From Streptomyces bathyalis (GTDB taxonomy: Bacteria > Actinomycetota > Actinomycetes > Streptomycetales > Streptomycetaceae), in NCBI RefSeq assembly GCF_015910445.1, contig NZ_CP048882.1, forward strand, positions 5,887,501 to 5,951,500: a stretch of DNA of 64,000 bases, in the 5' to 3' direction. Shown piece after piece: positions 1-64,000 of the stretch; the stretch's first letter is position 1; each line of letters opens with the position of its first letter. A program made the translations under genes and the position numbers. Under the pieces are notes generated by a model. That model was given only the letters and a program-made list of their open reading frames with translations, had not been told where the DNA came from and made no database searches.

Positions 1-368
1 ACGACGTGTACTACCTGCACGCCAGACTGCCCACCTTCGTCCACGGCCGCGTGGCCCTGCTCGGCGACGCCGCCCACGCGGTCACACCCGACATCGGCCA
101 AGGAGCCTGCCTCGCGATCGAGGACGCCGTGACCCTTGCGGCCGCCGTCGAACGGTCAGGAGTCGACGATGGCTTGAGCGTCTACGACGCCGTCCGCCGC
201 CCCCGCACCCAGCGGATGGCCCGTGCGTCCGGTCGGCTCGGCCGCATCCTGCAGACCCGCAACCGCACCGCAGCCGCCGTGCGCGACTCCATCGCCTCCG
301 TCATTCCCACCCCCTTGCTGATGGGGGCGACCGGGGCCGCCTTCGCCTGGAACCCCCCTTCGGGCTGA
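1..368 (+). CDS. FAD-dependent monooxygenase, C-terminal part (5' end outside window)
   Basis: This is the end of a flavin-dependent, single-component aromatic-type monooxygenase. The frame enters from the left edge (first full codon at base 3), so the Rossmann N-terminus is not in the window. The diagnostic segment is LLGDAAHAVTPDIGQGA at about residues 20-36 of the fragment. It is the GD motif, whose Asp binds the FAD ribityl chain, followed by the helix that caps the isoalloxazine ring. Family members use NAD(P)H and O2 to hydroxylate aromatic or polyketide-like compounds in the cytoplasm. The protein stops about 85 residues after the motif without a thioredoxin-like tail, which favours the salicylate-hydroxylase/UbiH branch over the PheA branch. 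The substrate cannot be read from this piece. Confidence 0.85.
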   Translation, partial: DVYYLHARLPTFVHGRVALLGDAAHAVTPDIGQGACLAIEDAVTLAAAVERSGVDDGLSVYDAVRRPRTQRMARASGRLGRILQTRNRTAAAVRDSIASVIPTPLLMGATGAAFAWNPPSG

Positions 369-485
369 GAGAGTTCAGCCTCATCGCGCTTCAGTTCGTT
401 CGTTTCCGGTGGCGGACGTACTGGAAGCCTCGTCCGTACTGAAAGCCTCGTGGTGATCGGACTCGCGCAGTCCATGGCGGGCGCC

Positions 486-709
486 CCCCCCCACGAGTAC
501 CGGGCGGTCATCGAGGCGGCCGTGAGGCCACCGCGGCGGGGTTGGTGCGCAGGCTGCGGGCGGAGTTGCGGCGCATCGGGCGGCGCGACTCCTTCCCACC
601 CCCAGAGCGCGAGCGCGCACATGCGGCCGTGCGGACCCTGACCGATGAGATCACCCCGCCCGGCGCGACCGCCGCCAGGGCGGGATGTCCCGAGAAGGAG
701 CAGGCATGA
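486..709 (+). pseudogene. remnant of ChrB N-terminal-type protein (chromate resistance regulator half)
   Basis: There is no intact gene, but translation in two frames gives the end of the ChrB N-terminal family. HEYRAVIEAAV is read in the frame of base 492. After a frame change near 500-524 comes LVRRLRAELRRIGRRDSFPP, followed by PERERAHAA and a stop at 707-709. As I recall the family, its C-terminal helix ends in RRDFFPPPER. The stop overlaps the next start as ATGA, the arrangement expected of the two-gene chrB pair in streptomycetes. The upstream part of the gene is missing, and a run of nine C (484-492) lies close to the frame change. The family assignment rests on pattern memory, not a search. 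Confidence 0.5.
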
Positions 710-850
710 AGTGGGCAACCCGGACTCGGATCCACATCGACCGGGCAGCCTGTGCCTGGCTGATCCGCCGGCACTCGACCAGGACGCCGAGTTCGTCTTC
801 GTCACCGATCTCGCCCAAGTAGCCGATTTCGCTGATCTGGGCCGTACATG
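706..850 (+). pseudogene. remnant of ChrB C-terminal-type protein, frameshifted and truncated
   Basis: The ATG at 706 opens a frame reading MKWATRTRIHIDRAACAWLI and then RRH, which is the conserved start of the ChrB C-terminal domain. At about 774 one base appears to be missing: the expected continuation LDQDAEFVFVTDLAQVADFA is read one frame over (the frame of base 645). Similarity ends near base 840, where the intact protein would go on for roughly 100 more residues. A GGAG-type ribosome site (696-700) precedes the ATG, and the start overlaps the upstream stop. It is therefore a decayed second half of a chromate-responsive pair. No ChrA transporter is present nearby. Confidence 0.6.
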
Positions 851-851
851 G

Positions 852-895
852 GCCGTGGGCCGCGTTTTGCGCTGTCGGAAGGCACGGCCCACGGC
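852..895 (+). terminator. hairpin, candidate terminator after the chrB relic
   Basis: An 11-bp perfect inverted repeat (GCCGTGGGCCG at 852-862, CGGCCCACGGC at 885-895) encloses a 22-base loop. There is no T-run, as is usual for Streptomyces hairpin terminators. The remaining bases up to the ANTAR gene at 1150 (896-1149) hold no supportable gene. Confidence 0.4.
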
Positions 896-1149
896 TGGTT
901 TGTTGTTCGACTCTTCAGGCGAGAGTGGCAGTAGAAACCACCACCCTGGGCCGGTTCTTGCGCCGTGGGCGATCGTTGCGCCAGGCAGGGGCAGACCGTG
1001 CGGGGCCCTTATAGCACATGCTGAGGTGTTGTTTCCTGATTTCCTCTACCAAGTAGTTGAGGGACGAAATACGTCTGAAAGTGGGTAGGTTCAGTACTCG
1101 TGGCGGACTCGGACGCTCCGCCCATTTCAGCCAAGGGGGCCTGCCGGCC

Positions 1150-1560
1150 GTGGATCAAGCGGAAGAGCTTCGGACTGAATTGCATGAGTTGCGCCGGGCG
1201 ATGGAAACGTGGTCCGTCATCGACCTGGCGCGGGGCGTACTGATGGAGATGTTCGGTTGCACCGCGGAGGCAGCGTGGGTGACTCTGCGCGTCGTGTCGC
1301 ACCACACCGACACAAAGCTCCGTACCTTGGCTGAGCAGATCATCGCCAGCACGCAGGGCGAACCCATGGCAACGGCGATCCACGCCTCGCTGCATGAGCA
1401 GTTGCGCGCGCGTGGCAAGCAGGCTCGTGAGCAGGGCCCTTCTGCTCTGACATCAACCTCCGGCAGCAACAGGCGAGAACGCCGGCAGTCGGCAGCGAAC
1501 GGCGACCGACGACTCATCGAGGTCCGGAGCGAGTTGACCGAAGTCCACGAACCCGGGTGA
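1150..1560 (+). CDS. ANTAR domain-containing protein
   Basis: This is a small protein of about 136 residues made mainly of one ANTAR domain, the RNA-binding helical domain that relieves transcription termination in response-regulator and GAF partners. The recognisable stretch is METWSVIDLARGVLMEMFG, then AEAAWVTLRVVSHHTDTKL and a final helix RTLAEQII, matching the ANTAR pattern of a conserved hydrophobic core and paired helices. About 60 charged residues follow with no known fold. No receiver, GAF or PAS sensor is attached, so it would need a partner or act alone. I chose GTG 1150 because AAGGGGG (1134-1140) sits upstream; in-frame GTG 1081 and TTG 1057 are alternatives. It is solitary, and its RNA target is unknown. 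Confidence 0.72.
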   Translation: MDQAEELRTELHELRRAMETWSVIDLARGVLMEMFGCTAEAAWVTLRVVSHHTDTKLRTLAEQIIASTQGEPMATAIHASLHEQLRARGKQAREQGPSALTSTSGSNRRERRQSAANGDRRLIEVRSELTEVHEPG

Positions 1561-1633
1561 CCGGCACGACCTCGGACACCGCCGTTCCGGGGCGCACTTC
1601 CGGAGAGCCGCGTGGACGCCGGGAACGTACGGC

Positions 1634-2089
1634 ATGACGGCCATCGGTCTGCGGCTGGTCACGACCGCCGACGAAGAGCGCTGCTTCGAATTGCACGAGG
1701 CTGCCATGCGCCCCTACGTCGAGCAGATCTGGGGCTGGGACCAAGAAGCCCAACGGGCCTTCCACGCGCATGCGTTCAGCCCCGACCGGTGGCAAATCGT
1801 CACCTGTGACGGCCAGGACGCCGGCATGCTCCACGTCGAGCACCGTCCTGCGGAGATTTACCTCTCGCGGATCGAACTCCACCCCGACCACCAGGGACGT
1901 GGCATCGGCAGCCGGCTCATCCGTACTCTTCTGGACCAGGCCCGCCGAGAGGGCAAGGACCTCACCCTGGACGTGCTCGCGATCAATCAGCGAGCACGCG
2001 CCCTCTACTTGCGACTCGGCCTGCACCAAGTCGCGCCGCACGGTGAGAACAACATCAAGATCCGGATGTCTGCCAGGCCGCTTCCGTAG
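1634..2089 (+). CDS. GNAT family N-acetyltransferase
   Basis: This 151-residue protein is a complete single GNAT domain, which transfers an acetyl or acyl group from CoA to an amine. The acetyl-CoA pyrophosphate loop is plain at about residues 93-103 (HPDHQGRGIGSRL, the Q/RxxGxG motif A). It is preceded by the beta-4 strand IYLSRIELHP and followed by the motif B helix NQRARALYLRLGL. The N-terminal part (CFELHEAAMRPYVEQIWGWD) resembles small GNATs that begin with a Trp-rich amine pocket. The ATG follows closely on the ANTAR gene (73 bases), so the two may be co-transcribed. The acceptor substrate cannot be inferred. Confidence 0.88.
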   Translation: MTAIGLRLVTTADEERCFELHEAAMRPYVEQIWGWDQEAQRAFHAHAFSPDRWQIVTCDGQDAGMLHVEHRPAEIYLSRIELHPDHQGRGIGSRLIRTLLDQARREGKDLTLDVLAINQRARALYLRLGLHQVAPHGENNIKIRMSARPLP

Positions 2090-2444
2090 AGGCCCGAGGG
2101 AACGCCGGCTCCGCCGACGGCAATCGAACATGAATCTGGGACCGATGGTCCCGCGTCCAAGCGCAACTCGACCCATTCGTGCCACAACCGTGCCTCAACG
2201 CAACGGGCAGGAAGCGGGACTTGGGGCTGCGGGCGGTCGGGGCCCCGCTCGGCGGAGGCGACGCGGTCCGGAGAACCAAGAACTCACCCGGCTCGCGTGC
2301 GCGTGCCTGGCTGTTCGGCATCAGGCGCGTGCACGTCGTCCTCAGCGTGAAGCCGATGTCTCCATGTCCCGCCCCCGGTACCCGGCGAGAGCCTTGACGC
2401 CCTCACCCGAGTCCAGGAGGTCCGAGGACCAGAGGTGCCCTGGA
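2090..2444. other. gene-free spacer between convergent genes
   Basis: About 355 bases separate the acetyltransferase from the HD-domain gene, which converge on this spacer. The short open frames here have no ribosome site and no recognisable domain, and I saw no strong hairpin. It may contain decayed sequence. Confidence 0.5.
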
Positions 2445-3056
2445 CTAAGCGCGGGAGTCCAGCGGATTGGAGGTCATTCTGTCCACGAGGCCCGATCGCA
2501 CCGCACCCGCCGCGGAACTGCCGGGCTTGCGTGCGGCCTGAGCCTGGAGGCACGCCAGGAATTGCTCGTTGAGGTCCAGCCGGGGGTAGCGTTCCAGCAC
2601 CTCGGCCCGGAAGCCGGCCGGGTAGTCGTCCGCGTCCTTGCCGGTGATCTCGGTGGCGGTGGCGCGGGCCAGCAGGTGTCCCTCGGGGTCCGTGAACACA
2701 TCTACCCGCGGCCGCATATGACGGGCGATCACGTCGGACAGGCGCTGGCGGCGCTCCGCCGGCCACCCGGCGCCGGCCGCGAAGACCTGGGCGACGTGGC
2801 CGCCTGCCTCCTCGAATGCGACGGTGTGGCTGTCGAATGCCGGCACCAGCCCGATGTCGTGGAACAGCGCGGCAACATAGAGGAGTTCCGGGTCGAAGGT
2901 GATGCCGCCTGCCGCACCGCGGGCGGCCGCCCACACGTAGGCACGCAAGGAATGGTTGAGCAGCGCGGGGGAGTGGTGGGCGGTGGCCACGTCCAGCGCG
3001 GCGGCTGACGTCACACTGCCCGGCACCGGAAGAGCGTCGAGCGACATACGGGTCAC
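2445..3056 (-). CDS. HD domain-containing metal-dependent phosphohydrolase
   Basis: This protein of about 203 residues has an HD fold. The metal-binding residues can be followed in order: a first His in HHSPALLNHSLR, the defining HD pair in LLYVAALFHDIGL, a later His in FEEAGGHVAQVF, and a late polar helix SDVIARHM. Small HD proteins like this are usually annotated as cyanamide-hydratase-like or nucleotide phosphohydrolases; the real substrate is unknown. The GTG start at 3056 overlaps the stop of the upstream alcohol dehydrogenase as GTGA and has AGG six bases upstream, so translational coupling is likely. The in-frame ATG at 3047 is an alternative but lacks a ribosome site. The pair therefore forms an oxidoreductase/HD operon. 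Confidence 0.8.
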   Translation of the reverse strand: MTRMSLDALPVPGSVTSAAALDVATAHHSPALLNHSLRAYVWAAARGAAGGITFDPELLYVAALFHDIGLVPAFDSHTVAFEEAGGHVAQVFAAGAGWPAERRQRLSDVIARHMRPRVDVFTDPEGHLLARATATEITGKDADDYPAGFRAEVLERYPRLDLNEQFLACLQAQAARKPGSSAAGAVRSGLVDRMTSNPLDSRA

Positions 3057-3997
3057 TGTGAGCCTGCTTCTGTGGGGCTGTCCGAGACGATGCGGATGAT
3101 CGTCCTGCCGTGTCTGCGGCGGCCTGGCGCGAACGCCGCGGGCGCTTCGTCGAGCGGGCGCACGTCCCCCACGATCGGCTTGAGCCGTCCGTCCCGCAGC
3201 CGCTGCGCGAGGTCGGCGAGCCGGGCGCGGTCGGCTTCGACGATGAAGAAGACGGCCCGCCCGCCCTCGGGTTTGACCGCGGGCGGGGCGGCGATGGTGA
3301 CGAGCGTCCCCCCTGCGCGCACCAGCGCGGCTGAGCGGTCGAGGATCGTGCCGCCGATCACGTCGAACACGACGTCGACCTCTCCGGCGTCCTCCAGCCG
3401 GTCCGCCTGCAGGTCCATGAATGCGTCGGCGCCCAGGCCGAGAGCGGTGTCCCGGTCGGCGGACCGGCCGGTGGCGATGACCCGCGCGCCCGCCTCGCGT
3501 GCGAGTTGGACCGCGATCGAGCCGACGCCGCCGGCGGCGCCGTGGATCAGAACCGTCTGCCCCGCCCTGAGCTGCCCGTGGTCGAACAGACCCTGCCACG
3601 CGGTCAGTCCCGAGATCGACAGAGTGGCGGCCATGCTGTGGTCGACGTCCGCGGGAAGCGGTGCCAAGTTGCGGGCCTCCACGGCGGTGTACTCGGCGAG
3701 CGATCCGTTACGGGACCAGTCGGCCAGGCCGAAAACCCGCTGTCCGACGGTGAGACCGGTGGTGCCGTACCCGAGCTCGGCGACCACCCCCGACAGCTCG
3801 TGCCCGGGCACACTCGGCGTCCGCTCGCGGCCGGCGCGGTCGGTCCATGTTCCGGGCCAGGCGAGCTCCCCTGGCGTGAACCCCGCGGCGTGCACGCGCA
3901 CGATGACGTCGTTCTCGGCAGCGTGGGGATAGGGCAGTTCCGACAGGGTGAGTCCGCCGACGCCGGCGTCACGGTCGCGGACGGTGATGGCTTGCAT
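3053..3997 (-). CDS. NADP-dependent oxidoreductase, zinc-type alcohol dehydrogenase/quinone reductase family
   Basis: This is a medium-chain dehydrogenase/reductase of 314 residues. The N-terminal GroES-like domain carries VPGHELSGVVAELG and VGQRVFGLADW. The nucleotide-binding domain shows the glycine-rich turn GAAGGVGSIAVQLAREAGA at about residues 150-168. The structural-zinc cysteines are absent, which places it with the zinc-free quinone oxidoreductases that reduce quinones or enones with NADPH. The ATG is preceded by AGAGGAAAT. The gene is first in a two-gene unit with the HD protein, and a tight palindrome lies about 220 bases upstream. The long, AT-richer leader suggests control by a stress-type regulator, but none is encoded next to it. 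Confidence 0.9.
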   Translation of the reverse strand: MQAITVRDRDAGVGGLTLSELPYPHAAENDVIVRVHAAGFTPGELAWPGTWTDRAGRERTPSVPGHELSGVVAELGYGTTGLTVGQRVFGLADWSRNGSLAEYTAVEARNLAPLPADVDHSMAATLSISGLTAWQGLFDHGQLRAGQTVLIHGAAGGVGSIAVQLAREAGARVIATGRSADRDTALGLGADAFMDLQADRLEDAGEVDVVFDVIGGTILDRSAALVRAGGTLVTIAAPPAVKPEGGRAVFFIVEADRARLADLAQRLRDGRLKPIVGDVRPLDEAPAAFAPGRRRHGRTIIRIVSDSPTEAGSQ

Positions 3998-4550
3998 GGG
4001 ATTTCCTCTGGGGGGTTGAGCAGCGCCGGGCAAGCACACTGACGCCCGCCCGGGCCGCGCGATGCTTCGTGATCTCGACCGTATGCTCCAGCCGGTCCGT
4101 CCGCGTGGACCGGCACTCGTGCGTCGTTGGTCAGGAACGTCCGTCCGGTGCGAGGTTCGGGCACTCCATGCACGTTTCGATTCTGGCGACCCAATATTCA
4201 CGCACCTGATAACACGTACTACAGTTCCTGTATATTGAGTGTGTTCGGGGCCGAGCGACCCAGGAGCAGAGGCCGGCCCCCGAGGGAGGGGGGGAAGCCG
4301 TGCACCAACTTGCGCTCTCCGCGCAGCCGTTCACCGAACGGAACGCCGCCCGGTCGGCAGCGACGGCACCGCTCAGGGGTCCGTTGTCCAGGGCCTTGCC
4401 CAGGGCCGCAGGGCGGCCAGCTGATTGCCGCGGTCGATAGGCCGAGCGCGACCCCGGCAGCCCCTGGTCCGACGCTGCTCGACTTTCGCCACCTCCATCT
4501 CAACCGCCGATGACAGACGTGACGGCGGCAGCCTGAATTCCCGGTGAGGA
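3998..4550. other. gene-free upstream region of the oxidoreductase/HD operon
   Basis: No open frame here has both a ribosome site and a recognisable protein. Bases 4180-4240 are clearly AT-richer than the surroundings and contain a palindrome, so this is probably the promoter region for the minus-strand oxidoreductase. The plus-strand side leads to the small gene at 4551. Confidence 0.5.
4220..4232. promoter_or_regulatory. candidate operator palindrome
   Basis: TACAGTTCCTGTA is a perfect 5+3+5 inverted repeat inside an AT-rich patch upstream of the oxidoreductase. The size and setting suit a dimeric repressor of the MarR or HxlR kind. The regulator itself is not visible here. Confidence 0.35.
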
Positions 4551-4790
4551 GTGCTGACATTGCCCGCGACCCGCAAGCCCGCGACCCGCAAGCCCGCGAC
4601 GGCACCCGAGAACCCTCCGGAGACCTACCCGGCCTGGGACCCTGACAGGGCCTACTTGAAAGGCGACCGCACCGTTCACGAGGGCCGGCTGTACGTGGCC
4701 GCGGAATCCGTGATCGCCGTCAGACCCGACCCCGGCAGTGGCTTTGATCATTGGCCGTGGGTGTATCTGGGCTGGCACTCACCGCGGTAG
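4551..4790 (+). CDS. small protein with carbohydrate-binding-module-like motif
   Basis: This 79-residue protein has two parts. The N-terminus carries a short Lys/Pro tandem repeat (PATRKPATRKPAT). The rest (PAWDPDRAYLKGDRTVHEGR, then LYVAAES and GFDHWPWVYLGWH) follows the W...Y..GD.V.y.GklY.a......W pattern of chitin-binding type 3 (CBM5/12) modules. No signal peptide is visible, so it is either cytoplasmic or a detached module. The GTG start follows GGTGAGGA closely. Function is unassigned; the module resemblance is a pattern call only. Confidence 0.5.
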   Translation: MLTLPATRKPATRKPATAPENPPETYPAWDPDRAYLKGDRTVHEGRLYVAAESVIAVRPDPGSGFDHWPWVYLGWHSPR

Positions 4791-4923
4791 CGACCGCCTG
4801 TGGCCGGGTGCAGCGAGGGCCGTGCAAGCCTTCGGCGCACCGAGACCTGGTCAAGTGCCCTGTGCCGGGCGGCACCTCAGAAACTCAGAAGCCAATTCCG
4901 GGGCAGTTCAATACAATTGGCCC

Positions 4924-5244
4924 ATGCCTCGGAGAATCATGTACGTGCAGCTCAAGTCGGGTCACGACACCGACGCGGGCCCGTCGTGGATCGCCTGGGT
5001 CCGATTCTCCAAGACCTGGCAGACCGCGTACTTCCGCGGTCGCACGCTGCGTCGTCGGCCGGCCATGCAGGACGCCAACTTCTACGACGTGGACACCGAG
5101 GAGCAGTTCTGGCTCTCCGGCCCGAAACGCGACCGGTTCGACGGCCGGTTCAGCCGCGCCGCGCCGGAGATCGACGACGATGCCCGCGACGCCTACGAGG
5201 CGTTCCTGGGCGGGGCTGCGCTACCGGGACGTGAGCGAGGCTGA
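4924..5244 (+). CDS. conserved small actinobacterial protein
   Basis: A basic-to-acidic protein of about 106 residues begins MPRRIMYVQLKSGHDTD and contains WIAWVRFSKTWQTAYFRGRT and NFYDVDTEEQFWLSGPKRD, ending with an acidic helix and ALPGRERG. I recognise it as a conserved family of unknown function in streptomycetes; the middle stretch with the WLSGPKRDR box is the conserved part. It has no signal peptide, membrane segment or metal motif. The ATG at 4924 has CGGAG just downstream rather than upstream, so ATG 4939, preceded by CGGAG, is an alternative start. It has no obvious operon partner. Confidence 0.75.
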   Translation: MPRRIMYVQLKSGHDTDAGPSWIAWVRFSKTWQTAYFRGRTLRRRPAMQDANFYDVDTEEQFWLSGPKRDRFDGRFSRAAPEIDDDARDAYEAFLGGAALPGRERG

Positions 5245-5377
5245 GTCTTCGGCTCCTGACAACTCCAGCCGTAGACCGACGACTTGCCGCTCACCGGCCC
5301 GATCGGGCCTCGATGTGTCTCGCTGGTCCTGCGACGCGGCGCCGGTCCGAACCGCTTCCTGGCCGAAGCAGCGTCGA

Positions 5378-5720
5378 CCCGTCGGGAATGCACTTCGTGT
5401 ACCTGGCGGACGTGCCCGAGGAGTTCGGCCCGGCGCACCTGGTCTCCGGAAGCACACGGTCGGATCTCCGGCAGTGCCCGACAGGTTCTTCGTCCTGGCT
5501 TCGACAGCGGCAGCCGCTTCCACGACGGCAGCGGAAGCCCTCAGCTGTACGGAGCGCAGGTGTCCGCGGCCGGACCCGCCGGGACCGTGGTCGCCTTCGA
5601 GATCGGGACGCTTCACCGCGGAACGGCCATGACCGCGCAGCGCGGGGCGCGTTGCACCATGCACCTGAACTTCCGCCCTTCCGGACTCCATTGGGGCCAG
5701 CGCCGGGGCCGGCCCATGGC
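5378..5720 (+). pseudogene. phytanoyl-CoA dioxygenase family relic, several frameshifts
   Basis: Three frames must be joined to read the protein: SGMHFVYLADVPEEFGPAHL in the frame of base 5376, HTVGSPAVPDRFF one frame over near 5455-5495, then GTVVAFEIGTLHRGTAMTAQ and RGARCTMHLNFRPS in a third frame to about 5710. The GTLHRG segment is where the distal iron-binding His of the PhyH fold sits, and MHLNFRP matches the strand that carries the 2-oxoglutarate-binding Arg. The N-terminal half, with its HxD motif, is missing, and the C-terminus dissolves after WGQRRGR. It is non-functional as it stands. Bases 5721-5957 show nothing further. Confidence 0.6.
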
Positions 5721-5957
5721 CGCCGCACCACGTGGCGCTGGGGTACGGCAGCCGCCGGCACAGCCGCGTGCACAACCGCGGCGGCTCCGCACCGGGCCGG
5801 CTCCGGGGCCCGGTGGTTGCGCGGTGGGCGGTACGGTCGCTGTGTGCCCGTCTGTGCGGGCGGGAGAGACATTTGCTGTCCGTGTCCACCGACGAGGCCG
5901 CTCGCCGCGTCGTGAGGGACCATCGAAGCTGACGGCCAGGGGCGGGAGGTGAATGAG

Positions 5958-6758
5958 GTGCGAACGGGCGGGGACCCAGACGGCATGGATCCCGACGAGG
6001 CTGAGGACCGGCTAGGGGTGCCGGACGAGGACAACGACACCCGGTGGCGCGGTTTCATGGCTGAGGCGGCCGCTCCGCTGCCGAGCGACACGGTGAACGG
6101 GATGCCGGCGCAGCTCTGCGCCGCATGTGTGCGGCTGCTCCCAGTGACCGGCGGTTCCCTCTCGTTGACCGGGGGAGGGAAACGATCACTGATGACCCTG
6201 TGCGCGAGCGACGACATCGCCGCGCGACTGGCAGAGATCCAGTACACGCTGGGTGAGGGCCCCTGCCACTCTGCCACCGAGATGAGCGCACCTGTCTCCG
6301 CGGTCGATCTGACCGCCGGGCCGGACACGCGGCGGTGGCCGCTCTTCGCCCGTCACGCCGCCGGGGCGGGAGCCGGCTCGGCCTTCTCGTTCCCGATGAG
6401 CCACGGCAGCCATGTACTCGGCACGGTCGACCTGTACAACACCACCCCCAGCACCCTGGAGGAGCCTGATATCCGGCTCGGCATGCGGGCGGCCGATGCC
6501 GTCGGCCTGGCACTCGCGGGTCTCCACGAGGCTCAGCCGTCGGAGGACGAGCAGCCGAGAGTAGCCTGGTGGATAGAGGCTGAGGCCAACCACGAAGAAG
6601 TGCACCGCGCCATCGGGATGCTGATGGTGAGATTCGGTGTGGACGCCGAGGAAGCGATGGCAAGGCTGCGGGCACGCGCATTCTTGCTGGACAAGACCGT
6701 CACCGAATTGGCGAAGGACGTCACCGGCCGCAGGGATGATTTCCGTGCTGGAGATTGA
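5958..6758 (+). CDS. GAF and ANTAR domain-containing protein
   Basis: This protein of about 266 residues has a GAF sensor (about residues 40-190) and a C-terminal ANTAR RNA-binding domain (about 205-260). The GAF part includes LGEGPCHSATEMSAPVSAVD and the strand HVLGTVDLYNTT. The ANTAR part reads VHRAIGMLMVRFGVDAEEAM followed by FLLDKTVTELAKDV. Such proteins sense a small ligand or redox state and act as transcription antiterminators. I chose GTG 5958 because GGGAGG (5944-5949) lies eight bases upstream; GTG 5949 sits inside that site. A second GAF-ANTAR gene follows after 42 bases, probably in the same transcript. Confidence 0.88.
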   Translation: MRTGGDPDGMDPDEAEDRLGVPDEDNDTRWRGFMAEAAAPLPSDTVNGMPAQLCAACVRLLPVTGGSLSLTGGGKRSLMTLCASDDIAARLAEIQYTLGEGPCHSATEMSAPVSAVDLTAGPDTRRWPLFARHAAGAGAGSAFSFPMSHGSHVLGTVDLYNTTPSTLEEPDIRLGMRAADAVGLALAGLHEAQPSEDEQPRVAWWIEAEANHEEVHRAIGMLMVRFGVDAEEAMARLRARAFLLDKTVTELAKDVTGRRDDFRAGD

Positions 6759-6800
6759 GCCCGGCGGCCTTGTCGGTGTACGTGACAGGAGGCATGGAGC

Positions 6801-7547
6801 GTGAGCCGTGAGCGAGAGGTGAGCGAGGCTTTCCTCACCTTGGCGGACACCCTCGTCGAGGACTTCGACCCCCTGTCTCTCTTCCAGCGTCTAGTCGATC
6901 ACTGTGCCGGACTGCTGGATGTTGAGGCGGTGGGCGTGATGATGATCGACGCCCTTGGCCGTCTGCGGACAACGGCCGCCTCCAGCGAGGAGGCGGATTT
7001 CCTCGAGGTGCTGCAACTGCAGAAGAACTCGGGTCCTTGCGTGGACTCCTACCACGAACAGCGTCAGATCAGCGTCCCGGACCTCTCCGCCGAGCGGGAA
7101 CGCTGGCCGGAGGTGGCAGATGCCGCACTGGCCGCCGGCTTCGCGTCGGTCCATACGGTGCCGCTGCGACTGCACGAACACGTCGTCGGTGCAGTCAATC
7201 TTCTCCGCACCGGACGCGGACCGCTCGCCGCGGAGGATCAGCATCTTGCTCAGGCTCTGGCCGATGCCACGATGCTGGCCCTGATGCAGTGGTCGGCGGA
7301 AAAGCATCCGCGGGGAGAGATCGTGATGCGGCTGCAAAGTGTCATCGCCGCGAAGAGCGCCCTGGAGATAGCCAAGGGAATGATCGTCGAGTACGCGGAT
7401 GTCTCGTTCAGCACCGCTGCGCGCATGCTGCGGGACTATGCGACAGAGCAGGGCGTCAGGTTGATCGACGCTGTTCACGGCCTCGTGAACAGCGAACTCG
7501 CACCGGCCGCTGTCGCCGCCGGCTCGGGCAACAGCACATCGCCGTAG
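6801..7547 (+). CDS. GAF and ANTAR domain-containing protein (second copy)
   Basis: This 248-residue protein has the same GAF-plus-ANTAR layout as its upstream neighbour but is clearly diverged. The GAF domain (about residues 10-165) has VGVMMIDALGRLRTTAASSE, NSGPCVDSYHEQRQISVPDL and AVNLLRTGRGPL. The ANTAR domain (about 180-235) reads LQSVIAAKSALEIAKGMIVE and then ARMLRDYATEQGVRLIDAV. The retained Cys in SGPC is common in this subfamily and could be redox- or ligand-sensitive. The GTG start is preceded by AGGAGG at 6787-6792 with ideal spacing. A long hairpin downstream ends the pair. Confidence 0.9.
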   Translation: MSREREVSEAFLTLADTLVEDFDPLSLFQRLVDHCAGLLDVEAVGVMMIDALGRLRTTAASSEEADFLEVLQLQKNSGPCVDSYHEQRQISVPDLSAERERWPEVADAALAAGFASVHTVPLRLHEHVVGAVNLLRTGRGPLAAEDQHLAQALADATMLALMQWSAEKHPRGEIVMRLQSVIAAKSALEIAKGMIVEYADVSFSTAARMLRDYATEQGVRLIDAVHGLVNSELAPAAVAAGSGNSTSP

Positions 7548-7611
7548 GAAAAACCTGGCTTCCCGTTCACGCGGGAGCGTCCGTTCGCTCTCCCGGGCCG
7601 CGCAACGAGGC

Positions 7612-7650
7612 CGTGGGCCGCGCTTCCCTCGCAGGGAGGCGCGGCCCACG
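7612..7650 (+). terminator. long hairpin terminator after the GAF-ANTAR pair
   Basis: A stem CGTGGGCCGCGC (7612-7623) pairs with GCGCGGCCCACG (7639-7650), and TCCCT/AGGGA extends it inward around a small loop. There is no T-run. It separates the plus-strand GAF-ANTAR genes from the minus-strand DUF4349 gene and could serve both strands. Confidence 0.65.
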
Positions 7651-7783
7651 CTGCGTACGGGAGCTGCCCGGGCCGACCTCCCCGGACCGTAGCCGCGCTG
7701 CCTGCTCTCAGCGCGGAGACGGTGGACTCCGAAGGCCCATGGAGCCAGCCGTATCACTGGTCGGTCGCTCGGTCCTCGGTCGC

Positions 7784-8842
7784 TCAGTCGCTCTCCGGTG
7801 GCTTCGCCGCAGCCTTTGCCGGAAACGGTGAGTTGCCGCCGTCGTTCGCGGCCGCAGGGACCGCGGACCCCGGCGAGCGGCGGCGCACGCTCTGCGGCAG
7901 CCGGCCCCGTGCCAGCCGCCAGACCACCAGCAGCACCGCCAGCGCGGCCAGGAACGGCAGCGCCGCACCGATCACCACCGCGACCCAGCGCATCGTCGTG
8001 ATGAAGGCATCCCAGCCGCCCCCCAGCGCGTCCGTGAACCCGGTCCCGTCGTCCTTCTTCTCCACCTCGGTCTCGGAGAGCACGAGCGTGATCGTGGCCA
8101 GCGACGTCCGGTCCTTCAGCGACGCCTGCTGCGCCTGGAGCGCTTCCAGTTCCGCCTGGCGGGTGCTCAACTGGCCTTCCAGAGTGACGATGTCGGAGAG
8201 CTCAGTGGCCTTGTCCATCAGCTTCCGTACGCGTTCGACGCTTGCCTTCTGCGAGGCGACGCGGCTCTCGACGTCCACCACCTTGTCGGTGACGTCGTCG
8301 GCCGACACCTTCCGCTCGATGAGCTTGCCGCTGCCCGAGAGCTCCTCCAGGACGTCCGCGTACTCCTCCTGCGGTACCCGGAGCACCAGACGCGACCGCT
8401 CGTGGCTCTGGCCGTCGCGGTCGGTTGTCTCGTCGCCGACGTAACCGCCCGCGCTCTCCACCGTGGTACGGGTGTCGTCCAGTGCGGACGGTACGTCCTT
8501 GACCTGGACCGTGAGCCTGGCCTTACGGATGACGTGGTCCGGTTCGATCTTCGGTGGCTTCTTACTGGCCGGGCCTTCCTGCTGGCCTGTCGCGTCGTCG
8601 GGGTTGGCGCGCGCCCCGCTGTCGGCCGCCGCTCCCGCGCCTGCCTCGCGCTTCCCGGGTGCGTCGCTCGCGTACTGCCGCTCGCTCGCCGAACTCCCGG
8701 AGTCCGTGGCGGAGTTGGTGCTGCAACCCGCGACGGCCAGCGCCGAGGCGAGCACTCCCACCGCGAGGAGTGCGAGCGACCGGCGCGGACGCCGGCCGGG
8801 ACTGCGACGGTTCCCTGTCGCGGGCGGTGTCGGATCGTTCAT
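7784..8842 (-). CDS. DUF4349 domain-containing lipoprotein
   Basis: This is a 352-residue membrane-anchored envelope protein. The N-terminus has an Arg-rich start, a hydrophobic core and the lipobox LAVAGC at about residues 35-40. A low-complexity Ser/Ala/Gly linker follows. The DUF4349 region (about 100-310) holds IRKARLTVQVKDVPSALDDT, a Glu/Lys-rich coiled coil around SRVASQKASVERVRKLMDKA and a second coil QAELEALQAQQASLKD. It ends in one strong transmembrane helix (WVAVVIGAALPFLAALAVLL) and a basic cytoplasmic tail. The function of DUF4349 is not known to me. The ATG has GGAGGGG upstream, and the gene is monocistronic. Confidence 0.9.
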   Translation of the reverse strand: MNDPTPPATGNRRSPGRRPRRSLALLAVGVLASALAVAGCSTNSATDSGSSASERQYASDAPGKREAGAGAAADSGARANPDDATGQQEGPASKKPPKIEPDHVIRKARLTVQVKDVPSALDDTRTTVESAGGYVGDETTDRDGQSHERSRLVLRVPQEEYADVLEELSGSGKLIERKVSADDVTDKVVDVESRVASQKASVERVRKLMDKATELSDIVTLEGQLSTRQAELEALQAQQASLKDRTSLATITLVLSETEVEKKDDGTGFTDALGGGWDAFITTMRWVAVVIGAALPFLAALAVLLVVWRLARGRLPQSVRRRSPGSAVPAAANDGGNSPFPAKAAAKPPESD

Positions 8843-9284
8843 GAGGGGTCCCCTCCGGCTGTGCGCGGGTTCGTTGTCGCAGGTTGGACGGGGGTGCCGT
8901 CGGGCGGGTTGCGGGACACCGGTAGCGATGCCGTCTCGGTCGGGAATCGATCAGGAACCGGTCGGACGGGCCGTACAACCTTCGAGATCCGGGGCGGGTC
9001 GCGGCGCCGCGGAACCGGCGCCGAGCGGTGGGGGCATGAGCGGTATCGGGCACCGGCCCGCCTCCGAGTGCTCCGAGCTCTTCCCTGGTCGCCTCGGCGG
9101 GACGTGGACGGGAGCGCCGTTCCGGGCCGGACCTCCCTCCGGCCGCGCCTCCCTTAAACCCGGCTCAAGTGTGGGCTAAGTCCCCTCGTCCACGTCCCCA
9201 ACCCGCTGATACTCCCGTGCCGTTGTCGTTAGCTTGCTGATGCAGGAAGACCGGCCCCCCACGTCAGAAGGAGACAGCCCGACG
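8843..9284. other. divergent promoter region
   Basis: The DUF4349 gene and the GH18 gene diverge from this 440-base stretch. No gene is supportable in it. The only AT-richer patch is near 9150-9250, upstream of the GH18 lipoprotein, and probably carries its promoter. Confidence 0.45.
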
Positions 9285-10358
9285 ATGGCGAACCACGCGG
9301 AAGCGCAGGCTGCCCCGAGGATCCGCGCAGGGAAGCGTGCCGTAACCGCACTGGCCGCGGCGGCAGTTGTGGCGTCGTTGCTGGCCGGCTGTTCGAGCGG
9401 GGAGACGGATCCCGGGCCCACCGGCCCGCCTCCGGCGACGCCCTCGCAGACCGAGGACCCGCTGCCGGAAACCGGGGACTTCGCGCCGTACGTGGACACG
9501 TCCCTCAAGCCCTCCTACGACCTTCTCGAGAGGGCCGAGAAGACCGGGGTGAAGGAGTACAACCTCGCGTTCGTCTCCCCGGGAGGCGGCTGCGTGCCCA
9601 AGTGGGGCGGCAGGCAGCAGCTGGAAGACAATCCGGTGGCGGCGCAGGCGGAGAAGCTGCGAGACGAGGGCGGCGACGTCCGGGTCTCCTTCGGCGGTCA
9701 GAGCGGCAACGAACTCGCCCGGGTCTGCGGCTCGGTGGACAAGCTGACGAGCGCCTACACGAAGGTCATCGACACCTACGGCCTGACGAAGCTCGACTTC
9801 GATCTCGAAGGCCCCGCGCTGACGGACTCGAAGGCGAACGAGCTTCGCAGTCAGGCGATCGTGCGGCTCCAGCGGCAGCGTCCGAACCTCAACGTCTCCT
9901 TCACCCTCCCCGTGATGCCCTCGGGCCTGAACCGGGACGCCCGCGCGGTGCTGGAGAACGCGCAGAAGAACGGGGCCGGCGTGAACCGCGTGAACATCAT
10001 GGCGATGGACTACGGCACGTCCTACGACGGAGACATGGGCAAGTACGCCGTCCAGGCGGCCACCGCCGCGCACAAGCAGATCCGGCCCGCGCTGGGGATC
10101 AAGGATCCGGAGGAGGCCTGGGACACGCTCTCGGTGACGCCGATGATCGGCGTGAACGACGTCAAGGGCGAGGTCTTCCGTCCCGAAGACGCCGCGGAAC
10201 TGCGGGAGTTCGCGGACAAGAAGGAGCTCGGCGGCCTGTCCATGTGGTCCGCCACCCGCGACAAGCCCTGCCCCGGAGGCCCGAAGTCCAAGGCGCAGGC
10301 GGCCTGTTCGGGCATCGGGAAGAAGGCGGACGAGTTCGCGAAGGCGTTCAAGGGCTGA
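9285..10358 (+). CDS. GH18 chitinase-like secreted lipoprotein
   Basis: This 357-residue lipoprotein has a glycosyl hydrolase family 18 barrel. Its signal peptide ends with the lipobox LLAGCSS (Cys at about 36), followed by a Pro/Thr linker and the catalytic domain from residue 66. The GH18 signature is present: beta-3 reads VRVSFGG, and beta-4 reads KLDFDLEG with Asp171, Asp173 and the proton donor Glu175 in DxDxE order. The strand VNIMAMDYG matches beta-6. It would cleave chitin-like beta-1,4-GlcNAc polymers at the cell surface. No separate chitin-binding module is attached. AAGGAG at 9268-9273 supports ATG 9285. Confidence 0.88.
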   Translation: MANHAEAQAAPRIRAGKRAVTALAAAAVVASLLAGCSSGETDPGPTGPPPATPSQTEDPLPETGDFAPYVDTSLKPSYDLLERAEKTGVKEYNLAFVSPGGGCVPKWGGRQQLEDNPVAAQAEKLRDEGGDVRVSFGGQSGNELARVCGSVDKLTSAYTKVIDTYGLTKLDFDLEGPALTDSKANELRSQAIVRLQRQRPNLNVSFTLPVMPSGLNRDARAVLENAQKNGAGVNRVNIMAMDYGTSYDGDMGKYAVQAATAAHKQIRPALGIKDPEEAWDTLSVTPMIGVNDVKGEVFRPEDAAELREFADKKELGGLSMWSATRDKPCPGGPKSKAQAACSGIGKKADEFAKAFKG

Positions 10359-10408
10359 CTGACCCGGGCAAGTTCGCCTGAACCCGGGCACGTTCACCCG
10401 GCCCGGGG

Positions 10409-11074
10409 TCAGGCGTCGAGCTCCTCGGCGAAGACCCGGAAGTCGCCCCGGTCGCGGTGCATGTCCTTCAGGGTCTCCGCGAGCACCGCGGGGTCCTTGC
10501 GCGGGTGTCCGGGCGTGATGGCACCGGGGATGACGAGCTGGGCGACGTGGATGTTCTCGTCGGCGAGCGCCGCGTGCAGCATCCGGGCGTAGGCGCTCTC
10601 GGCGGCGAAGGCGACCGATGTGCCGGCGAAGTCCGGCCGTGGCCGGACGGCGGTGCCTCCGTTGACGAAGAGGACGGTGCCGCGTCCGAGGCGGCGCATG
10701 CCCGGCAGTACGTGCTGCACGGCGGCCACAGGTGCGTAGAGGGAGAACTCGACCGGGCCGGACAGGTCGGCCGGAGTGGCCTCCAGCACGGGCCGCATGA
10801 AGTCCCTGTGCGGCGCGGGGCTGTACTGAAGGACCTCGATGGGACCGAGAGCCTCGGCGGCGGCCTCCAGCGCGGCCGTGAGGGCGCCCGTGTCACGTAC
10901 GTCGGCGGCGAAGCCGCGGGCGGTCACACCCTCGTCGACGAGCCCGTCGGCCAGCGCGTCGACTCGCTCCTGGCTGCGGGAGACCAGAGCGACGTCGAAT
11001 CCCTCGCGTCCGAACTGCCGGGCCGCGGCGGCTCCCAGCCCGCGTCCCGCTCCGATGATGGCGATGGTGGTCAT
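10409..11074 (-). CDS. SDR-like NAD(P)-binding protein lacking the catalytic Tyr-Lys pair
   Basis: This 221-residue protein has a short-chain dehydrogenase fold. The cofactor turn reads IIGAGRGLGAAAARQFG at residues 6-22, and LVSRSQERVDAL and DVRDTGAL match the nucleotide-specificity and adenine-binding positions. The active site looks altered. Where SDRs have Ser and YxxxK, this protein has FVNGGTAV and SAYARMLHAAL, with Leu at the Lys position four after Tyr162. It may be a non-catalytic or divergent member. The ATG at 11074 is preceded by AGGAGA. The gene stands alone and converges with the GH18 gene. Confidence 0.82.
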   Translation of the reverse strand: MTTIAIIGAGRGLGAAAARQFGREGFDVALVSRSQERVDALADGLVDEGVTARGFAADVRDTGALTAALEAAAEALGPIEVLQYSPAPHRDFMRPVLEATPADLSGPVEFSLYAPVAAVQHVLPGMRRLGRGTVLFVNGGTAVRPRPDFAGTSVAFAAESAYARMLHAALADENIHVAQLVIPGAITPGHPRKDPAVLAETLKDMHRDRGDFRVFAEELDA

Positions 11075-11271
11075 GCTTCTCCTGTGGTGTGACGGCTGCA
11101 CTCGGATGTTCGGGCCGACGCGTCCGGGTGCCCCGGTCGGCGGCCCCGGGCGAGTGCCCGGCCCGGAGGGCGCGCACAGACCCGGGGTGCGTACCTACCC
11201 CGGCGCGTACCCACGCCCGATGTGTACCGGCCCCGGGCGAGTGCCGGGGGCGGCGCCGAGAAGGGCAGGGA

Positions 11272-11649
11272 TCAGCGCGGCATCAGTTTCAGCGTCGCGG
11301 ACCGGGCCCCGGAGGCGACCATGGGGTCCACGTACTGGGCGCTGTGGCGCTGGTACTTGCTGCGGTAGGCGGCGTCGATGTGCTCGTTGAGGCCCGGGTC
11401 GGTCTCTTCCGTGAAGCTGACCTCCTTGGCGACTCCGTCGGCCTGGATGCGCCCCTCGCGACCTGCCTTGGCTGCCTGGAACCACGCGCCGTCCCTTCCT
11501 CTGTAGGAGCGGACGTACAGGTCGTCGCCGTGGCGCACGACCCAGATCGTCACGGGGTTGCGCAGGGAGCCGTCGTTCTGCCGGGGCGCGATCTCCAGCT
11601 CGTCGGCTGCTGCGATCTTGTCGAGTTCGTCGCTCGTCCAGGCTGTCAT
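11272..11649 (-). CDS. DUF2255 family protein
   Basis: A compact 125-residue protein matching the DUF2255 pattern: WTSDELDKIAAADELEIAP, then TIWVVRHGDDLYVRSYRGRD and AWFQAAKAGREGRI. The fold resembles the F420/FMN-binding split-barrel nitroreductase-like proteins, but no cofactor has been assigned that I know of. The ATG is preceded by AAGGAGAC with good spacing. There is no signal peptide. The 220 bases between it and the DacB gene hold nothing recognisable. Confidence 0.85.
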   Translation of the reverse strand: MTAWTSDELDKIAAADELEIAPRQNDGSLRNPVTIWVVRHGDDLYVRSYRGRDGAWFQAAKAGREGRIQADGVAKEVSFTEETDPGLNEHIDAAYRSKYQRHSAQYVDPMVASGARSATLKLMPR

Positions 11650-11867
11650 GGGGGTCTCCTTCGTCTGCCGGCGCTTGGGCTGCCGGGTCTGCAGGGTCTG
11701 CCGTCAGTCAACGACGGTTTCCGTGCGGGCCCGAAGCAGGCCACGCCGCGTCCGAAGGCGATTCCGTTCAGGTCCGCGCTGCTGGGCGACCCGTCCGCCG
11801 GCCCGGCAGGCCCGCCGGGCCCGGACACCGCATCGGCAGCGGCACCCGGCGGTCCGTCAGCCGGAGG

Positions 11868-13541
11868 TCAGCAGCGCGCGGGCTTCTTCCAGGAGCACTC
11901 CGGGCCCACCAGGGGCCCCGACGGGCGCCGGTCCTCGCCCTTGCCCTTCGTCCCGGGCTTCTTCCCGCTCCCGGTCTCGCGGCCGTCGGAGGCGAGGGCC
12001 ACCACGATCGAGTCCTCGATGCCCTTCACCGAATCCGCGAGGTAGTTGTTGAGGATGATGCTGAAGGTGAGCTTGCGGCCGTCCGCGTCGGTGACGTAGC
12101 CGGACAGAGCCGAAGCGCCCGTCAGCGAGCCCGTCTTGGCGTGCGCATTGCCCTCGGCCGGTGTGTCGCACATCCGTGAGCGCAGCGTGCCGCCCGTCAT
12201 GCGGTCCCCTGCGCAGGCGATGGGCAGCGCGTCGTACCACTGCTTGAACCAGGGCTTCTTCCGCACCGAGTGGAGAAGCGTGGAGATGTGGCGTGCGGAG
12301 ACGTTGTCCATGCGGGACAGTCCCGAGCCGTCGACCTGCCGCAGGGTGCCGGTGTCCACGCCCTCCTTCTTCAGGAAGCCCTCGATCGCCTTCAGCCCCG
12401 CGCTCCAGGTGCCCTTGCCCGCGCTCTCGTCGCCCATGGTCTTGGTGAGGACCTCGGCGTGGTTGTTGTTGGACAGCTTCATGAACGGAACGGTGATCTT
12501 CTTCAGCGGCATCGACGAATGACGCGCGACGCGCTCGGCACCGTCCGGTGTGGCCTTGCCCAGCTCGGTCTTCCCGGCGACCTCCACGCCGTGCCGCTCC
12601 AGCGCGTCGGCGAAGACGGAGGCCGCGTAGCCGGTGGGTTCCCACACGCTCGTCCACGACTCCTCCGGATCGGCGCCGACCGGGATCCCGCCGCTCACGG
12701 TGATGGTGTTGCCGCCGTGCTCGCGGTCGACGGAGATCGTGTTCTCCCCGTTCCCGGCGACGGTGGTGGCGGTGACGTCCACGTCGGCGTAGTCGTTGGA
12801 CGGCGTGACCTTGACCTTGGGCTTCTCACCCGCCGTGGAGCCGGGGACGATCTCCAGATAGACGTTGCCGGTGTCGTAGTCGGTGTCGGGCGCGAGGCTC
12901 AGCGCGGAGATCTGCGAGGAGTAGTACGCCGATTCGTCGTCCGCCGCCCACGAGCGTCCCAGCCGCTGCGTGTCGAACCGGGTGTCGTCGGCGACGAGCT
13001 TGCCGGTCACCGTCTTGATCCCGGCGGCGGCGACGTCGGCCGCCATCGCGTCGTAGTCCTTGGCGAGCAGCGTCGGGTCGCCGGTGCCGCGCACGTACAG
13101 GTCGCCGTCGAGGCGGTCGCCGCTCCGGTCGCCGTCCGCGAGTACGTCGGTGCGGTAGCGGTAGCCGGGGCCCAGGAGGTCCATCGCGGCGGCGGAGGTC
13201 AGCAGCTTGGTGTTGGACGCGGGCATCAGCCGCTTGCCGGGGTTGCGGTCGTACAGCACCCGGCCGCTTTCCGCGTCGCTGATCACGATGCTCGTCGCCG
13301 CTCCGTCCAGCCGCTTGTCGGCGAGGATGCGGTCGACGGCCTTCTGCCACGAGGGTGCGGGTGCGGGCGCGGCGGTACGCGCCCCGGCGGAGCCGCCCGT
13401 ACCGAGCGCGAGGGCGATCCCGGCGGTCACGGCGACGACTTTCGTACGCGTGCGGGACCAGGAGACCGGCCGCGACGGTCTGTACGTGCCGGGTGGCAGG
13501 TGGGGGGAGCGGGCGCCCCCGGGAGATGTGAGTCGCGTCAT
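11868..13541 (-). CDS. dacB: D-alanyl-D-alanine carboxypeptidase/endopeptidase (PBP4, S13 family)
   Basis: This 557-residue low-molecular-weight penicillin-binding protein trims peptidoglycan outside the membrane. All three penicillin-binding motifs are present: SNTK at residues 109-112 (catalytic Ser), SNN in MKLSNNNHAEVL, and KTG in GNAHAKTGSLTG. A long insertion between the first two motifs is typical of S13 enzymes. A basic N-terminus with the hydrophobic stretch VVAVTAGIALALGTGGSAGA acts as signal or anchor. The C-terminus ends in a Lys/Gly/Pro-rich tail with two late Cys. The start at ATG 13541 is chosen over an upstream in-frame codon because the segment before it is not signal-like; the ribosome site is weak. 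It is divergent from the VOC gene. Confidence 0.93.
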   Translation of the reverse strand: MTRLTSPGGARSPHLPPGTYRPSRPVSWSRTRTKVVAVTAGIALALGTGGSAGARTAAPAPAPSWQKAVDRILADKRLDGAATSIVISDAESGRVLYDRNPGKRLMPASNTKLLTSAAAMDLLGPGYRYRTDVLADGDRSGDRLDGDLYVRGTGDPTLLAKDYDAMAADVAAAGIKTVTGKLVADDTRFDTQRLGRSWAADDESAYYSSQISALSLAPDTDYDTGNVYLEIVPGSTAGEKPKVKVTPSNDYADVDVTATTVAGNGENTISVDREHGGNTITVSGGIPVGADPEESWTSVWEPTGYAASVFADALERHGVEVAGKTELGKATPDGAERVARHSSMPLKKITVPFMKLSNNNHAEVLTKTMGDESAGKGTWSAGLKAIEGFLKKEGVDTGTLRQVDGSGLSRMDNVSARHISTLLHSVRKKPWFKQWYDALPIACAGDRMTGGTLRSRMCDTPAEGNAHAKTGSLTGASALSGYVTDADGRKLTFSIILNNYLADSVKGIEDSIVVALASDGRETGSGKKPGTKGKGEDRRPSGPLVGPECSWKKPARC

Positions 13542-13678
13542 GGCGTGAGCCTGCCAGGCCTCGGGAGGACCCGCGAGGGTTCCGGGACGACGAACCAGCA
13601 CGTCCCGGTGTGGCCCGGCGGACGACGGGTGGTCCCGGACCCCTCGGCGTCGGAACCGCCACGTGCCAGGATCGGGCC

Positions 13679-14047
13679 ATGCTGAGAATCGGTTCCGTCG
13701 TCCTGGGTGTCTCGGACGTGCGGCGTGCGGTCGCCTTCTGGACGGAGGCCCTCGGTTACGTGCCGCGTGACGAGGTGGAGGACACCTGGGCGGTTCTGGT
13801 GGCCGAGCACGGGCCGGGTGCGCAGCTGTCCCTCGGCCTGAGCGAGACGCCCGTGCAGAAGTACCCGCGGATCCATCTGGACCTGTACGCGGGGGACGCG
13901 GCGGACCAGGCCGCTGAGGTCGAACGGCTGGTCTCCCTGGGAGCGCGGCGCGTCGACTGGGACCTGTATCCGGCCGACGCCGACTTCGTCGTGCTCGCCG
14001 ACCCCGACGGCAACCGCTTCTGCGTCATCGACACGGGCGGTCACTGA
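13679..14047 (+). CDS. VOC family (glyoxalase-like) protein
   Basis: This 122-residue protein carries two beta-alpha-beta-beta-beta units of the vicinal-oxygen-chelate fold. MLRIGSVVLGVSDVRRAVAF and WTEALGYV open the first unit. HLDLYAGDAADQAAEVERLV and FVVLADPDGNRFCVIDT form the second, the last being the typical DPDGNxF ending. Potential metal or ligand residues include the His in IHLDLY and the terminal acidic strand. Small proteins of this sort include resistance binders and lyases, and this one cannot be assigned. AGGA precedes the ATG. Confidence 0.87.
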   Translation: MLRIGSVVLGVSDVRRAVAFWTEALGYVPRDEVEDTWAVLVAEHGPGAQLSLGLSETPVQKYPRIHLDLYAGDAADQAAEVERLVSLGARRVDWDLYPADADFVVLADPDGNRFCVIDTGGH

Positions 14048-14131
14048 CGGGGCGTCGCGGCCTCCGTTGTGCCTTGCGCGGTAAGGCAGTTGGGCGTCCT
14101 TGGGCGGTGCCGTCAGGGCAACGGTCAGCGT

Positions 14132-14300
14132 TCACCACGTCCACGGATCTCTCTCGACCTCGGCCCGGACCGTCTTCCCGACCGGGCTACGGGGTGAAGT
14201 GCCCCAGCGGGCGGCCAGGATGTCGACGAGGAGCAGTCCGCGTCCGGCTTCATCGTCCGGTCCCGGGGCGACGGGATGGGTGACCGCCGCATCTGACACG
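14132..14300 (-). pseudogene. C-terminal relic of an RsbW-like ATP-binding (HATPase) regulator
   Basis: The minus-strand frame ending at 14132 reads SDAAVTHPVAPGPDDEAGRG followed by LLLVDILAARWGTSPRSPVG and KTVRAEVE. That is the ATP-lid and final strand (GRGLxLVxxLAxRWG...GKTVWxEL) of the anti-sigma-factor-type serine kinases abundant in Streptomyces. The N-terminal two thirds, including the N box, are absent. Upstream the frame runs straight into a terminator hairpin, so nothing could make the whole domain. It is a truncated remnant. Confidence 0.6.
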
Positions 14301-14329
14301 AAAAGGAGGCCCGCAGTGTGCGGGCCTCC
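14301..14329 (-). terminator. rho-independent-type terminator for the DUF2188 gene
   Basis: GGAGGCCCGCA (14305-14315) pairs perfectly with TGCGGGCCTCC (14319-14329) around a 3-base loop. On the minus strand the stem is followed by TTTT (14304-14301). It lies about 40 bases after the DUF2188 stop. Confidence 0.75.
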
Positions 14330-14369
14330 CGAATTCGCCGTGTTCCGCGGTGTCTTCACCGTGCGGAAC

Positions 14370-14598
14370 TCAGCCGCGAGGGGAGTTGGGGGCAGCTCCC
14401 GCGGTGAGGGTGCGCTTGTCCCGGATCCGACCGTCCGTGCCGTGGACGACGAGTTCGCCGCCACCGTCGTTCTGGATGATCTCGCGGGCGCGCTGGACGG
14501 CCTCTTCCTGTGTGCCGGTATGGGTCGTCCGCCTTCACGCCGTCGGGGTTGGTGATCTTCCACTGGTCGCCGTCGGGCATTACGTGCCGGTCACCCAT
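14370..14598 (-). pseudogene. DUF2188 family protein with a single +1 frameshift
   Basis: The ATG at 14598 follows a perfect AGGAGG and reads MGDRHVMPDGDQWKITNPDG, then VKADD. The remainder, HTGTQEEAVQRAREIIQNDG, GGELVVHGTDGRIRDKRTL and the end AGAAPNSPRG, is in another frame and stops at 14370. Removing one C from the CCC near 14525 restores a 75-residue protein with family-like spacing. DUF2188 proteins are small, of unknown function, with the GGELxxxGxDGxIRDxRT core seen here. A good ribosome site and a fine terminator suggest a recent mutation or a sequencing error. Confidence 0.7.
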
Positions 14599-14651
14599 GT
14601 CGGGCCTCCTGTCCCTTCGTTCTTTCGCCTGGTTCTGCCGGTTGTCGTGCC

Positions 14652-14768
14652 TTAGGCGCGTCTTGTCGCGCCACCCAGCAGCCGGGCGACGAGTCGGAAG
14701 GGCAGCGTGACGACCGTGAGGATCGCTGAGAACACGGTCCGGATCGCGCCGAAGATGGCGGCGAGCAC
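14652..14768 (-). CDS. small single-pass membrane peptide with LPFR motif
   Basis: A 38-residue peptide starts at GTG 14768 with GGAGG eight bases upstream. It is almost entirely one hydrophobic helix, VLAAIFGAIRTVFSAILTVV, followed by TLPFRLVARLLGGATRRA. I recall LPFR-containing short membrane proteins as common in streptomycetes; their role is unknown. It precedes the DUF2188 gene in the same direction by about 50 bases, so they may be co-transcribed. Confidence 0.62.
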   Translation of the reverse strand: MLAAIFGAIRTVFSAILTVVTLPFRLVARLLGGATRRA

Positions 14769-14819
14769 GGTTTGCCTCCAATGCACAGATCGGGTTCCGC
14801 GCCCGGGTGCCCGACGCGC

Positions 14820-15038
14820 ATGGACCCATGCATGGGCGAACCGGCCGGATCCGCCGAGGTGTTGACGGGGGCCGACCTCGGCCGCGAGTACGAGTTGGCG
14901 GAGCAACTCGACTACGAGTTGGCGGAGCGACTGGGGCTCCCGGCGGGAACGCGTACGCCGCCGGTCTCGCGGGCGCTCTCTGCGGAGAGGAAGTCCTCAG
15001 GCGCCTCGCGGAAGTACCGGACGGCACCCGCCAGTTAG
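14820..15038 (+). CDS. small hypothetical protein
   Basis: This possible 72-residue acidic-then-basic protein starts MDPCMGEPAGSAEVLTGADL and contains the near repeat REYELAEQLDYELAERLGL, which looks helical and amphipathic. I do not recognise the family. No convincing ribosome site precedes ATG 14820 or 14832. The end overlaps the stop of the opposite-strand zinc-ribbon gene by four bases. It could be non-coding. Confidence 0.35.
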   Translation: MDPCMGEPAGSAEVLTGADLGREYELAEQLDYELAERLGLPAGTRTPPVSRALSAERKSSGASRKYRTAPAS

Positions 15039-15994
15039 TCGTGGCCGCCCCCGCCGTGGTGGCTGCCGCCTCCCTGGTAACCGCCGCCGCCCCCGTGGTC
15101 GCCACCGCGGTCCTGACCGCTCTCGTGGTAGTCGCCTCCGCTGCGGTCCTGGCCGTCGTCGTCGCGGTCATCGCCGCCGCCGCCGAACAGGAGGCCCAGG
15201 AGGCCGCCCAGCAGGCCACCGTTGTCGTCGTCCTGGTCGCCGCCGCCGTTGTCGCCGCCGCCCTGCGAACCTCCGGCGTCCGACTCCTCGCCGCCGCCGC
15301 CGTCATCGTCGCCTTCGCCGTCGCCCGGGTTGCCGGTGGAGCCGCCCTGATCGGCGCCGCCCGCCTCGTCCCCGGACGGTGCGGGGGAGGGCGCCCCGTC
15401 ATCCGACGCGGGGGGTTGCGAGCCGGGGCGGTCTTCGTCTCCGTCGCCCGCGGGCCGCATGCCGTCGTCGTCCGCGGCCGGCGGGGGATTGCCGTTCTCG
15501 GGTTGGTCGGGCGTGTTCGCCTCGGAGCGCTCCGCCGCCTCTCGCGCGGCGATGTCCGGGTCGGGCGAGACCGAAACCGCCGGCCTGCCGCCCCCCTGGA
15601 CCGTCGAGCCCGAATTCATCGCGTCCACGCTGAAGGCCACGGTCCCGAGCGCGACGGCCGCGGCGACGCCGACGGCGACACCCGTGCTGCGCCGGTCCAT
15701 GGGCCGACGGCCGCCCCTGTGGCTCACCGGTGCGGCCGGGTCGGCTTCGAGTTGCCGGGATGCGGCCGGGTCCGCTTCGGGCTGCCGGGATGCGGCCGGG
15801 CGCGGTTCGGGCTGCCGGGATGCGGCCGGGCGCGCTTCGAGCCGCCGGGATGCGGCTGCCTTCTTCAGGCGTGGTCGGAAGGCCTGGAACGCCGACACGT
15901 CGTTACGGCCGGCGGTCTCGGGCGCGCACGAACATGACGACGTGCCGTCCAACTGAATTCGTGCTCCGCACTTGGAGCATCTCAGTGCTGCCAT
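15035..15994 (-). CDS. zinc-ribbon, single-pass membrane protein with Gly/Asp-rich tail
   Basis: This 319-residue protein has four parts. Residues 5-25 form a short zinc ribbon (CSKCGARIQL then CSC). Residues 45-90 hold four copies of a ten-residue repeat of type RPAASRQPEP. A transmembrane helix lies near residues 103-122 (TGVAVGVAAAVALGTVAFSV). The remainder is an extracellular low-complexity tail very rich in Gly, Asp and Pro, with a small hydrophobic patch GGLLGGLLGLLFGGGG. GAGGGGG precedes the ATG. This architecture suggests a surface or cell-wall-associated protein. No enzyme domain is visible, and its role is unknown. Confidence 0.75.
   Translation of the reverse strand: MAALRCSKCGARIQLDGTSSCSCAPETAGRNDVSAFQAFRPRLKKAAASRRLEARPAASRQPEPRPAASRQPEADPAASRQLEADPAAPVSHRGGRRPMDRRSTGVAVGVAAAVALGTVAFSVDAMNSGSTVQGGGRPAVSVSPDPDIAAREAAERSEANTPDQPENGNPPPAADDDGMRPAGDGDEDRPGSQPPASDDGAPSPAPSGDEAGGADQGGSTGNPGDGEGDDDGGGGEESDAGGSQGGGDNGGGDQDDDNGGLLGGLLGLLFGGGGDDRDDDGQDRSGGDYHESGQDRGGDHGGGGGYQGGGSHHGGGGHD
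15731..15850. repeat. 30-bp tandem repeat, four copies, inside the zinc-ribbon gene
   Basis: Four consecutive 30-base units each begin TGCGGCCGGG and end with a CCGGGA-type motif, differing at a few positions. They stay in frame and encode the ten-residue RPAASRQPE-type repeat. Copy number could vary between strains. Confidence 0.9.
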
Positions 15995-16273
15995 CGCCGG
16001 CCCCCTCGATGGAATCCGTTACGACGCGTTCCCTCGTTTTTGCCTACCGCAAGCTGGCAGGGCACACGGTTGGCAGGTCACCGTCAAATGTAGCCAGGAA
16101 GTGAGTCATCCATGCGTTAGTTGTCAACTTCCGAGCGGCGCAGTTTCAACTGAATACCGCTGTGCCCAGCGATGATTCCGGACAGACCTGACCGCCGGGC
16201 CATCGCCTTGGCCCGGCTGGTACGAACTCGCCCATTTTGTCCCGGCGTTCACACCGGGCGTTGTCCGACCCGC

Positions 16274-17479
16274 TCAGCGCAGGAAGTCCGCCAGACCCTC
16301 CAGCAGCCGGTCCACGTCCTCCGCGCTGTTGTACGGGGCCAGGCCCACGCGCAGCCCGCCGCCGTCGCCGAGCCCGAGACGGCGGGAGGCCTCGATCGCG
16401 TAGAAGGATCCGGACGGGGCGTTGATGCCGCGCTCCGCCAAGTGGCGGGAAGCGTCCCCGGTGTTGTGGCCGTCGTCGAAGGTGAGCAGCAGCGTGGGCG
16501 TGCGTACGGCGGCACGCGAGTGCTGACGGACGGCGGGGAGCCCGGCAAGGCCGCCCTCGATCCGCTGCAGCAGCGCGTCCTCGTGCTTCTCCAGCATCGA
16601 GTAGGCGGCGACGAGTTGCTCCCTGCGGTCGCGCTCCGGGTGTACTCCCGGCGCTGCGAGGACATCGACGGCGGCGCGTGCCCCGGCGAGGAGTTCGTAG
16701 GGCAGAGTGCCGAACTCGAAGCGCTCGGGAACGACGTCGGTGGACGGCAGCAGCTTGTCCGGAGCCAGCGTCTCCAGGAGCTCGGGGCGGGCGGCGAGCA
16801 CTCCCATGTGCGGGCCGAGGAACTTGTAGGGGGAGCAGGCGAAGAAGTCCGCGCCCAGCGTCTCCAGGTCGATGAGGGAGTGCGCGGTGAGGTGGACGCC
16901 GTCGACGTAGAGCAGGGCGCCCGCGTCGTGGACCACCCGGGAGATCTCCGTGACGGGCGGGCGCGTGCCGATCAGGTTCGAGGCGCCGGTGAGCGCGACG
17001 AGGCGGGTGCGTCCGGAGAGGACTTCGCCGACGGCTTCGACCGTCAACTCGCCGTCCTCGGGGTCGAATTCGGCCCACCGCACGGTGGCGCCGGCCTGCT
17101 CCGCGGCCTGTATCCACGGGCGCACGTTGGAGTCGTGGTCCAGGCGCGTGACCACCACCTCGTCACCCGGCGACCAGGACTTCGCGAGCGTGCGGGAGAA
17201 GTCGTAAGCGAGTTGCGTGGCGCTGCGGCCGAAGACGACGCCGCGCGGGTCCGCGCCGAGCAGGTCGCCCAGCGCCTTCCGGGCCTCGGCGACGAGCGTC
17301 TCCGCGTTGCGCTCCGCGGGGTTGCCGTCGCCGCGGTTGGAGAGCGGACCGGCGAGCGCTTCCGCGACCGCTTCGATGACCGCACGCGGTGTCTGAGTAC
17401 CGCCGGGCCCGTCGAAGAACGCCGTCCCGGTCGCGAGGGCGGGGAACTGGGCGCGGAAGAGGTCGATGTCGAACGGCAT
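16274..17479 (-). CDS. cysteine desulfurase-like protein (class V aminotransferase fold)
   Basis: This 401-residue fold-type-I PLP enzyme belongs to the class V group. It begins MPFDIDLFRAQFPAL and has FDGPGGTQTPRAVIEAV, the N-terminal substrate loop. VFGRSATQLAYDFSRTL binds the phosphate, VTRLDHDSNVRPW and LYVDGVHLTAH give the Asp/His that hold the cofactor ring, and ACSPYKFLGPHMG contains the Schiff-base Lys. No catalytic Cys loop of SufS type is evident near the expected position, so it may be a desulfurase-like amino acid lyase. GGAG lies five bases before ATG 17479; longer starts at 17521/17527 are possible. It is monocistronic, with a palindrome upstream. Confidence 0.87.
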   Translation of the reverse strand: MPFDIDLFRAQFPALATGTAFFDGPGGTQTPRAVIEAVAEALAGPLSNRGDGNPAERNAETLVAEARKALGDLLGADPRGVVFGRSATQLAYDFSRTLAKSWSPGDEVVVTRLDHDSNVRPWIQAAEQAGATVRWAEFDPEDGELTVEAVGEVLSGRTRLVALTGASNLIGTRPPVTEISRVVHDAGALLYVDGVHLTAHSLIDLETLGADFFACSPYKFLGPHMGVLAARPELLETLAPDKLLPSTDVVPERFEFGTLPYELLAGARAAVDVLAAPGVHPERDRREQLVAAYSMLEKHEDALLQRIEGGLAGLPAVRQHSRAAVRTPTLLLTFDDGHNTGDASRHLAERGINAPSGSFYAIEASRRLGLGDGGGLRVGLAPYNSAEDVDRLLEGLADFLR

Positions 17480-17567
17480 GCGGGCTCCGGCAGCGAGTGG
17501 ACTTCGGGCGACGGCAGCCATGATCAAGCGTGGCGGCCGGTTTGGCCAGAGCTTCCAGGGCTCTCGT

Positions 17568-17583
17568 CGTATCGCCCGATACG
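17568..17583. promoter_or_regulatory. candidate operator upstream of the PLP enzyme gene
   Basis: CGTATCGCCCGATACG is a perfect 7+2+7 palindrome about 90 bases before the PLP enzyme start, in the only spacer between it and the toxin gene. It could bind a dimeric repressor; no regulator is encoded next to it. Confidence 0.4.
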
Positions 17584-17623
17584 CATCACGATCCCGCCCG
17601 CGACTTCACGACGCCCCCGCCGG

Positions 17624-17878
17624 TCAGTAGTGATACCGGGCCTGGGCCACGATGAGTTCGTCGCCTCTGGCTCGGTACACCAGCCGGCGCTCGTCGTCGA
17701 TCCTCCGGGACCAGTAGCCGCTCAGGTCACCCTTGAGCGGCTCCGGTTTGCCGATCCCCGCGAACGGATCACGCTTGCGTTCCTCGATGAGCCGGTTGAT
17801 GCGCTTGGTCATGCGACGGTCCGTCTCCGGCCAGTGGACATAGTCCGTCCACCCGTGCTCGGTGAATACGGTCTTCAC
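17624..17878 (-). CDS. yoeB: Txe/YoeB family mRNA-cleaving toxin
   Basis: This 84-residue RelE-fold toxin belongs to the YoeB group, which bind the ribosomal A site and cut mRNA. The family pattern is clear: HGWTDYVHW at the start, [40 protein letters not shown], and the C-terminal [19 protein letters not shown] with the catalytic Glu/Arg/His region intact. Its GTG start overlaps the antitoxin stop as GTGA, the usual coupling in these modules. It should be active unless bound by the antitoxin. Confidence 0.95.
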
Positions 17879-18135
17879 TCGCTGTCGTCGACCTCGATCA
17901 GTTCGCGCGGTTCGGTCCTGCCCGCCTCGGCCTCGGCGATCGACTCGGACAGTCGCCTGGCGTTCGCGGGCGAGCGCAGCAGGTAGATCGTCTCCTGCCA
18001 GGAGGAATAATCTTCCTCCGACAGCAGCACGGCGTTGCCGTTACGGGAAGTGATGTGCACGGGAGCGCGGTCGTTGTTGACCTGCTCGATCAACGGGAAC
18101 AGGTTCTTGCGAGCCTCGCTGGCGGTGATGGACAC
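17875..18135 (-). CDS. yefM: Phd/YefM family antitoxin
   Basis: This 86-residue antitoxin has the Phd/YefM DNA-binding N-terminus [20 protein letters not shown], the strand [17 protein letters not shown] and the acidic, flexible C-terminal half that wraps the toxin. It is upstream of and overlaps the YoeB gene. Two GTAC half-sites at 18154-18157 and 18166-18169, just ahead of the start, are consistent with the short TGTACA-type operators used for autoregulation in this family. The ATG follows AAGGGAGT. Confidence 0.94.
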
Positions 18136-18349
18136 GGGTCACTCCCTTCCGGAGTACGAGAAGTAGTACCAGTGGCGAGTTCGGCCTGCCAGTCACGCTG
18201 ATCCGACCCGGCGGACCTGTGCCCGAACACCTGCGGGTCTGCGCCGGTGGCGGCTTCGCGGGGCATGGTTGCCGGTCGGCACCGGACCACCGGGGGCTGA
18301 CGTGCGCGGTCCGTCGGATGAGAGGCTCACGGCGGAAGGAGATGCAGCC

Positions 18350-18916
18350 GTGAACTTCTTGAACCTGCCCGCCGATCTGCCAGTGCCCGAGGACGACGGT
18401 GCCGCCCGGCACCTGCCCGGCACGGCGTTGCCGGACGTCGAACTGCTCAGCACGGCGGGGGAGTCGGTCCGCCTCGACGGGCTCGGCCCCGGCCGTACGG
18501 TCCTCTACGTCTACCCGCTCACCGGCCGACCTGGCAGGGACCTGCCCGAAGGCTGGGACGACATCCCGGGCGCCCGTGGCTGCACTCCCGAGTCGTGCGG
18601 ATTCCGCGATCACCACGGGGAGCTGCTCGAGGCGGGCGCGGAAGCCGTGTTCGGTCTCTCCAGCCAGGACAGCGACTACCAGCGTGAGGCAGTGGAGCGG
18701 CTGCACCTGCCGTTCGCGATGCTCTCCGACCCGGACCGTCGCCTGGCCGCGGCACCGCTCGGCCTCCCCACGTTCGAAGCCGGCGGGATGCGGCTGTACA
18801 AGCGGCTCACGCTCGTCATCCGTGATGGCGCTGTGGAGCACGCCTTCTACCCGGTCTTCCCGCCCGACGAGCACGCGGCGCAGGTCCTGGCCTGGCTGCG
18901 AGACCACGCGGTGTGA
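18350..18916 (+). CDS. peroxiredoxin (AhpC/TSA, BCP/PrxQ-like)
   Basis: This 188-residue thiol peroxidase reduces peroxides in the cytoplasm. The fold starts at GTALPDVELLSTAGESVRLD. LYVYPLTGRPG leads into GARGCTPESCGFRDHHGELL, which contains the peroxidatic Cys of the GCT motif and a second Cys five residues later, as in atypical 2-Cys PrxQ. FGLSSQDSDYQREAVERLHL is the helix that packs on the active site. GTG 18350 is supported by AAGGAG with good spacing; an earlier in-frame ATG lacks one. It is divergent from the toxin-antitoxin pair. Confidence 0.9.
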   Translation: MNFLNLPADLPVPEDDGAARHLPGTALPDVELLSTAGESVRLDGLGPGRTVLYVYPLTGRPGRDLPEGWDDIPGARGCTPESCGFRDHHGELLEAGAEAVFGLSSQDSDYQREAVERLHLPFAMLSDPDRRLAAAPLGLPTFEAGGMRLYKRLTLVIRDGAVEHAFYPVFPPDEHAAQVLAWLRDHAV

Positions 18917-18996
18917 GCGACCGGCCGACCCCGGCCGCCCGACGGCCGCCCGCGGGCCGGATCCGGGGGCGGGTGTCCGGGGAGGCGCCAGGACCA

Positions 18997-19010
18997 GATA
19001 TCTTGATATC
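18997..19010. promoter_or_regulatory. palindrome upstream of isocitrate dehydrogenase
   Basis: GATATCTTGATATC contains two GATATC half-sites and sits inside the wider near-palindrome TCTTGATATCGAGA (19001-19014), 40-50 bases before the start codon. The position fits an operator overlapping or just after the promoter. The binding protein is not identified. Confidence 0.4.
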
Positions 19011-19022
19011 GAGACGACGTAG

Positions 19023-21269
<2,247 letters not shown>

Positions 21270-21298
21270 GGCCGGACCGGTCCTCGCGGACGCGTGAA

Positions 21299-21342
21299 CA
21301 CGTGGGCCGTGCCCTCCCGCAGCGGAGGGCACGGCCCACGTG
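21299..21342 (+). terminator. strong hairpin terminator after icd
   Basis: An 18-bp perfect stem (21299-21316 with 21325-21342) has the core CGTGGGCCGTGCCCTC, with an 8-base loop CCGCAGCG and no T-run. It lies 30 bases after the icd stop. The bases from here to 21595 hold no gene. Confidence 0.85.
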
Positions 21343-21595
21343 CCGTTCACGGGTGCGGCAAGTGCTGCCCTCCATCGGCAGCGGTCACGCGGGTGGTGGG
21401 TGAGGACGAACACCGGTGCGTGAAACGGCGGTTCGGAGCCCCACCGCCCGCTCTCGCCCCATCCCGGGGCCCGGATACGAAAACGCCGAATGACATGGCC
21501 GGTTGGCCGGTGACCTCGTCCACGCGCGTTCCGTCCGGTGCGGAAGTCCGGATTCATCGCAGCAGCCCCGGGTGCACCGTCGTTACGCTTCACGT

Positions 21596-22312
21596 ATGGC
21601 TCCTTCTGCCGGTCCCGCCAGTTCCGCCAGTTCCGCCGGTTCTGCCGGATCCGCCCGCCCGGTGGTGCACACGTACTGGGAGACCGCCGGCGCGACGATG
21701 ACCTTCACGCATCCCCTCGACCAAGGGCTGCTGGAGCGGTACGTGCCCCGCGACGCCCGGATTCTCGACTACGGGTGCGGCTACGGACGGCTGACGGCGC
21801 GGCTGGAGGAACTCGGCTACGGCGACGTGCAGGGCGTGGACCCTTCCGCGGCGATGATCGAGCGCGGATTGCGCGAACATCCGGGGCTCAAGCTGACCCG
21901 GCAGACGGCGCTGCCCCTGCCTTTGGCCGAGGACTCCTTCGACGCGGCGCTGCTGTTCGTCGTGCTGGGCGTCGTCCCGGGCGACGCGGACCAGAACGCG
22001 CTCGTCGCGGAACTCGCCCGGCTGATCAGACCCGGAGGCGTGCTCTACCTCAGCGATGTTCCCCTTCAGGACGACGAGCGCCACTTACGCCGCTACGAGG
22101 AGGCCGTGGCCTCGGCCCCGTACCGCGCCTACGGCACCTTCTCCACGCCCGATGGAGGGCTCTTCCGGCACCACCGGCCCGAGCAGCTCCGGGCACTGCT
22201 GCACGGCAACGGCTTCGTCGTCGAGGAGGAGCGAACGGGGGCGGCCGCCACACTCCACGGGCACACCGCACGCAGCGTCCAGGTCGTCGCCCGCCGAGCG
22301 CCCGCCCCGTGA
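21596..22312 (+). CDS. class I SAM-dependent methyltransferase
   Basis: This 238-residue protein opens with a Ser/Ala/Gly tandem-like segment (SAGPASSASSAGSAGSA), then YWETAGATMTFTHPLDQGLL and the SAM-binding motif I ILDYGCGYGRLTARL at about residues 54-68. VQGVDPSAAMIERG is motif II, FDAALLFVVLGVVPGD the post-II strand, and RLIRPGGVLYLSDVP motif III. The substrate is unknown. No ribosome site precedes ATG 21596, but TACGCT lies just 6-7 bases upstream, so the mRNA may be leaderless. ATG 21695 is a possible shorter start. Confidence 0.88.
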   Translation: MAPSAGPASSASSAGSAGSARPVVHTYWETAGATMTFTHPLDQGLLERYVPRDARILDYGCGYGRLTARLEELGYGDVQGVDPSAAMIERGLREHPGLKLTRQTALPLPLAEDSFDAALLFVVLGVVPGDADQNALVAELARLIRPGGVLYLSDVPLQDDERHLRRYEEAVASAPYRAYGTFSTPDGGLFRHHRPEQLRALLHGNGFVVEEERTGAAATLHGHTARSVQVVARRAPAP

Positions 22313-22339
22313 GGCCGCGGCGCTCCGGCGGCGCGTGAA

Positions 22340-23545
22340 TCAGCGGAACGCGGCCTCGCCGGTGAGTGCCTGGCCGATCACCAGCTGGTGCACCTCTGAG
22401 GTGCCCTCGTAAGTGAGCACGGACTCAAGGTTGTTGGCGTGCCGCATGACCGGATACTCCAGGGTGATCCCGGCGGCGCCGAGCATGGTGCGGCACTCAC
22501 GGGCGATGGCGATCGCCTCGCGGACGCTGTTGAGCTTGCCGAGGCTGACCTGCTCCGGACGGAGCGAGCCGGCGTCCTTGAGGCTTCCGAGATGCAGCGC
22601 CAGCAGCATCCCCTTGCCCAACTCCAGTGACATGTCGGCGAGTTTGGCCTGCGAGAGCTGGTAGGCGGCCAGCGGCTTGTCGAAGATCTCCCGCTGCCGG
22701 GCGTATTCGAGGGTGGTCTCCAGGCAGTCGCGTGCGGCGCCGAGCGCGCCGAAGACGATGCCGTAGCGCGCCTCGTTGAGGCAGGAGAGCGGGCCGGAGA
22801 GGCCGACGGCGTCGGGGAGCACCGCCGATTCGGGCAACCGGACGCCGTCCAGGACGAGTTCGGACGTGACCGAGGCGCGCAGCGACATCTTCTTCTTGAT
22901 CTCGGGCGCCGAGAATCCGGGGGTGCCCGCCGGGACGACGAAGCCGCGGACCTTGTTTCCCGGGTCGTCCGTCCTCGCCCACACCACGGCCACGTCGGCG
23001 ACGGACCCGTTGGTGATCCACATCTTGGTGCCGTCCAGCACCCAGTCGGAACCGTCGCGCACCGCGCGGGTGCGCATGCCGGCCGGGTTGGAGCCGAAGT
23101 CCGGCTCGGTCAGGCCGAAGCAGCCGATCGCGTCACCGGCCGCCATCGACGGCAGCCACTGCTGCTTCTGCTCCTCGCTGCCGTACTTCCAGATCGCGAA
23201 CATGGCGAGGGAGCCCTGCACAGACACCAGGGACCGCAGCCCCGAGTCGCCCGCCTCCAGCTCCATGCACGCCAGCCCGTAGGCGGTTGCGGTGGTGCCC
23301 GCGCAGCCGTAGCCGTCCAGGTGCATGCCGAGGACGCCCAACGAGCCCAGTTCCTTCGCCAGTTCGCGCACGGGGAGCGACCCGGTCTCGTACCAGTCGG
23401 CGAGTTGGGGCTTCACCTTCTCCTCGACGTACTGCCGCACCGTGTCCCGGATCGCGCGGTCCTCCTCGCCGATCAGGGCTTCGGTGCCGAAGAGGCCGAG
23501 CGGGGTCTGGGGTGTCACGGGCGGCACGGAGGTCTCCTCGTCCAT
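22340..23545 (-). CDS. acyl-CoA dehydrogenase, glutaryl-CoA dehydrogenase-like
   Basis: This is a 401-residue FAD flavoenzyme of the acyl-CoA dehydrogenase family. CFGLTEPDFGSNPAGMRTRA and WVLDGTKMWITNGSVADVAV form the flavin and substrate-binding middle domain. RYGIVFGALGAARDCLETTL begins the C-terminal helical domain. The catalytic base is Glu380 in LTYEGTSEVHQLVIGQALTG, and that ending resembles glutaryl-CoA dehydrogenase more than the short-chain enzymes. It would oxidise an acyl-CoA, passing electrons to ETF. The gene is divergent from a TetR regulator across a 68-base spacer with repeated motifs, so that regulator probably controls it. Confidence 0.93.
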   Translation of the reverse strand: MDEETSVPPVTPQTPLGLFGTEALIGEEDRAIRDTVRQYVEEKVKPQLADWYETGSLPVRELAKELGSLGVLGMHLDGYGCAGTTATAYGLACMELEAGDSGLRSLVSVQGSLAMFAIWKYGSEEQKQQWLPSMAAGDAIGCFGLTEPDFGSNPAGMRTRAVRDGSDWVLDGTKMWITNGSVADVAVVWARTDDPGNKVRGFVVPAGTPGFSAPEIKKKMSLRASVTSELVLDGVRLPESAVLPDAVGLSGPLSCLNEARYGIVFGALGAARDCLETTLEYARQREIFDKPLAAYQLSQAKLADMSLELGKGMLLALHLGSLKDAGSLRPEQVSLGKLNSVREAIAIARECRTMLGAAGITLEYPVMRHANNLESVLTYEGTSEVHQLVIGQALTGEAAFR

Positions 23546-23548
23546 CGA

Positions 23549-23595
23549 ACGGCGTTAGGTTTCTGCCTGCGCGCACGTTAACCTTACGGCGTTAG
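23549..23595. promoter_or_regulatory. divergent operator/promoter between acyl-CoA dehydrogenase and TetR genes
   Basis: ACGGCGTTAG occurs twice as a direct repeat (23549-23558 and 23586-23595), and TAACCTTACGGCGTTA forms an inverted TAAC/GTTA pair over the second copy. The motifs fill the spacer between the two divergent starts, as expected for an autoregulated TetR-family operator. Confidence 0.55.
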
Positions 23596-23613
23596 TTTTC
23601 ACAAGGAGCCCCG

Positions 23614-24258
23614 ATGCCACGCCCGAAGTCGCCGCTGCTCAGCCGGGAGCGGATCCGTGACACCGCGCTGGAGCTGATCGACTCCGAGGGCATCGGCGCG
23701 CTCTCCATGCGGAACCTCGCCCTGAGGCTCGATGTGAAGGCCGCCTCGCTCTACAGCCACTACCCCAACAAGGACGCCGTGCTGGACGCAGTGGCCAACC
23801 TGCTCACCCGCCAGGTGGACACCTCCGCCTTCGAGCGCGGCTGGCGCGAGGGCCTGGAGACATGGGGCAGGTCGTACCACGCGGCACTCAGCAGACACCC
23901 CAACGCCGCCCCGGTCGTGGCCGCCGGCACCGGCAGGCGCGAGGACTTCCTCGCCATGGCCGATGCCGTGCACGGAGGGCTCGTCGGGGACGGCTGGCCC
24001 CCGCGCTGGGCCACGATGATCGCCGCCTCCGTGAAGTACCTCGTCATCGGAGCAGCCACCACACCCTTCGCGAGCGGCTTCGCCGACGACACGCGTGTCT
24101 ACTTCGAGCGCTATCCCAACCTCGTGCAGGCACATCTGATCCCGGCACACGCCGAGGAGATCGACAGCGACAGCTTCGAACTCGCCCTGGACAGCCTGCT
24201 CGTGGGGCTCGAACCGCTGCACGCCTCGCTGACGTCCGCACGGCCCGCGGGGGAGTGA
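23614..24258 (+). CDS. TetR/AcrR family transcriptional regulator
   Basis: This is a 214-residue repressor. The N-terminal helix-turn-helix is typical: RIRDTALELIDSEGIGALSM, RNLALRLDVKAASLYSHYPN, then KDAVLDAVANLL. The C-terminal ligand domain resembles the tetracycline-repressor C-terminal type, with a Trp-rich helix WREGLETWGRSYHAALSRHP. ACAAGGAGCC precedes the ATG. It is divergent from the acyl-CoA dehydrogenase, whose repeats it probably binds. The ligand may be an acyl-CoA or related catabolite, which is an inference from the neighbour only. Confidence 0.93.
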   Translation: MPRPKSPLLSRERIRDTALELIDSEGIGALSMRNLALRLDVKAASLYSHYPNKDAVLDAVANLLTRQVDTSAFERGWREGLETWGRSYHAALSRHPNAAPVVAAGTGRREDFLAMADAVHGGLVGDGWPPRWATMIAASVKYLVIGAATTPFASGFADDTRVYFERYPNLVQAHLIPAHAEEIDSDSFELALDSLLVGLEPLHASLTSARPAGE

Positions 24259-24332
24259 CCCGCCCGCACACGAGGGCGGGCGGACCGTCCCCGCGACGGC
24301 CCGCCCGGCCCCTCTTCGCTCTCGGCCCGGTG

Positions 24333-26177
24333 CTACTCGGCCAGCAGCTCCCGCAGTTCACCCACGGCGTCACGGAGCTTCTCCGCGAACGTGTGCATCT
24401 GGTCCGCCACCGTGAGCGGAGTGCTCAGGTAGAGGTTGAAGCGTTCCGGAAGCAGCACGTAGGCGACGCCGATGCAGCGGCTGCTCGTCGAACCGAACCC
24501 GAAGAACTGGATGTTGGTGGACGGCGCGGAGCTGGTGCTCAGATAGTCCTCCCGCATCTTCAGCCAGCCCGCGCTGCGGAACAGCGAGGGCTGCTCGTTC
24601 ACACCGAGCTCCGCGCCGCGGCGGCGCTGGATCAACTCCAGCTCCCACAGGTGCTGTTCGGGAGCCTCGACGGCCTGGCACTCCTTGGCGCGCGTCACGT
24701 GCGCGGTCGCGGCCGCACGGAAGGCGGTGCGCCGCGTCTCCGTGTCCGCCTCCGGGTCATCCATCGCGTCCACGAACGCGCACATCTCCGGGGTCACGAC
24801 TCGCATTGCCTCCGTGCGGCCGTGCTTGTACTGCCGCGTGGCGATCGACTCGTACGTGGCGCCCAGATGGCCCTTGGCGCGCTGGTGGGCGAGCTGGTAG
24901 GCGACCTGCACGAAGGCGTCGGGTGAGACTCCGAGCGCCTTGGCCTGGTTGCTGCCGAAGTCGTCGAAGGAGACGGTGCGCGTCGCGGTGCTCCGTCCGT
25001 ACTCCGCGAACGCCTCGGCGGCCGAACGCACTTGCGCCCGAAGGGTCTCGTCGAGACGGAACTCCACGGGCCGGACCGCCGGTGACCCCTGGGCACGCGC
25101 ACCGGACTGCTCGGAGTGCACCGCCCCCGGAACGGGCAGCAGCGCGTCGACGAAGCTCAGGATCGTGGTGCCGTCCAACTGGCAGTGCTCGACGTTCAGC
25201 CCGGCACGGCCGTCCTCGAAGACGACGAACGAGACGGCCTTGTCGAACCAGCGGTTGCCGCGGTCCCCGTACAGCAGCTCGTCGCACGCCTCCTGGACGC
25301 CGGACGGGGCGAAGTCCTCCAGGCACACGCAGAACAACGCGTCCTCGACGGTGCGGAGGGACTCGGCGTTGCCCGGGTCGAGGTCCAGCAGCGACGCCCG
25401 CGCCCTCGCCCAGTCCGCGCGGGCCATGGTGGTGAGGTGACCGACGGAGGCGCCCGCGCCCGCCGGCTCGGCGCCCGCCTTCATCACCTCTCGCAGCCCC
25501 GCCTCCAGATCCTCGAGGCTGTGCGGAGCACCGCCCTCACCGATGACGTCCATCCGGAAGGTGTTGCCGCGGAAGAACACCAGGATGTGCCGCTCCCGCG
25601 ACGGGCCGGGCCGCTCCGCCGAGTAGGGAGTGCGGGAGGTGTCCTGCTCCACGCCCGGGATGCGCGTGCTGGAGAAGAGGTACTTCAGCTGCTCCATCGA
25701 CTGAGGCTGCCCCCGCTGAACCACGGGCGGGATCAGTTCCTCGTCGATCTGCCGCTTGAAGTCGAGCGCGCCGGCGATGAGCCCCGCCGCCCTCTCCACC
25801 TGCGACTCGTCCGAATCCCTGAAGAGGAAGAAGAAGTTGGCGTTCAGAGCGATCCGGTCGCGTCGCCCCAGATAGCGGTACGGCCAGAACGTGTCGAGCC
25901 AACTGTGCACGCCCTCCGAGGAGTTGTACTCCTCCAGCGCCGCCTGCAGAACCTGCCCCGGGCCGTCGGGGTCGAGGAAGGCCGCCACCTCAGCCTCGGA
26001 CGCGGCGAGTTCACCCGGGGAGAGCAGCGGCGCGCACCAGGCGAGGAGCCTCTCGCAGCTCGCCTCGAGCGTGGGCAGCGGCACGCGCGGCAGCGCGTCC
26101 TCCTGCGCGAAGGTGGGGGTGGTCGTGGCGCTTCCCTGAGGCGCGCTTCCCTGACTGGTGTTCACTTGCGCTTTCAC
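24333..26177 (-). CDS. choline/carnitine O-acyltransferase family protein
   Basis: This 614-residue protein follows the carnitine acyltransferase fold, which exchanges acyl groups between CoA and a hydroxylated quaternary-amine-like acceptor. The opening LPRVPLPTLEASCERLLAW is typical. YLGRRDRIALNANFFFLFRD and RHILVFFRGNTFRMDVIG match the N-domain. The catalytic His is His331 in LNVEHCQLDGTTI. GHLGATYESIATRQYKHGRT followed by EAMRVVTPEM matches the CoA/carnitine-binding GRTExxR motif. Bacterial members are rare. The GTG start overlaps the methyltransferase stop as GTGA; GTG 26165 is an alternative. It is the last gene of a three-gene cassette with a methyltransferase and a 2-oxoglutarate oxygenase. 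Confidence 0.9.
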   Translation of the reverse strand: MKAQVNTSQGSAPQGSATTTPTFAQEDALPRVPLPTLEASCERLLAWCAPLLSPGELAASEAEVAAFLDPDGPGQVLQAALEEYNSSEGVHSWLDTFWPYRYLGRRDRIALNANFFFLFRDSDESQVERAAGLIAGALDFKRQIDEELIPPVVQRGQPQSMEQLKYLFSSTRIPGVEQDTSRTPYSAERPGPSRERHILVFFRGNTFRMDVIGEGGAPHSLEDLEAGLREVMKAGAEPAGAGASVGHLTTMARADWARARASLLDLDPGNAESLRTVEDALFCVCLEDFAPSGVQEACDELLYGDRGNRWFDKAVSFVVFEDGRAGLNVEHCQLDGTTILSFVDALLPVPGAVHSEQSGARAQGSPAVRPVEFRLDETLRAQVRSAAEAFAEYGRSTATRTVSFDDFGSNQAKALGVSPDAFVQVAYQLAHQRAKGHLGATYESIATRQYKHGRTEAMRVVTPEMCAFVDAMDDPEADTETRRTAFRAAATAHVTRAKECQAVEAPEQHLWELELIQRRRGAELGVNEQPSLFRSAGWLKMREDYLSTSSAPSTNIQFFGFGSTSSRCIGVAYVLLPERFNLYLSTPLTVADQMHTFAEKLRDAVGELRELLAE

Positions 26178-27118
26178 TCCGGTTCGTCGGTGGGTGGTGT
26201 GGCGGGGGAGGCCGGTGTCCCGGGCGTGGCCGCGCTCTCCCGCGCGAGCCGTTCCGGGGACCAGGGCCATCCTGCGGTGCCGGACGGACGGGAAAGATAC
26301 AGCCGCGCGTACAGCCAGCCGTCGGCCTCCAGTCCGTCCGCGTCGACTCCGGCTTCCTTCATCGTCTCCAGTACCTGCGTCTGCTCCTGCGGCGAGGCGA
26401 ACCGGCGCTGCCGGAAGACGTCGTCGACGCGGACAGTGCTGTATCCCAGCTCCTCCAGCGCCCGCTCGACGGGGTCGAACGGGAACATGCGCAGCACGAA
26501 GTGCGCCATCCAGGGCAGTTGGCCGCCCGTGGAGCGGACGATACGCGTAAGAGTGCGCTCGGTGACATATCCGATGCAGCCCGTGGAGATGACCAGATCC
26601 GTGCCGGCGAACTGCGCGCGCTGCCGCGGCGACGGCTCGTCATGCTCCAGGTTCGCGTGGACGGCGTCGTCGAGGAACCCCGCTTCGAGGGCGTACGCGA
26701 GCGCACTGCCGGAGGTGTCCAGACCCACGAAGCGGACCGGACGCGCCGGTCTGTGCGACCGTGCCAGCTTGCGGTCGCGGGCCAGCAGCGCCTCGGAGGT
26801 CTCCTCGGCGCGGGCACGGCCACCGGCGCCGGACTCGCCGCCGAGGTGCTCGTCGCAGTAGCGGGCGTAGAGCGCGTCCATCGTCACGTCGTACTTGAGC
26901 AGTGCGGCGTTGATGCCGTACGAGCAGCCGATGTCCAGCACCTTGGGCACCGCCACCTGCCGCGCGTCGCGGTACTCCTCCATGAGCTTGGCGAAGTAGG
27001 GCTTGGCCTGCTGAGGAACGCAGTAGTCGAGCTCGCGCAGCTCCCTGAAGTAGGCACGCGGATCGGGCCTGTTGTAGATGTGGTCGAGCGTGACTTTCCC
27101 GGTGGCGTCGAAGCGCAC
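26174..27118 (-). CDS. class I SAM-dependent methyltransferase of the acyltransferase cassette
   Basis: This is a 314-residue methyltransferase. Motif I is VLDIGCSYGINAALLKYDVT at about residues 60-79, preceded by an unusual N-terminal region VTLDHIYNRPDPRAYFRELR. VRFVGLDTSGSALAYALEAG is motif II, and DLVISTGCIGYVTERTLTRI the post-motif strand and helix. A 30-residue linker rich in Ala/Glu precedes motif II. The C-terminus (RLARESAATPGTPASPATPP) is low complexity. CAGGAGCA precedes the GTG start. Its stop overlaps the acyltransferase start, so the two products are probably made in step. The methyl acceptor may be an amine, oxygen or carbon. Confidence 0.9.
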   Translation of the reverse strand: MRFDATGKVTLDHIYNRPDPRAYFRELRELDYCVPQQAKPYFAKLMEEYRDARQVAVPKVLDIGCSYGINAALLKYDVTMDALYARYCDEHLGGESGAGGRARAEETSEALLARDRKLARSHRPARPVRFVGLDTSGSALAYALEAGFLDDAVHANLEHDEPSPRQRAQFAGTDLVISTGCIGYVTERTLTRIVRSTGGQLPWMAHFVLRMFPFDPVERALEELGYSTVRVDDVFRQRRFASPQEQTQVLETMKEAGVDADGLEADGWLYARLYLSRPSGTAGWPWSPERLARESAATPGTPASPATPPTDEPE

Positions 27119-27237
27119 GGATTGCTCCTGTGGGGGTGGCAGGGTCGCAGGGGTGTACTGGTGGTGCGGCGCGGCATGGGAACCGGTGAGGCCGTCCGGC
27201 AGTGGCGGCCCTCGGCAGCCGGCCGCCCGGCCGGTCG

Positions 27238-28107
27238 CTAGTCGAGCAGCCGGTCGCCGCGCACGGCGCGGCCCTCGGCCTCCAGATGCTCCGGCAGCAC
27301 ACGCCCGAAGAGCTGCCGGGTGCGGGAGACGCTTCCGACGACGCCCGGGCGCTCGCTGTAGGCGAAGATCGCCGAGTGTCGGGCGAAGCCGCCCCGCACG
27401 GGGCTGACGCGGTGCAGGGAGAAGCGGCCCTTGAACAGCTGCAGATCCCCGGGACGCAGAAGCAGGCGGCGCGTCAACTCCTCGCCCCTGCCCTGGAGTA
27501 CGTCACGCACTCCGTCGAAGTTCTCCTCCTGAGCGGTCCGGATGTTGGGGCAGTACTCGAACACCCCGCCCACCTGGGCCTCTTGGGTGAGCATGCTGAC
27601 GGTGAACTCGTTGGTGTCGAAGTGCCAGGGGTGTTCCATCCCGGGCTCGACGACGTTGAGCACCAGTCCGGACAGCGGGTCGGCCAGCTCGTGCAGCTCG
27701 CCGAGTTCGAAGCAGCCCGCGATGAAGCGCTTGAACGTCTCGTCGGAGTAGAGACGGCTGATGAGGGACCCGGCGGGAATCCTGTCGCGGGGGACGAAGG
27801 CGTTGCCGCGCTCGAAGGCCATGCGTCCCGGATGGTCCTCGGGCAGGTCCGGGCCGACGGCCATGTTGTAGACGTTGACCGTGGCGACGTCGAAGTGCGC
27901 CCGGGGCGCCATGTCCGCGCACTCCTGCTGCAGCGTCTCCTGCAGGGAGGGGCGGATGAAGTCCGGCAGTACGGTGCAGCCGTCGGCCAGCAGATCCTCC
28001 CTGGCCCGGGAGAGGACGGCGCGCGCCCCGGCGCTGTCGAGGTCCGTGAGGGGATACCGGTCCGTGTCGACCAGTTCCTCCAGTGTGGTGGCTTCCGAAG
28101 TGCTCAT
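27238..28107 (-). CDS. Fe(II)/2-oxoglutarate-dependent oxygenase, BesD/HalD-like
   Basis: This 289-residue non-heme iron oxygenase is first in the cassette. The metal triad can be followed: His162 and Asp164 in EHPWHFDTNEFTV, and His232 in GRFSLHRVSPVRG; Arg243 in ARHSAIFAYS is the likely 2-oxoglutarate anchor. The stretch GGVFEYCPNIRTAQEENFDG and the GDLQLFKGR element are the features I associate with the BesD/HalD group that acts on free amino acids. Halogenases of that group have Gly instead of Asp in HxD. Here Asp is retained, which predicts hydroxylation rather than chlorination. The ATG follows GAGAGGAT. A 119-base gap leads to the methyltransferase. Confidence 0.87.
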   Translation of the reverse strand: MSTSEATTLEELVDTDRYPLTDLDSAGARAVLSRAREDLLADGCTVLPDFIRPSLQETLQQECADMAPRAHFDVATVNVYNMAVGPDLPEDHPGRMAFERGNAFVPRDRIPAGSLISRLYSDETFKRFIAGCFELGELHELADPLSGLVLNVVEPGMEHPWHFDTNEFTVSMLTQEAQVGGVFEYCPNIRTAQEENFDGVRDVLQGRGEELTRRLLLRPGDLQLFKGRFSLHRVSPVRGGFARHSAIFAYSERPGVVGSVSRTRQLFGRVLPEHLEAEGRAVRGDRLLD

Positions 28108-28600
28108 CCGATCCTCTCCCGCCTGCGGGGCCGGCCGTCCGAGCCGGACGTCCAGGCAGGGTTCGCCGGGCACCTGCCGGCGAAGCTTGGGGGAGCCACC
28201 CGGCACACGCCCGCGCACGGGTCGACGGCAGCCGGCGCGGCCCGCCACCTGACGGGACCTCACACTCGGATCGCAGCAACTCTACTGATGAGTAACGGAG
28301 TTGAAGCTCCCACATCCGCGCCTGCGTGTCTGTGACACGTCACACGGTCGTCACATCGCACGCGGCGAACGAGTACGGATCAGCGTGGTCCGGGGGCGGT
28401 GAGGCGAGCAACACCGGGGGAGGGGAGGCGACTTCGAGAGACGATTGGGGGGCTCCGGGGAGAGGGGAGCTGCGCGGCGCAGCCGGGAACGGACCCGCTG
28501 CCTCACCCAGGGGCGGTGGTCGTCCCCCTGTGTCGCGTGCGGAAGGTCCGTTCCCGGTCGGTCGAACCGGGCGTCGCGCTGAGCTGTCGGTGCGCGGGAC
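28108..28600. other. gene-free region upstream of the oxygenase cassette
   Basis: No gene is supportable in these 490 bases between the cassette start and the end of the solute-binding gene. They contain two dyads: AACTC/GAGTT arms at 28278-28302 around an AT-richer core, and a TGTGAC/GTCACA palindrome at 28331-28344. The cassette promoter is expected here. Confidence 0.5.
28331..28344. promoter_or_regulatory. candidate operator TGTGAC-AC-GTCACA
   Basis: TGTGACACGTCACA is a perfect 6+2+6 inverted repeat 224 bases before the oxygenase start, followed by a further GTCACA half-site at 28350-28355. Spacing is too short for a Crp site; a GntR- or LacI-type factor is possible. Confidence 0.35.
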
Positions 28601-29962
28601 TCAGCCCGTGGTGCCGGTGGCCGACGCGTCCAAGTACGCCTTGGAGGCTGCCTGGTCGAGCTTCTGGGCCGTCTTCTCCGGGTCCGACGGGTCGCGGATG
28701 AACTCCTGCAGCAGCTGCCATTCGCCCGCTCCGGGCTTGCCGCCGAAGTCGCCCGGTGCCTGGTCGGACATGTCGAACTGCACGGCCTCGCCCGCGTCCA
28801 CGAGGGACTTGGCGACCTTGCGGGTGGTCTCGTCCGGATAGGCGTTGAGGTTCAGGTTGATGTTGGGCGAGAGGAATCCGCCCTGCTTGGCCCAGATCTC
28901 GGCTGCCTTCGGGCTGGCCAGGTACTCGATGAAGGACATCGCCAGGTCCTTGTTCTTGCCGGACTTCATGGCGACGGCGGCGTCGCCGCCGCTGATCACG
29001 GGCGCCTGCTTGTCCTTGCCCACCGGCGGGAAGGAGAAGAAGTCGGCGTCGTCGTCGACCTTCCTCTTGAACGCCCCGGATATGATCCCTGCCACGAAGT
29101 CGCCCTCGTAGACCATCGCGGCCTTGGGCTTCTTGCCGTAGACGGCGCCGACGGACTCGTTGAGGTCGGTGCGCAGGGCCTCGTTCCCGCCGCCGGCCAC
29201 GAGCTTGTTGTCCTTGAACAGCTTGCCGAAGGTCTTCAGGGCCTTGATGACGGTGGGGTCCGTCCAGCCGATCTCGTTCGTGGCCAGCTTGGCGTAGTTG
29301 GCGGGCCCTGCCTGCGCGAGGTAGATGTTCTCGAACCAGTCGGTGAGCGGCCAGGCGTCCTTCCCGGCCACGGAGAAGGCGGGGGTGCCGGCCCTGGCCA
29401 GCTTTCCGCCGCTGTCGATCATCTCCGCGTAGGTCTTCGGCGGGACCACGTCGGCCTTCTCGAACGCCTTCGGGTCGTACCAGACCGTCGACTTGTGCGA
29501 CGCCTTGTAGTAGAGGCCGTAGAAGATCCGCCGGACGCTGCCGTAGTTCTGCCAGACGAGGGCGAAGTTGCGGGCGGCCTCCAGCTCGACCCTCGGCGGA
29601 AGCGGCTCGAGCCACCCCTTCTGCGCGAACTGCTGCAGCACACCCACCTGCGGCACCATCGCCACGTCCGGAACCTTGCCGCTCTTGAGCAGGTCACGGA
29701 TGAAAAGGGCGAAATCGTCCTGCCCTTGCTCGCGGCTCGAGGCGAACTTCACCTTGGCGCCCGTCTTCTTCGTGAAGCCGTCGAGCACCTTTCTGAAGTT
29801 CTGCCCTTCGGCGTCGGCCCAGGTGCCGGCGACCGTGAGGGTCTGGCCGCTGAACTCCTGTTCACCGGACGCGCTGTTCAGGCCGCTGCACGCAGTCGCC
29901 GTAATGGTGAGAGCGGCTGCGGCGGCCGCAAGGCGCGATACCGCAATGCGAGGTCTTTTCAT
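28601..29962 (-). CDS. extracellular solute-binding lipoprotein (family 1, sugar-type), orphan
   Basis: This 453-residue ABC-transporter substrate-binding protein has a basic signal peptide ending ALTITATACSGLNS, a lipobox-like site that is weak at the -3 position. The mature part follows the family-1 pattern: LTVAGTWADAEGQNFRKVLD, VPDVAMVPQVGVLQQFAQKG, then STVWYDPKAFEKADV and PKTYAEMI. The C-terminal lobe contains AAMVYEGDFVAGI and ISGGDAAVAMKSGKNKDLAM. Such proteins capture oligosaccharides or glycosides outside the membrane. No permease or ATPase gene adjoins it, so it must use components encoded elsewhere or be vestigial. AAAGAG precedes ATG 29962. The final residues are a Ser/Thr/Gly tail. 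Confidence 0.88.
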   Translation of the reverse strand: MKRPRIAVSRLAAAAAALTITATACSGLNSASGEQEFSGQTLTVAGTWADAEGQNFRKVLDGFTKKTGAKVKFASSREQGQDDFALFIRDLLKSGKVPDVAMVPQVGVLQQFAQKGWLEPLPPRVELEAARNFALVWQNYGSVRRIFYGLYYKASHKSTVWYDPKAFEKADVVPPKTYAEMIDSGGKLARAGTPAFSVAGKDAWPLTDWFENIYLAQAGPANYAKLATNEIGWTDPTVIKALKTFGKLFKDNKLVAGGGNEALRTDLNESVGAVYGKKPKAAMVYEGDFVAGIISGAFKRKVDDDADFFSFPPVGKDKQAPVISGGDAAVAMKSGKNKDLAMSFIEYLASPKAAEIWAKQGGFLSPNINLNLNAYPDETTRKVAKSLVDAGEAVQFDMSDQAPGDFGGKPGAGEWQLLQEFIRDPSDPEKTAQKLDQAASKAYLDASATGTTG

Positions 29963-30207
29963 GATTTCTCTTTCAAGGCAGCTTACGCGGGTGCTGAAGT
30001 CGCCGATCCACCAATTCGCAGTGGAGCCGGAAGTGCTGTCGCGGAGCAGTCGCCGGCGGCTCAGGAGCGGTGAAGCAGGGGCGCCTGGTCCGGGGCGGTG
30101 CTCGAGCTCGCTGTTCAACTGTCCGTCGCCACGCGAGGTGGAGCTTTCGGGCGGGCTTCCCCAGTGAGCGCAGACTGCCGCCGTACGGGCATCGCTCACG
30201 GCGCAGA

Positions 30208-30252
30208 TCTGACCCGTAACGGGAGAACCGTCAGACGGGCTGGTCTGACCCG
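30208..30252. promoter_or_regulatory. clustered TCTGACCCG motifs upstream of the solute-binding gene
   Basis: TCTGACCCG occurs at 30208-30216 and 30244-30252 in the same orientation, and GTCAGA at 30230-30235 pairs with TCTGAC at 30244-30249 as an inverted repeat. The cluster lies 250-290 bases before the minus-strand solute-binding start and could be a repressor site of the LacI or ROK kind used for sugar operons. Confidence 0.35.
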
Positions 30253-30482
30253 ACCGGTTCGCGGGGTGTACGCGCCTGACAACGTAGTGCAGTCAGTAGC
30301 CCTGGAAAACGGTTGTGCCGCAATGCGACGTAAAAATCTACTCGCGAGTCGTCATCGGCGAGCGACCGCTTACCACCTTCAGCACGAAAAGTGACAACGG
30401 GAACCGGCAACTCGTATACGAAGAACACGATGAAGACATGAAGGACATGGATCTGATGAAGGACATACGTCAGTGAACACGG

Positions 30483-30520
30483 CCACGCCGGACCACGTGA
30501 AGCGGTCGGCGTGGATTTTT
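30483..30520 (+). terminator. rho-independent terminator without an obvious upstream gene
   Basis: CCACGCCG pairs with CGGCGTGG, with a further CC/GG step inside, and is followed directly by ATTTTT on the plus strand. This is the clearest intrinsic terminator in the window, yet no plus-strand gene lies within the preceding kilobase. A short transcript from about 30270-30480 would explain it. Confidence 0.7.
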
Positions 30521-31018
30521 CCCGGATTGCCGCCGCGAGTGCTTGCGAATGGCCGCTGAGGAGGGCCGAGGGCGGGTGCGGCGGGAGCCGGGGTGGAGTG
30601 CGGCAGCTGCCGGCGGTGGCGGCGGCGGTCGTGACGTGACGGGGCGGTGGCGGTGACGGGGGCCGTGGTGACAGGGGAGGCGCCTGTGCCGCCTCGCGGT
30701 TGGACGCCTTCGCGGTCGTGATCTTCCGAGTCAGGTGCGGCTCCGCGACAGGGGCGTACTCCGGCGCGTACCGGCGCAGCTGATGCCTTCATGGGATTGT
30801 CCTATTCACTCCGTATGCATCATCTGCCAGATTTCACTCCTTTCGGGGTATGTATCCGGTTCGCTTTCATTGCTGGCAAGAGGCAATGGGCTTCACTCCG
30901 TCAACTGTCCGGTCGGCCCTCCCCTGCCGTGCTCCCAAGCGCGGGCGGGGAGTTGACGATGCCGCGTCCCGTGCGAGTGAGGCCTCCGCCCTGGAATCAT
31001 CTGCGGAGGAGCTGCGTC

Positions 31019-34000
31019 ATGCCCGCACCAACGATCAGTGTCGTTCAACCAACAAGGGCTTCTGCCGGCCAGACCGTCCAACTCACGGGCTCCAACTTCA
31101 CAGGTGCCACTGCCGTGAAGTTCGGCAACACCAATGCCACCTTCACGGTGGTCAACGATGTAAGGATCAACGCCACCGTTCCCGCGGGAAGCGGCACGCT
31201 CCTGATCACCGTGGTCAACCCCAGCGGCACCAGCAACGGCGAGGCGTTCACCTACACCGGGACGCCCGGCGCGAGAATCACGGCCATCAGCCCGGCGGCC
31301 ACCGGACCTACTGCCGGCGGCAACGTGGTCACGCTCGTCGGCTCCGGTTTCACCGGTGTGACTGCCGTGAAGTTCGGAAACATCAACGCCACCAGCTACA
31401 ACGTGGTCGCCTCCACGGTGATCAACAACGTCGTCGTGCCTCCCGGAAACCCCGGTACGGTGCTGGTCACGGTCGTGACCGCCGCCGGGCCGGGCGGCGG
31501 CTTCGCCTACGACTACGTCGGCGTGCCGTCGTCGACGACGACGCTGATCGACGCGCCGGATCCGTCGGTGGTGGGTGAGCCGGTGACGTTCACGGCGACG
31601 GTCGCGCCCGTCCCTCCCAACATGGGCACTCCCACCGGGACGGTCACGTTCAACTTCGGTGACGGCAGTCCGGCGGTTGTCGCGCCGTTGGTCGGTGGTG
31701 TGGCGACGACCTCGCATGCCTACACCACGACCGCAGGCTCTCCCTTCAGTGCCAGCGCCACCTACAGCGGTGACGTCAACTTCACCGGCTCATCCGGTGC
31801 CGCCAGCCACACCGTCAATGCGGCGGCGACGACGACGGCGCTGACTGATGTGCCGGATCCGTCGGTGGTGGGGCAGTCGGTGTCGTTCACGGCGACGGTC
31901 TCGCCTGTCGCTCCTGGTGCGGGCACTCCCACCGGGACGGTCACGTTCAACTTCGGTGACGGCAGTCCGGCGGTTGTCGCGCCGTTGGTCGCTGGTGTGG
32001 CGACGACCTCGCATGCGTATGCGACCACGACGGGTTCGCCGTTCACGATCAGCGCCTCCTACGGGGGTAGCGCCAGCTTCTCTGGCTCTGCGGGGTTGGG
32101 CAGCCATGCGGTGAATGCGGCTGCGACGACAACGGCGTTGACCGATGTGCCCGACCCGTCGGCGGTGGGGCAGTCGGTGAACTTCACGGCGACCGTCTCG
32201 CCTGTCGCTCCGGGCGCGGGGACTCCTACCGGAACCGTCACGTTCAACTTCGGTGACGGCAGTCCCGCGGTTGCGGTGCCGTTGTCCGGTGGTGTGGCGA
32301 CGACCTCGCATGCGTATGCGACGACGACGGGTTCGCCGTTCCCGATCAGTGCGAGCTATGGCGGTAGTGCCAACTTCACGGCCTCGGCGACGGCTCCGGG
32401 TCTGACGCACACGGTCAACCAGGCGGCGACCACAACGGCGTTGACCGATGTGCCCGACCCGTCGGTGGTGGGGCAGTCGGTGAACTTCACGGCGACCGTC
32501 TCGCCGGCTGCTCCGGGTGCGGGGACTCCTACCGGAAGTGTCATTTTCGATTTCGGTGACGGCAACACGTCGGCTCCGGTGCCGTTGGTCGGTGGCGTTG
32601 CCACCACCAGCCACACCTACACCACCACTGCCGGCTCCCCGTTCACGCTCACTGCCACGTACGGCGGCGACTCCAACTTCACCGGGTCGGTGGGGCTGGG
32701 CACCCATGCGGTCAACCAGGCGGCGACGACGACGGCGTTGACGGATGTGCCGGATCCGTCGCTGGTGGGTGAGCCGGTGACGTTCACGGCGACGGTCTCG
32801 CCCGTTGCTCCTGGTGCGGGTACGCCGACGGGGACGGTGGTCTTCGACTTCGGTGACGGCAGTCCAACTGTCCCTGTGCCGCTGGTCGGTGGCGTTGCCA
32901 CCACCAGCCATGCGTACGCCACCACAGTCGGCTCACCGTTCACCGCCTCCGCTGCCTATGGCGGTAGTGCCAACTTCACTGGCTCTGTGGGGTTGGGCAG
33001 TCACTCGGTGAATGCAGCGGCGACGACGACGGCGCTGACTGATGTGCCGGATCCGTCGGTGGTGGGGCAGTCGGTGTCGTTCACGGCGACGGTTTCGCCT
33101 GTCGCTCCGGGTGCGGGTACGCCGACGGGGATGGTCACGTTCAACTTCGGTGACGGCAGTCCGGCGGTTGTGGTGCCGTTGGTCGGTGGTGTGGCGACGA
33201 CTTCGCATGCGTATGCGACGACGACGGGTTCGCCGTTCCCGATCAGTGCGAGCTATGGCGGTAGTGCCAACTTCACGGCCTCGGCGACGGGTCCGGGTCT
33301 GACGCACACGGTCAACCAGGCGGCGACGACAACGGTGTTGACTGATGTGCCGGATCCGTCGGTGGTGGGGCAGTCGGTGTCGTTCACGGCGACGGTTTCG
33401 CCTGTCGCTCCGGGTGCGGGTACGCCGACGGGGATGGTCACGTTCAACTTCGGTGATGGCAGTCCGGTGGTTGTGGTGCCGTTGGTCGGTGGTGTGGCGA
33501 CGACTTCGCATGCGTATGCGACGACGACGGGTTCGCCGTTCCCGATCAGTGCGAGCTATGGCGGTAGTGCCAACTTCACGGCCTCGGCGACGGGTCCGGG
33601 TCTGACGCACACGGTCAACCAGGCGGCGACGACAACGGTGTTGACTGATGTGCCGGATCCGTCGGTGGTGGGGCAGTCGGTGTCGTTCACGGCGACGGTC
33701 TCGGCCTCTGCTCCTGGTGCGGGTACGCCGACGGGGACGGTGGTCTTCGACTTCGGTGACGGCAGTCCAACTGTCCCTGTGCCGCTGGTCGGTGGCGTGG
33801 CGACGACCAGCCACGCGTACACCACGACGACGGGTTCGCCGTTCGCCCTCACTGCTACCTACGGCGGTGACTCCAACTTCACCGGGTCGGCCGGGTTGGG
33901 CACCCATGCGGTCAACCAGGCGGCGACAACGACGGCGTTGACCGATCTGCCGGACCCGTCGGTGGTGGGTGAGCCGGTGACGTTCACCGCCACCGTCTCG

Positions 34001-36907
34001 CCCCTCGCTCCGGGCGCAGGCAGTCCTACCGGAACCGTCACGTTCGACTTCGGTGACGGCAACACCTCCGCCCCGGTGCCGTTGGTCGGTGGTGTGGCCA
34101 CCACCAGCCACGCGTACGCCACCACAGTCGGCTCCCCCTTCGCCCTCACGGCCTCATACAGCGGTGACAGCAACTTCACCGGGTCGGTCGGGCTGGGCAG
34201 CCATGCGGTGAACCAGGCGGCGACGACGACAGCGTTGACCGATCTGCCGGACCCGTCCGTGGTGGGTGAGCCGGTGACGTTCACCGCCACCGTCTCGCCT
34301 GTCGCTCCGGGTGCCGGGACTCCCACCGGAAGCGTCACGTTCAACTTCGGTGACGGCAGTCCCGCGGTTGTGGTGCCGTTGGTTGCCGGTGTGGCGACGA
34401 CCTCGCATGCGTATGCCACGACGACGGGTTCGCCGTTCACGATCAGTGCGAGCTATGGCGGTGACGCCAACTTCACGGGCTCGGCGACGGGTCCGGGTCT
34501 GACGCACACGGTCAATGTGGCGGCGACGACAACGGTGTTGACGGACGTGCCGGACCCATCCGTGGTGGGTGAGCCGGTGACGTTCACCGCCACCGTTGCA
34601 CCGGTCGTTCCGGGTGCGGGTACGCCGACGGGGACGGTGGTCTTCGACTTCGGTGACGGCAGTCCAACTGTCCCTGTGCCGCTGGTCGGTGGCGTGGCGA
34701 CGACCAGCCACGCGTACACGACGACCACGGGTTCGCCGTTCGCTCTGACCGCTACCTACGGCGGTGACTCCAACTTCACGGGTTCCGCGGGGTTGGGCAG
34801 CCATGCGGTGAACCAGGCGGCGACGACGACGGTGTTGACTGATGTGCCGGATCCTTCGGTGGTGGGTGAGCCGGTGACGTTCACCGCGACTGTCTCGGCC
34901 TCTGCTCCGGGTGCGGGTACGCCGACGGGGACGGTGGTGTTCGACTTCGGTGACGGCAACATGTCTGCTCCGGTGGCACTGGTTGCCGGCGTGGCGACGA
35001 CCTCGCATGCGTATGCCACGACGACGGGTTCGCCGTTCGCGCTCACTGCCACGTACAGCGGTGACTCCAACTTCACCGGTTCGGTCGGGTTGGGCAGCCA
35101 TGCGGTGAATCAGGCGGCGACGACGACGGTGTTGACGGATGTGCCGGATCCGTCGGTGGTGGGTGAGCTGGTGACGTTCACCGCGACTGTCTCGGCCTCT
35201 GCTCCGGGTGCCGGGACTCCTACCGGAAGCGTCACGTTCAACTTCGGTGACGGCAGTCCCGCGGTTGTGGTGCCGTTGGTTGCCGGTGTGGCCACCACGA
35301 GTCACGCGTATGCGACCACTGCCGGCTCGCCGTTCGCCCTCACTGCTACCTACGGCGGTGACTCCAACTTCACCGGGTCGGTCGGGTTGGGCAGCCATGC
35401 GGTGAACCAGGCGGCGACGACGACGGCGTTGGCGGATGTTCCGGATCCGTCGGTGGTGGGTGAGCCGGTGACGTTCACGGCGACGGTCTCGGCCTCTGCT
35501 CCGGGTGCGGGTACGCCGACGGGTACGGTGGTGTTCGACTTCGGTGACGGCAACATGTCTGCTCCGGTGGCACTGGTTGCCGGTGTGGCCACCACGAGTC
35601 ACGCGTACGCGACCACGACGGGTTCGCCGTTCGCCCTCAGTGCCACGTACAGCGGCGACGCCAGCTTCACGGGCTCCGTGGGGACGGGCAGTCACACGGT
35701 CGATCCGGCGGAGACGACGACGGCTTTGGCCGACACGCCGGATCCGTCGGTGGTGGGGCAGTCGGTGAGCTTCACGGCGACGGTCTCGGCCTCTGCTCCT
35801 GGTGCGGGTACGCCGACGGGGACGGTGATCTTCGACTTCGGTGACGGCAACATGTCTGCTCCGGTGCCGTTGGTCAGCGGCGTGGCGACCACGAGTCACA
35901 TCTACACCGCCACGGCGGGCTCGCCGCTCGCCCTCACGGCCTCATACAGCGGTGACAGCAACTTCAACGCGTCTGTGGGGTTGGGCAGCCATGCGGTCGA
36001 TCCGGCGGAGACGACGACGGCGTTGACCGATCTACCGGATCCGTCGCTGGTGGGTGAGCCGGTGACGTTCACGGCGACGGTCTCTCCGGTCGCTCCCGGT
36101 GCGGGTACGCCGACGGGCACGGTGATCTTCGACTTCGGTGACGGCAACACGTCGGCTCCGGTGCCGTTGGTCAGTGGTGTCGCTACGACCAGCTACCCGT
36201 ATCCGACAACGGTCGGCTCCCCGTTCACGATCAGCGCCATCTACAGCGGTGACGCCAACTTCACGACCTCGACCACGTCTCCGGGCCTGACCCACACGGT
36301 CAATGTGGCGGCGACGACGACCAGCGTCTTCGACGATCTGCCGGATCCGTCGGTGGTGGGTGAGCCGGTGACCTTCACCGCCCACGTCACGCCGGTCGCT
36401 CCGGGTGCGGGTACGCCGACGGGGACGGTCACCTTCGACTTCGGTGACGGTTCTCCGACGGTGCCGGTGGCGCTGGTCGGTGGTGTCGCCACCACCACGC
36501 ACACGTACACCACGGCGACCGGATCCCCCTTCACGGTCACCGTCACGTATGGAGGTGACAGCAACTTCACCGGGTCCTCCGGTGCGGGCGGCCACACGGT
36601 CAACGCGGCGAATACGGCCACGGTGCTGACGGATCTGCCGGACCCGTCGGTGGTGGGTGTGCCCGTGGCGTTCACTGCGACGGTGTCGGCGGTGCCTCCC
36701 GGCGTGGGCATCCCCACGGGGACGGTCACGTTCGACTTCGGTGACGGCAGTCCGACGGTTGCGGTGCCGCTGGTCCTCGGTGTCGCGGCCACCACGCACA
36801 CCTACACCACAACGGTGGGTTCGCCGTTCTCGCTGACGGCCACGTACGGCGGCAGCGGCAGTTTCACCACCTCCGTGGGGACGGGCAGTCACACCGTGCT
36901 GCTGTGA
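31019..36907 (+). CDS. giant TIG/IPT and Ig-like repeat protein
   Basis: This 1962-residue protein is built only of repeated beta-sandwich domains. Residues 4-85 and 86-170 are two IPT/TIG domains (ISVVQPTRASAGQTVQLTG; ITAISPAATGPTAGGNVVTL). From about residue 172 to the end there are eighteen Ig-like repeats of 97-101 residues, each with DPSVVGEPVTFTATV, a PKD-like FxFGDGS/N strand and a closing ATYxGDSNFTGS...HTVN. There is no signal peptide, sorting motif, transmembrane helix or enzyme domain. Such arrays normally serve adhesion or fibre functions outside the cell, so export must be unconventional or absent. GGAGGAG precedes ATG 31019. A 13-bp hairpin follows the stop. Confidence 0.9.
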   Translation: MPAPTISVVQPTRASAGQTVQLTGSNFTGATAVKFGNTNATFTVVNDVRINATVPAGSGTLLITVVNPSGTSNGEAFTYTGTPGARITAISPAATGPTAGGNVVTLVGSGFTGVTAVKFGNINATSYNVVASTVINNVVVPPGNPGTVLVTVVTAAGPGGGFAYDYVGVPSSTTTLIDAPDPSVVGEPVTFTATVAPVPPNMGTPTGTVTFNFGDGSPAVVAPLVGGVATTSHAYTTTAGSPFSASATYSGDVNFTGSSGAASHTVNAAATTTALTDVPDPSVVGQSVSFTATVSPVAPGAGTPTGTVTFNFGDGSPAVVAPLVAGVATTSHAYATTTGSPFTISASYGGSASFSGSAGLGSHAVNAAATTTALTDVPDPSAVGQSVNFTATVSPVAPGAGTPTGTVTFNFGDGSPAVAVPLSGGVATTSHAYATTTGSPFPISASYGGSANFTASATAPGLTHTVNQAATTTALTDVPDPSVVGQSVNFTATVSPAAPGAGTPTGSVIFDFGDGNTSAPVPLVGGVATTSHTYTTTAGSPFTLTATYGGDSNFTGSVGLGTHAVNQAATTTALTDVPDPSLVGEPVTFTATVSPVAPGAGTPTGTVVFDFGDGSPTVPVPLVGGVATTSHAYATTVGSPFTASAAYGGSANFTGSVGLGSHSVNAAATTTALTDVPDPSVVGQSVSFTATVSPVAPGAGTPTGMVTFNFGDGSPAVVVPLVGGVATTSHAYATTTGSPFPISASYGGSANFTASATGPGLTHTVNQAATTTVLTDVPDPSVVGQSVSFTATVSPVAPGAGTPTGMVTFNFGDGSPVVVVPLVGGVATTSHAYATTTGSPFPISASYGGSANFTASATGPGLTHTVNQAATTTVLTDVPDPSVVGQSVSFTATVSASAPGAGTPTGTVVFDFGDGSPTVPVPLVGGVATTSHAYTTTTGSPFALTATYGGDSNFTGSAGLGTHAVNQAATTTALTDLPDPSVVGEPVTFTATVSPLAPGAGSPTGTVTFDFGDGNTSAPVPLVGGVATTSHAYATTVGSPFALTASYSGDSNFTGSVGLGSHAVNQAATTTALTDLPDPSVVGEPVTFTATVSPVAPGAGTPTGSVTFNFGDGSPAVVVPLVAGVATTSHAYATTTGSPFTISASYGGDANFTGSATGPGLTHTVNVAATTTVLTDVPDPSVVGEPVTFTATVAPVVPGAGTPTGTVVFDFGDGSPTVPVPLVGGVATTSHAYTTTTGSPFALTATYGGDSNFTGSAGLGSHAVNQAATTTVLTDVPDPSVVGEPVTFTATVSASAPGAGTPTGTVVFDFGDGNMSAPVALVAGVATTSHAYATTTGSPFALTATYSGDSNFTGSVGLGSHAVNQAATTTVLTDVPDPSVVGELVTFTATVSASAPGAGTPTGSVTFNFGDGSPAVVVPLVAGVATTSHAYATTAGSPFALTATYGGDSNFTGSVGLGSHAVNQAATTTALADVPDPSVVGEPVTFTATVSASAPGAGTPTGTVVFDFGDGNMSAPVALVAGVATTSHAYATTTGSPFALSATYSGDASFTGSVGTGSHTVDPAETTTALADTPDPSVVGQSVSFTATVSASAPGAGTPTGTVIFDFGDGNMSAPVPLVSGVATTSHIYTATAGSPLALTASYSGDSNFNASVGLGSHAVDPAETTTALTDLPDPSLVGEPVTFTATVSPVAPGAGTPTGTVIFDFGDGNTSAPVPLVSGVATTSYPYPTTVGSPFTISAIYSGDANFTTSTTSPGLTHTVNVAATTTSVFDDLPDPSVVGEPVTFTAHVTPVAPGAGTPTGTVTFDFGDGSPTVPVALVGGVATTTHTYTTATGSPFTVTVTYGGDSNFTGSSGAGGHTVNAANTATVLTDLPDPSVVGVPVAFTATVSAVPPGVGIPTGTVTFDFGDGSPTVAVPLVLGVAATTHTYTTTVGSPFSLTATYGGSGSFTTSVGTGSHTVLL
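31532..36904 (+). repeat. eighteen in-frame repeats of 297-303 bp
   Basis: The tandem units encode the Ig-like domains. Neighbouring copies are close to identical in places: the unit at about 33015-33317 and the next at 33318-33620 differ at only a few bases. Other copies differ in modular blocks (SPxVAPGAGTP versus SASAPGAGTP; GSPAVVVPL versus GNTSAPVPL), which suggests recombination or gene conversion among copies. Confidence 0.9.
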
Positions 36908-36957
36908 TGTCGGGCTCTCATCGGCCTTGATCCGCCGGTGAGTTGCCGTCCCTGGGG

Positions 36958-36994
36958 CGCGGCGGCAAGTCTCTTGCCGGGACTTGCCGCCGCG
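36958..36994 (+). terminator. hairpin terminator after the giant repeat gene
   Basis: CGCGGCGGCAAGT (36958-36970) pairs perfectly with ACTTGCCGCCGCG (36982-36994), giving a 13-bp stem with an 11-base loop, about 50 bases after the stop. The remaining bases to 37183 hold no gene. Confidence 0.75.
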
Positions 36995-37183
36995 ACTCCC
37001 ATACGGTCTGGGCACTGGCTCGGTGCGCAAGTCCCCGAAATGGCGAGGCTCCTGGCTCACGCCGGTGCCGGCGATCAATGCCGGCGCAGGCGGCCAGGGG
37101 CCTCGCTTCGCGCGCTGTGTTCCTGAGCCGACTCCCGCAGGGACTCAGGTCCCGAACGAGACCCAGGACGCAGCGGCAGGGCG

Positions 37184-38215
37184 TCAGCGCGCCGCGAGAT
37201 ACCGCGCCGCGGCGTCCCGGAGCCGCTCGTGCATTCCGTCGTACGCCTTGGCACTCCCCAGCACGGCCTTCGGAAGCTTCGCGACCATCGTGTAGTTGGT
37301 GTCGCACACGTTGGCGGCCGGGGCCAGTCCGGCCTGGCTGACGAGCTGATAGGCGTCGAGCTGGTCGAGACCGAGGAGTGAGGCGGTCCAGCCGACCAGG
37401 TCGTGCTGGCTGATGCGGAACGCATCCTCGAGCGGGCGGGCATGGCCCGTGGTGATGAGGAAGCCGTCGTTCTCGAGCCGGGGCGCGGCCGGAGTCCGCC
37501 CCTTGATCAGATCCACGATCAGCACCGTGTTCATCGCCGTCTCGACCGCCGTGCCGCAGACCTCGCCCTCGCCCTGGCGTGCGTGGCCGTCGCCGACGGA
37601 GAGCAGCGCCCCGGGAACGTTGACCGGGAAGTACGCGGTCGTGCCGGCCCGCATCTCCGGAGTGTCCATGTTGCCGCCGTGCGCGGCCGGCGTGATGCTC
37701 ATGAGCGTCTCGCCGGCCGCGGGCGCGACGCCGACCGTTCCGTGCATCGGGTCCAGGGGGAGGTCGAGTTCGAGGCCGCTGCGGCGGGCGCGGAAGCGGC
37801 ATGTTCCGGCCGCGGAGTCGATCTCGTACACCCACACACGCTCCTCCAGCGGCTCGTGAAGCATGGCCGTCGCGTGTGTCGCCGTGAGTGCGCCGAAGTG
37901 CGGGAAGGTGCTGGAGACGCCCCAGTCCCGTGCCGGGGAGATGTCGGCGAAGTGCACCGCGAGGGTGTCTCCCGGTTCGGCGCCCGTGACGGCGACCGGG
38001 CCGGTCACCGGATTGAGGTACGGGAACGTGCACACCCTGCTGGGCAGATCCTCATGGGCCCGCACGGCGCCACCGAAGCAGTCCTCTGTGCTCAACTCCA
38101 CGACCGTGCCCGGCTCGACGGTCAGCAGCGGCTCGTGTCCGCCGAAGCTGTAGGCGAGCTGTTCCGGAGTGGGCCTCAGGGATACGGCACCCCGGAAGCC
38201 GTCGTCGGAGGTCAT
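37184..38215 (-). CDS. acetamidase/formamidase family protein
   Basis: This 343-residue enzyme of the FmdA/AmdA family hydrolyses short amides to ammonia and a carboxylate. Recognisable segments are VVELSTEDCFGGAVRAHEDL, NPVTGPVAVTGAEPGDTLAV, LPLDPMHGTVGVAP, TPAAHGGNMDTPEMRAGTTA, YFPVNVPGALLSVGDGHARQ and GEGEVCGTAVETAM. The GDGHA and GNMD elements carry the zinc and catalytic acidic residues in this family. Its ATG overlaps the stop of the upstream permease as ATGA, so the two are coupled and the permease probably imports its substrate or a nitrogen compound. The C-terminus is intact. Confidence 0.93.
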   Translation of the reverse strand: MTSDDGFRGAVSLRPTPEQLAYSFGGHEPLLTVEPGTVVELSTEDCFGGAVRAHEDLPSRVCTFPYLNPVTGPVAVTGAEPGDTLAVHFADISPARDWGVSSTFPHFGALTATHATAMLHEPLEERVWVYEIDSAAGTCRFRARRSGLELDLPLDPMHGTVGVAPAAGETLMSITPAAHGGNMDTPEMRAGTTAYFPVNVPGALLSVGDGHARQGEGEVCGTAVETAMNTVLIVDLIKGRTPAAPRLENDGFLITTGHARPLEDAFRISQHDLVGWTASLLGLDQLDAYQLVSQAGLAPAANVCDTNYTMVAKLPKAVLGSAKAYDGMHERLRDAAARYLAAR

Positions 38216-39714
38216 GCGTCCTTGTCTCCTTCGGGTGGCGAGGCGGGCGAACCGTCCCTCGGCGAACCGTCCTTCGGCGAAGCAGCGACCTGCTCCATGG
38301 CGGACAGGGCCGGCCTTCGCCCGATCACGATGAGGCCCGCGAGCACCGCCAGGCCGGCCGCCAGCCACACGAACCCGAGCCGCTGGGCGGCGACTTGGGC
38401 GTTGACGACGACGTAGGCCAGGATCGCGAAGCCGATGACGGGCGCGGCCAGGTGCGCCCAGTACCTCCGGCTCCGGCCCCGTACGACGTAGTGCGTGACG
38501 ACGGACACGTGAAGGACGAGGAACCCGCTCAGCGCACCGAAGTTGACCAGGGTGCTCAGCAGCGTGATGCCGTCGCTGCGTGCCGCCATGGCGATACCGA
38601 GCACCAGCGAGCCCGCGGCAACCAGCAGCGTGGCGTTGACCGGGACACCGTGCCTGCGGTGCACCTTGGCCAGGAAGGGCGGCAGTTGGCGGTCGCGGGC
38701 CATGGCGTACAGCAGCCGCGACGTGGCGGCCTGCGCGACAAGGGAGTTGGCGAAGCCCCACGCGATGGCGGTGGACGCCGCGGTGAGGCCCGCGAGCCAG
38801 CCGCCGGCCGCGTTGCGTGCGGCGTCGTAGAAGGCGGTCCCGCCGGGGTCGCCCTCGGCGACGAGCTTGCCCGGGTCCTCGACCAGCAAGGAGGCGACCC
38901 AGGTCTGGGCGATGAAGAGGGCCGCGGCGAGCACCAGTGCGGCGACCATGGCGCGTCCGATGGCCCGCGCCGACTCCTTGTTCTCCTCGGCCAGCATGGA
39001 GATCCCGTCGAAGCCGAGGAAGCTGAGCACCGCGACCGACACCGCGCCGAAGACCAGGGGCCAGGAGAAGCTCCCCGCGTCGTACAGGGGCGTGAAGGAG
39101 AAGCCGTGCCCTTTGCCCTGCGCGAGGGCGGTGATCCCGACGGCCAGGAAGACGACCAGGACGGCGAGTTCGCCGACGAGCATGACCTTGTTCACCTTGG
39201 CGGTCATCTCGATGCCCATGTAGTTGACGACCGTGTTGAGCACCACGAAGCCCGTCAGCCACACCCACACGGGCACCGCGGGCACCAGGGTGTTCATCGC
39301 GACGCCGGAGATCAGGTAGAGCAGGCCGGGCACGAGGACGTAGTCGAGAAGGATCATCCAGCCCGAGATGAAGCCGACCGGGGCTGCGATGCCGCGTCCG
39401 GCGTAGGAGTAGACGGAACCCGCCATCGGGAAGGCGCGCGACATCTGCGCGTACGACAGGGCCGTGAACATCATGGCGACCATGCCGACCGCGTAGGCGA
39501 GCACGACCATGCCGCCGGAGCCCTGGAAGACGCTGCCGAAAATGCCGAAGGGGGCGATCGGCACCATGAAGACCAGCCCGTAGACGAGCAGATCCCAGAA
39601 GCTGAGCGAGCGGTGGAGCTGCTGCTCGTAGCCGAACTGCTCGACGCCGCTTTCGCTGCCTCCGCCGCTGCCCCTGGCGCGTCCCGCGGACGAAGAACCG
39701 GCCACCCGCCCCAC
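38212..39714 (-). CDS. APC family amino acid/amine permease
   Basis: This is a 500-residue integral membrane transporter with about twelve hydrophobic helices. The first helices read LLVYGLVFMVPIAPFGIFGS and GMVVLAYAVGMVAMMFTALS, and the substrate loop SRAFPMAGSVYSYAGRGI is typical of APC carriers. SFLGFDGISMLAEENKESAR is the conserved cytoplasmic loop after helix 6. The N- and C-terminal tails are hydrophilic, the latter with a short SPKDGSPRDGSP repeat. GTG 39714 sits very close to GAGGG, and in-frame GTG 39705 has better spacing. It lies between the P450 gene and the amidase, all on the same strand. Confidence 0.92.
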   Translation of the reverse strand: MGRVAGSSSAGRARGSGGGSESGVEQFGYEQQLHRSLSFWDLLVYGLVFMVPIAPFGIFGSVFQGSGGMVVLAYAVGMVAMMFTALSYAQMSRAFPMAGSVYSYAGRGIAAPVGFISGWMILLDYVLVPGLLYLISGVAMNTLVPAVPVWVWLTGFVVLNTVVNYMGIEMTAKVNKVMLVGELAVLVVFLAVGITALAQGKGHGFSFTPLYDAGSFSWPLVFGAVSVAVLSFLGFDGISMLAEENKESARAIGRAMVAALVLAAALFIAQTWVASLLVEDPGKLVAEGDPGGTAFYDAARNAAGGWLAGLTAASTAIAWGFANSLVAQAATSRLLYAMARDRQLPPFLAKVHRRHGVPVNATLLVAAGSLVLGIAMAARSDGITLLSTLVNFGALSGFLVLHVSVVTHYVVRGRSRRYWAHLAAPVIGFAILAYVVVNAQVAAQRLGFVWLAAGLAVLAGLIVIGRRPALSAMEQVAASPKDGSPRDGSPASPPEGDKDA

Positions 39715-39792
39715 TCCCTCCCCCGGGGCCCCGCGTCGAGGGAGTCCCGGGGACGAGGGTAGGGGCGGCGGGCCCGGCGGCGTAAGGGTGCG

Positions 39793-41220
39793 TCAGGCGC
39801 TGGTCACGGGGCCCTTCGCCGGGCCGCCGCTGCCGTCCTGCGGGGCGATGTCGAACTGCAGCGAACGGATGCGGTTGTCGAAGCTGGAGGGCACCAGGTC
39901 CGGCAGGCCCACGGCTCGCATCGCGACGGAGTCGGTGAGCAACTGCCTGAAGAGCGCCTTGAGTTCCTGGCGGGCGAGGTGCGCGCCGAGGCAGTAGTGC
40001 GGGCCGCCTCCGCCGTAGCCGAGGTGGGGGTTGGGGTCGCGGGTGATGTCGAAGGTGCCGGGGTCGGTGAAGACCGCCTCGTCGCGGTTGGCGGAGGCGT
40101 AGTACATCGCCACCGTCTCGCCCTTGCGCAGCGTGCGGCCGCCCATGACGTGGTCGGTGCGCAGCGTGCGGCGGAACTGGATGATGGGGGTCGAGCACCG
40201 GACGATCTCGTCCACGGCGGTGTCCGCGTACTTCTCGAAGTCGCTCTCCCACAGCTCCCGCTGCTCGGGATCGGCACTGAGCAGGGCCAGGCCGTGCGAG
40301 ATCGCATTGCGGGTCGTCTCCACCCCGGCGACCATCAACAACGTGAAGAACGCGCCGAGTTGGCGGTTCCCCAGGCACTGACCGTCGACATCCGCGGTGA
40401 CCAGCGCGGAGATGAGGTCGTCGGTCGGGTGGCGCCGGCGCTCCCTGGCGAGCATCGCGATCATGATGTGCATACGGGCCAGCGCCCGCAGGCCCTTGCC
40501 GGGGATGCGGAACTTCGCGCCCGCTCCGCGCCGTACGCCGATGTTCTCGGAGGCGTCGTTGAGCTGGGCGAGGATGCGGGGCCGGTGCCGCTGGGGGATG
40601 CCCATCATGTTGCACACGACCTCGCAGGGCACCAGCGAGGCCACGGCCGTCACGAACTCGCGGGAGGGCTGCCGCACCGCGTTCCCGACGACGGTCGCGA
40701 CGACCTGCTCGATGTCCTTCTCGGCGCCCGCCAGCAGCCTGGGACTGAACGCCCGCGAAATGATCTTCCGCAGCTTGGCGTGGTCGCTGCCGTCGACGTT
40801 GACCATGGACTCCCCGAAGAGGGCCTTCACCCATGGCGCGGGATGCGGCGTGGTGACACCGGGCGCGCTCCCGAACACGGCGGCGTTGCGGCTGGCTTCC
40901 TGCACGTGCTCGTGCCTGACGAGAGCGTAGAACCCCGGCTGCTGCCGCTTGCGCAGGGTGTGCTGCGGCTGTGCGAAGTACGTGGGCGCCTCCCGCTGGC
41001 GCAGCACGGCGAACACCTGGTGCCGCTGGTCGTGCGGCAGTTGCCAGAACCGCGGGTCGGCGGGGTTCGTGTCCGGCGGCAGGCCCGCCGCCTCGAAGGC
41101 CTCGGCCGCCTCCGAGGCGGCGGCTCCCGCCGCGGCCGCCGCGGAGGAAGGGGCTTGCGGTGCGGCCGCGGCTTCGGGCCCTGCCGAGGATGCGGACGCG
41201 GTGTGGGGTGGCATGGTCAT
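39793..41220 (-). CDS. cytochrome P450
   Basis: This 475-residue soluble P450 has an Ala-rich N-terminal extension of about 45 residues instead of a membrane anchor. Signature parts are present: the I-helix oxygen-binding LMVAGVETTRNAIS, the K-helix ExxR in AVDEIVRCSTPIIQFRRTLR, the meander strand MYYASANRDEAVFTDPGTFD and the heme loop GYGGGGPHYCLGAHLARQEL with Cys410 as iron ligand. The K-helix and meander sequence resembles the CYP124/125/142 group that oxidises sterol or branched lipid tails, but the substrate is unproven. It needs ferredoxin partners encoded elsewhere. ATG 41220 or 41214 could be the start. Permease and amidase genes follow on the same strand. Confidence 0.93.
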   Translation of the reverse strand: MTMPPHTASASSAGPEAAAAPQAPSSAAAAAGAAASEAAEAFEAAGLPPDTNPADPRFWQLPHDQRHQVFAVLRQREAPTYFAQPQHTLRKRQQPGFYALVRHEHVQEASRNAAVFGSAPGVTTPHPAPWVKALFGESMVNVDGSDHAKLRKIISRAFSPRLLAGAEKDIEQVVATVVGNAVRQPSREFVTAVASLVPCEVVCNMMGIPQRHRPRILAQLNDASENIGVRRGAGAKFRIPGKGLRALARMHIMIAMLARERRRHPTDDLISALVTADVDGQCLGNRQLGAFFTLLMVAGVETTRNAISHGLALLSADPEQRELWESDFEKYADTAVDEIVRCSTPIIQFRRTLRTDHVMGGRTLRKGETVAMYYASANRDEAVFTDPGTFDITRDPNPHLGYGGGGPHYCLGAHLARQELKALFRQLLTDSVAMRAVGLPDLVPSSFDNRIRSLQFDIAPQDGSGGPAKGPVTSA

Positions 41221-41623
41221 CTTCTCCAGTCGTCGTGGAACGGATCGCCCCGCCCGGCCTGCGCACCGGCGGGGCGTGAGTCTCCGGCAGCAGCTTGGGA
41301 CCGGCGGGCCGCTCCACGGCGTGCGCCACACCGCCGCGACCCGGACGGCCCTGTGCGGGAGGGCCACGACGGCACCCCGGATCCCTGTCGGCGGTGGCCT
41401 GCCACGGCCTGCGCGGTCCACCCGCCGGCGCCGGTCCGATACGGGCCCGACGCGGACCCGGACACCGGCTCGACGCGGGCCCGGTTCCGGTGCCCGCGCG
41501 GGCCGTGCCGGTCCGGCGAGGGGCCACGGCAGACCGTGCTTCGCCCCCGTAAACCATCACGGCGCATGAAGAAGCCCTCACTCCTGCCCTTTGTCGCCGC
41601 GGCTCGCGGGCCCGTACGCTGGA
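41221..41623. other. divergent promoter region of P450 and metE
   Basis: This spacer holds no supportable gene. It must contain the minus-strand P450 promoter and the plus-strand promoter for the riboswitch-controlled metE transcript. Confidence 0.5.
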
Positions 41624-41832
41624 GAGGCAGTCGGTTCGGCCTGTCCGCCAGACAGGCACGTCGCAAGAGGGAATCCGGTGAGACTCCGGAACTGCCCCGC
41701 AGCGGTGAGTGGGAACGAAAGCCGTCATACGCACTGGGTCCGAGCGGACCCGGGAAGCGACGGCCGGTAGGAGCCGGTCCGTGGATCACGGACACGGCGG
41801 GCCCACGAGTCCGAAGACCTGCCACTGCCCGC
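41624..41832 (+). promoter_or_regulatory. cobalamin (B12) riboswitch upstream of metE
   Basis: The aptamer core reads GAGGGAATCCGGTGAGACTC, CGGAACTGCCCCGCAGCGGT and, near the 3' end, GTCCGAAGACCTGCC, the B12 box. P1 can form between GGCAGT (41626-41631) and ACTGCC (41824-41829). A GC-rich hairpin of the CCGGGGGCACCCCCGG type follows at about 41833-41848 and can act as expression platform. It should switch off the B12-independent enzyme MetE when cobalamin is plentiful. Confidence 0.93.
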
Positions 41833-42016
41833 CGGGGGCACCCCCGGGCCGCAAGGCCCAGGGGGAGGATGCGTCGGCGGATCGATCTCGGTGACCTCGA
41901 GGGCGGGTCGGCGGTACAGGTGAGCAGCACGCGGTGCGCGTGTGCGCCGCCGCGTCGCCTCTCCTCCTCGCCCCGTACCTCTCGGGTCACCGGCGAGACT
42001 CGCGAAGGAGAGTTGA

Positions 42017-44356
42017 GTGACACCCAAGTCCGCAGCCGCGGCGTCGAAGCCGGCAACGAGGCCCCGCGCCACCGTCCACGGATATCCACGGCAGGGAAGC
42101 GGCCGTGAGCTGAAGAAGGCCGTCGAGGGCTACTGGAGGGGCCGCGTCACCGCCGACGCCCTGCGGGAGACCGCAGCCGGGCTGCGCCGGGACAACTGGC
42201 AGCAGCTCAGGAACGCCGGTGTGCGCGAAGTGCCCACCGGAGACTTCTCCCTCTACGACCATGTGCTGGACACCACCGTCATGGTCGGTGCCGTTCCCGA
42301 ACGTCACCGTGCCGCCGTCGAGGCGGACGCGCTCGACGGCTACTTCGCCATGGCGCGCGGTACGCAGGACGTCGCGCCGCTGGAGATGACGAAGTGGTTC
42401 GACACCAACTACCACTACCTGGTATCGGAGTTGGGGCCCGACACCGTCTTCGCGGCGAACTCCGCGAAGCAGACCGGTGAGCTGTCCGAGGCCGTCGCGC
42501 AGGGCCACGACGCCCGGCCCGTCCTCGTCGGGCCCGTCACGTACCTGCTGCTCGCCAAGCCCGCGCCCGGAGTCGCCCCGGACTTCGAACCGCTGACGCT
42601 GCTGGACCGGCTGCTCCCCGTCTACGCGGAGGTGCTCGCCGACCTCCGCGCGGCCGGGGCGGGATGGGTGCAGCTCGACGAGCCCGCGCTGGCGGCGGAC
42701 CGCACGCCGGCCGAACTGAACGCCGCCGCACGCGCATACCGGGAACTGGGCGGGCTCACCGACCGGCCCGAACTGCTGGTGGCTTCCTACTTCGACCGAC
42801 TCGGCGACGCGCTGCCGGTACTCGCCAAGGCGCCCGTCGAGGGCCTGGCGATGGACTTCACCGGCCCTGCCGTCGCGAACCTGGAGGACCTGGCGCGTGC
42901 GGGCGGACTGCCCGGCAAGCGGCTCGTCGCGGGAGTCGTGGACGGACGGAACGTGTGGATCAACGACCTGAAGAAGTCGCTGTCCACGCTGGCCTCGCTG
43001 CTCGGCTTCGCCGACCGTGTCGACGTCGCCCCGTCCTGCTCGCTGCTGCACGTACCGCTCGACGCGGCCCTCGAGCGCGACGTGGATCCGCAGGTCGCAC
43101 GCTGGCTCGCCTTCGCCAGGCAGAAGGCGGAGGAGGTCGTCGCGCTGGCGACGGGACTCGGCGAGGGCACCGACGTCATCGCCGGACTGCTGCACGCCAA
43201 CTCATCGGCGCTCGCGGCGCGTTCGTCCGCGGCGCTCACCCGCGACCCGGCCGTGCGGGCGCGCACCGAAGCGGTCACCGACGCCGACGGGCGCCGCACC
43301 ACGCCCTATCAGGAGCGGGCCGCGGCACAGCGCGCGCGGCTGAAGCTGCCGCTGCTGCCGACGACCACCATCGGCTCGTTCCCGCAGACCGGCGAACTGC
43401 GTGCGGCGCGCGCCGACTTGAGGGCCGGACGGCTCGACGCGGAGGGCTACGACAAGCGGATCGCCGCCGAGATCCGGGACGTCCTCGCCTTCCAGGAAGA
43501 GGCCGGACTGGACGTGCTCGTGCACGGCGAGCCCGAACGCAACGACATGGTGCAGTACTTCGCGGAGCGGCTGGACGGCTACATCGCGACGCAGCACGGC
43601 TGGGTCCAGTCCTACGGCACCCGCTACGTGCGGCCTCCGATCCTCGCGGGTGACGTCTCCCGGCCCGGGCCGATGACGGTGGAGTGGACGCGCTACGCGC
43701 AGTCGCAGACCGGACGGCCCGTCAAGGGCATGCTGACCGGACCCGTCACGATGCTCGCGTGGTCCTTCGTACGGGACGACCAGCCGCAGGCCGAGACCGC
43801 ACGCCAGGTGGCACTGGCGCTGCGGGACGAGGTCGCGGACCTGGAGTCCGCGGGCACCGCCGTCATCCAGGTCGACGAGCCGGCACTTCGCGAGACGCTT
43901 CCGCTGCGGACGGAGAGCCGGCCGGAGTACCTGGCGTGGGCGACGGAGTCCTTCCGCCTGGCCACCGGTGCCGTGCGCGCGGACACTCAGATCCACACGC
44001 ACATGTGCTACGCGGAGTTCGGCGACATCGTCTCGGCGATCGTGGATCTCGACGCGGACGTCATCAGTCTGGAGGCTGCCCGTTCCCACATGCAGGTCGC
44101 GGACGAACTCGCCACGGCCGGCTACCCGAACGAGGTCGGGCCCGGCGTGTACGACATCCACTCACCGCGGGTCCCCGACGTGGACGAGGTGGCGTCGCTG
44201 CTGCGCAAGGGGCTCGCCGCGATCCCGGCGGAGAGGCTGTGGGTCAACCCGGACTGCGGCCTGAAGACCCGCGGCTGGCCCGAGGTGCGTGAGGCGCTGG
44301 AGCACATGGTCGAGGCGGCGCGGACCGTGCGGGCGGAGGCCGCGGGCCGCAGCTGA
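42017..44356 (+). CDS. metE: cobalamin-independent methionine synthase
   Basis: This 779-residue 5-methyltetrahydropteroyltriglutamate-homocysteine methyltransferase catalyses the last step of methionine synthesis without B12. The N-terminal barrel contains [20 protein letters not shown] and [12 protein letters not shown]. The C-terminal barrel holds [40 protein letters not shown] and the zinc site: His662 and Cys664 in [11 protein letters not shown] and Cys747 in [13 protein letters not shown]. Its length is slightly above the usual 755-760 because of a basic N-terminal extension. AAGGAG precedes GTG 42017. It is under the upstream B12 riboswitch. Confidence 0.97.
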
Positions 44357-44420
44357 GCCCGCCTCGTCCGCCGACAGGGGGCCGGGACTCGCGCCCGGCC
44401 CCTGTCCCGCTCCCTCGTGC

Positions 44421-44456
44421 GGCACCGGCACCGGCACCGGCACCGGCACCGGCACC
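44421..44456. repeat. GGCACC hexanucleotide repeat, six copies
   Basis: Six perfect tandem copies of GGCACC lie in the spacer after metE, outside any convincing gene. It is a likely slippage site. Confidence 0.95.
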
Positions 44457-44497
44457 CGTGAACCGGCCCGAGCCGATCCGCACCGCGCCGTGAGAAA

Positions 44498-44536
44498 GCC
44501 GCTGCCGGGCACCCGATGCGGGTGCCCGGCAGCGGC
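44498..44536. terminator. bidirectional hairpin terminator between metE and cbtA
   Basis: GCCGCTGCCGGGCACCC (44498-44514) pairs perfectly with 44520-44536 around the loop GATGC, a 17-bp stem. It lies between convergent genes and can serve both. Confidence 0.85.
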
Positions 44537-44569
44537 TCACGGCCCGTTACGTGCCGGGCGTTGTTCGCT

Positions 44570-45334
44570 TCAGTTGGCGGCGGGGGCCGCCGCAGCCGAC
44601 GCCGTCTCCTTCTCGCCGCGTGCGGCGGTCCCCAGGGCACGCTCGGCGAGATGACCGAACGTCAGCCCGAAGGCGGCCCACAGCACCAGCTGTACGGCGA
44701 GCGTCGAGACCCGGAAGCGCCACAGCAGCAGCGCGGGGAAGTGCTCGGGCAGCTCGCTGAGGGACGGCAGGAACGCATAGGCGAGGCCGATGACGAAGAC
44801 GAAGCCGAGCACCGCCGTCACCGTCGCGTTCCAGTTGCCCAGACGCGGGGCGAGCCGCTTGCCGAGGATCGTGGCCCCGACGGCGAGCAGCAGGCTCAGC
44901 AGCACCATCAGGAAGTACAGAGCCGTTCGTTTGTCGAGGCTCGCCGGGTCACCCACGGACGGCGGGTTGGCCGGGTACTTCAGGAACGGCACCAGGTACA
45001 CGCACAGGAACGCGGCACCCGACAGCAGCAGAGCCGTCGCACGGGGACCGAAGCGGCCCACGCGACCAAGCGCGAAGCTGAAGGCCAGCGAGGCGATGCC
45101 GCCGATGGCGACGCCGTAGACGAGGACGGCCGTGGCGAGGCCCGCGGTGGACTGCATGCCGCGGCTGACGATCTCCTCGCCGCCGTGCTCGTGCGAATGC
45201 GCCTCCTCGAAGGCGATCGCGGCATCCACGTGCGGTTCGCCCAGGAACGAGGCCGTCACCAGGGCGAACAGGCCGGCCACGAGACCTGCCAGCATGCCCC
45301 GCACAAGGAGGGTCCTCACAGTGGCGGAGTTCAT
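44570..45334 (-). CDS. cbtA: cobalt transporter subunit CbtA
   Basis: This is a 254-residue membrane protein of the CbtA family, a predicted B12-regulated cobalt uptake subunit. Several hydrophobic helices are visible: [60 protein letters not shown] and [21 protein letters not shown] His/Glu-rich loop [15 protein letters not shown] after the first helix is a candidate metal-binding site, and [19 protein letters not shown] is a conserved-looking periplasmic loop. It follows cbtB by 13 bases in one transcript headed by a cobalamin riboswitch. The C-terminal tail is Ala-rich. Confidence 0.93.
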
Positions 45335-45347
45335 GGTGCTCCCCCGC

Positions 45348-45581
45348 TCAGTGGCAGGGGAAGCCGAGAAGGTGGCGTCCGTCGTGGACCCACTCGTGCA
45401 CGTCCGTGCCGGAGAAGAGGGACGTGGCGCCCTGCTCCGCCCCGACGAAGTACAGCAGGACGAGCATCAGCAGACCGAAGAAGAATGCCCACGGAAGGAT
45501 CGCCTTGACCGGGAGTGTCGCCGGAACGGAGACGCCGGAGGCGGGAGTTGCGGAACTGGGCGGGGCGATGGACTGTGCCAT
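45348..45581 (-). CDS. cbtB: cobalt transporter subunit CbtB
   Basis: This 77-residue single-pass membrane protein has the helix ILPWAFFFGLLMLVLLYFVG and the characteristic C-terminal metal-binding tail DVHEWVHDGRHLLGFPCH, rich in His and ending in Cys-His. This tail defines CbtB and is thought to hand cobalt to CbtA. AGGAGG lies ideally before the ATG. It is the first gene after the minus-strand cobalamin riboswitch and precedes cbtA by 13 bases. Repression by B12 would lower cobalt uptake when the cofactor is plentiful. Confidence 0.95.
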   Translation of the reverse strand: MAQSIAPPSSATPASGVSVPATLPVKAILPWAFFFGLLMLVLLYFVGAEQGATSLFSGTDVHEWVHDGRHLLGFPCH

Positions 45582-45617
45582 GGCAGGACCTCCTGGTGGG
45601 AACTCGCGTCCCTGTCG

Positions 45618-45782
45618 GTGGAGCTCGTGACGGCCTGCGGGTCTGGCTCGCCTCTGCCCGTACGCTGCGCACGGCAGCGGACCGGAGGGGGCATACAGTG
45701 GCGCGACCGCACCGGAATCTCACCGGTTTCCGCCCTGCCGTCGTCGATCGATACCAGCGGAAGGTACCCCGATTCCACCTGC
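45618..45782 (-). promoter_or_regulatory. cobalamin (B12) riboswitch upstream of cbtBA
   Basis: Read on the minus strand, the core is GGCGGAAACCGGTGAGATTC followed by CGGTGCGGTCGCGCCACTGT and the B12 box GAGCCAGACCCGCAGGCCG at 45649-45631. The aptamer ends about 40 bases before cbtB, so the ribosome site lies just after it. That position suggests translational control or a short terminator. Confidence 0.93.
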
Positions 45783-45872
45783 CCGGCCAAGGCCGCAGAT
45801 CCCGGACACCGGGACGACGCATGATCAACTCCCTTGTGCAAAGCCGCCGTTCACGGGCGAGGAGAGGCCCCG

Positions 45873-46472
45873 ATGACCACGCGAGTGACTTTGATCTCGC
45901 CGGCCCGCAGCGAGGCGTCCGAGGAGTTCCGCTTCGATGACGGGAGCGCCCTGAGCGTCGCCGGGCTGCGGGACGCGCGCCGGGCGCGGGGCGCCGCCGC
46001 GGAGTTGCTGTCCGCGGCCGATCGCCTGAGCGTCTCGCCCTCGCCGCGCTGCCTGCGGACGGCCGAGGAGCTGGGTCTCGCCGGGGCCCCGGGCTTCGTC
46101 GACGAGCGGCTCTCCGGCTGCGCGACGGGCCGCTGGCGCGGCAGGACCATCGAGGAGGTGAGCGCCGCCGAACCGGAGGCCGTCGCGCTGTGGCTCTCGG
46201 ATGCCGGAAGCGCCCCGCACGGAGGTGAATCGGTCGCCGCGCTGTGCGCCAGGACGCGGGAGTGGCTGGCCGGGCTGGCGGGAATGCCCGGCCGCGTCGT
46301 GGCCGTCGTCGAGCCGGACGTCGTGCGTGCCGCCGTGGTGTCCGCCCTGGACGCACCGCCGCACGGCCTGTGGAGGGTGGACGTCGCACCGCTGACGACG
46401 ACGGAGCTCAGCGGCCGCTCGGGCCGCTGGAACCTCCGCGCCGGCACCGCACTGACCGGCCCCGCCGGTTAG
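45873..46472 (+). CDS. histidine phosphatase superfamily homologue lacking both catalytic His
   Basis: This 199-residue protein follows the phosphoglycerate-mutase fold: SVSPSPRCLRTAEELGLA, the ERLSGCATGRWRGRTIEEV segment and APHGGESVAALCARTREWLA are typical. The defining RHG at the N-terminus is replaced by LISPARSEA, and the second His of the vvsHg strand is replaced by VVAVVEPDVVRAAV. Both catalytic His are therefore missing, so it is probably a binding protein or pseudoenzyme. GAGGAGAG precedes ATG 45873. It is divergent from the cbtBA riboswitch, and similar homologues sit beside cbt genes in related genomes as I recall, which suggests a cobalamin-linked role. Confidence 0.8.
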   Translation: MTTRVTLISPARSEASEEFRFDDGSALSVAGLRDARRARGAAAELLSAADRLSVSPSPRCLRTAEELGLAGAPGFVDERLSGCATGRWRGRTIEEVSAAEPEAVALWLSDAGSAPHGGESVAALCARTREWLAGLAGMPGRVVAVVEPDVVRAAVVSALDAPPHGLWRVDVAPLTTTELSGRSGRWNLRAGTALTGPAG

Positions 46473-46921
46473 CCCGTCCCGGCCGGCGGGTCGGCGAGGA
46501 TCCCCTCCACCATCCCGGTCGCCTGTCCCACCTCGATGAGATAGCCGTCGGGATCGCGGACGTAGCAGCGCAGCTCGGCCTTGCGGTCGATGGGAGGGGT
46601 GAGGAACTCGGCGCCCTTGGCGCTCCATTCGCGGTAGCACTCCTGGATGTCGGCCACGCGGATGTTGAGGAAGCTGGAGGTGGTGCCGGGGTCCTCGGGC
46701 GGCCGGAGTGTCACGTCCGGCTTGTCGGGGGTGGGCCCGCCGCCCGGGTTCATGATGATCCAGCCGTTGGCGAGCCTGATGATGCACGGGTTCTCCTCCA
46801 GCACCACCGTGCCTCCGAGGACGTCCGAGTAGAACGCGCGGGACCGCGGTACGTCCCGCACGGTCAGGAAGTGGGTGAGGAGGATGCCCGTCTCCGGGGC
46901 GGGCAGGTCTTCGCGTCGCAT
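46469..46921 (-). CDS. VOC family (glyoxalase-like) protein
   Basis: This 150-residue vicinal-oxygen-chelate protein begins with ILLTHFLTVRDVPRSRAFYS and DVLGGTVV, the first beta-alpha-beta-beta-beta unit, and contains SFLNIRVADIQECYREWSAK and RCYVRDPDGYLIEVGQAT, the second unit with its DPDGYxIE ending. The His in LTHF and the Glu in LIEVGQ are plausible metal ligands. The ATG is at 46921. It overlaps the end of the opposite-strand phosphatase homologue by four bases. Function is unassigned within the family (lyase, dioxygenase or resistance binder). Confidence 0.9.
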   Translation of the reverse strand: MRREDLPAPETGILLTHFLTVRDVPRSRAFYSDVLGGTVVLEENPCIIRLANGWIIMNPGGGPTPDKPDVTLRPPEDPGTTSSFLNIRVADIQECYREWSAKGAEFLTPPIDRKAELRCYVRDPDGYLIEVGQATGMVEGILADPPAGTG

Positions 46922-47009
46922 GATCTTCGGTTTCTCCCTGGTCGAGCCGATGTCCTCGCAGGGTATGGACGCCTTCGCCGCCGTTCGCGCACTAACACGC
47001 GCTGGTCGC

Positions 47010-48899
47010 CTAGCCGCCGATGTCGGCCCTCACCCGCGCGGCCCGTACCGCCGCGTGCAGGCTGGCGCTGTCGTACGAACCCTGGTGGCGGCGGCCGTTG
47101 ACGAAGAACGTGGGCGTGCCCGAGACCCCGCTCTCGTCGGCGGACTCGATGTCCTCGGCGACCCGGTCGGCCCCGACGCGTTCGCGCAGGTCCTCGCGGA
47201 ACCGGTCGGTGTCGAGGCCGAGCACCTTCGCCTGACGGACCAGCATGGCGACACTCGTCTCCTCCTGGTTGGCCAGGAGGAAGTCGTGCATCTCCCAGAA
47301 CGCGCCCTGCGCGCCCGCCGCTTCGGCCGCCTCGGCCCTCAGCTGCGCGTTCGGGTGGACGTCGGTCAGCGGCAGGTGCCGCCACACGTGGCGCACGTCG
47401 TCGCGTCCGCCGAGCAGGGAGCGGATGACGGGCTCCGCCGCGGCGCAGTAGGGGCATTCGTGGTCGCCGTACTCGACGAGGGTGACGGTGGCGTCGGCCG
47501 GCCCGCGCACGTGGTCGCGTTCGTCGTCGACGTCGGTGGCCAGGTCCCGCAGCGGCTCGGAGGTGCCGAGCAGGGCGCGCCCCTTGATGCGGTGCGGAAG
47601 CATGCCCGTCGCCCGCGAGACCGCCCACGTCAGCAGGGACGCGCACAGCGCCGCGCTGAGCACGCCGATCTTCGCCTCCTCCAACTCGTCCCCGTGGAAG
47701 GCCAGTCCGGTGATGAGGAGCGAGACCGTGAAGCCGATGCCGGCGATCGTCCCGCCGCCCATCACCGCCGCCCAGCCCACAGGGGGCCGCAGCCTGCCGC
47801 CGCTGAGGCGCGTCACGAGCCAGGAGACGCCGACGATGCCGATCGGCTTGCCCACGACGAAGCCGATGAGGATGCCGAGCGTCACGGGCGAGCTGAAGGC
47901 GCGTGCGAGCAGCTCCTCCGTGAGCGGCACGCCCGTGTTGGCGAGCGCGAAGAGGGGGACGATCACGTAGCTCGCCCAGGGGTGGAAGAGGTCCTGGAGA
48001 CGGTCGTTGGGCGAGATGGCCGCGGCCAGCCCGACGCGTGCCGTGCGCGCGAGCTTTCCGGTCGGCTGCTCACGGAAGAGCCGGAAGAGGCCGCTGGCGC
48101 GCTCCAGATCGCCGCGGGCAGCCGGATACGCGTACGTCAGCAGGCCCAGCACCAGGCCCGTCACGACGGGATCGACACCGGACCTGAGCATCGCGATCCA
48201 CATGCCGACGCCCAGCGCGCCGTAGACGAACGAGGAGGAGACGGCCGCGTACCGGAGCACCAGCACGACCAGGAGAAGTCCGCACGCCGTCAACAGCGGC
48301 GCGGGAGCGACGTTTTCGCTGTAGACCAGGGCGATGACGGCCAGCGCGATGACGTCGTCGACGACGGTGAAGGTGAGCATGAAGGAACGCAGCCGGCGTG
48401 GGAAGCGCGGCCCCACCAGGGCCAGGATGCCCAGCGCGAAGGCCGTGTCGGTCGACATCGCCGCTCCCCAGCCCTGCGCCGAGGGGTGGCCCGCGTTCAG
48501 CGAGAGATAGAGCGCGACCGGCACCAGCATCCCGCCGATCCCGGCGAGGGCGGGCAGGGCGACCCTGCGGCGCTCGCGCAGGTCGCCCATGTCGAACTCG
48601 CGGCGCGCCTCCAGGCCGACGACGAAGAAGAAGATCGTCATGAGCCCGCTGTTGACCCAGTCGTGCAGGTCCAGCGAGATCCGGTCGTCGGAGACGCCGA
48701 TGTACAGCTTCGTCGACCACAGTTCCTCGTACGAGGCGAAGTCGATGTTCGCCCAGACCAGCGCGGCGAGCGTCGCGGTCAGCAGCACCGCGGCGCTGCC
48801 GGTCTCGGTGCGCAGGAACTGCCGGACCGGGCGGTGGAGGCTCGCCCAGGGGGTCCGCCCGGCCAGCTCACTGCGGGAAGATCCCCGGGAGTCGCTCAT
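47010..48899 (-). CDS. nhaA: NhaA-type Na+/H+ antiporter fused to a DsbA-like thioredoxin domain
   Basis: This 629-residue fusion has an NhaA antiporter (about residues 25-430, eleven or twelve helices) and a C-terminal DsbA-like thioredoxin domain. The antiporter part includes GLMTIFFFVVGLEARREFDM, AMSTDTAFALGILALVGPRF, the paired-Asp helix FTVVDDVIALAVIALVYSEN and GIGFTVSLLITGLAF. The thioredoxin part has VEYGDHECPYCAAAEPVIRS with CPYC at residues 482-485 and the cis-Pro loop SGTPTFFVNG. It exchanges Na+ for H+ across the membrane; the redox domain may sit on the extracytoplasmic side. Such fusions are known in actinobacteria. Confidence 0.95.
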   Translation of the reverse strand: MSDSRGSSRSELAGRTPWASLHRPVRQFLRTETGSAAVLLTATLAALVWANIDFASYEELWSTKLYIGVSDDRISLDLHDWVNSGLMTIFFFVVGLEARREFDMGDLRERRRVALPALAGIGGMLVPVALYLSLNAGHPSAQGWGAAMSTDTAFALGILALVGPRFPRRLRSFMLTFTVVDDVIALAVIALVYSENVAPAPLLTACGLLLVVLVLRYAAVSSSFVYGALGVGMWIAMLRSGVDPVVTGLVLGLLTYAYPAARGDLERASGLFRLFREQPTGKLARTARVGLAAAISPNDRLQDLFHPWASYVIVPLFALANTGVPLTEELLARAFSSPVTLGILIGFVVGKPIGIVGVSWLVTRLSGGRLRPPVGWAAVMGGGTIAGIGFTVSLLITGLAFHGDELEEAKIGVLSAALCASLLTWAVSRATGMLPHRIKGRALLGTSEPLRDLATDVDDERDHVRGPADATVTLVEYGDHECPYCAAAEPVIRSLLGGRDDVRHVWRHLPLTDVHPNAQLRAEAAEAAGAQGAFWEMHDFLLANQEETSVAMLVRQAKVLGLDTDRFREDLRERVGADRVAEDIESADESGVSGTPTFFVNGRRHQGSYDSASLHAAVRAARVRADIGG

Positions 48900-48991
48900 C
48901 CCACAAGTCTGTCCCAGTGGGCGCGGCTTGGCACAGCACCGGCAGGTGTGCGTCGTCCGTCATGGGCCCGGGGCCGGCAGACGCGGTGAGA

Positions 48992-49522
48992 TCAGGCGGG
49001 CCCGCGGCCCATCTCCCTCGCGAAGGACTCGGGCTCCGTGTCGAATCCGGTGACCCCGTCGCGGAGCTCCCACGCCCCGTCCTCCGTGCGCACGAACTCC
49101 GCGACGGTCGCCGCCGTGGAGCCCGCCACCCCCGCGAAGTCGTTCTCCGCCAGCGTGTCGTAGCCCTCGGCGACCCGCATGAAGGTGTTGTCCACGTCGC
49201 CGAACGTCGTCCGCCCCGAGCCCTGCTGGATGGCCACGCCCACCACGACCCGCACGTAGGAGGGCGCCAGCCGCTCCAGCTCGAGCGTCATGGCCTCGTC
49301 GGGCCCGAAACCCTGCCCGGTGCGGCTGTCCCGGGTGAGCGTGATCGTGCCGTCGGGTGCACGGCTGTCGAAGTGCACGAGATAGTCCGGGTCGCCGTAC
49401 GGGTCCTCGGCGGTGTACGTGGCGGCGACGAGATCGAGATCGTGCACTGGCGCACCCATGGGACTCGGGTCCCACTTCAGCGTCACATCGACCTTTTCGA
49501 GACCCTTGTTGAGACTGCTCAC
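48992..49522 (-). CDS. TerD family protein
   Basis: This 176-residue protein has a single TerD/stress-protein domain: VDVTLKWDPSPMGAPVHDLD, YLVHFDSRAPDGTITLTRDS and VRVVVGVAIQQGSGRTTFGD. The acidic loops HDLDL and the DxxD near GQGFGPDEAM are the usual calcium-binding positions. These proteins are linked to tellurite and envelope stress responses; their molecular role is unclear. GGAGGGG precedes GTG 49522, which is preferred over a longer upstream frame. It is monocistronic. Confidence 0.9.
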   Translation of the reverse strand: MSSLNKGLEKVDVTLKWDPSPMGAPVHDLDLVAATYTAEDPYGDPDYLVHFDSRAPDGTITLTRDSRTGQGFGPDEAMTLELERLAPSYVRVVVGVAIQQGSGRTTFGDVDNTFMRVAEGYDTLAENDFAGVAGSTAATVAEFVRTEDGAWELRDGVTGFDTEPESFAREMGRGPA

Positions 49523-49679
49523 AGACTTCCCCTCCTGGTCCGGGATGCAGCGTGGAACCGGCCGCACACAGGATCAACTGTACTGCCGGGGAAGGACGTT
49601 GAAACGTCGTGGGGGAATCGCCCGCAGAGCGGGACAGGTGCCCGCCCGGACGGCCGTCGACGAGGAAGCCGTGGAAGGG

Positions 49680-50311
49680 TCCGCCGCACCGCTCGCCCTC
49701 GTGGGGGGGGTACGGGCATGCTCGCCGGACTGGTGCGCGCACTGGTGGAGGCCGGGCACCGTACGGCCGTGGTGGCACGGGACCTCGCGCGGGTGCGGCG
49801 CGTCGCCGGCACGACGTGCGACCCGGCCGGGTGGTCCCGGTGGCTGCCGACCATGCGGTGCCCGGAGCGCTCCGGGAGGCGCTGCGCTCGGTGGCAGGTG
49901 ACCGGGCCGTGGTGTCGCCGGCCGTCCTGTGGGTCCATTCACCGCACCGGCCGTCTGCGCACGAAGCCGTTGAGGGCGTGCTCGCCGATGGGGCCGTGGT
50001 GCTGGACGTCCTGGGCAGCTCCGCCGCCGACCCCTCCCGGGTCGCCCGGTAGGGAACGCCTGCTCCCTTCGCGGGGGTCGCCTCCCGCACGTACCGGCAG
50101 GTGGTGCTCGGCTTCGCCGACGGCCCCGGGGCACGCGCCGGCTCACCCACGAGGAGATCTGCGACGGGTGCTCGCGGTCGTGAGTTCTGCCTCGACCGCC
50201 GCCGCGGACACGGGAGTTGCGGCCGCGGCCCCGGACGGCGACGGGCGGGGACCCATGAGCATCCCCGCCGTCGTCGGCCGCGTGCGGCCCTGGGTCGACG
50301 GCCCCCGCTGA
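49680..50311 (+). pseudogene. NAD(P)-binding (SDR-like) protein, heavily frameshifted
   Basis: At least five reading-frame changes are needed to follow the protein. LALVGG (frame of 49413) breaks at a run of eight G near 49705 and continues as TGMLAGLVRALVEAGHRTAV and VARDLARVRRVAGTT one frame over. VPVAADHAVPGALREALRSV and VSPAVLWVHSPHRPSAHEAV are in a third frame, which stops at 50052. TYRQVVLGFADGPG, LTHEEICDG and finally the tail VVGRVRPWVDGPR at 50311 follow in shifting frames. The order matches a short Rossmann-fold oxidoreductase of about 180-200 residues. It cannot be functional. Confidence 0.7.
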
Positions 50312-50345
50312 GCCCGCCGCCCCACCGGTCCGGCCCGCGTGGAGA

Positions 50346-52799
50346 TCAGCCCGTGAACGCCGCCAGCACTCCTGCCGTCAGCGCGGCGCGCTCCGTCATG
50401 CCGCTGACCGTCGTGTGCTCCGTGCGGGAGTGTGCGCCCGCACCGACCGCGCCGAGACCGTCGAGTACCGGCACGCCCGCCGCCAGCACGAAGTTGCCGT
50501 CGCTCGCGCCGCCCACGGACGTCTCCCGCAGGTCGAGACCGAGCGGCTCGGCACACGCTCGGGCCAGCCCGTACAGAAGGGCCACCTCGGGGGTGCGTTC
50601 GAAGACGGGCCGGTTCCACTCGCCCGTGACCGTGACGTTCGTGCGCGGATCCACCGGTGAGACGGCCGAGAGCGCCGTCTCGATGCGCTTCTGCTCCGCG
50701 GTGGAGGCGACCCGTATGTCGAAGTCGGCGACGGCCTGCCCGGCCGTGACGTTGCTGCGCGTACCGCCGTGCAGGACGCCGACGTTGACGGTCGTTCCGG
50801 CGGCATGATCGCTCAAGGAGCCCAGCCGCAGCACCTGGTGGGCGGCTTCCTGAATCGCGCTGGCGCCCGCCGTCGGGTCGAGCCCCGCGTGCGCCTCGAC
50901 GCCGTCGACGGTCAGGCGGAAGAGGCCGACGCCCTTGCGGGCCGTCTTGACCGCGCCGTCGGCCGCGGCCTCGAAGACGAGTGCCGCACGCGAGCGGGCC
51001 GCCTCGGCGACGATCGCGTCGCTCGAGGCGAGGCTGCCGGTCTCCTCGTCCCCGTTCAGCATGAGGGTGCACGCGGGACGCGGCAGCCCGAGCGCGTCGA
51101 GCGCCCGCAGCGCCCAAACGGCCTGCACCAGCCCTGCCTTCATGTCGAAGACACCCGGCCCGGAGATCGTCTCGTCCTCGCGCCGGAACGGCCACTCCAG
51201 CAGCGTGCCGGTGGGCCACACCGTGTCGTAGTGCGCCAGCAGCAGCACGGGCAGCGCCGTGCTGCCGGAGGCGCCGCCGCTGCCGGCCGATGGTTCCGGG
51301 CCCGATGCCGGGTAGCGGCGGACGACGATGTCACCGGCGTCCGCGCGCGGCAGCCGCTCCTCGGTGATCCCCGCGCTACCGGGCGCGCCGAGCGACTCGT
51401 CCAGCCAGCCGCGCAGCCACTCCAGGCAGGTGTGCAGCTCGGCGGGGTCGTCGCTGGAGCTGCCCTGCGCCGTGTACGCGGCGAGGTCGCTGACCATCTC
51501 CTCGCGGTGCTCCTCCAGCCACTTCTGTACGGCGCGGGCCTCGGGGCCGCCGAGCCGCGGTGCGGTGGGCAGACCTCCCGGGGCGGCGTCCGGCACGTCG
51601 GCGTCGCGGCCTGACGTCGCCGAGGTCCCGGCTTCACCTCCCGCTCCGGCCTCGCCTTCCGCCCCGGTGCCCGCCCCGGAGCCGGGCGCGGCCGAAGTCC
51701 CCGCGGCGTGCGGCGGGTTGGGACTTGAGGCGAGCCGGTCCAGCTCGTTCAGGCGGGCCTCCGACATCCCGCCGGGGTCCCGTTCGAGCTCCCGCAGTCC
51801 GCCGATGACCGCACGCAGCACGGGGGTCGCGATACCGGCGCGCTCCGCCTCCTCGAACACCGTGGCGTAGTGGGTGGTGACCTCCACGGGACGGCGGCGC
51901 ACGGCGATGTCGCGCCAGATGCCGCTCCGGTCCTTCGACTGGGTCCGCAGCCAAGCGGTGAGGCGGTCGGTGGCGGACTCGCGCACACCCGGGGGAGTGC
52001 CCTTGCGGAACGCCTGTGCCTCGAAGGCGTCGAAGGGCTCCAGCCGTACGCCCTTGGCCTCGGCGACGGCGAAGACCTCGTGCACCGCCGCGTACATGGC
52101 CTCGCGGTGACGGTCGATCAGGTCGGCCATCGCGGCGTCCGCGAGGGATGTCGCGGCGAGCATCGCGCCGAAGCCGGCCTTGGCCCACAGATAGCCCTCG
52201 ACGTTGTCGGTGGCGAGGGCGGGCCCCCAGGCCTGGAGGTCCTCGACCAGGCTCCGGACGCGCGGTGAGACCGGCGCTCCGCCGGGCTCGCCGACGACGA
52301 AGGCGCCGGGGCCGCCGTCGCGGACGACCCCGGGCCCGGTGACGTCGGCGAAGATGTTCACGAACGCGGCCACGGTGCGCTCCGGGCCCACGTGCTCCGC
52401 GATGAGCGCCTCGTTGAAGCCGTTCTGGACGGAGACGACGTAGCCGTCGGGCCCGAGCCTGGGTGCGATCCACCGCATGGCGTCCCCGGTGGCCTGCGCC
52501 TTGACGGCCAGCAGCACACGCGACAACCGGCGCGGCGCCACCAGGCCCCGGTGGCTGTCACCGTCGCCGCCGCTCTCAGGGTCCCCGGCGTCGAACTCCC
52601 CGGGGGTGAAGGCGGATACGCGCACGGCGGCGAAGCGGCCGCCCCCGTGATCCACCGTCAGACCGTGCGCCCTGATCGCGGCCACGTGCTCGGCGTCGGA
52701 GTCGACGACGGTGACGGGGTGCCCGGCACGGGCGAGGCTGTGCGCGATGGTGCCGCCGATCGCGCCCGCGCCCACGACCGTGTACGCGTCGCCGCTCAT
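50346..52799 (-). CDS. fusion of ketopantoate-reductase-like domain and M20 metallopeptidase
   Basis: This 817-residue protein is uninterrupted. Residues 1-360 resemble 2-dehydropantoate 2-reductase (PanE/ApbA): YTVVGAGAIGGTIAHSLARA is the NADP-binding turn, followed by LLAVKAQATGD, VVSVQNGFNEALIAEHVG and GYLWAKAGFGAMLAATSL. The usual Asn after the KxxxN Lys is Gly here. Residues 365-420 are a Gly/Ala/Glu linker. Residues 425-817 are an M20 peptidase: LLLAHYDTVWPTG (metal His/Asp), MLNGDEETGSLASSDA (catalytic Glu pair), GVEAHAGLDPTAGASAIQEA and VGGASDGNFV. The two families are normally separate proteins. Its ATG overlaps the SDR stop, and it is the last gene of the Lrp operon. Confidence 0.9.
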   Translation of the reverse strand: MSGDAYTVVGAGAIGGTIAHSLARAGHPVTVVDSDAEHVAAIRAHGLTVDHGGGRFAAVRVSAFTPGEFDAGDPESGGDGDSHRGLVAPRRLSRVLLAVKAQATGDAMRWIAPRLGPDGYVVSVQNGFNEALIAEHVGPERTVAAFVNIFADVTGPGVVRDGGPGAFVVGEPGGAPVSPRVRSLVEDLQAWGPALATDNVEGYLWAKAGFGAMLAATSLADAAMADLIDRHREAMYAAVHEVFAVAEAKGVRLEPFDAFEAQAFRKGTPPGVRESATDRLTAWLRTQSKDRSGIWRDIAVRRRPVEVTTHYATVFEEAERAGIATPVLRAVIGGLRELERDPGGMSEARLNELDRLASSPNPPHAAGTSAAPGSGAGTGAEGEAGAGGEAGTSATSGRDADVPDAAPGGLPTAPRLGGPEARAVQKWLEEHREEMVSDLAAYTAQGSSSDDPAELHTCLEWLRGWLDESLGAPGSAGITEERLPRADAGDIVVRRYPASGPEPSAGSGGASGSTALPVLLLAHYDTVWPTGTLLEWPFRREDETISGPGVFDMKAGLVQAVWALRALDALGLPRPACTLMLNGDEETGSLASSDAIVAEAARSRAALVFEAAADGAVKTARKGVGLFRLTVDGVEAHAGLDPTAGASAIQEAAHQVLRLGSLSDHAAGTTVNVGVLHGGTRSNVTAGQAVADFDIRVASTAEQKRIETALSAVSPVDPRTNVTVTGEWNRPVFERTPEVALLYGLARACAEPLGLDLRETSVGGASDGNFVLAAGVPVLDGLGAVGAGAHSRTEHTTVSGMTERAALTAGVLAAFTG

Positions 52800-53719
52800 A
52801 CGGTGCTTCCTTCCGTCTCGTTCCCGCCCCGGTTTCCTGCCTGTTCGGACCCGGGGGCGTCAGGCGCGGGCCCGTTCGCGGCCCCGTTCGCGGGCCCGGG
52901 CGGCCACAGCCGGGGCAGGTGGCCCGCGCCCGTACCGGAGCCTCCGTCGACGCGCAGGATCTCCCCGGTGATCCACGCGGCCTCGTCACCCGCGATCCAT
53001 CGCACGGCGCGGGCGACGTCCTCCGGGGTTCCGGGCCGCCCGAGCGGATTCGCGGACACTGCCGCCGCATACTCCGGCGCGACCGGGTTGCAGTCGCTGG
53101 CGACCGGTACGAAGCCGGGACTGACGGCGTTGACGCGGATGCCGTGCGGGCCGAGTTCGAGTGCCGCCGCCCGCGTTGCCATCTCCAGCGCCGCCTTCGA
53201 GGCCGCGTACGGGCCCCCGCCGGGACGGGCCCGCAGCGCCGCCCCTGACGAGATGTTGACCACCGAGGCAGGGCGGGACGCCGCGACGGCACGGCGGGCC
53301 AGCGCCGCCGTCGCGAGTGCGGGCGCCCGTGAGTTGAGGGCGAAGATCCGGTCCCACAGCTGTGTCCCGGCCTCCGCGGCGCCGTCCTCTCCGCAGTGCA
53401 CGTCGATCATGTCGAGCGAGGGGTAGATGCCTGCCGCGTTCACGAGCACGTCGACGCCGCCTCGCGCCTGCCATGCGCGGTCCACCGCCTCGCCGGGGCC
53501 GCCGGGCGACGCCAGGTCCACGCGGATCTGCCCGGCGTCCAGTGCCGCGGCGGCGGCCGCGAGTCCGTCACCGTCGACGTCCACCAGGGTCAGCGCGGCG
53601 TCCACGCCGCAGCCACCTTCCGAGGCGAACGTCTCCGCGACGGCCCGGCCGATGCCTCCGGCCGCGCCCGTCACCACGACGTGGACCGGGGCACGTCCTT
53701 CCGGCCGTGCCCCCGCCAT
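52796..53719 (-). CDS. SDR family oxidoreductase
   Basis: This is a 307-residue classical short-chain dehydrogenase. VVVTGAAGGIGRAVAETFAS is the TGxxxGxG cofactor turn, VLVNAAGIYPS the NAG motif, ASVVNISSGAALR contains the catalytic Ser, and GGPYAASKAALEMATRA has Tyr171 and Lys175. GIRVNAVSPGFVPV and WITGEILRVDGGSGTGAG complete the family pattern. A 45-residue Pro/Gly/Asn-rich tail extends beyond the normal end. It probably oxidises or reduces a hydroxyl or keto group of the pathway intermediate. The start shares one base with the transporter stop (TGATG), and the stop overlaps the fusion gene as ATGA. Confidence 0.93.
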   Translation of the reverse strand: MAGARPEGRAPVHVVVTGAAGGIGRAVAETFASEGGCGVDAALTLVDVDGDGLAAAAAALDAGQIRVDLASPGGPGEAVDRAWQARGGVDVLVNAAGIYPSLDMIDVHCGEDGAAEAGTQLWDRIFALNSRAPALATAALARRAVAASRPASVVNISSGAALRARPGGGPYAASKAALEMATRAAALELGPHGIRVNAVSPGFVPVASDCNPVAPEYAAAVSANPLGRPGTPEDVARAVRWIAGDEAAWITGEILRVDGGSGTGAGHLPRLWPPGPANGAANGPAPDAPGSEQAGNRGGNETEGSTV

Positions 53720-55041
53720 CAGTCGAACTCCTTGTTCTTCGTCTCCGGCATCGTCAGATAGACGACGAGTGAGATGAGCGCCGCGCCCGAGACGTACAGC
53801 CACACCAGTCCGCCGTGCCCGGCGTCGTTGAGCCACGTCGTGACGTAGGGCGCCGTCCCGCCGAAGAGGGCCACGGCCAGCGCGTAGGGAAGGGCGATGC
53901 CAGTGGCCCGCACCTCCGGCGGGAACTGCTCCGCCATGATCACCGCGCAGTTCGCCGAGTAGCCGAGGATCAGGAGCATGCCCGTCAGCTGCACGAAGAA
54001 GAGGCTGGCGAAGCTGTTGCTCAGCATGTGCAGCAGCGGCCAGGACAGCACGACGAAGCCTCCGGCGAAGCCGGCCATCGTGGGCTTGCGCCCGATGCGG
54101 TCCGACAGCTTCCCCACGAACGGCAGCAGCGAGATGAAGATCACCAGGCAGATGGTCTGCGACAGCAGCGCCTTGTCCATCGGTATGCCGGTCGCGAGGT
54201 TCGCGTACGTCGGCAGATACGTGATCCACACGTAGTAGGTGAGGGTGCCCGCGACGGTGATGCCGACGACGCGCAGGGCGGCACCCGGGTGCTCGCGGAA
54301 CATCGCGGCGAGCGGATTGCGCCGCGAACGTCCGCTCCGCGCGGTCTCGTTGAAGGAGGCGGTGTCCTCGACGGAGACGCGCAGCCACAAGCCGATCAGG
54401 CCGAGCAGCCCGCCGATGACGAAGGCGAGCCGCCAGCCCCACGAGTGCAGCGCGTCGTCGCTCAGCGCGGACGTCAGCACGGTGCCCAGCAGCGAAGCGA
54501 TGAGCGTGCCCGCGCCGACGGAGACCTGCTGCCAGGACCCGGCGAACCCGCGCCGCCCGGCCGCCGCGGACTCCACGAGGAAGGCCGAGGAGGAGCCGAA
54601 CTCGCCGCCTGCCGAGAAGCCCTGCACGAGCCGCGCGGCCAGCAGCACCGCGGGCGCCGCGACGCCGATCGACTCGTAGCCCGGGGTCAGGGCGATGATG
54701 AACGAGGCCCCCGCCATCAGCCCGACCGTGAGTGTGAGGCCCTTCTTGCGCCCGAACTTGTCCGCGTACGCGCCGAGTACGGCGGCGCCCACAGGCCGTA
54801 CGACGAATCCGACGGCGAAGACGGCGAGCGTGGACAGCAAGGCGACGGCGCCCTCGGCCTTCGGGAAGAACACCTCCGAGATGACCTTCACGAAGATCGA
54901 GTAGAGCGCCCAGTCGACCCACTCGACGGTGTTGCCGATGGTCCCGGCCAGGATCGCCTTGCGCTGTGCCCGGGTGAGGCGGCCGTCGGTCGCAGGGCTG
55001 CCGCCGGGTCCGGTGGACGCGGGTGAGGTTCCGGTGCTCAT
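53719..55041 (-). CDS. MFS transporter, metabolite:H+ symporter (MHS) family
   Basis: This is a 440-residue twelve-helix transporter. ILAGTIGNTVEWVDWALYSI is the MHS-type first helix (GNxxEWxD), VGFVVRPVGAAVLGAYADKF and GRKKGLTLTV form the MFS signature loop, and LVQGFSAGGEFGSSSAFLVE is the conserved helix 4 of MHS carriers. GWRLAFVIGGLLGLIGLWLR begins the central loop, and LLPFVGKLSDRIGRKPTMAG repeats the signature in the second half. Family members import organic acids, betaines, shikimate or proline with protons. It lies between a deacetylase-like enzyme and an SDR with one-base overlaps, so it should bring in the operon substrate. Confidence 0.94.
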   Translation of the reverse strand: MSTGTSPASTGPGGSPATDGRLTRAQRKAILAGTIGNTVEWVDWALYSIFVKVISEVFFPKAEGAVALLSTLAVFAVGFVVRPVGAAVLGAYADKFGRKKGLTLTVGLMAGASFIIALTPGYESIGVAAPAVLLAARLVQGFSAGGEFGSSSAFLVESAAAGRRGFAGSWQQVSVGAGTLIASLLGTVLTSALSDDALHSWGWRLAFVIGGLLGLIGLWLRVSVEDTASFNETARSGRSRRNPLAAMFREHPGAALRVVGITVAGTLTYYVWITYLPTYANLATGIPMDKALLSQTICLVIFISLLPFVGKLSDRIGRKPTMAGFAGGFVVLSWPLLHMLSNSFASLFFVQLTGMLLILGYSANCAVIMAEQFPPEVRATGIALPYALAVALFGGTAPYVTTWLNDAGHGGLVWLYVSGAALISLVVYLTMPETKNKEFD

Positions 55042-56036
55042 CAGGGCTGCTCCGTCGGGGAGTTCGATGCGGTGGGCCGGCCGAGCTGGTCGCGGGCGGT
55101 GCCCGCCAGCTGGTCGTGGGTGGCGAACCACACGCCGCGGTGGCCGCTGACGTGGTCGAGCAGCTCGCGCAGGATCACCAGGCGCGAGCGGTGCCCGATG
55201 ACGTGGGGGTGCATGGTCAGCTGGAAGACGCCGCCGTCGCGGTAGGCCGCGTCGAACTCGTCCCGCCATATCTCCAGGACGTCGCGGGGGCGGGTGTAGG
55301 GGCGCAGCGCGGTGAAGCGGTCCATCGTGAAGTACGGGGCGTCGTCGCGGATCCAGTCGACGGGGATCTCCACCAGGCCGGTCGGGCGGCCGTGTGCCAC
55401 CACCTCGTACGGCTCGTCGTCCGCCATGAGGGACGAGTCGTAGAGGAAGCCCAGGTCGAGGACCGTCTCCAGCGTGGAGTCGCTGAAGTCCCAGGAGGGG
55501 GTGCGGATTCCGGTCGGCGTCCGGCCCGTGATGTCGGTGAGGGTCTCCAGCGCGCGCCGGATGAGCGTCTTCTCGTCCTCGGCGGCGAGCAGGGTGTTCC
55601 GCTCGTGGATCCAGCCGTGCACGCCGACCTCGTGACCTTCCCGCACGTAGCGGCGGGCCTCGTCGGGGTGGAGGAGTGCGGAGACGGCGGGCATGAAGAA
55701 CGTGGCCGGTGCGCTGTAGCGCTCCAGGAGCTCCAGCACACGGCCGGCGCCCTTGCGTGCCCCGTACTCGCCCTGCGCGAGGAGGCCGGGGCTGGTCTCG
55801 CCGTCGCGCAGCGGGATCGTCTCGTGGTCGGAGTCGAAGGAGAGAGCCACCGCGACCCGCGCGCCGTCCGGCCAGCGGGGCGGCAGCAGTCCGCGCCCGG
55901 CGCGGACGGCCTCGACATGGCCGCGCCATACCGGCTCCGGCCACTGCCAGGAGGGCGTGGCCGCATGCGGGTCCGGCGCCGGGGAACGGGAGGGGCCGGC
56001 TCCGGCGGCGTTGGCCGCGGGATCGTCGTGGGACAT
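55041..56036 (-). CDS. polysaccharide deacetylase/cyclic amidase family protein (NodB fold)
   Basis: This 331-residue NodB-fold hydrolase resembles the PuuE/HpPgdA-like branch that acts on allantoin, cyclic imides or amides as well as peptidoglycan. RVAVALSFDSDHETIPLRDG contains the metal Asp, HEVGVHGWIHERNTLLAAED the metal His pair (HGWxHE), GIRTPSWDFSDSTLETVLDL the substrate-loop Arg, and VFQLTMHPHVIGHRSRLVIL the late His. There is no signal peptide, so it is cytoplasmic, which fits a catabolic cyclic amidase rather than a wall deacetylase. Its stop shares a base with the transporter start. It is the first structural gene after the Lrp regulator. Confidence 0.88.
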   Translation of the reverse strand: MSHDDPAANAAGAGPSRSPAPDPHAATPSWQWPEPVWRGHVEAVRAGRGLLPPRWPDGARVAVALSFDSDHETIPLRDGETSPGLLAQGEYGARKGAGRVLELLERYSAPATFFMPAVSALLHPDEARRYVREGHEVGVHGWIHERNTLLAAEDEKTLIRRALETLTDITGRTPTGIRTPSWDFSDSTLETVLDLGFLYDSSLMADDEPYEVVAHGRPTGLVEIPVDWIRDDAPYFTMDRFTALRPYTRPRDVLEIWRDEFDAAYRDGGVFQLTMHPHVIGHRSRLVILRELLDHVSGHRGVWFATHDQLAGTARDQLGRPTASNSPTEQP

Positions 56037-56156
56037 GGTGCCTCGCAGGGGGATCGGGGAGGAGCGGTGATCGGGCGGGGGAGCGGGCCGGGAGCCCGTC
56101 CAAGGGATGGGGCGGGCGGTGCGATGGAGCCTCGGGCGCGGGACCGGGGTCGCCGG

Positions 56157-57164
56157 TCAGGCGTCGAACTGGTCCATGCGGGTCCACGCGCCTTTGAGCG
56201 TGACGAGGTGGAGCGTGACGTCGGAGCCGTTGAGGCCGGGCAGTGCGCCGATGACCTCGTCGGTGTAGCGGAAGAGGTCGGTGCGGCGCGGCAGCACCAT
56301 GTGGCCGACCAGGTTGAACCGGCCGGTGGCTGCCGCGAGGAACTTCGTCCCCGGATGCTTGGCGAGCTGCCGGCCGGCGGCCTCAAGACGTCCGGGGTCG
56401 ATGGAGAGCCAGAGCATGAACTCGGCCTCGTAGCCGAGCAGCGCCGGCTCGGCGAGAGTGCGGAAGTGCAGGCAGCCGCGGGCGACCATCCGGTCGAGTG
56501 CCCGGGCGACGCTGGACTCGCTGCGCCCGAGGTTCCGGGCGATGGTCGTCACCGGAAGCCGTCCGTCCGTGGCGAGCTCACCGACGACCTCACGCTCGAG
56601 TTCGGTGAGCGGCTGCGGCGCCTTGTCCCAGTCGACGCGCTCGTACGGGGGCGGCTGGGCGGGACGCAGCTCGGCCACGGCCTGTTCCGGCAGCAGCCCG
56701 GTGTCCCACAACGCCGCGGAGGAGAAGGTGCGGATGACCGCGACGTGCTCGGTGCCCGCGATGAGATGGGCCCCGGGCAGGTCGGTGTAGAGCAGCCGCA
56801 GCAGCTCTTCGTTGTCGCGGGCGACGAAATCGACGATCAGGTCGGCGGTGCCCGTGACGAGGGCGAGGAACCGGGCTTCCGGGCACTCGGCCAGCAACTC
56901 CGCGAGTTCCAGCCCCTTGCCGGGACGCGCCTGAACACGCACCAGCATCGAGGAGCCGCCGCCGGTGCGGTCCAGTTCGACCGCACCGACGACATGAAGG
57001 AGCCTGCGCTCGCGAAGTGCGTTGAAGCGGCGCTGGGCGGTGGATTCACTCGTCCCCGCCCAGCGGGCTATTCCGGCCCAGGGAGCGCGACCGTTGAGCT
57101 GGAGCGCCGCGATGATGCGGCGATCCAGCGCATCGATCATGTCGGCGCTCGCTCGCGGGGTCAT
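56157..57164 (-). CDS. Lrp/AsnC family transcriptional regulator (two-module)
   Basis: This 335-residue regulator contains two AsnC-type halves. The first HTH is IDALDRRIIAALQLNGRAPW then AGTSESTAQRRFNALRERRL, with its ligand domain around RPGKGLELAELLAECPEARF. The second HTH is LTELEREVVGELATDGRLPV then LGRSESSVARALDRMVARGC, followed by LEAAGRQLAKHPGTKFLAAA. Double-length Lrp proteins are common in actinobacteria. It is transcribed with, and 120 bases ahead of, the deacetylase gene, so it likely controls the operon in response to an amino-acid-like ligand. No ribosome site is seen before ATG 57164; TAACGT 10 bases upstream may mean a leaderless transcript. Confidence 0.93.
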   Translation of the reverse strand: MTPRASADMIDALDRRIIAALQLNGRAPWAGIARWAGTSESTAQRRFNALRERRLLHVVGAVELDRTGGGSSMLVRVQARPGKGLELAELLAECPEARFLALVTGTADLIVDFVARDNEELLRLLYTDLPGAHLIAGTEHVAVIRTFSSAALWDTGLLPEQAVAELRPAQPPPYERVDWDKAPQPLTELEREVVGELATDGRLPVTTIARNLGRSESSVARALDRMVARGCLHFRTLAEPALLGYEAEFMLWLSIDPGRLEAAGRQLAKHPGTKFLAAATGRFNLVGHMVLPRRTDLFRYTDEVIGALPGLNGSDVTLHLVTLKGAWTRMDQFDA

Positions 57165-57426
57165 GGGCCGGACGTTAGGGAAGCGGCCCCGGGGCGTCAA
57201 TGCCGGAATCCCTCATCAGAAGCCGCTCGCAGCCGGTGATCGGCCGCGACCGGAGCTGTTGAGGCTGGGAATCACCAGTCTTCGCGTCCGTGTGACGTCG
57301 GTTACGGCGTGGGGGATTCCGGCAGAAGGAATTCCGGAAAACCGGCCCCGCAGGCGGCTCACGGCGACACGGGCGACGGCCGGACGCGGGCTGCCGGTGC
57401 CCGCCGGGGTGCGGGACAATGACCAC

Positions 57427-57849
57427 ATGACCGAACGGAAGCCGCCCGGCATCGCCTTCGAGTCCTGGGTCGACAAGCAGATCCGCGAGGCCGAGGAGCG
57501 CGGCGCCTTCGTTGACCTTCCCGGCGCGGGCAAGCCGCTGCGGGACGCGGACGCACCGTACGACGAGAACTGGTGGCTGAAGCAGAAGATGCGCGACGAG
57601 GGCCTGTCGCATCTGCCGCCGACCCTGGCGCTGCGCAAGGAGGCCGAGGACGCGCTGAAGGCGGCTTCGCGCGCACGGTCGGAGAAGGAAGTGCGGCGGA
57701 TCGTGAACGGGATCAACGACAAGATCCTGGAAGCCATCCGTCGGCCGCCCTCCGGTCCGCCGCTCAATCTGACGCCGTACGACGTGGATCGGGTCGTCGC
57801 GGAATGGCGCGAGGGCCGGGACCGCGAGGAGAGCGGCCCCGGCGCCTGA
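57427..57849 (+). CDS. DUF1992 (DnaJ-homologue C28-like) protein
   Basis: This 140-residue protein matches DUF1992. FESWVDKQIREAEERGAFVD, LPGAGKPLRD and DENWWLKQKMRDEGLSHLPP are the family hallmarks (the GxGkPl motif and the WWLKQKM helix), followed by LRKEAEDALKAASRARSEKE. The family occurs alone in bacteria and within DNAJC28 of animals; its function is unknown. There is no signal peptide. It is divergent from the Lrp gene across 262 bases, with GTG 57412 as a less likely start. Confidence 0.93.
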   Translation: MTERKPPGIAFESWVDKQIREAEERGAFVDLPGAGKPLRDADAPYDENWWLKQKMRDEGLSHLPPTLALRKEAEDALKAASRARSEKEVRRIVNGINDKILEAIRRPPSGPPLNLTPYDVDRVVAEWREGRDREESGPGA

Positions 57850-57861
57850 CGCGGCCCGCGG

Positions 57862-58152
57862 CTACGGCAGCAGCGAACGCACCAGCCTGCACGTGGTGTT
57901 GGACGGCGGGTGCACGCCGATGCGGGCCGCCGTGCGGCGGATCGTGTGGTCGCGGGCCTGACCCGGCGTGTAGACACCGGAGTCGAGCAGGGCGATGGCT
58001 ATGCGCATCGCCTTCAGCTGGCGGTTGTGCGAGACGTACCACTCCCGCGGCCGGCCCGCCGGCAGCCGCTTCTTCGGGAGTGAGGCGTCGTGCGTGGCGG
58101 GAAAGGCGAGCGGCAGAGGGGGCGTCAGGGTGCTGGCTGTGGCTGCGGTCAT
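57862..58152 (-). CDS. small conserved protein of unknown function
   Basis: This 96-residue basic protein starts at ATG 58152 after CGGAGGTC. The N-terminus is variable. The C-terminal part REWYVSHNRQLKAMRIAIAL then LDSGVYTPGQARDHTIRRTA and ARIGVHPPSNTTCRLVRSLL looks helical and conserved-like, perhaps DNA-binding. I do not recognise a named family. It converges with DUF1992 and has no operon partner. Confidence 0.65.
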   Translation of the reverse strand: MTAATASTLTPPLPLAFPATHDASLPKKRLPAGRPREWYVSHNRQLKAMRIAIALLDSGVYTPGQARDHTIRRTAARIGVHPPSNTTCRLVRSLLP

Positions 58153-58721
58153 CGGCGACCTCCGTGAACGTCGTGACGTGGGTGACGTACTGACGCGACT
58201 GGTGTGCTGACGTGGTGAACCGGCCTGGATTCCGCGTCGTTCTCTGGTTCCCAGAATACCGCCGGGCACTGACAACGAAGGGGTTCTGGAAGCCGTCAAC
58301 TTCCCAGGTCACAAAGGATGTTGGACGCCTTCTCCGGGGCCGTACCAGACCGCTGACCGACGTGTTCCGTGCGTGGCGTTCCGCGTCCTTCGAAGCGCTC
58401 TTGCCGAAGCTGTTCCGCGGACGAGGGCGAGGAGGTCGGGGAGGCCGGCGAGGAGAACGGGATCGGCCTGTCCGCACGGGCAGTTCGCGCGCCTGGGGTC
58501 CGAACTGCCGCCGTATCGAGTCGTGTCGGGTACCGAGCGCGGGGCGGACGACGCAGGCACCCCTGGCGCCAGCGTCGCACCCGCCCGCCGTCACCGGCCC
58601 CGGACCGTCCCTGCCGGCCCGGCCCGGCTCGTCGACCGCCCGGCGGGACGGTCGACGCCGCGCACGCAGCTCGGGGGGCGCGGGCTTCACCCGCGGTGCG
58701 GGACCGTGTCCGCCGGTTCGC
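58153..58721. other. gene-free spacer of about 570 bases
   Basis: No frame here combines a ribosome site with a recognisable domain. Bases 58190-58330 are AT-richer and probably hold the promoter of the minus-strand gene at 58152. The rest, up to the end of the FAD gene, is GC-rich and uninformative. Confidence 0.45.
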
Positions 58722-60248
58722 TCAGGCCGCCGTCGTCAGCGGTCCGTCGCTCACGGGCAGCGGCAGCTTGAAGTCGCGCAGCACCTCGTGCGCGGCCCGG
58801 CGCCCGGAGACGAGCGCGCCCTGGGCCGTACTGGTGTCGCGGTGCTCGCCGCACACGTAGAGGCCGGAGAGCACACGCACCGGGCGCCGCATGTCGTGCG
58901 GGGCCGGCATGGCCGGGACCGCCTGCGCGTCGTGGTGTGCGGCCAGGAGGCTCCAGCGCCCGGCGGGCACCCCGTGAAGCGTCGCCAGCTGGGTACGGGA
59001 GCCCTCCTCCAGCACGGCGAGCGGCTCTGCCGCCGCGGCGCCGAGCACCACCGAGGTGACGAGGCCGGCGCGTCCCGGGCGTGCCCGTGCGGGATCGACC
59101 GCGGAGGCGGCCCACGAGTGCGACACCGGCCCCTGCCGGCTCCCGTCCCCGTCGATCACGAGCGAGGGCGAGAGCGGCGGCACGTCGTCGACGGCGTGGT
59201 GCAGGACGGTCATGGGGTGGAAGTCCGGCACCCGAAGCCCGGGAAGCAGCGTGCCCGCGTCGGCAGCGCCCGTCGCCACGACGACGGCGCGGCAGGTGAG
59301 CGTGCCGTGATCGCGGGTGGTGACCGAGTTCGTCGTGACGGCCACGGCGGTGACGTTCGTGCGCACGGTGCCCTCGGGCAGCGCCGCGGCGAGCAGTTCC
59401 GGGACCGCCGACATGCCGCCCGCCGGCAGGCAGCAGCCGCCGCGTACGAACCCGCGCAGCGTCAGGTCGGCGACGCGGCTGGAAGTCGTCAGCGCAGGAT
59501 CGGAGAGCAGCGCGGAGAGCAGCGGCCGCACGAGCGAGCCCACGGTGCGGGAGGGCAGTCCGCGCGCCGACAGGGCCTGCGCGGCGGGGAGTTCGGTACG
59601 GGCGAGCAACCGGTCGGAGGGCACCGTCGCGAAGCGGCTCAGCGCGCCGCGGAGCCGGGCGAGGTCGAGGGCGCCGGTGCTGCCCTGGCCTTGGCGGGAG
59701 ATGCCCCAGCCCTGTCTGCGGCGGGAGATGCCCCAGGAGGCCCGGCCGCGGGAGCCGGCGGCAGCGCGTGCGGTGGTGGGTGCGCCCCTCGTGCGCCGGT
59801 CGGCACGTTCGGTGCGGCCGTCGGTCGCCGCGGCCTCCGCGTATGCGGGCGCCGGTGCGCCCGGCGGTACCGCACGGCTCCCGATGCCCAGAGGCAGACG
59901 CCCGACGGTGCGGCGCAGGTCGCCTATGCGGAGTGTGCGGCCGTCGGCGCGCAGCAGGGCACCGGGGGAGAAGGGGCGCATCTCCAAAGCGGCGAGAGCG
60001 GGGAGCCGCCGGAACTCCGGCCAGTCGGGACACAGCAGCCGCCCGGAGCGGTCCAGCAGGTACCCGTCGACGTTCTCCGTGGCCATGCGGCCGCCCACCT
60101 CCGAGGTGGTCTCCAGCAGCGTGACCTGCAGTCCGGCATCGGTGAGGTGGTGCGCCGCCGCGAGGCCGGCGAGGCCAGCGCCGATGACGACGACATCGGT
60201 GTCAGGGGTTTCCGTACGGCCGGGGCGTGATATCTCGCTGGAGCGCAC
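58722..60248 (-). CDS. FAD-dependent amine-oxidase/protoporphyrinogen-oxidase-like protein
   Basis: This 508-residue flavoprotein has the dinucleotide-binding N-terminus DVVVIGAGLAGLAAAHHLTD and the following LLETTSEVGGRMATENVDGY, the GGR motif of the amine-oxidase/phytoene-desaturase superfamily. CCLPAGGMSAVPELLAAALP and VVVATGAADAGTLLPGL lie in the substrate and FAD domains, and GLYVCGEHRDTSTAQGALVS is the C-terminal FAD-binding end. A low-complexity insertion of roughly 90 residues with a WGISRRRQGWGISRQGQG repeat interrupts the region after the first domain. GGAGGCAT precedes GTG 60248. The substrate is unknown. Confidence 0.88.
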   Translation of the reverse strand: MRSSEISRPGRTETPDTDVVVIGAGLAGLAAAHHLTDAGLQVTLLETTSEVGGRMATENVDGYLLDRSGRLLCPDWPEFRRLPALAALEMRPFSPGALLRADGRTLRIGDLRRTVGRLPLGIGSRAVPPGAPAPAYAEAAATDGRTERADRRTRGAPTTARAAAGSRGRASWGISRRRQGWGISRQGQGSTGALDLARLRGALSRFATVPSDRLLARTELPAAQALSARGLPSRTVGSLVRPLLSALLSDPALTTSSRVADLTLRGFVRGGCCLPAGGMSAVPELLAAALPEGTVRTNVTAVAVTTNSVTTRDHGTLTCRAVVVATGAADAGTLLPGLRVPDFHPMTVLHHAVDDVPPLSPSLVIDGDGSRQGPVSHSWAASAVDPARARPGRAGLVTSVVLGAAAAEPLAVLEEGSRTQLATLHGVPAGRWSLLAAHHDAQAVPAMPAPHDMRRPVRVLSGLYVCGEHRDTSTAQGALVSGRRAAHEVLRDFKLPLPVSDGPLTTAA

Positions 60249-60479
60249 GATGCCTCCGGGGGGTCGGCGCGCGGTGGGGGCCGTTCTGCATCCGTACTGC
60301 CCGGCCCGGCGCTGGTGAACCGTAAGGATCCGGACTCTACGCAGCCGTCCGGTCGCGGTCAGTGGCACACGGGCAGAGCACGGGCGCACAGCGGTCGCAC
60401 ACCGCTTCGATCAGGCCGCGGCGCGGCCACGCGAGCAGTCACCGGGTAGCGGTCACCCCTGCCCGGCCAGGCCGTACCG

Positions 60480-61421
60480 TCAGCGCAATGCGGCGCGTAC
60501 CGCGTCTTCGATGCCGGGAAACGCGAAGGTGAAGCCCGATTCGAGAAGCCGCCTCGGAATCACGCGCTGGCTGCCCAGTACGTCCTTGGAGAACTCGCCC
60601 AGCGCCGCCCGCAGCACCGGCGCCGGCACGGGGAAGATCGTGGGCCGGTGGAGTACGCGGCCCATCGCGGCGGTGGCCTCCTTGTTGGTGACGGGCTCGG
60701 GCGCGGTGAGGTTGAACGGGCCCGACAGATCGTCCCGCTCCAGCAGGTGACGCAGCGCAGCGATGTGATCGTGCAGAGCGATGTGGCTCCAGTACTGGTT
60801 GCCGCTGCCCAGTCGGCCGCCCGCCCCCGCCTTGAAGATCCGGAACAGCGGCCCCCACGCTCCGCCCTCGCGGGCGACGACGAGTCCGCTGCGGGCGAAG
60901 ACCGTGCGGATCCCGGCCTCCTCGGCGGAGACGGCGGCCTCCTCCCACTCCTGGCAGAGGTTGGCGAGGAAGTCGTCGCCGGGCGGGGCGCTCTCGTCGA
61001 CGGGACGCGAGCCGGTGTCGCCGTAGTAGCCGACGGCGGTGCCGACGATCAGGGTGCGGGGCGGCTCGTCGAGCGAGGCGAGCGCGTCGGCGATCGCCGC
61101 GGTGCCGAGCACGCGGCTGTCGCGGAGCTCCTTCTTGTACGCGGGGGTCCAGCGCCGGTCCCCGATGCCGGCGCCGGCGAGGTGGACGACGGCGTCGCAT
61201 CCGACGAGCCCGGCGGCGTCGACGTACTGGCCCTTGGGGTCCCACCTCACCTCGGACGGGGGCCGCCCGCCCGCCGCCGGTGCGCGGCCCGCGCTCTCGT
61301 AGCGCCGCGCTTCCTGGGGGGCGCGCCTGACGAGGCGGACGATGTCGTGCCCGTCCGCACGGAGCGAACGGGAGAGAGCCGTGCCGATGAGGCCGGTGGA
61401 ACCGGAGACCGCGATACGCAT
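60480..61421 (-). CDS. TIGR01777 family NAD-dependent epimerase/oxidoreductase
   Basis: This 313-residue extended-SDR protein of the YfcH/TIGR01777 type opens MRIAVSGSTGLIGTALSRSL. It has DAVVHLAGAGIGDRRWTPAY, SRVLGTAAIADALASLDEPP, the variant active-site strand TLIVGTAVGYYGDTGSRPVD and ARSGLVVAREGGAWGPLFRI. The C-terminal DUF1731-like part SGFTFAFPGIEDAVRAALR closes the family pattern. Its physiological substrate is unknown; homologues are linked to septation or cofactor metabolism without firm proof. AGGA precedes the ATG at 61421. It has no clear operon partner. Confidence 0.93.
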   Translation of the reverse strand: MRIAVSGSTGLIGTALSRSLRADGHDIVRLVRRAPQEARRYESAGRAPAAGGRPPSEVRWDPKGQYVDAAGLVGCDAVVHLAGAGIGDRRWTPAYKKELRDSRVLGTAAIADALASLDEPPRTLIVGTAVGYYGDTGSRPVDESAPPGDDFLANLCQEWEEAAVSAEEAGIRTVFARSGLVVAREGGAWGPLFRIFKAGAGGRLGSGNQYWSHIALHDHIAALRHLLERDDLSGPFNLTAPEPVTNKEATAAMGRVLHRPTIFPVPAPVLRAALGEFSKDVLGSQRVIPRRLLESGFTFAFPGIEDAVRAALR

Positions 61422-61544
61422 GGGGCCATCCTGCCGTCTGGGCCCGCACCAGCTGAAGCGCCGCGCACCCCGGCCTTGTTGGGGCGGTCCGCGCAAGCGG
61501 AGTGCGGTGGACCGGCCGATGTGCCGCGAGGCAGGGTGGACCCC

Positions 61545-62057
61545 ATGCGGGACAAGGGGACCGAGGTGACCATCCGGGCCGCGGCCTTCGCCGACGGGAC
61601 CGTGCTCGGCGAGCTCGACAGGGACAACTGGTCGCCCCTGCACGCCGTGGTTCCGCCCGCACAGCCCCCGTACGCCCCGTTCTTCGACGGGAGCCACCTG
61701 CCCGGACACGTCCTCGTCGGGGAGCTGGAGGGCTTCGGCGTCGTGGGCTACATACGGGCGGTGCCGCCCACGGAGTTGCCGAGCAACGCGCACGTGCGGC
61801 AGATACGGGGACTGGTCGTGGACGAAAGGGCACGCGGCCGCGGTGTCGCGCGGGCGCTGCTGGAGGCGGCGTGCGACCGGGCACGGCAGGAGGGCGCCCT
61901 GAGGATGACGCTCCGGGTGCTGGCGCACAACGAGCCCGCCCGGGCGCTCTACGAGGCGGCGGGCTTCGCCGTGGAGGGCGTCCTGCCCGGGGAGTTCCGG
62001 CTCAACGGGCGGTACGTGGACGACATATTGATGGGGCGCTCGCTGGGCGGGCGGTGA
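61545..62057 (+). CDS. GNAT family N-acetyltransferase
   Basis: This protein of about 170 residues is a complete GNAT domain. IRGLVVDERARGRGVARALL is motif A with the RxxGxG pyrophosphate loop, RMTLRVLAHNEPARALYEAA is motif B, and GFAVEGVLPGEFRLNGRYVD the C-terminal strand seen in many RimI-like and small-molecule acetyltransferases (the xxGxYVDdxxMgr ending). ATG 61545 is chosen; GTG 61566 with AAGGGG upstream is an equally good start and would shorten it by seven residues. The acceptor is unknown. Confidence 0.9.
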   Translation: MRDKGTEVTIRAAAFADGTVLGELDRDNWSPLHAVVPPAQPPYAPFFDGSHLPGHVLVGELEGFGVVGYIRAVPPTELPSNAHVRQIRGLVVDERARGRGVARALLEAACDRARQEGALRMTLRVLAHNEPARALYEAAGFAVEGVLPGEFRLNGRYVDDILMGRSLGGR

Positions 62058-62093
62058 AGGGCCGGGCGGGCGTGGCGACGGGCCCCACCCGGG

Positions 62094-62612
62094 TCAGCCG
62101 CGGAAGCGGTCCCAGAGCTTGGGGAGGCGCTCGGCCAGAACGGCGTCGTCCTCCAGGTTGAGGGAGACGCCGACCGGGTCCTCCGGCGGCTCGGGCAGGC
62201 CAAGATCGGGCATGACAGTGCCGGTGAGCTGCTCGTACGCCTCGTCGGCGGCGTAGCCGAGGTCCTCCGCGTCGCCGTCCAGCTCCTCGTCGAAGCCCTC
62301 AAGGACGTCGGCGAGGGAGTCGGCGTCGTGCGCCGCGGTCTCGAAGACCTCACGGCCCTGGCTGATGAGCCAGCAGCGGAAGGCGTCGAAGGCGTCGTCG
62401 CTGACCCCGTCCAGCAGAATCCATGCCGCCGCCCACAGGTCCCACTGGTTGGCGCGGTTGTAGCGGGACTCGAAGTGCCGGGCGAAGAACGTCACGGCAT
62501 CCGGATCGAGCCGCGTCAGCTTGTCGATGAGCAGGTCTGCCTGCTCCTCGGGGTCGCCCTCGGCGTCCACGCGGGTCGAATCGATCAGCGCCCAGAACTC
62601 GGTCTCGTCCAT
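62094..62612 (-). CDS. DUF4240 domain-containing protein
   Basis: This is a 172-residue acidic protein with the DUF4240 fold. It begins MDETEFWALIDSTRVDAEGD and continues with ADLLIDKLTRLDPDAVTFFA, YNRANQWDLWAAAWILLDGV, DDAFDAFRCWLISQGREVFE and an acidic segment ending KLWDRFRG. The WxLI..tr and F..WLI.qGr boxes are diagnostic. Function is unknown; the family includes proteins similar to WGR/tellurite-associated modules in Streptomyces. The ribosome site is weak; GTG 62621 is an alternative start. Confidence 0.9.
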   Translation of the reverse strand: MDETEFWALIDSTRVDAEGDPEEQADLLIDKLTRLDPDAVTFFARHFESRYNRANQWDLWAAAWILLDGVSDDAFDAFRCWLISQGREVFETAAHDADSLADVLEGFDEELDGDAEDLGYAADEAYEQLTGTVMPDLGLPEPPEDPVGVSLNLEDDAVLAERLPKLWDRFRG

Positions 62613-62842
62613 CACGAACACAGCATCCGCCTTGTACCCGCCAGACGCACGCGGACTCCCTCGGATGCCGCCTTGTCGTTACCGGGGCGCGTCAAGGTCT
62701 CAATGTGCGGCTGTTGTGACCATCCCATGTATCACTCGTGGTGTCTCCTCCGGGAAAGACCGGGAAGCCCGACAGAAGGTGTCCGGTTTCCGTGCGAGCG
62801 TGCTGTCCGTAGTCGGGTCACACGCACCGAGAGGACACCTGG

Positions 62843-63766
62843 GTGAGCACAAGAGGGGCACTGACGGGCAAGGTCGCGCTGGTCGCGGGAGCCACGCGCG
62901 GCGCCGGGCGGGCGATGGCCGTCGAACTGGGCAGAGCGGGGGCGACGGTCTACGCCACGGGCCGCACCACCCGCGAGCGGGTGAGTGAGATCGGCCGCAC
63001 GAGCGAGACCATCGAGGGCACCGCCGAACTGGTCGGGGAAGCCGGAGGTACGGGCATCGCAGTGCCCACCGACCACTTGGAACCGGATCAGGTACGGGAG
63101 CTGGTGGAGCGGATCGACCGCGAGCAGGGCCGCCTCGACCTCCTCGTCAACGACCTCTGGGGCGGCGACTGCTTCGTCCAGTGGGACAAGAAGATGTGGG
63201 AGCACGACCTGGAGGCCGGCCTGCGGATCCTGCGGCTCGGCATGGAGTCCCACATCGTCACCAGCCGTTACGCGATCCCGCTGCTCATCCGCCGGCCGGG
63301 CGGTCTCGTCGTCGAAGTCACCGACGGCACCGCGGAGTTCAACACCCGCTACCGCAAGCCGTTCTACTACGACCTCGCCAAGAGCGCGCCGATCCGGATG
63401 ACCCTCGGACTGTCCGAGGAACTGCCGGAGTTCGGTGCGACGGCGGTGTGCCTCACGCCGGGCTGGCTGCGCTCCGAGTTCATGCTCGACACCGCCTTCA
63501 AGGTGACGGAGGAGAACTGGCTCGAAGGCACCGCACAGAACCCGCACTTCGCCATCTCCGAGACGCCCACCTACGTCGGACGCGCCCTGGCGGCGCTGGC
63601 CTGCGATCCGGACGTGGCCCGCTTCAACGGGAGTTCGCTCTCCAGCGGCGGTCTCGCGCAGGAGTACGGCTTCACGGACGTGGACGGATCGGCGCCCGAC
63701 GCATGGCGCTACATCACGGAGGTCGAGCAGGAGGGCAAACCCGCCGACGTCACCGGCTACCGCTGA
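62843..63766 (+). CDS. SDR family oxidoreductase
   Basis: This is a 307-residue short-chain dehydrogenase. KVALVAGATRGAGRAMAVEL is a variant TGxxxGxG turn (AGATRGAG), VYATGRTT binds NADP, and RLDLLVNDLWGGD replaces the NNAG motif. LVVEVTDGTAEFN lies where the catalytic Ser normally is, so Thr or Asp substitutes. Tyr176 and Lys180 in YYDLAKSAPIRMTL are retained, and CLTPGWLRSEFML follows the usual pattern. The GTG is preceded by GAGAGG. Such variants resemble the DHRS1-like dehydrogenases. It overlaps the end of the WYL regulator gene on the other strand. Confidence 0.92.
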   Translation: MSTRGALTGKVALVAGATRGAGRAMAVELGRAGATVYATGRTTRERVSEIGRTSETIEGTAELVGEAGGTGIAVPTDHLEPDQVRELVERIDREQGRLDLLVNDLWGGDCFVQWDKKMWEHDLEAGLRILRLGMESHIVTSRYAIPLLIRRPGGLVVEVTDGTAEFNTRYRKPFYYDLAKSAPIRMTLGLSEELPEFGATAVCLTPGWLRSEFMLDTAFKVTEENWLEGTAQNPHFAISETPTYVGRALAALACDPDVARFNGSSLSSGGLAQEYGFTDVDGSAPDAWRYITEVEQEGKPADVTGYR

Positions 63767-64000
63767 CCGTCCGGAGCGGGCGGACCGCCCACGTCGTCGT
63801 GGAGAGCGGCCATGCGCATGCCCGTCTCCCTGAACCGGGCCCGCAGCGACGGCGGTTCGAGCACCTCGCATTCCGCGCCCAGGGCGAGCAGCTGGGTGTA
63901 GGCGACGTTCAGGGACTCCACCGGGAGGACGACGACGGCCGGCCCCTCGTCGTCCTCTCCGGCGACGTCCTGTCCCGCGACCGCGCCCGGTACGGGCTCG
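63757..64000 (-). CDS. WYL-domain transcriptional regulator, C-terminal part (5' end outside window)
   Basis: The last 80 residues of a DeoR-like/YafY regulator are encoded on the minus strand and run off the right edge. Reading inward from the edge gives AVVVLPVESLNVAYTQLLAL, then GAECEVLEPPSLRARFRETG and MRMAALHDDVG before the stop. The LGAECEVLEPxxLRARF pattern is typical of the C-terminal extension after a WYL ligand domain. The HTH and WYL core are not in the window. The gene converges with the SDR and overlaps it by ten bases. Confidence 0.8.
   Translation of the reverse strand, partial: EPVPGAVAGQDVAGEDDEGPAVVVLPVESLNVAYTQLLALGAECEVLEPPSLRARFRETGMRMAALHDDVGGPPAPDGQR

Follow-up and report, generated by a model that had tools for sequence, protein, structure and literature searches.

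What do three adjoining genes of Streptomyces bathyalis make together, when they encode an oxygenase (here OXY), a methyltransferase (MT) and an acyltransferase of the choline/carnitine family (CAT)? The genes lie in the window, the 64,000-nucleotide stretch of DNA that was analysed. A preliminary description of it proposed a cassette for an O-acylated, hydroxylated, perhaps methylated amino acid. All three open reading frames are present as claimed, co-directional on the minus strand, and the overlap that had been read as GTGA between the last two was seen, with four shared bases:

24333..26177, minus strand: CAT, GTG start, 614 aa, choline/carnitine O-acyltransferase family enzyme
26174..26177, minus strand: GTGA, shared by the stop codon of MT (TGA) and the start codon of CAT (GTG), from the sequence and the starts of relatives
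26174..27118, minus strand: MT, GTG start, 314 aa, class I SAM-dependent methyltransferase, a family of its own
27238..28107, minus strand: OXY, ATG start, 289 aa, Fe(II)/2-oxoglutarate hydroxylase, HalD/BesD fold

The starts of all three genes were fixed by comparison with relatives, and the MT/CAT overlap measures four bases in 14 of 20 loci. An Rfam search found no match near the cassette.

The explanation we favour, at a probability of a little under one half (about 0.48), is that these genes form a self-contained biosynthetic module whose product is a hydroxylated, methylated onium compound, amino-acid-like and esterified with a short acyl group. MT would act on a small molecule that resembles an amino acid and methylate it, most likely at nitrogen, to a betaine or other onium; OXY would hydroxylate this methylated compound at carbon; and CAT would move a short acyl group from CoA onto the new hydroxyl. 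The product would be an ester resembling acyl-carnitine or acetylcholine, with an onium alcohol that is predicted not to be carnitine.

Conserved co-occurrence of the three families, which had been set as a check, was found. Among Streptomycetaceae, 19 further loci have an orthologue of MT (60% identity or more). All 19 keep the order OXY-MT-CAT, while 15 of these keep, in the stretch read, none of the window's flanking genes (SBP, TetR, acyl-CoA dehydrogenase and isocitrate dehydrogenase), two keep all four and two keep one or two. Because the order holds where no flank is shared, the linkage of the trio is not chance; the same count rejects the flanking genes as cassette members. In a genome scan that kept 80 of 416 relatives, all 80 named loci, which are actinobacterial, have CAT downstream of OXY, and 68 of them have MT in between. 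The OXY, MT and CAT trees are congruent over 68 taxa (patristic r 0.87-0.90, none of 1000 permutations as high), and MT and CAT are fused into a single ORF in Streptomyces specialis and Candidatus Frankia californiensis. Bacterial acyltransferases of the carnitine type are as rare as had been supposed: PF00755 was found in 26 of 297 Streptomycetaceae genomes, in 5 of 396 genomes from a phylum-wide sample and in none of 14 control genomes, and a plasmid search found no match to CAT. Conserved partner genes in other genera were also looked for and rejected, as none of the 22 widest neighbour families of the cassette loci is common to most genera; an ABC ATPase group occurs near 15 cassette loci of three genera and seems to merge two kinds.

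OXY is BesD/HalD-like, as first described, with the iron site of a hydroxylase rather than a halogenase. It matches PF23169 (HalD) with E 1.9e-12 and 47.5 bits against a curated cut-off of 26. Its structure model (pLDDT 91) has as its first 41 PDB fold matches nothing but HalA, HalB, HalD, BesD and Hydrox chains (Foldseek E 6e-15). It shares with these lysine halogenases and the lysine hydroxylase Hydrox the fold and the H-x-W-H stretch, but only 14-20% identity. Alignment to HalD assigns the facial triad to H162-x-D164...H232 and the 2OG arginine to R243, all invariant in 81/81 OXY sequences. D164 makes the iron site an HxD in every one of them, without the Gly or Ala of BesD-type halogenases, and the halogenase reading is rejected. 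In the lysine and ornithine hydroxylases of the BesD group, the Asp adjacent to the HxD presumably binds the side-chain amine. At that position the alignment gives Thr165 in 80 of the 81 and Val in one, so free lysine or ornithine is an unlikely substrate of OXY.

CAT matches PF00755 over profile positions 1-573 of 574 (E 1.7e-161, 539 bits against a cut-off of 22.3), and its nearest solved relatives by alignment are CrAT and CPT2. With these and with choline acetyltransferase it shares homology over the whole length, the catalytic His, the CoA-side Asp/Glu, one CoA lysine and the STS motif. In 100/100 CAT sequences, a set that includes some genomes fetched twice, H331, D335, K413, D420, Y442, E443, T455 and E456 are invariant, and so are Q508, S547-T548-S549, F559 and F561. 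PMC11852590 describes the roles of the catalytic His and the CoA-side Asp/Glu in the family. The equivalents in CAT are H331, D420 and E443, kept in all 100. By its residues, then, the acyltransferase appears intact, as the preliminary description had supposed on the strength of His331. Its assumption of sound CoA residues stands for K413 (the equivalent of K423, one of the two CoA 3'-phosphate lysines of CrAT), D420 and E443, but fails for the equivalent of K419, which is Ser, Ala, Thr, Gly or Gln and in none of the 100 Lys. CoA binding in the manner of CrAT is thereby less secure, whereas PF00755 membership is unaffected.

At the acceptor site CAT departs from CrAT, whose Arg518 we take to bind the carboxylate of carnitine. 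That position is Gln508 in 100/100 CATs (a lone CAT, 27% identical, has Arg there), so carnitine is probably not the acceptor. Choline acetyltransferase has Asn at the 518 position and Val at the 465 position; the CATs have Gln508 and Thr455 in all 100, and its signature is absent. CAT keeps an aromatic at CrAT Phe566, which presumably faces the onium group. CrAT Met564, which we assume to be tied to acyl length, is replaced by Phe559, and this suggests a preference for short acyl groups. CAT could still be a genuine carnitine acyltransferase that buffers acyl-CoA beside unrelated neighbours, given its full-length PF00755 match, its kept catalytic residues and its kinship to CrAT and CPT2. The uniform Gln at the Arg518 position and the presence of OXY upstream in all 80 loci, where the CrAT-like enzyme is bacterial and OXY-linked, make this highly improbable.

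MT gives only sub-threshold matches to the Methyltransf_12, Methyltransf_23 and Methyltransf_25 profiles and none to PDB sequences at E 1 or better, and a profile of 45 MTs found one PDB match, at E 0.11. Its DIGCSYG motif is invariant at D62, G64, S66, Y67 and G68 in 68/68 sequences, a count that leaves out the frameshifted L117. The structure model (pLDDT 86) has a class I methyltransferase fold with Z up to 12.2. Two supposed relatives were rejected: comparison showed that the methyltransferases of the Streptomyces plasmids L229 and L230 are not close to MT, and a second putative 2OG oxygenase that adjoins MT relatives in Rhizobium and Roseibium, with HxD...H...R as judged by eye, gave nothing in a profile comparison with OXY.

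A rival reading makes MT a carboxyl O-methyltransferase. OXY would then hydroxylate an amino acid, MT would esterify its carboxylate and CAT would acylate the hydroxyl of the neutral methyl ester, having lost Arg518 because its acceptor has no carboxylate. Such a route would suit the change from Arg518 to Gln in all 100 CATs and the Foldseek list for the MT model, which has the carboxyl methyltransferase JHAMT first and HvrF at rank 48. However, N-, C- and S-methyltransferases appear in the same lists at about the level of the O-methyltransferases, and the betaine-type neighbours of some OXY relatives would go unexplained, so that we consider this route unlikely.

MT is also the member that some loci do without. 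In 12 of the 80 named loci no MT separates OXY from CAT, and in one more (L117) it is frameshifted, so the fixed core is OXY-CAT. A further rival has MT as optional tailoring and the final product possible without methylation. In favour of this, the 12 absences amount to six changes on the tree, of which at least three are forced, and the unlinked MT genes lack the cassette palindrome described below. Against it stand the MT::CAT fusions and the unlinked MT relatives found in 11 of the 12 genomes; in the remaining one, Amycolatopsis anabasis, no MT was found anywhere in the genome. In the family draw of 297 genomes, all six CAT genomes without an adjacent MT hold an MT relative of 40-42% identity, against at least 48 of 271 CAT-less genomes (Fisher p 4e-5), or at least 49 of 271, again against 6/6, with an unlinked MT as query; these background counts may be low because the best 7 or 8 candidates per genome were scored, cassette genomes included, and kinship may inflate the association, since the lineages lacking MT belong in part to a single clade. 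Even an unlinked MT appears to be required, and we regard a merely optional MT as distinctly unlikely. An operator ahead of the unlinked MT genes was sought and rejected, as none of 17 loci (15 distinct) has the palindrome with up to 3 mismatches, and no family of operonic partners is general to the 25 loci examined.

The hint that the substrates are methylated onium compounds comes from more distant OXY relatives, some of which adjoin genes for betaine transport, DddP-like proteins, MTTB or formaldehyde activation. Among 15 such loci, four have a DddP-like or similar M24 protein adjoining OXY (one of them also an OpuAC betaine-binding protein), one has MTTB five genes on, and four have a member of the formaldehyde-activating enzyme (Fae) family directly downstream. 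These neighbourhoods, on Pseudomonadota plasmids and in other classes of the phylum, resemble the cassette in having OXY relatives (36-50% identity) beside OpuAC, DddP-like or MTTB genes of the betaine/DMSP type. They differ in their catabolic context and in having no CAT or MT in the plasmid stretches searched. They strengthen the case for the 'carnitine-like' product of the preliminary description, from which carnitine itself drops out as unlikely with the loss of Arg518.

The OXY relatives beside Fae are 31-37% identical, and their surroundings hint that this branch demethylates instead of hydroxylating carbon. OXY itself might then be an oxidative demethylase, as is likely for these distant relatives, and the cassette would remodel or degrade a methylated compound. 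The four loci with a downstream family whose tested member is a formaldehyde-activating enzyme, and the one with MTTB, speak for this. Yet OpuAC, DddP-like, MTTB and Fae homologues occur near none of the 80 named cassette loci (in flanks of up to about 8 kb), an acyltransferase requires a stable hydroxyl, and a methyltransferase in the same operon points to synthesis; we think a demethylase very unlikely. A betaine-type ABC permease lies near two of the 80 cassette loci only (L102 and L107).

Upstream of OXY lie two further features:

28331..28344, minus strand: palindrome TGTGACGTGTCACA, probable operator; 223 bases separate it from the OXY start
28277..28306, minus strand: CTTCAACTCCGTTACTCATCAGTAGAGTTG, 24 bases after the palindrome, hairpin- or promoter-like, putative function

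With at most 2 mismatches the palindrome occurs in 45 of 81 OXY upstream regions against 0 of 405 shuffles, and in Streptomycetaceae it stands upstream of OXY in 43 of 46 loci. It has one match in the window, and two exact places and one with 1 mismatch in the whole genome. CTTCAACTCCGTTACTCATCAGTAGAGTTG is partly conserved among 13 aligned upstream regions, of which L083, L100 and L102 are the most divergent; a simple sigma-70 scan found no promoter. A GntR regulator gene adjoins the genome's second exact palindrome. As the cassette regulator it found no support: 13 of 25 cassette genomes have an orthologue (at least 74% identity), and beside it the palindrome, allowing 1 mismatch, stands in 2 of these 13, plus the window's genome.

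The reading of the cassette as a module for a short-acyl onium ester is built on what was observed: linkage, co-inheritance, intact catalytic residues, the MT::CAT fusions, the upstream palindrome and the loss of the carnitine arginine. Beyond this we infer the substrate class, the order of the steps, methylation at N and not at O or S, and the acyl length. Counted against it were the gaps in MT, the unlinked MT without a palindrome, the possible kinship behind the MT association, the ambiguous MT fold, the demethylation suggested for the OXY relatives beside Fae, the marker-free cassette surroundings, the 22 widest neighbour families with none common to most genera, and the K419 loss. The eukaryotic carnitine route (TMLH, BBOX, CrAT) proceeds by N-methylation, 2OG hydroxylation and O-acylation. 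The cassette would use the same kinds of step but differs in the acceptor site of CAT and in having its genes in one operon; BBOX and TMLH, moreover, presumably belong to another group of 2OG oxygenases than OXY. The literature searched, with most subscription journals outside its scope, held no described pathway with the OXY-MT-CAT trio, in agreement with the earlier statement that none was known.

More broadly, and tentatively, several actinobacterial families may make an as yet unseen ester, similar to acetylcholine or acetylcarnitine, in which a hydroxylated onium amino acid carries a short acyl group. They would make it on demand from a compact module, with its own operator in Streptomycetaceae, as a signal, solute or bioactive. 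The actinobacteria concerned include Streptomyces, Actinomadura, Nocardia, Saccharopolyspora and Frankia. With neither PKS nor NRPS nor a conserved transporter, the cassette may escape standard gene-cluster tools. If this is true, a single operon would let bacteria build carnitine- or choline-type esters by means of an acyltransferase with a remodelled acceptor site, CAT would offer a test bed for acceptor change within its acyltransferase fold, and a class of small molecules would lie hidden in well-studied antibiotic producers.

Three co-directional genes, singled out as a cassette in a preliminary description of the Streptomyces bathyalis window, are indeed present on its minus strand, with 119 bases between the first and second and a GTGA overlap between the second and third.

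27238-28107, minus strand: OXY, a HalD/BesD-fold Fe/2OG hydroxylase (PF23169 HalD match)
26174-27118, minus strand: MT, a SAM methyltransferase (weak methyltransferase models at best)
24333-26177, minus strand: CAT, a choline/carnitine O-acyltransferase (PF00755 match, end to end)

None of the three matched an NCBIfam model. The cassette's G+C (0.697) equals that of its flanks, the genome is a single 7.38 Mb contig, and the cassette's nearest relatives are in Streptomyces abyssalis, S. sp. HNM0575 and S. nanshensis. Elsewhere in the window are a cobalamin riboswitch (41633-41823, plus strand; RF00174, 80.6 bits) and an ORF of 2038 aa (30791-36907, plus strand), whose many near-identical repeats resemble cell-surface Ig-like domains.

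Co-occurrence of the three families in other genomes had been proposed as a check, and it was borne out. With MT as query, 74 of 297 Streptomycetaceae genomes had a match, and 20 of these, the window's included, were grouped as orthologues because they are at least 60% identical, a cut chosen after the gap in identities was seen (next lower matches, 48%). All 19 other orthologous loci keep OXY-MT-CAT in order and strand, 15 of them without any flank gene in common (SBP, TetR, acyl-CoA dehydrogenase, isocitrate dehydrogenase). CAT was also used to scan species-named actinobacterial genomes, and among the best 80 of 416 relatives, OXY lies upstream on the same strand in 80/80, with MT between them in 68 (frameshifted in one, L117) and absent there in 12. 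These loci include Streptomyces, Wenjunlia, Actinomadura, Nocardia, Saccharopolyspora, Amycolatopsis, Actinokineospora and Frankia. PF00755 is present in 26 of the 297 family genomes and in 5 of 396 drawn across the phylum; besides the window's, the latter comprise two full trios, one short fragment match and one lone CAT (27% identity, no OXY or MT nearby). Tree distances of OXY, MT and CAT correlate at 0.87-0.90 (68 taxa; 0/1000 permutations as high), and two species, S. specialis (902 aa) and Candidatus Frankia californiensis (904 aa), have MT and CAT joined in a single open frame, through one or two fusion events. The trio is real and conserved, and no description of it was found in the literature searched.

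Six family genomes (G104, G116, G154, G174, G217, G240) have CAT without adjacent MT, all with OXY beside CAT. In G174 the CAT is split into two frames, possibly through decay or sequencing error. An unlinked MT relative (40-42% identity) occurs in 6/6, against 48/271 CAT-less genomes (Fisher p 4e-5; 49/271 with an unlinked MT as query, which matched 75 genomes) and 2/20 genomes with adjacent MT (p 1e-4), although the MT-less cases are not fully independent events, because MT presence maps to six changes on the CAT tree, at least three of them forced. The species-named set contains 12 genomes without MT beside CAT, and at least three of them recur from the six above. Eleven of the 12 have such a relative; none was found in Amycolatopsis anabasis. 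The unlinked genes sit in varied contexts, and the cassette palindrome was not found at them. On this statistical basis MT is read as needed yet replaceable.

That palindrome, TGTGACGTGTCACA, lies 223 bases upstream of OXY. It recurs at two or fewer mismatches in 45 of 81 OXY upstream regions versus 0/405 shuffles: 43 of 46 from Streptomycetaceae, one from Actinokineospora and one from Pseudonocardiaceae. At that threshold it was not found upstream of OXY in the Actinomadura, Nocardia and Saccharopolyspora loci. Exact copies number one in five of eight relatives' genomes, always before OXY, none in the other three, and two in the window's genome. The second copy there (contig position 963026-963039) is just 5' of a GntR/FCD regulator gene; among 13 cassette genomes with an orthologue of that gene, the two most similar also have the palindrome there.

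CAT residues were set by alignment to CrAT and CPT2 and scored over 100 CAT sequences. CrAT Arg518 binds the carnitine carboxylate, and CrAT Met564 limits acyl length. In CAT, Gln508 stands at the Arg518 place in 100/100, whereas the lone phylum CAT (L078) keeps Arg, and Phe559 occupies the Met564 place. The preliminary description had named inactive His331/CoA residues as one thing that would refute it; the catalytic His, CoA-side Asp and Glu, K413 (one CoA lysine) and STS motif, common to CrAT, CPT2 and CAT, are invariant, as are Tyr442, Thr455, Glu456 and Phe561. CrAT's second CoA lysine is not conserved. Functional roles for CrAT H343, K419, K423, D430 and E453 are given in PMC11852590. 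The OXY structure model is confident and its best 41 PDB matches are all BesD/Hal-type enzymes. OXY has a hydroxylase-type H-x-D...H iron triad (81/81). The MT model shows a generic class I fold.

Neighbours of OXY and MT relatives (31-50% identical) suggest methylated, charged small molecules as substrates. Fifteen loci with OXY relatives and no CAT were read (4 plasmid, 11 phylum-genome). In four (L072, L073, L216, L218) the gene immediately 3' of the OXY relative encodes an M24 protein, from the same family each time; the two tested best match the DddP DMSP lyase model (330 and 428 bits, below its cut-off of 600). A glycine-betaine-binding protein of the OpuAC type (PF04069, 8.5e-53) is encoded in one M24-bearing locus, a betaine ABC transporter was seen in one of the four, and another OXY-relative locus has MTTB (4.6e-97). 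In four of the 15 the OXY relative is followed by a gene from a single family; the member tested is a formaldehyde-activating enzyme (PF08714, 1.9e-43). Directly 5' of genes of this family, in other actinobacterial classes, are the HalD-like oxygenases of L220, L221, L223 and L224, which suggests 2OG-dependent demethylases. MT relatives on Rhizobium/Roseibium plasmids adjoin DoeA-like or EutA-like genes, scoring below those models' cut-offs. Homologues of OpuAC, the DddP-like proteins, MTTB and Fae occur in 0/80 cassette loci, and a betaine-type ABC permease, with an ATPase, lies downstream of the cassette in two (L102, L107).

In two MT-relative loci (L005, 8871-9641; L228, 6912-7676) the MT relative is followed by a conserved protein with HxD...H...R like 2OG oxygenases, without a Pfam match above cut-off, and then by a EutA-like protein. 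Two Streptomyces plasmids (L229, L230; about 4860-8400) carry a row of another methyltransferase, the same HxD protein and a 2OG-Fe oxygenase (PF10014, which passes its cut-off in L229 but not in L230), with a LysE-type exporter on the opposite strand.

The cassette had been proposed to make an acylated, hydroxylated, perhaps methylated amino acid, either carnitine-like or new. Carnitine itself is an unlikely acceptor, given Gln508, and the trio's product is most likely an onium-type amino acid, hydroxylated and methylated, that carries a short acyl group in ester linkage.
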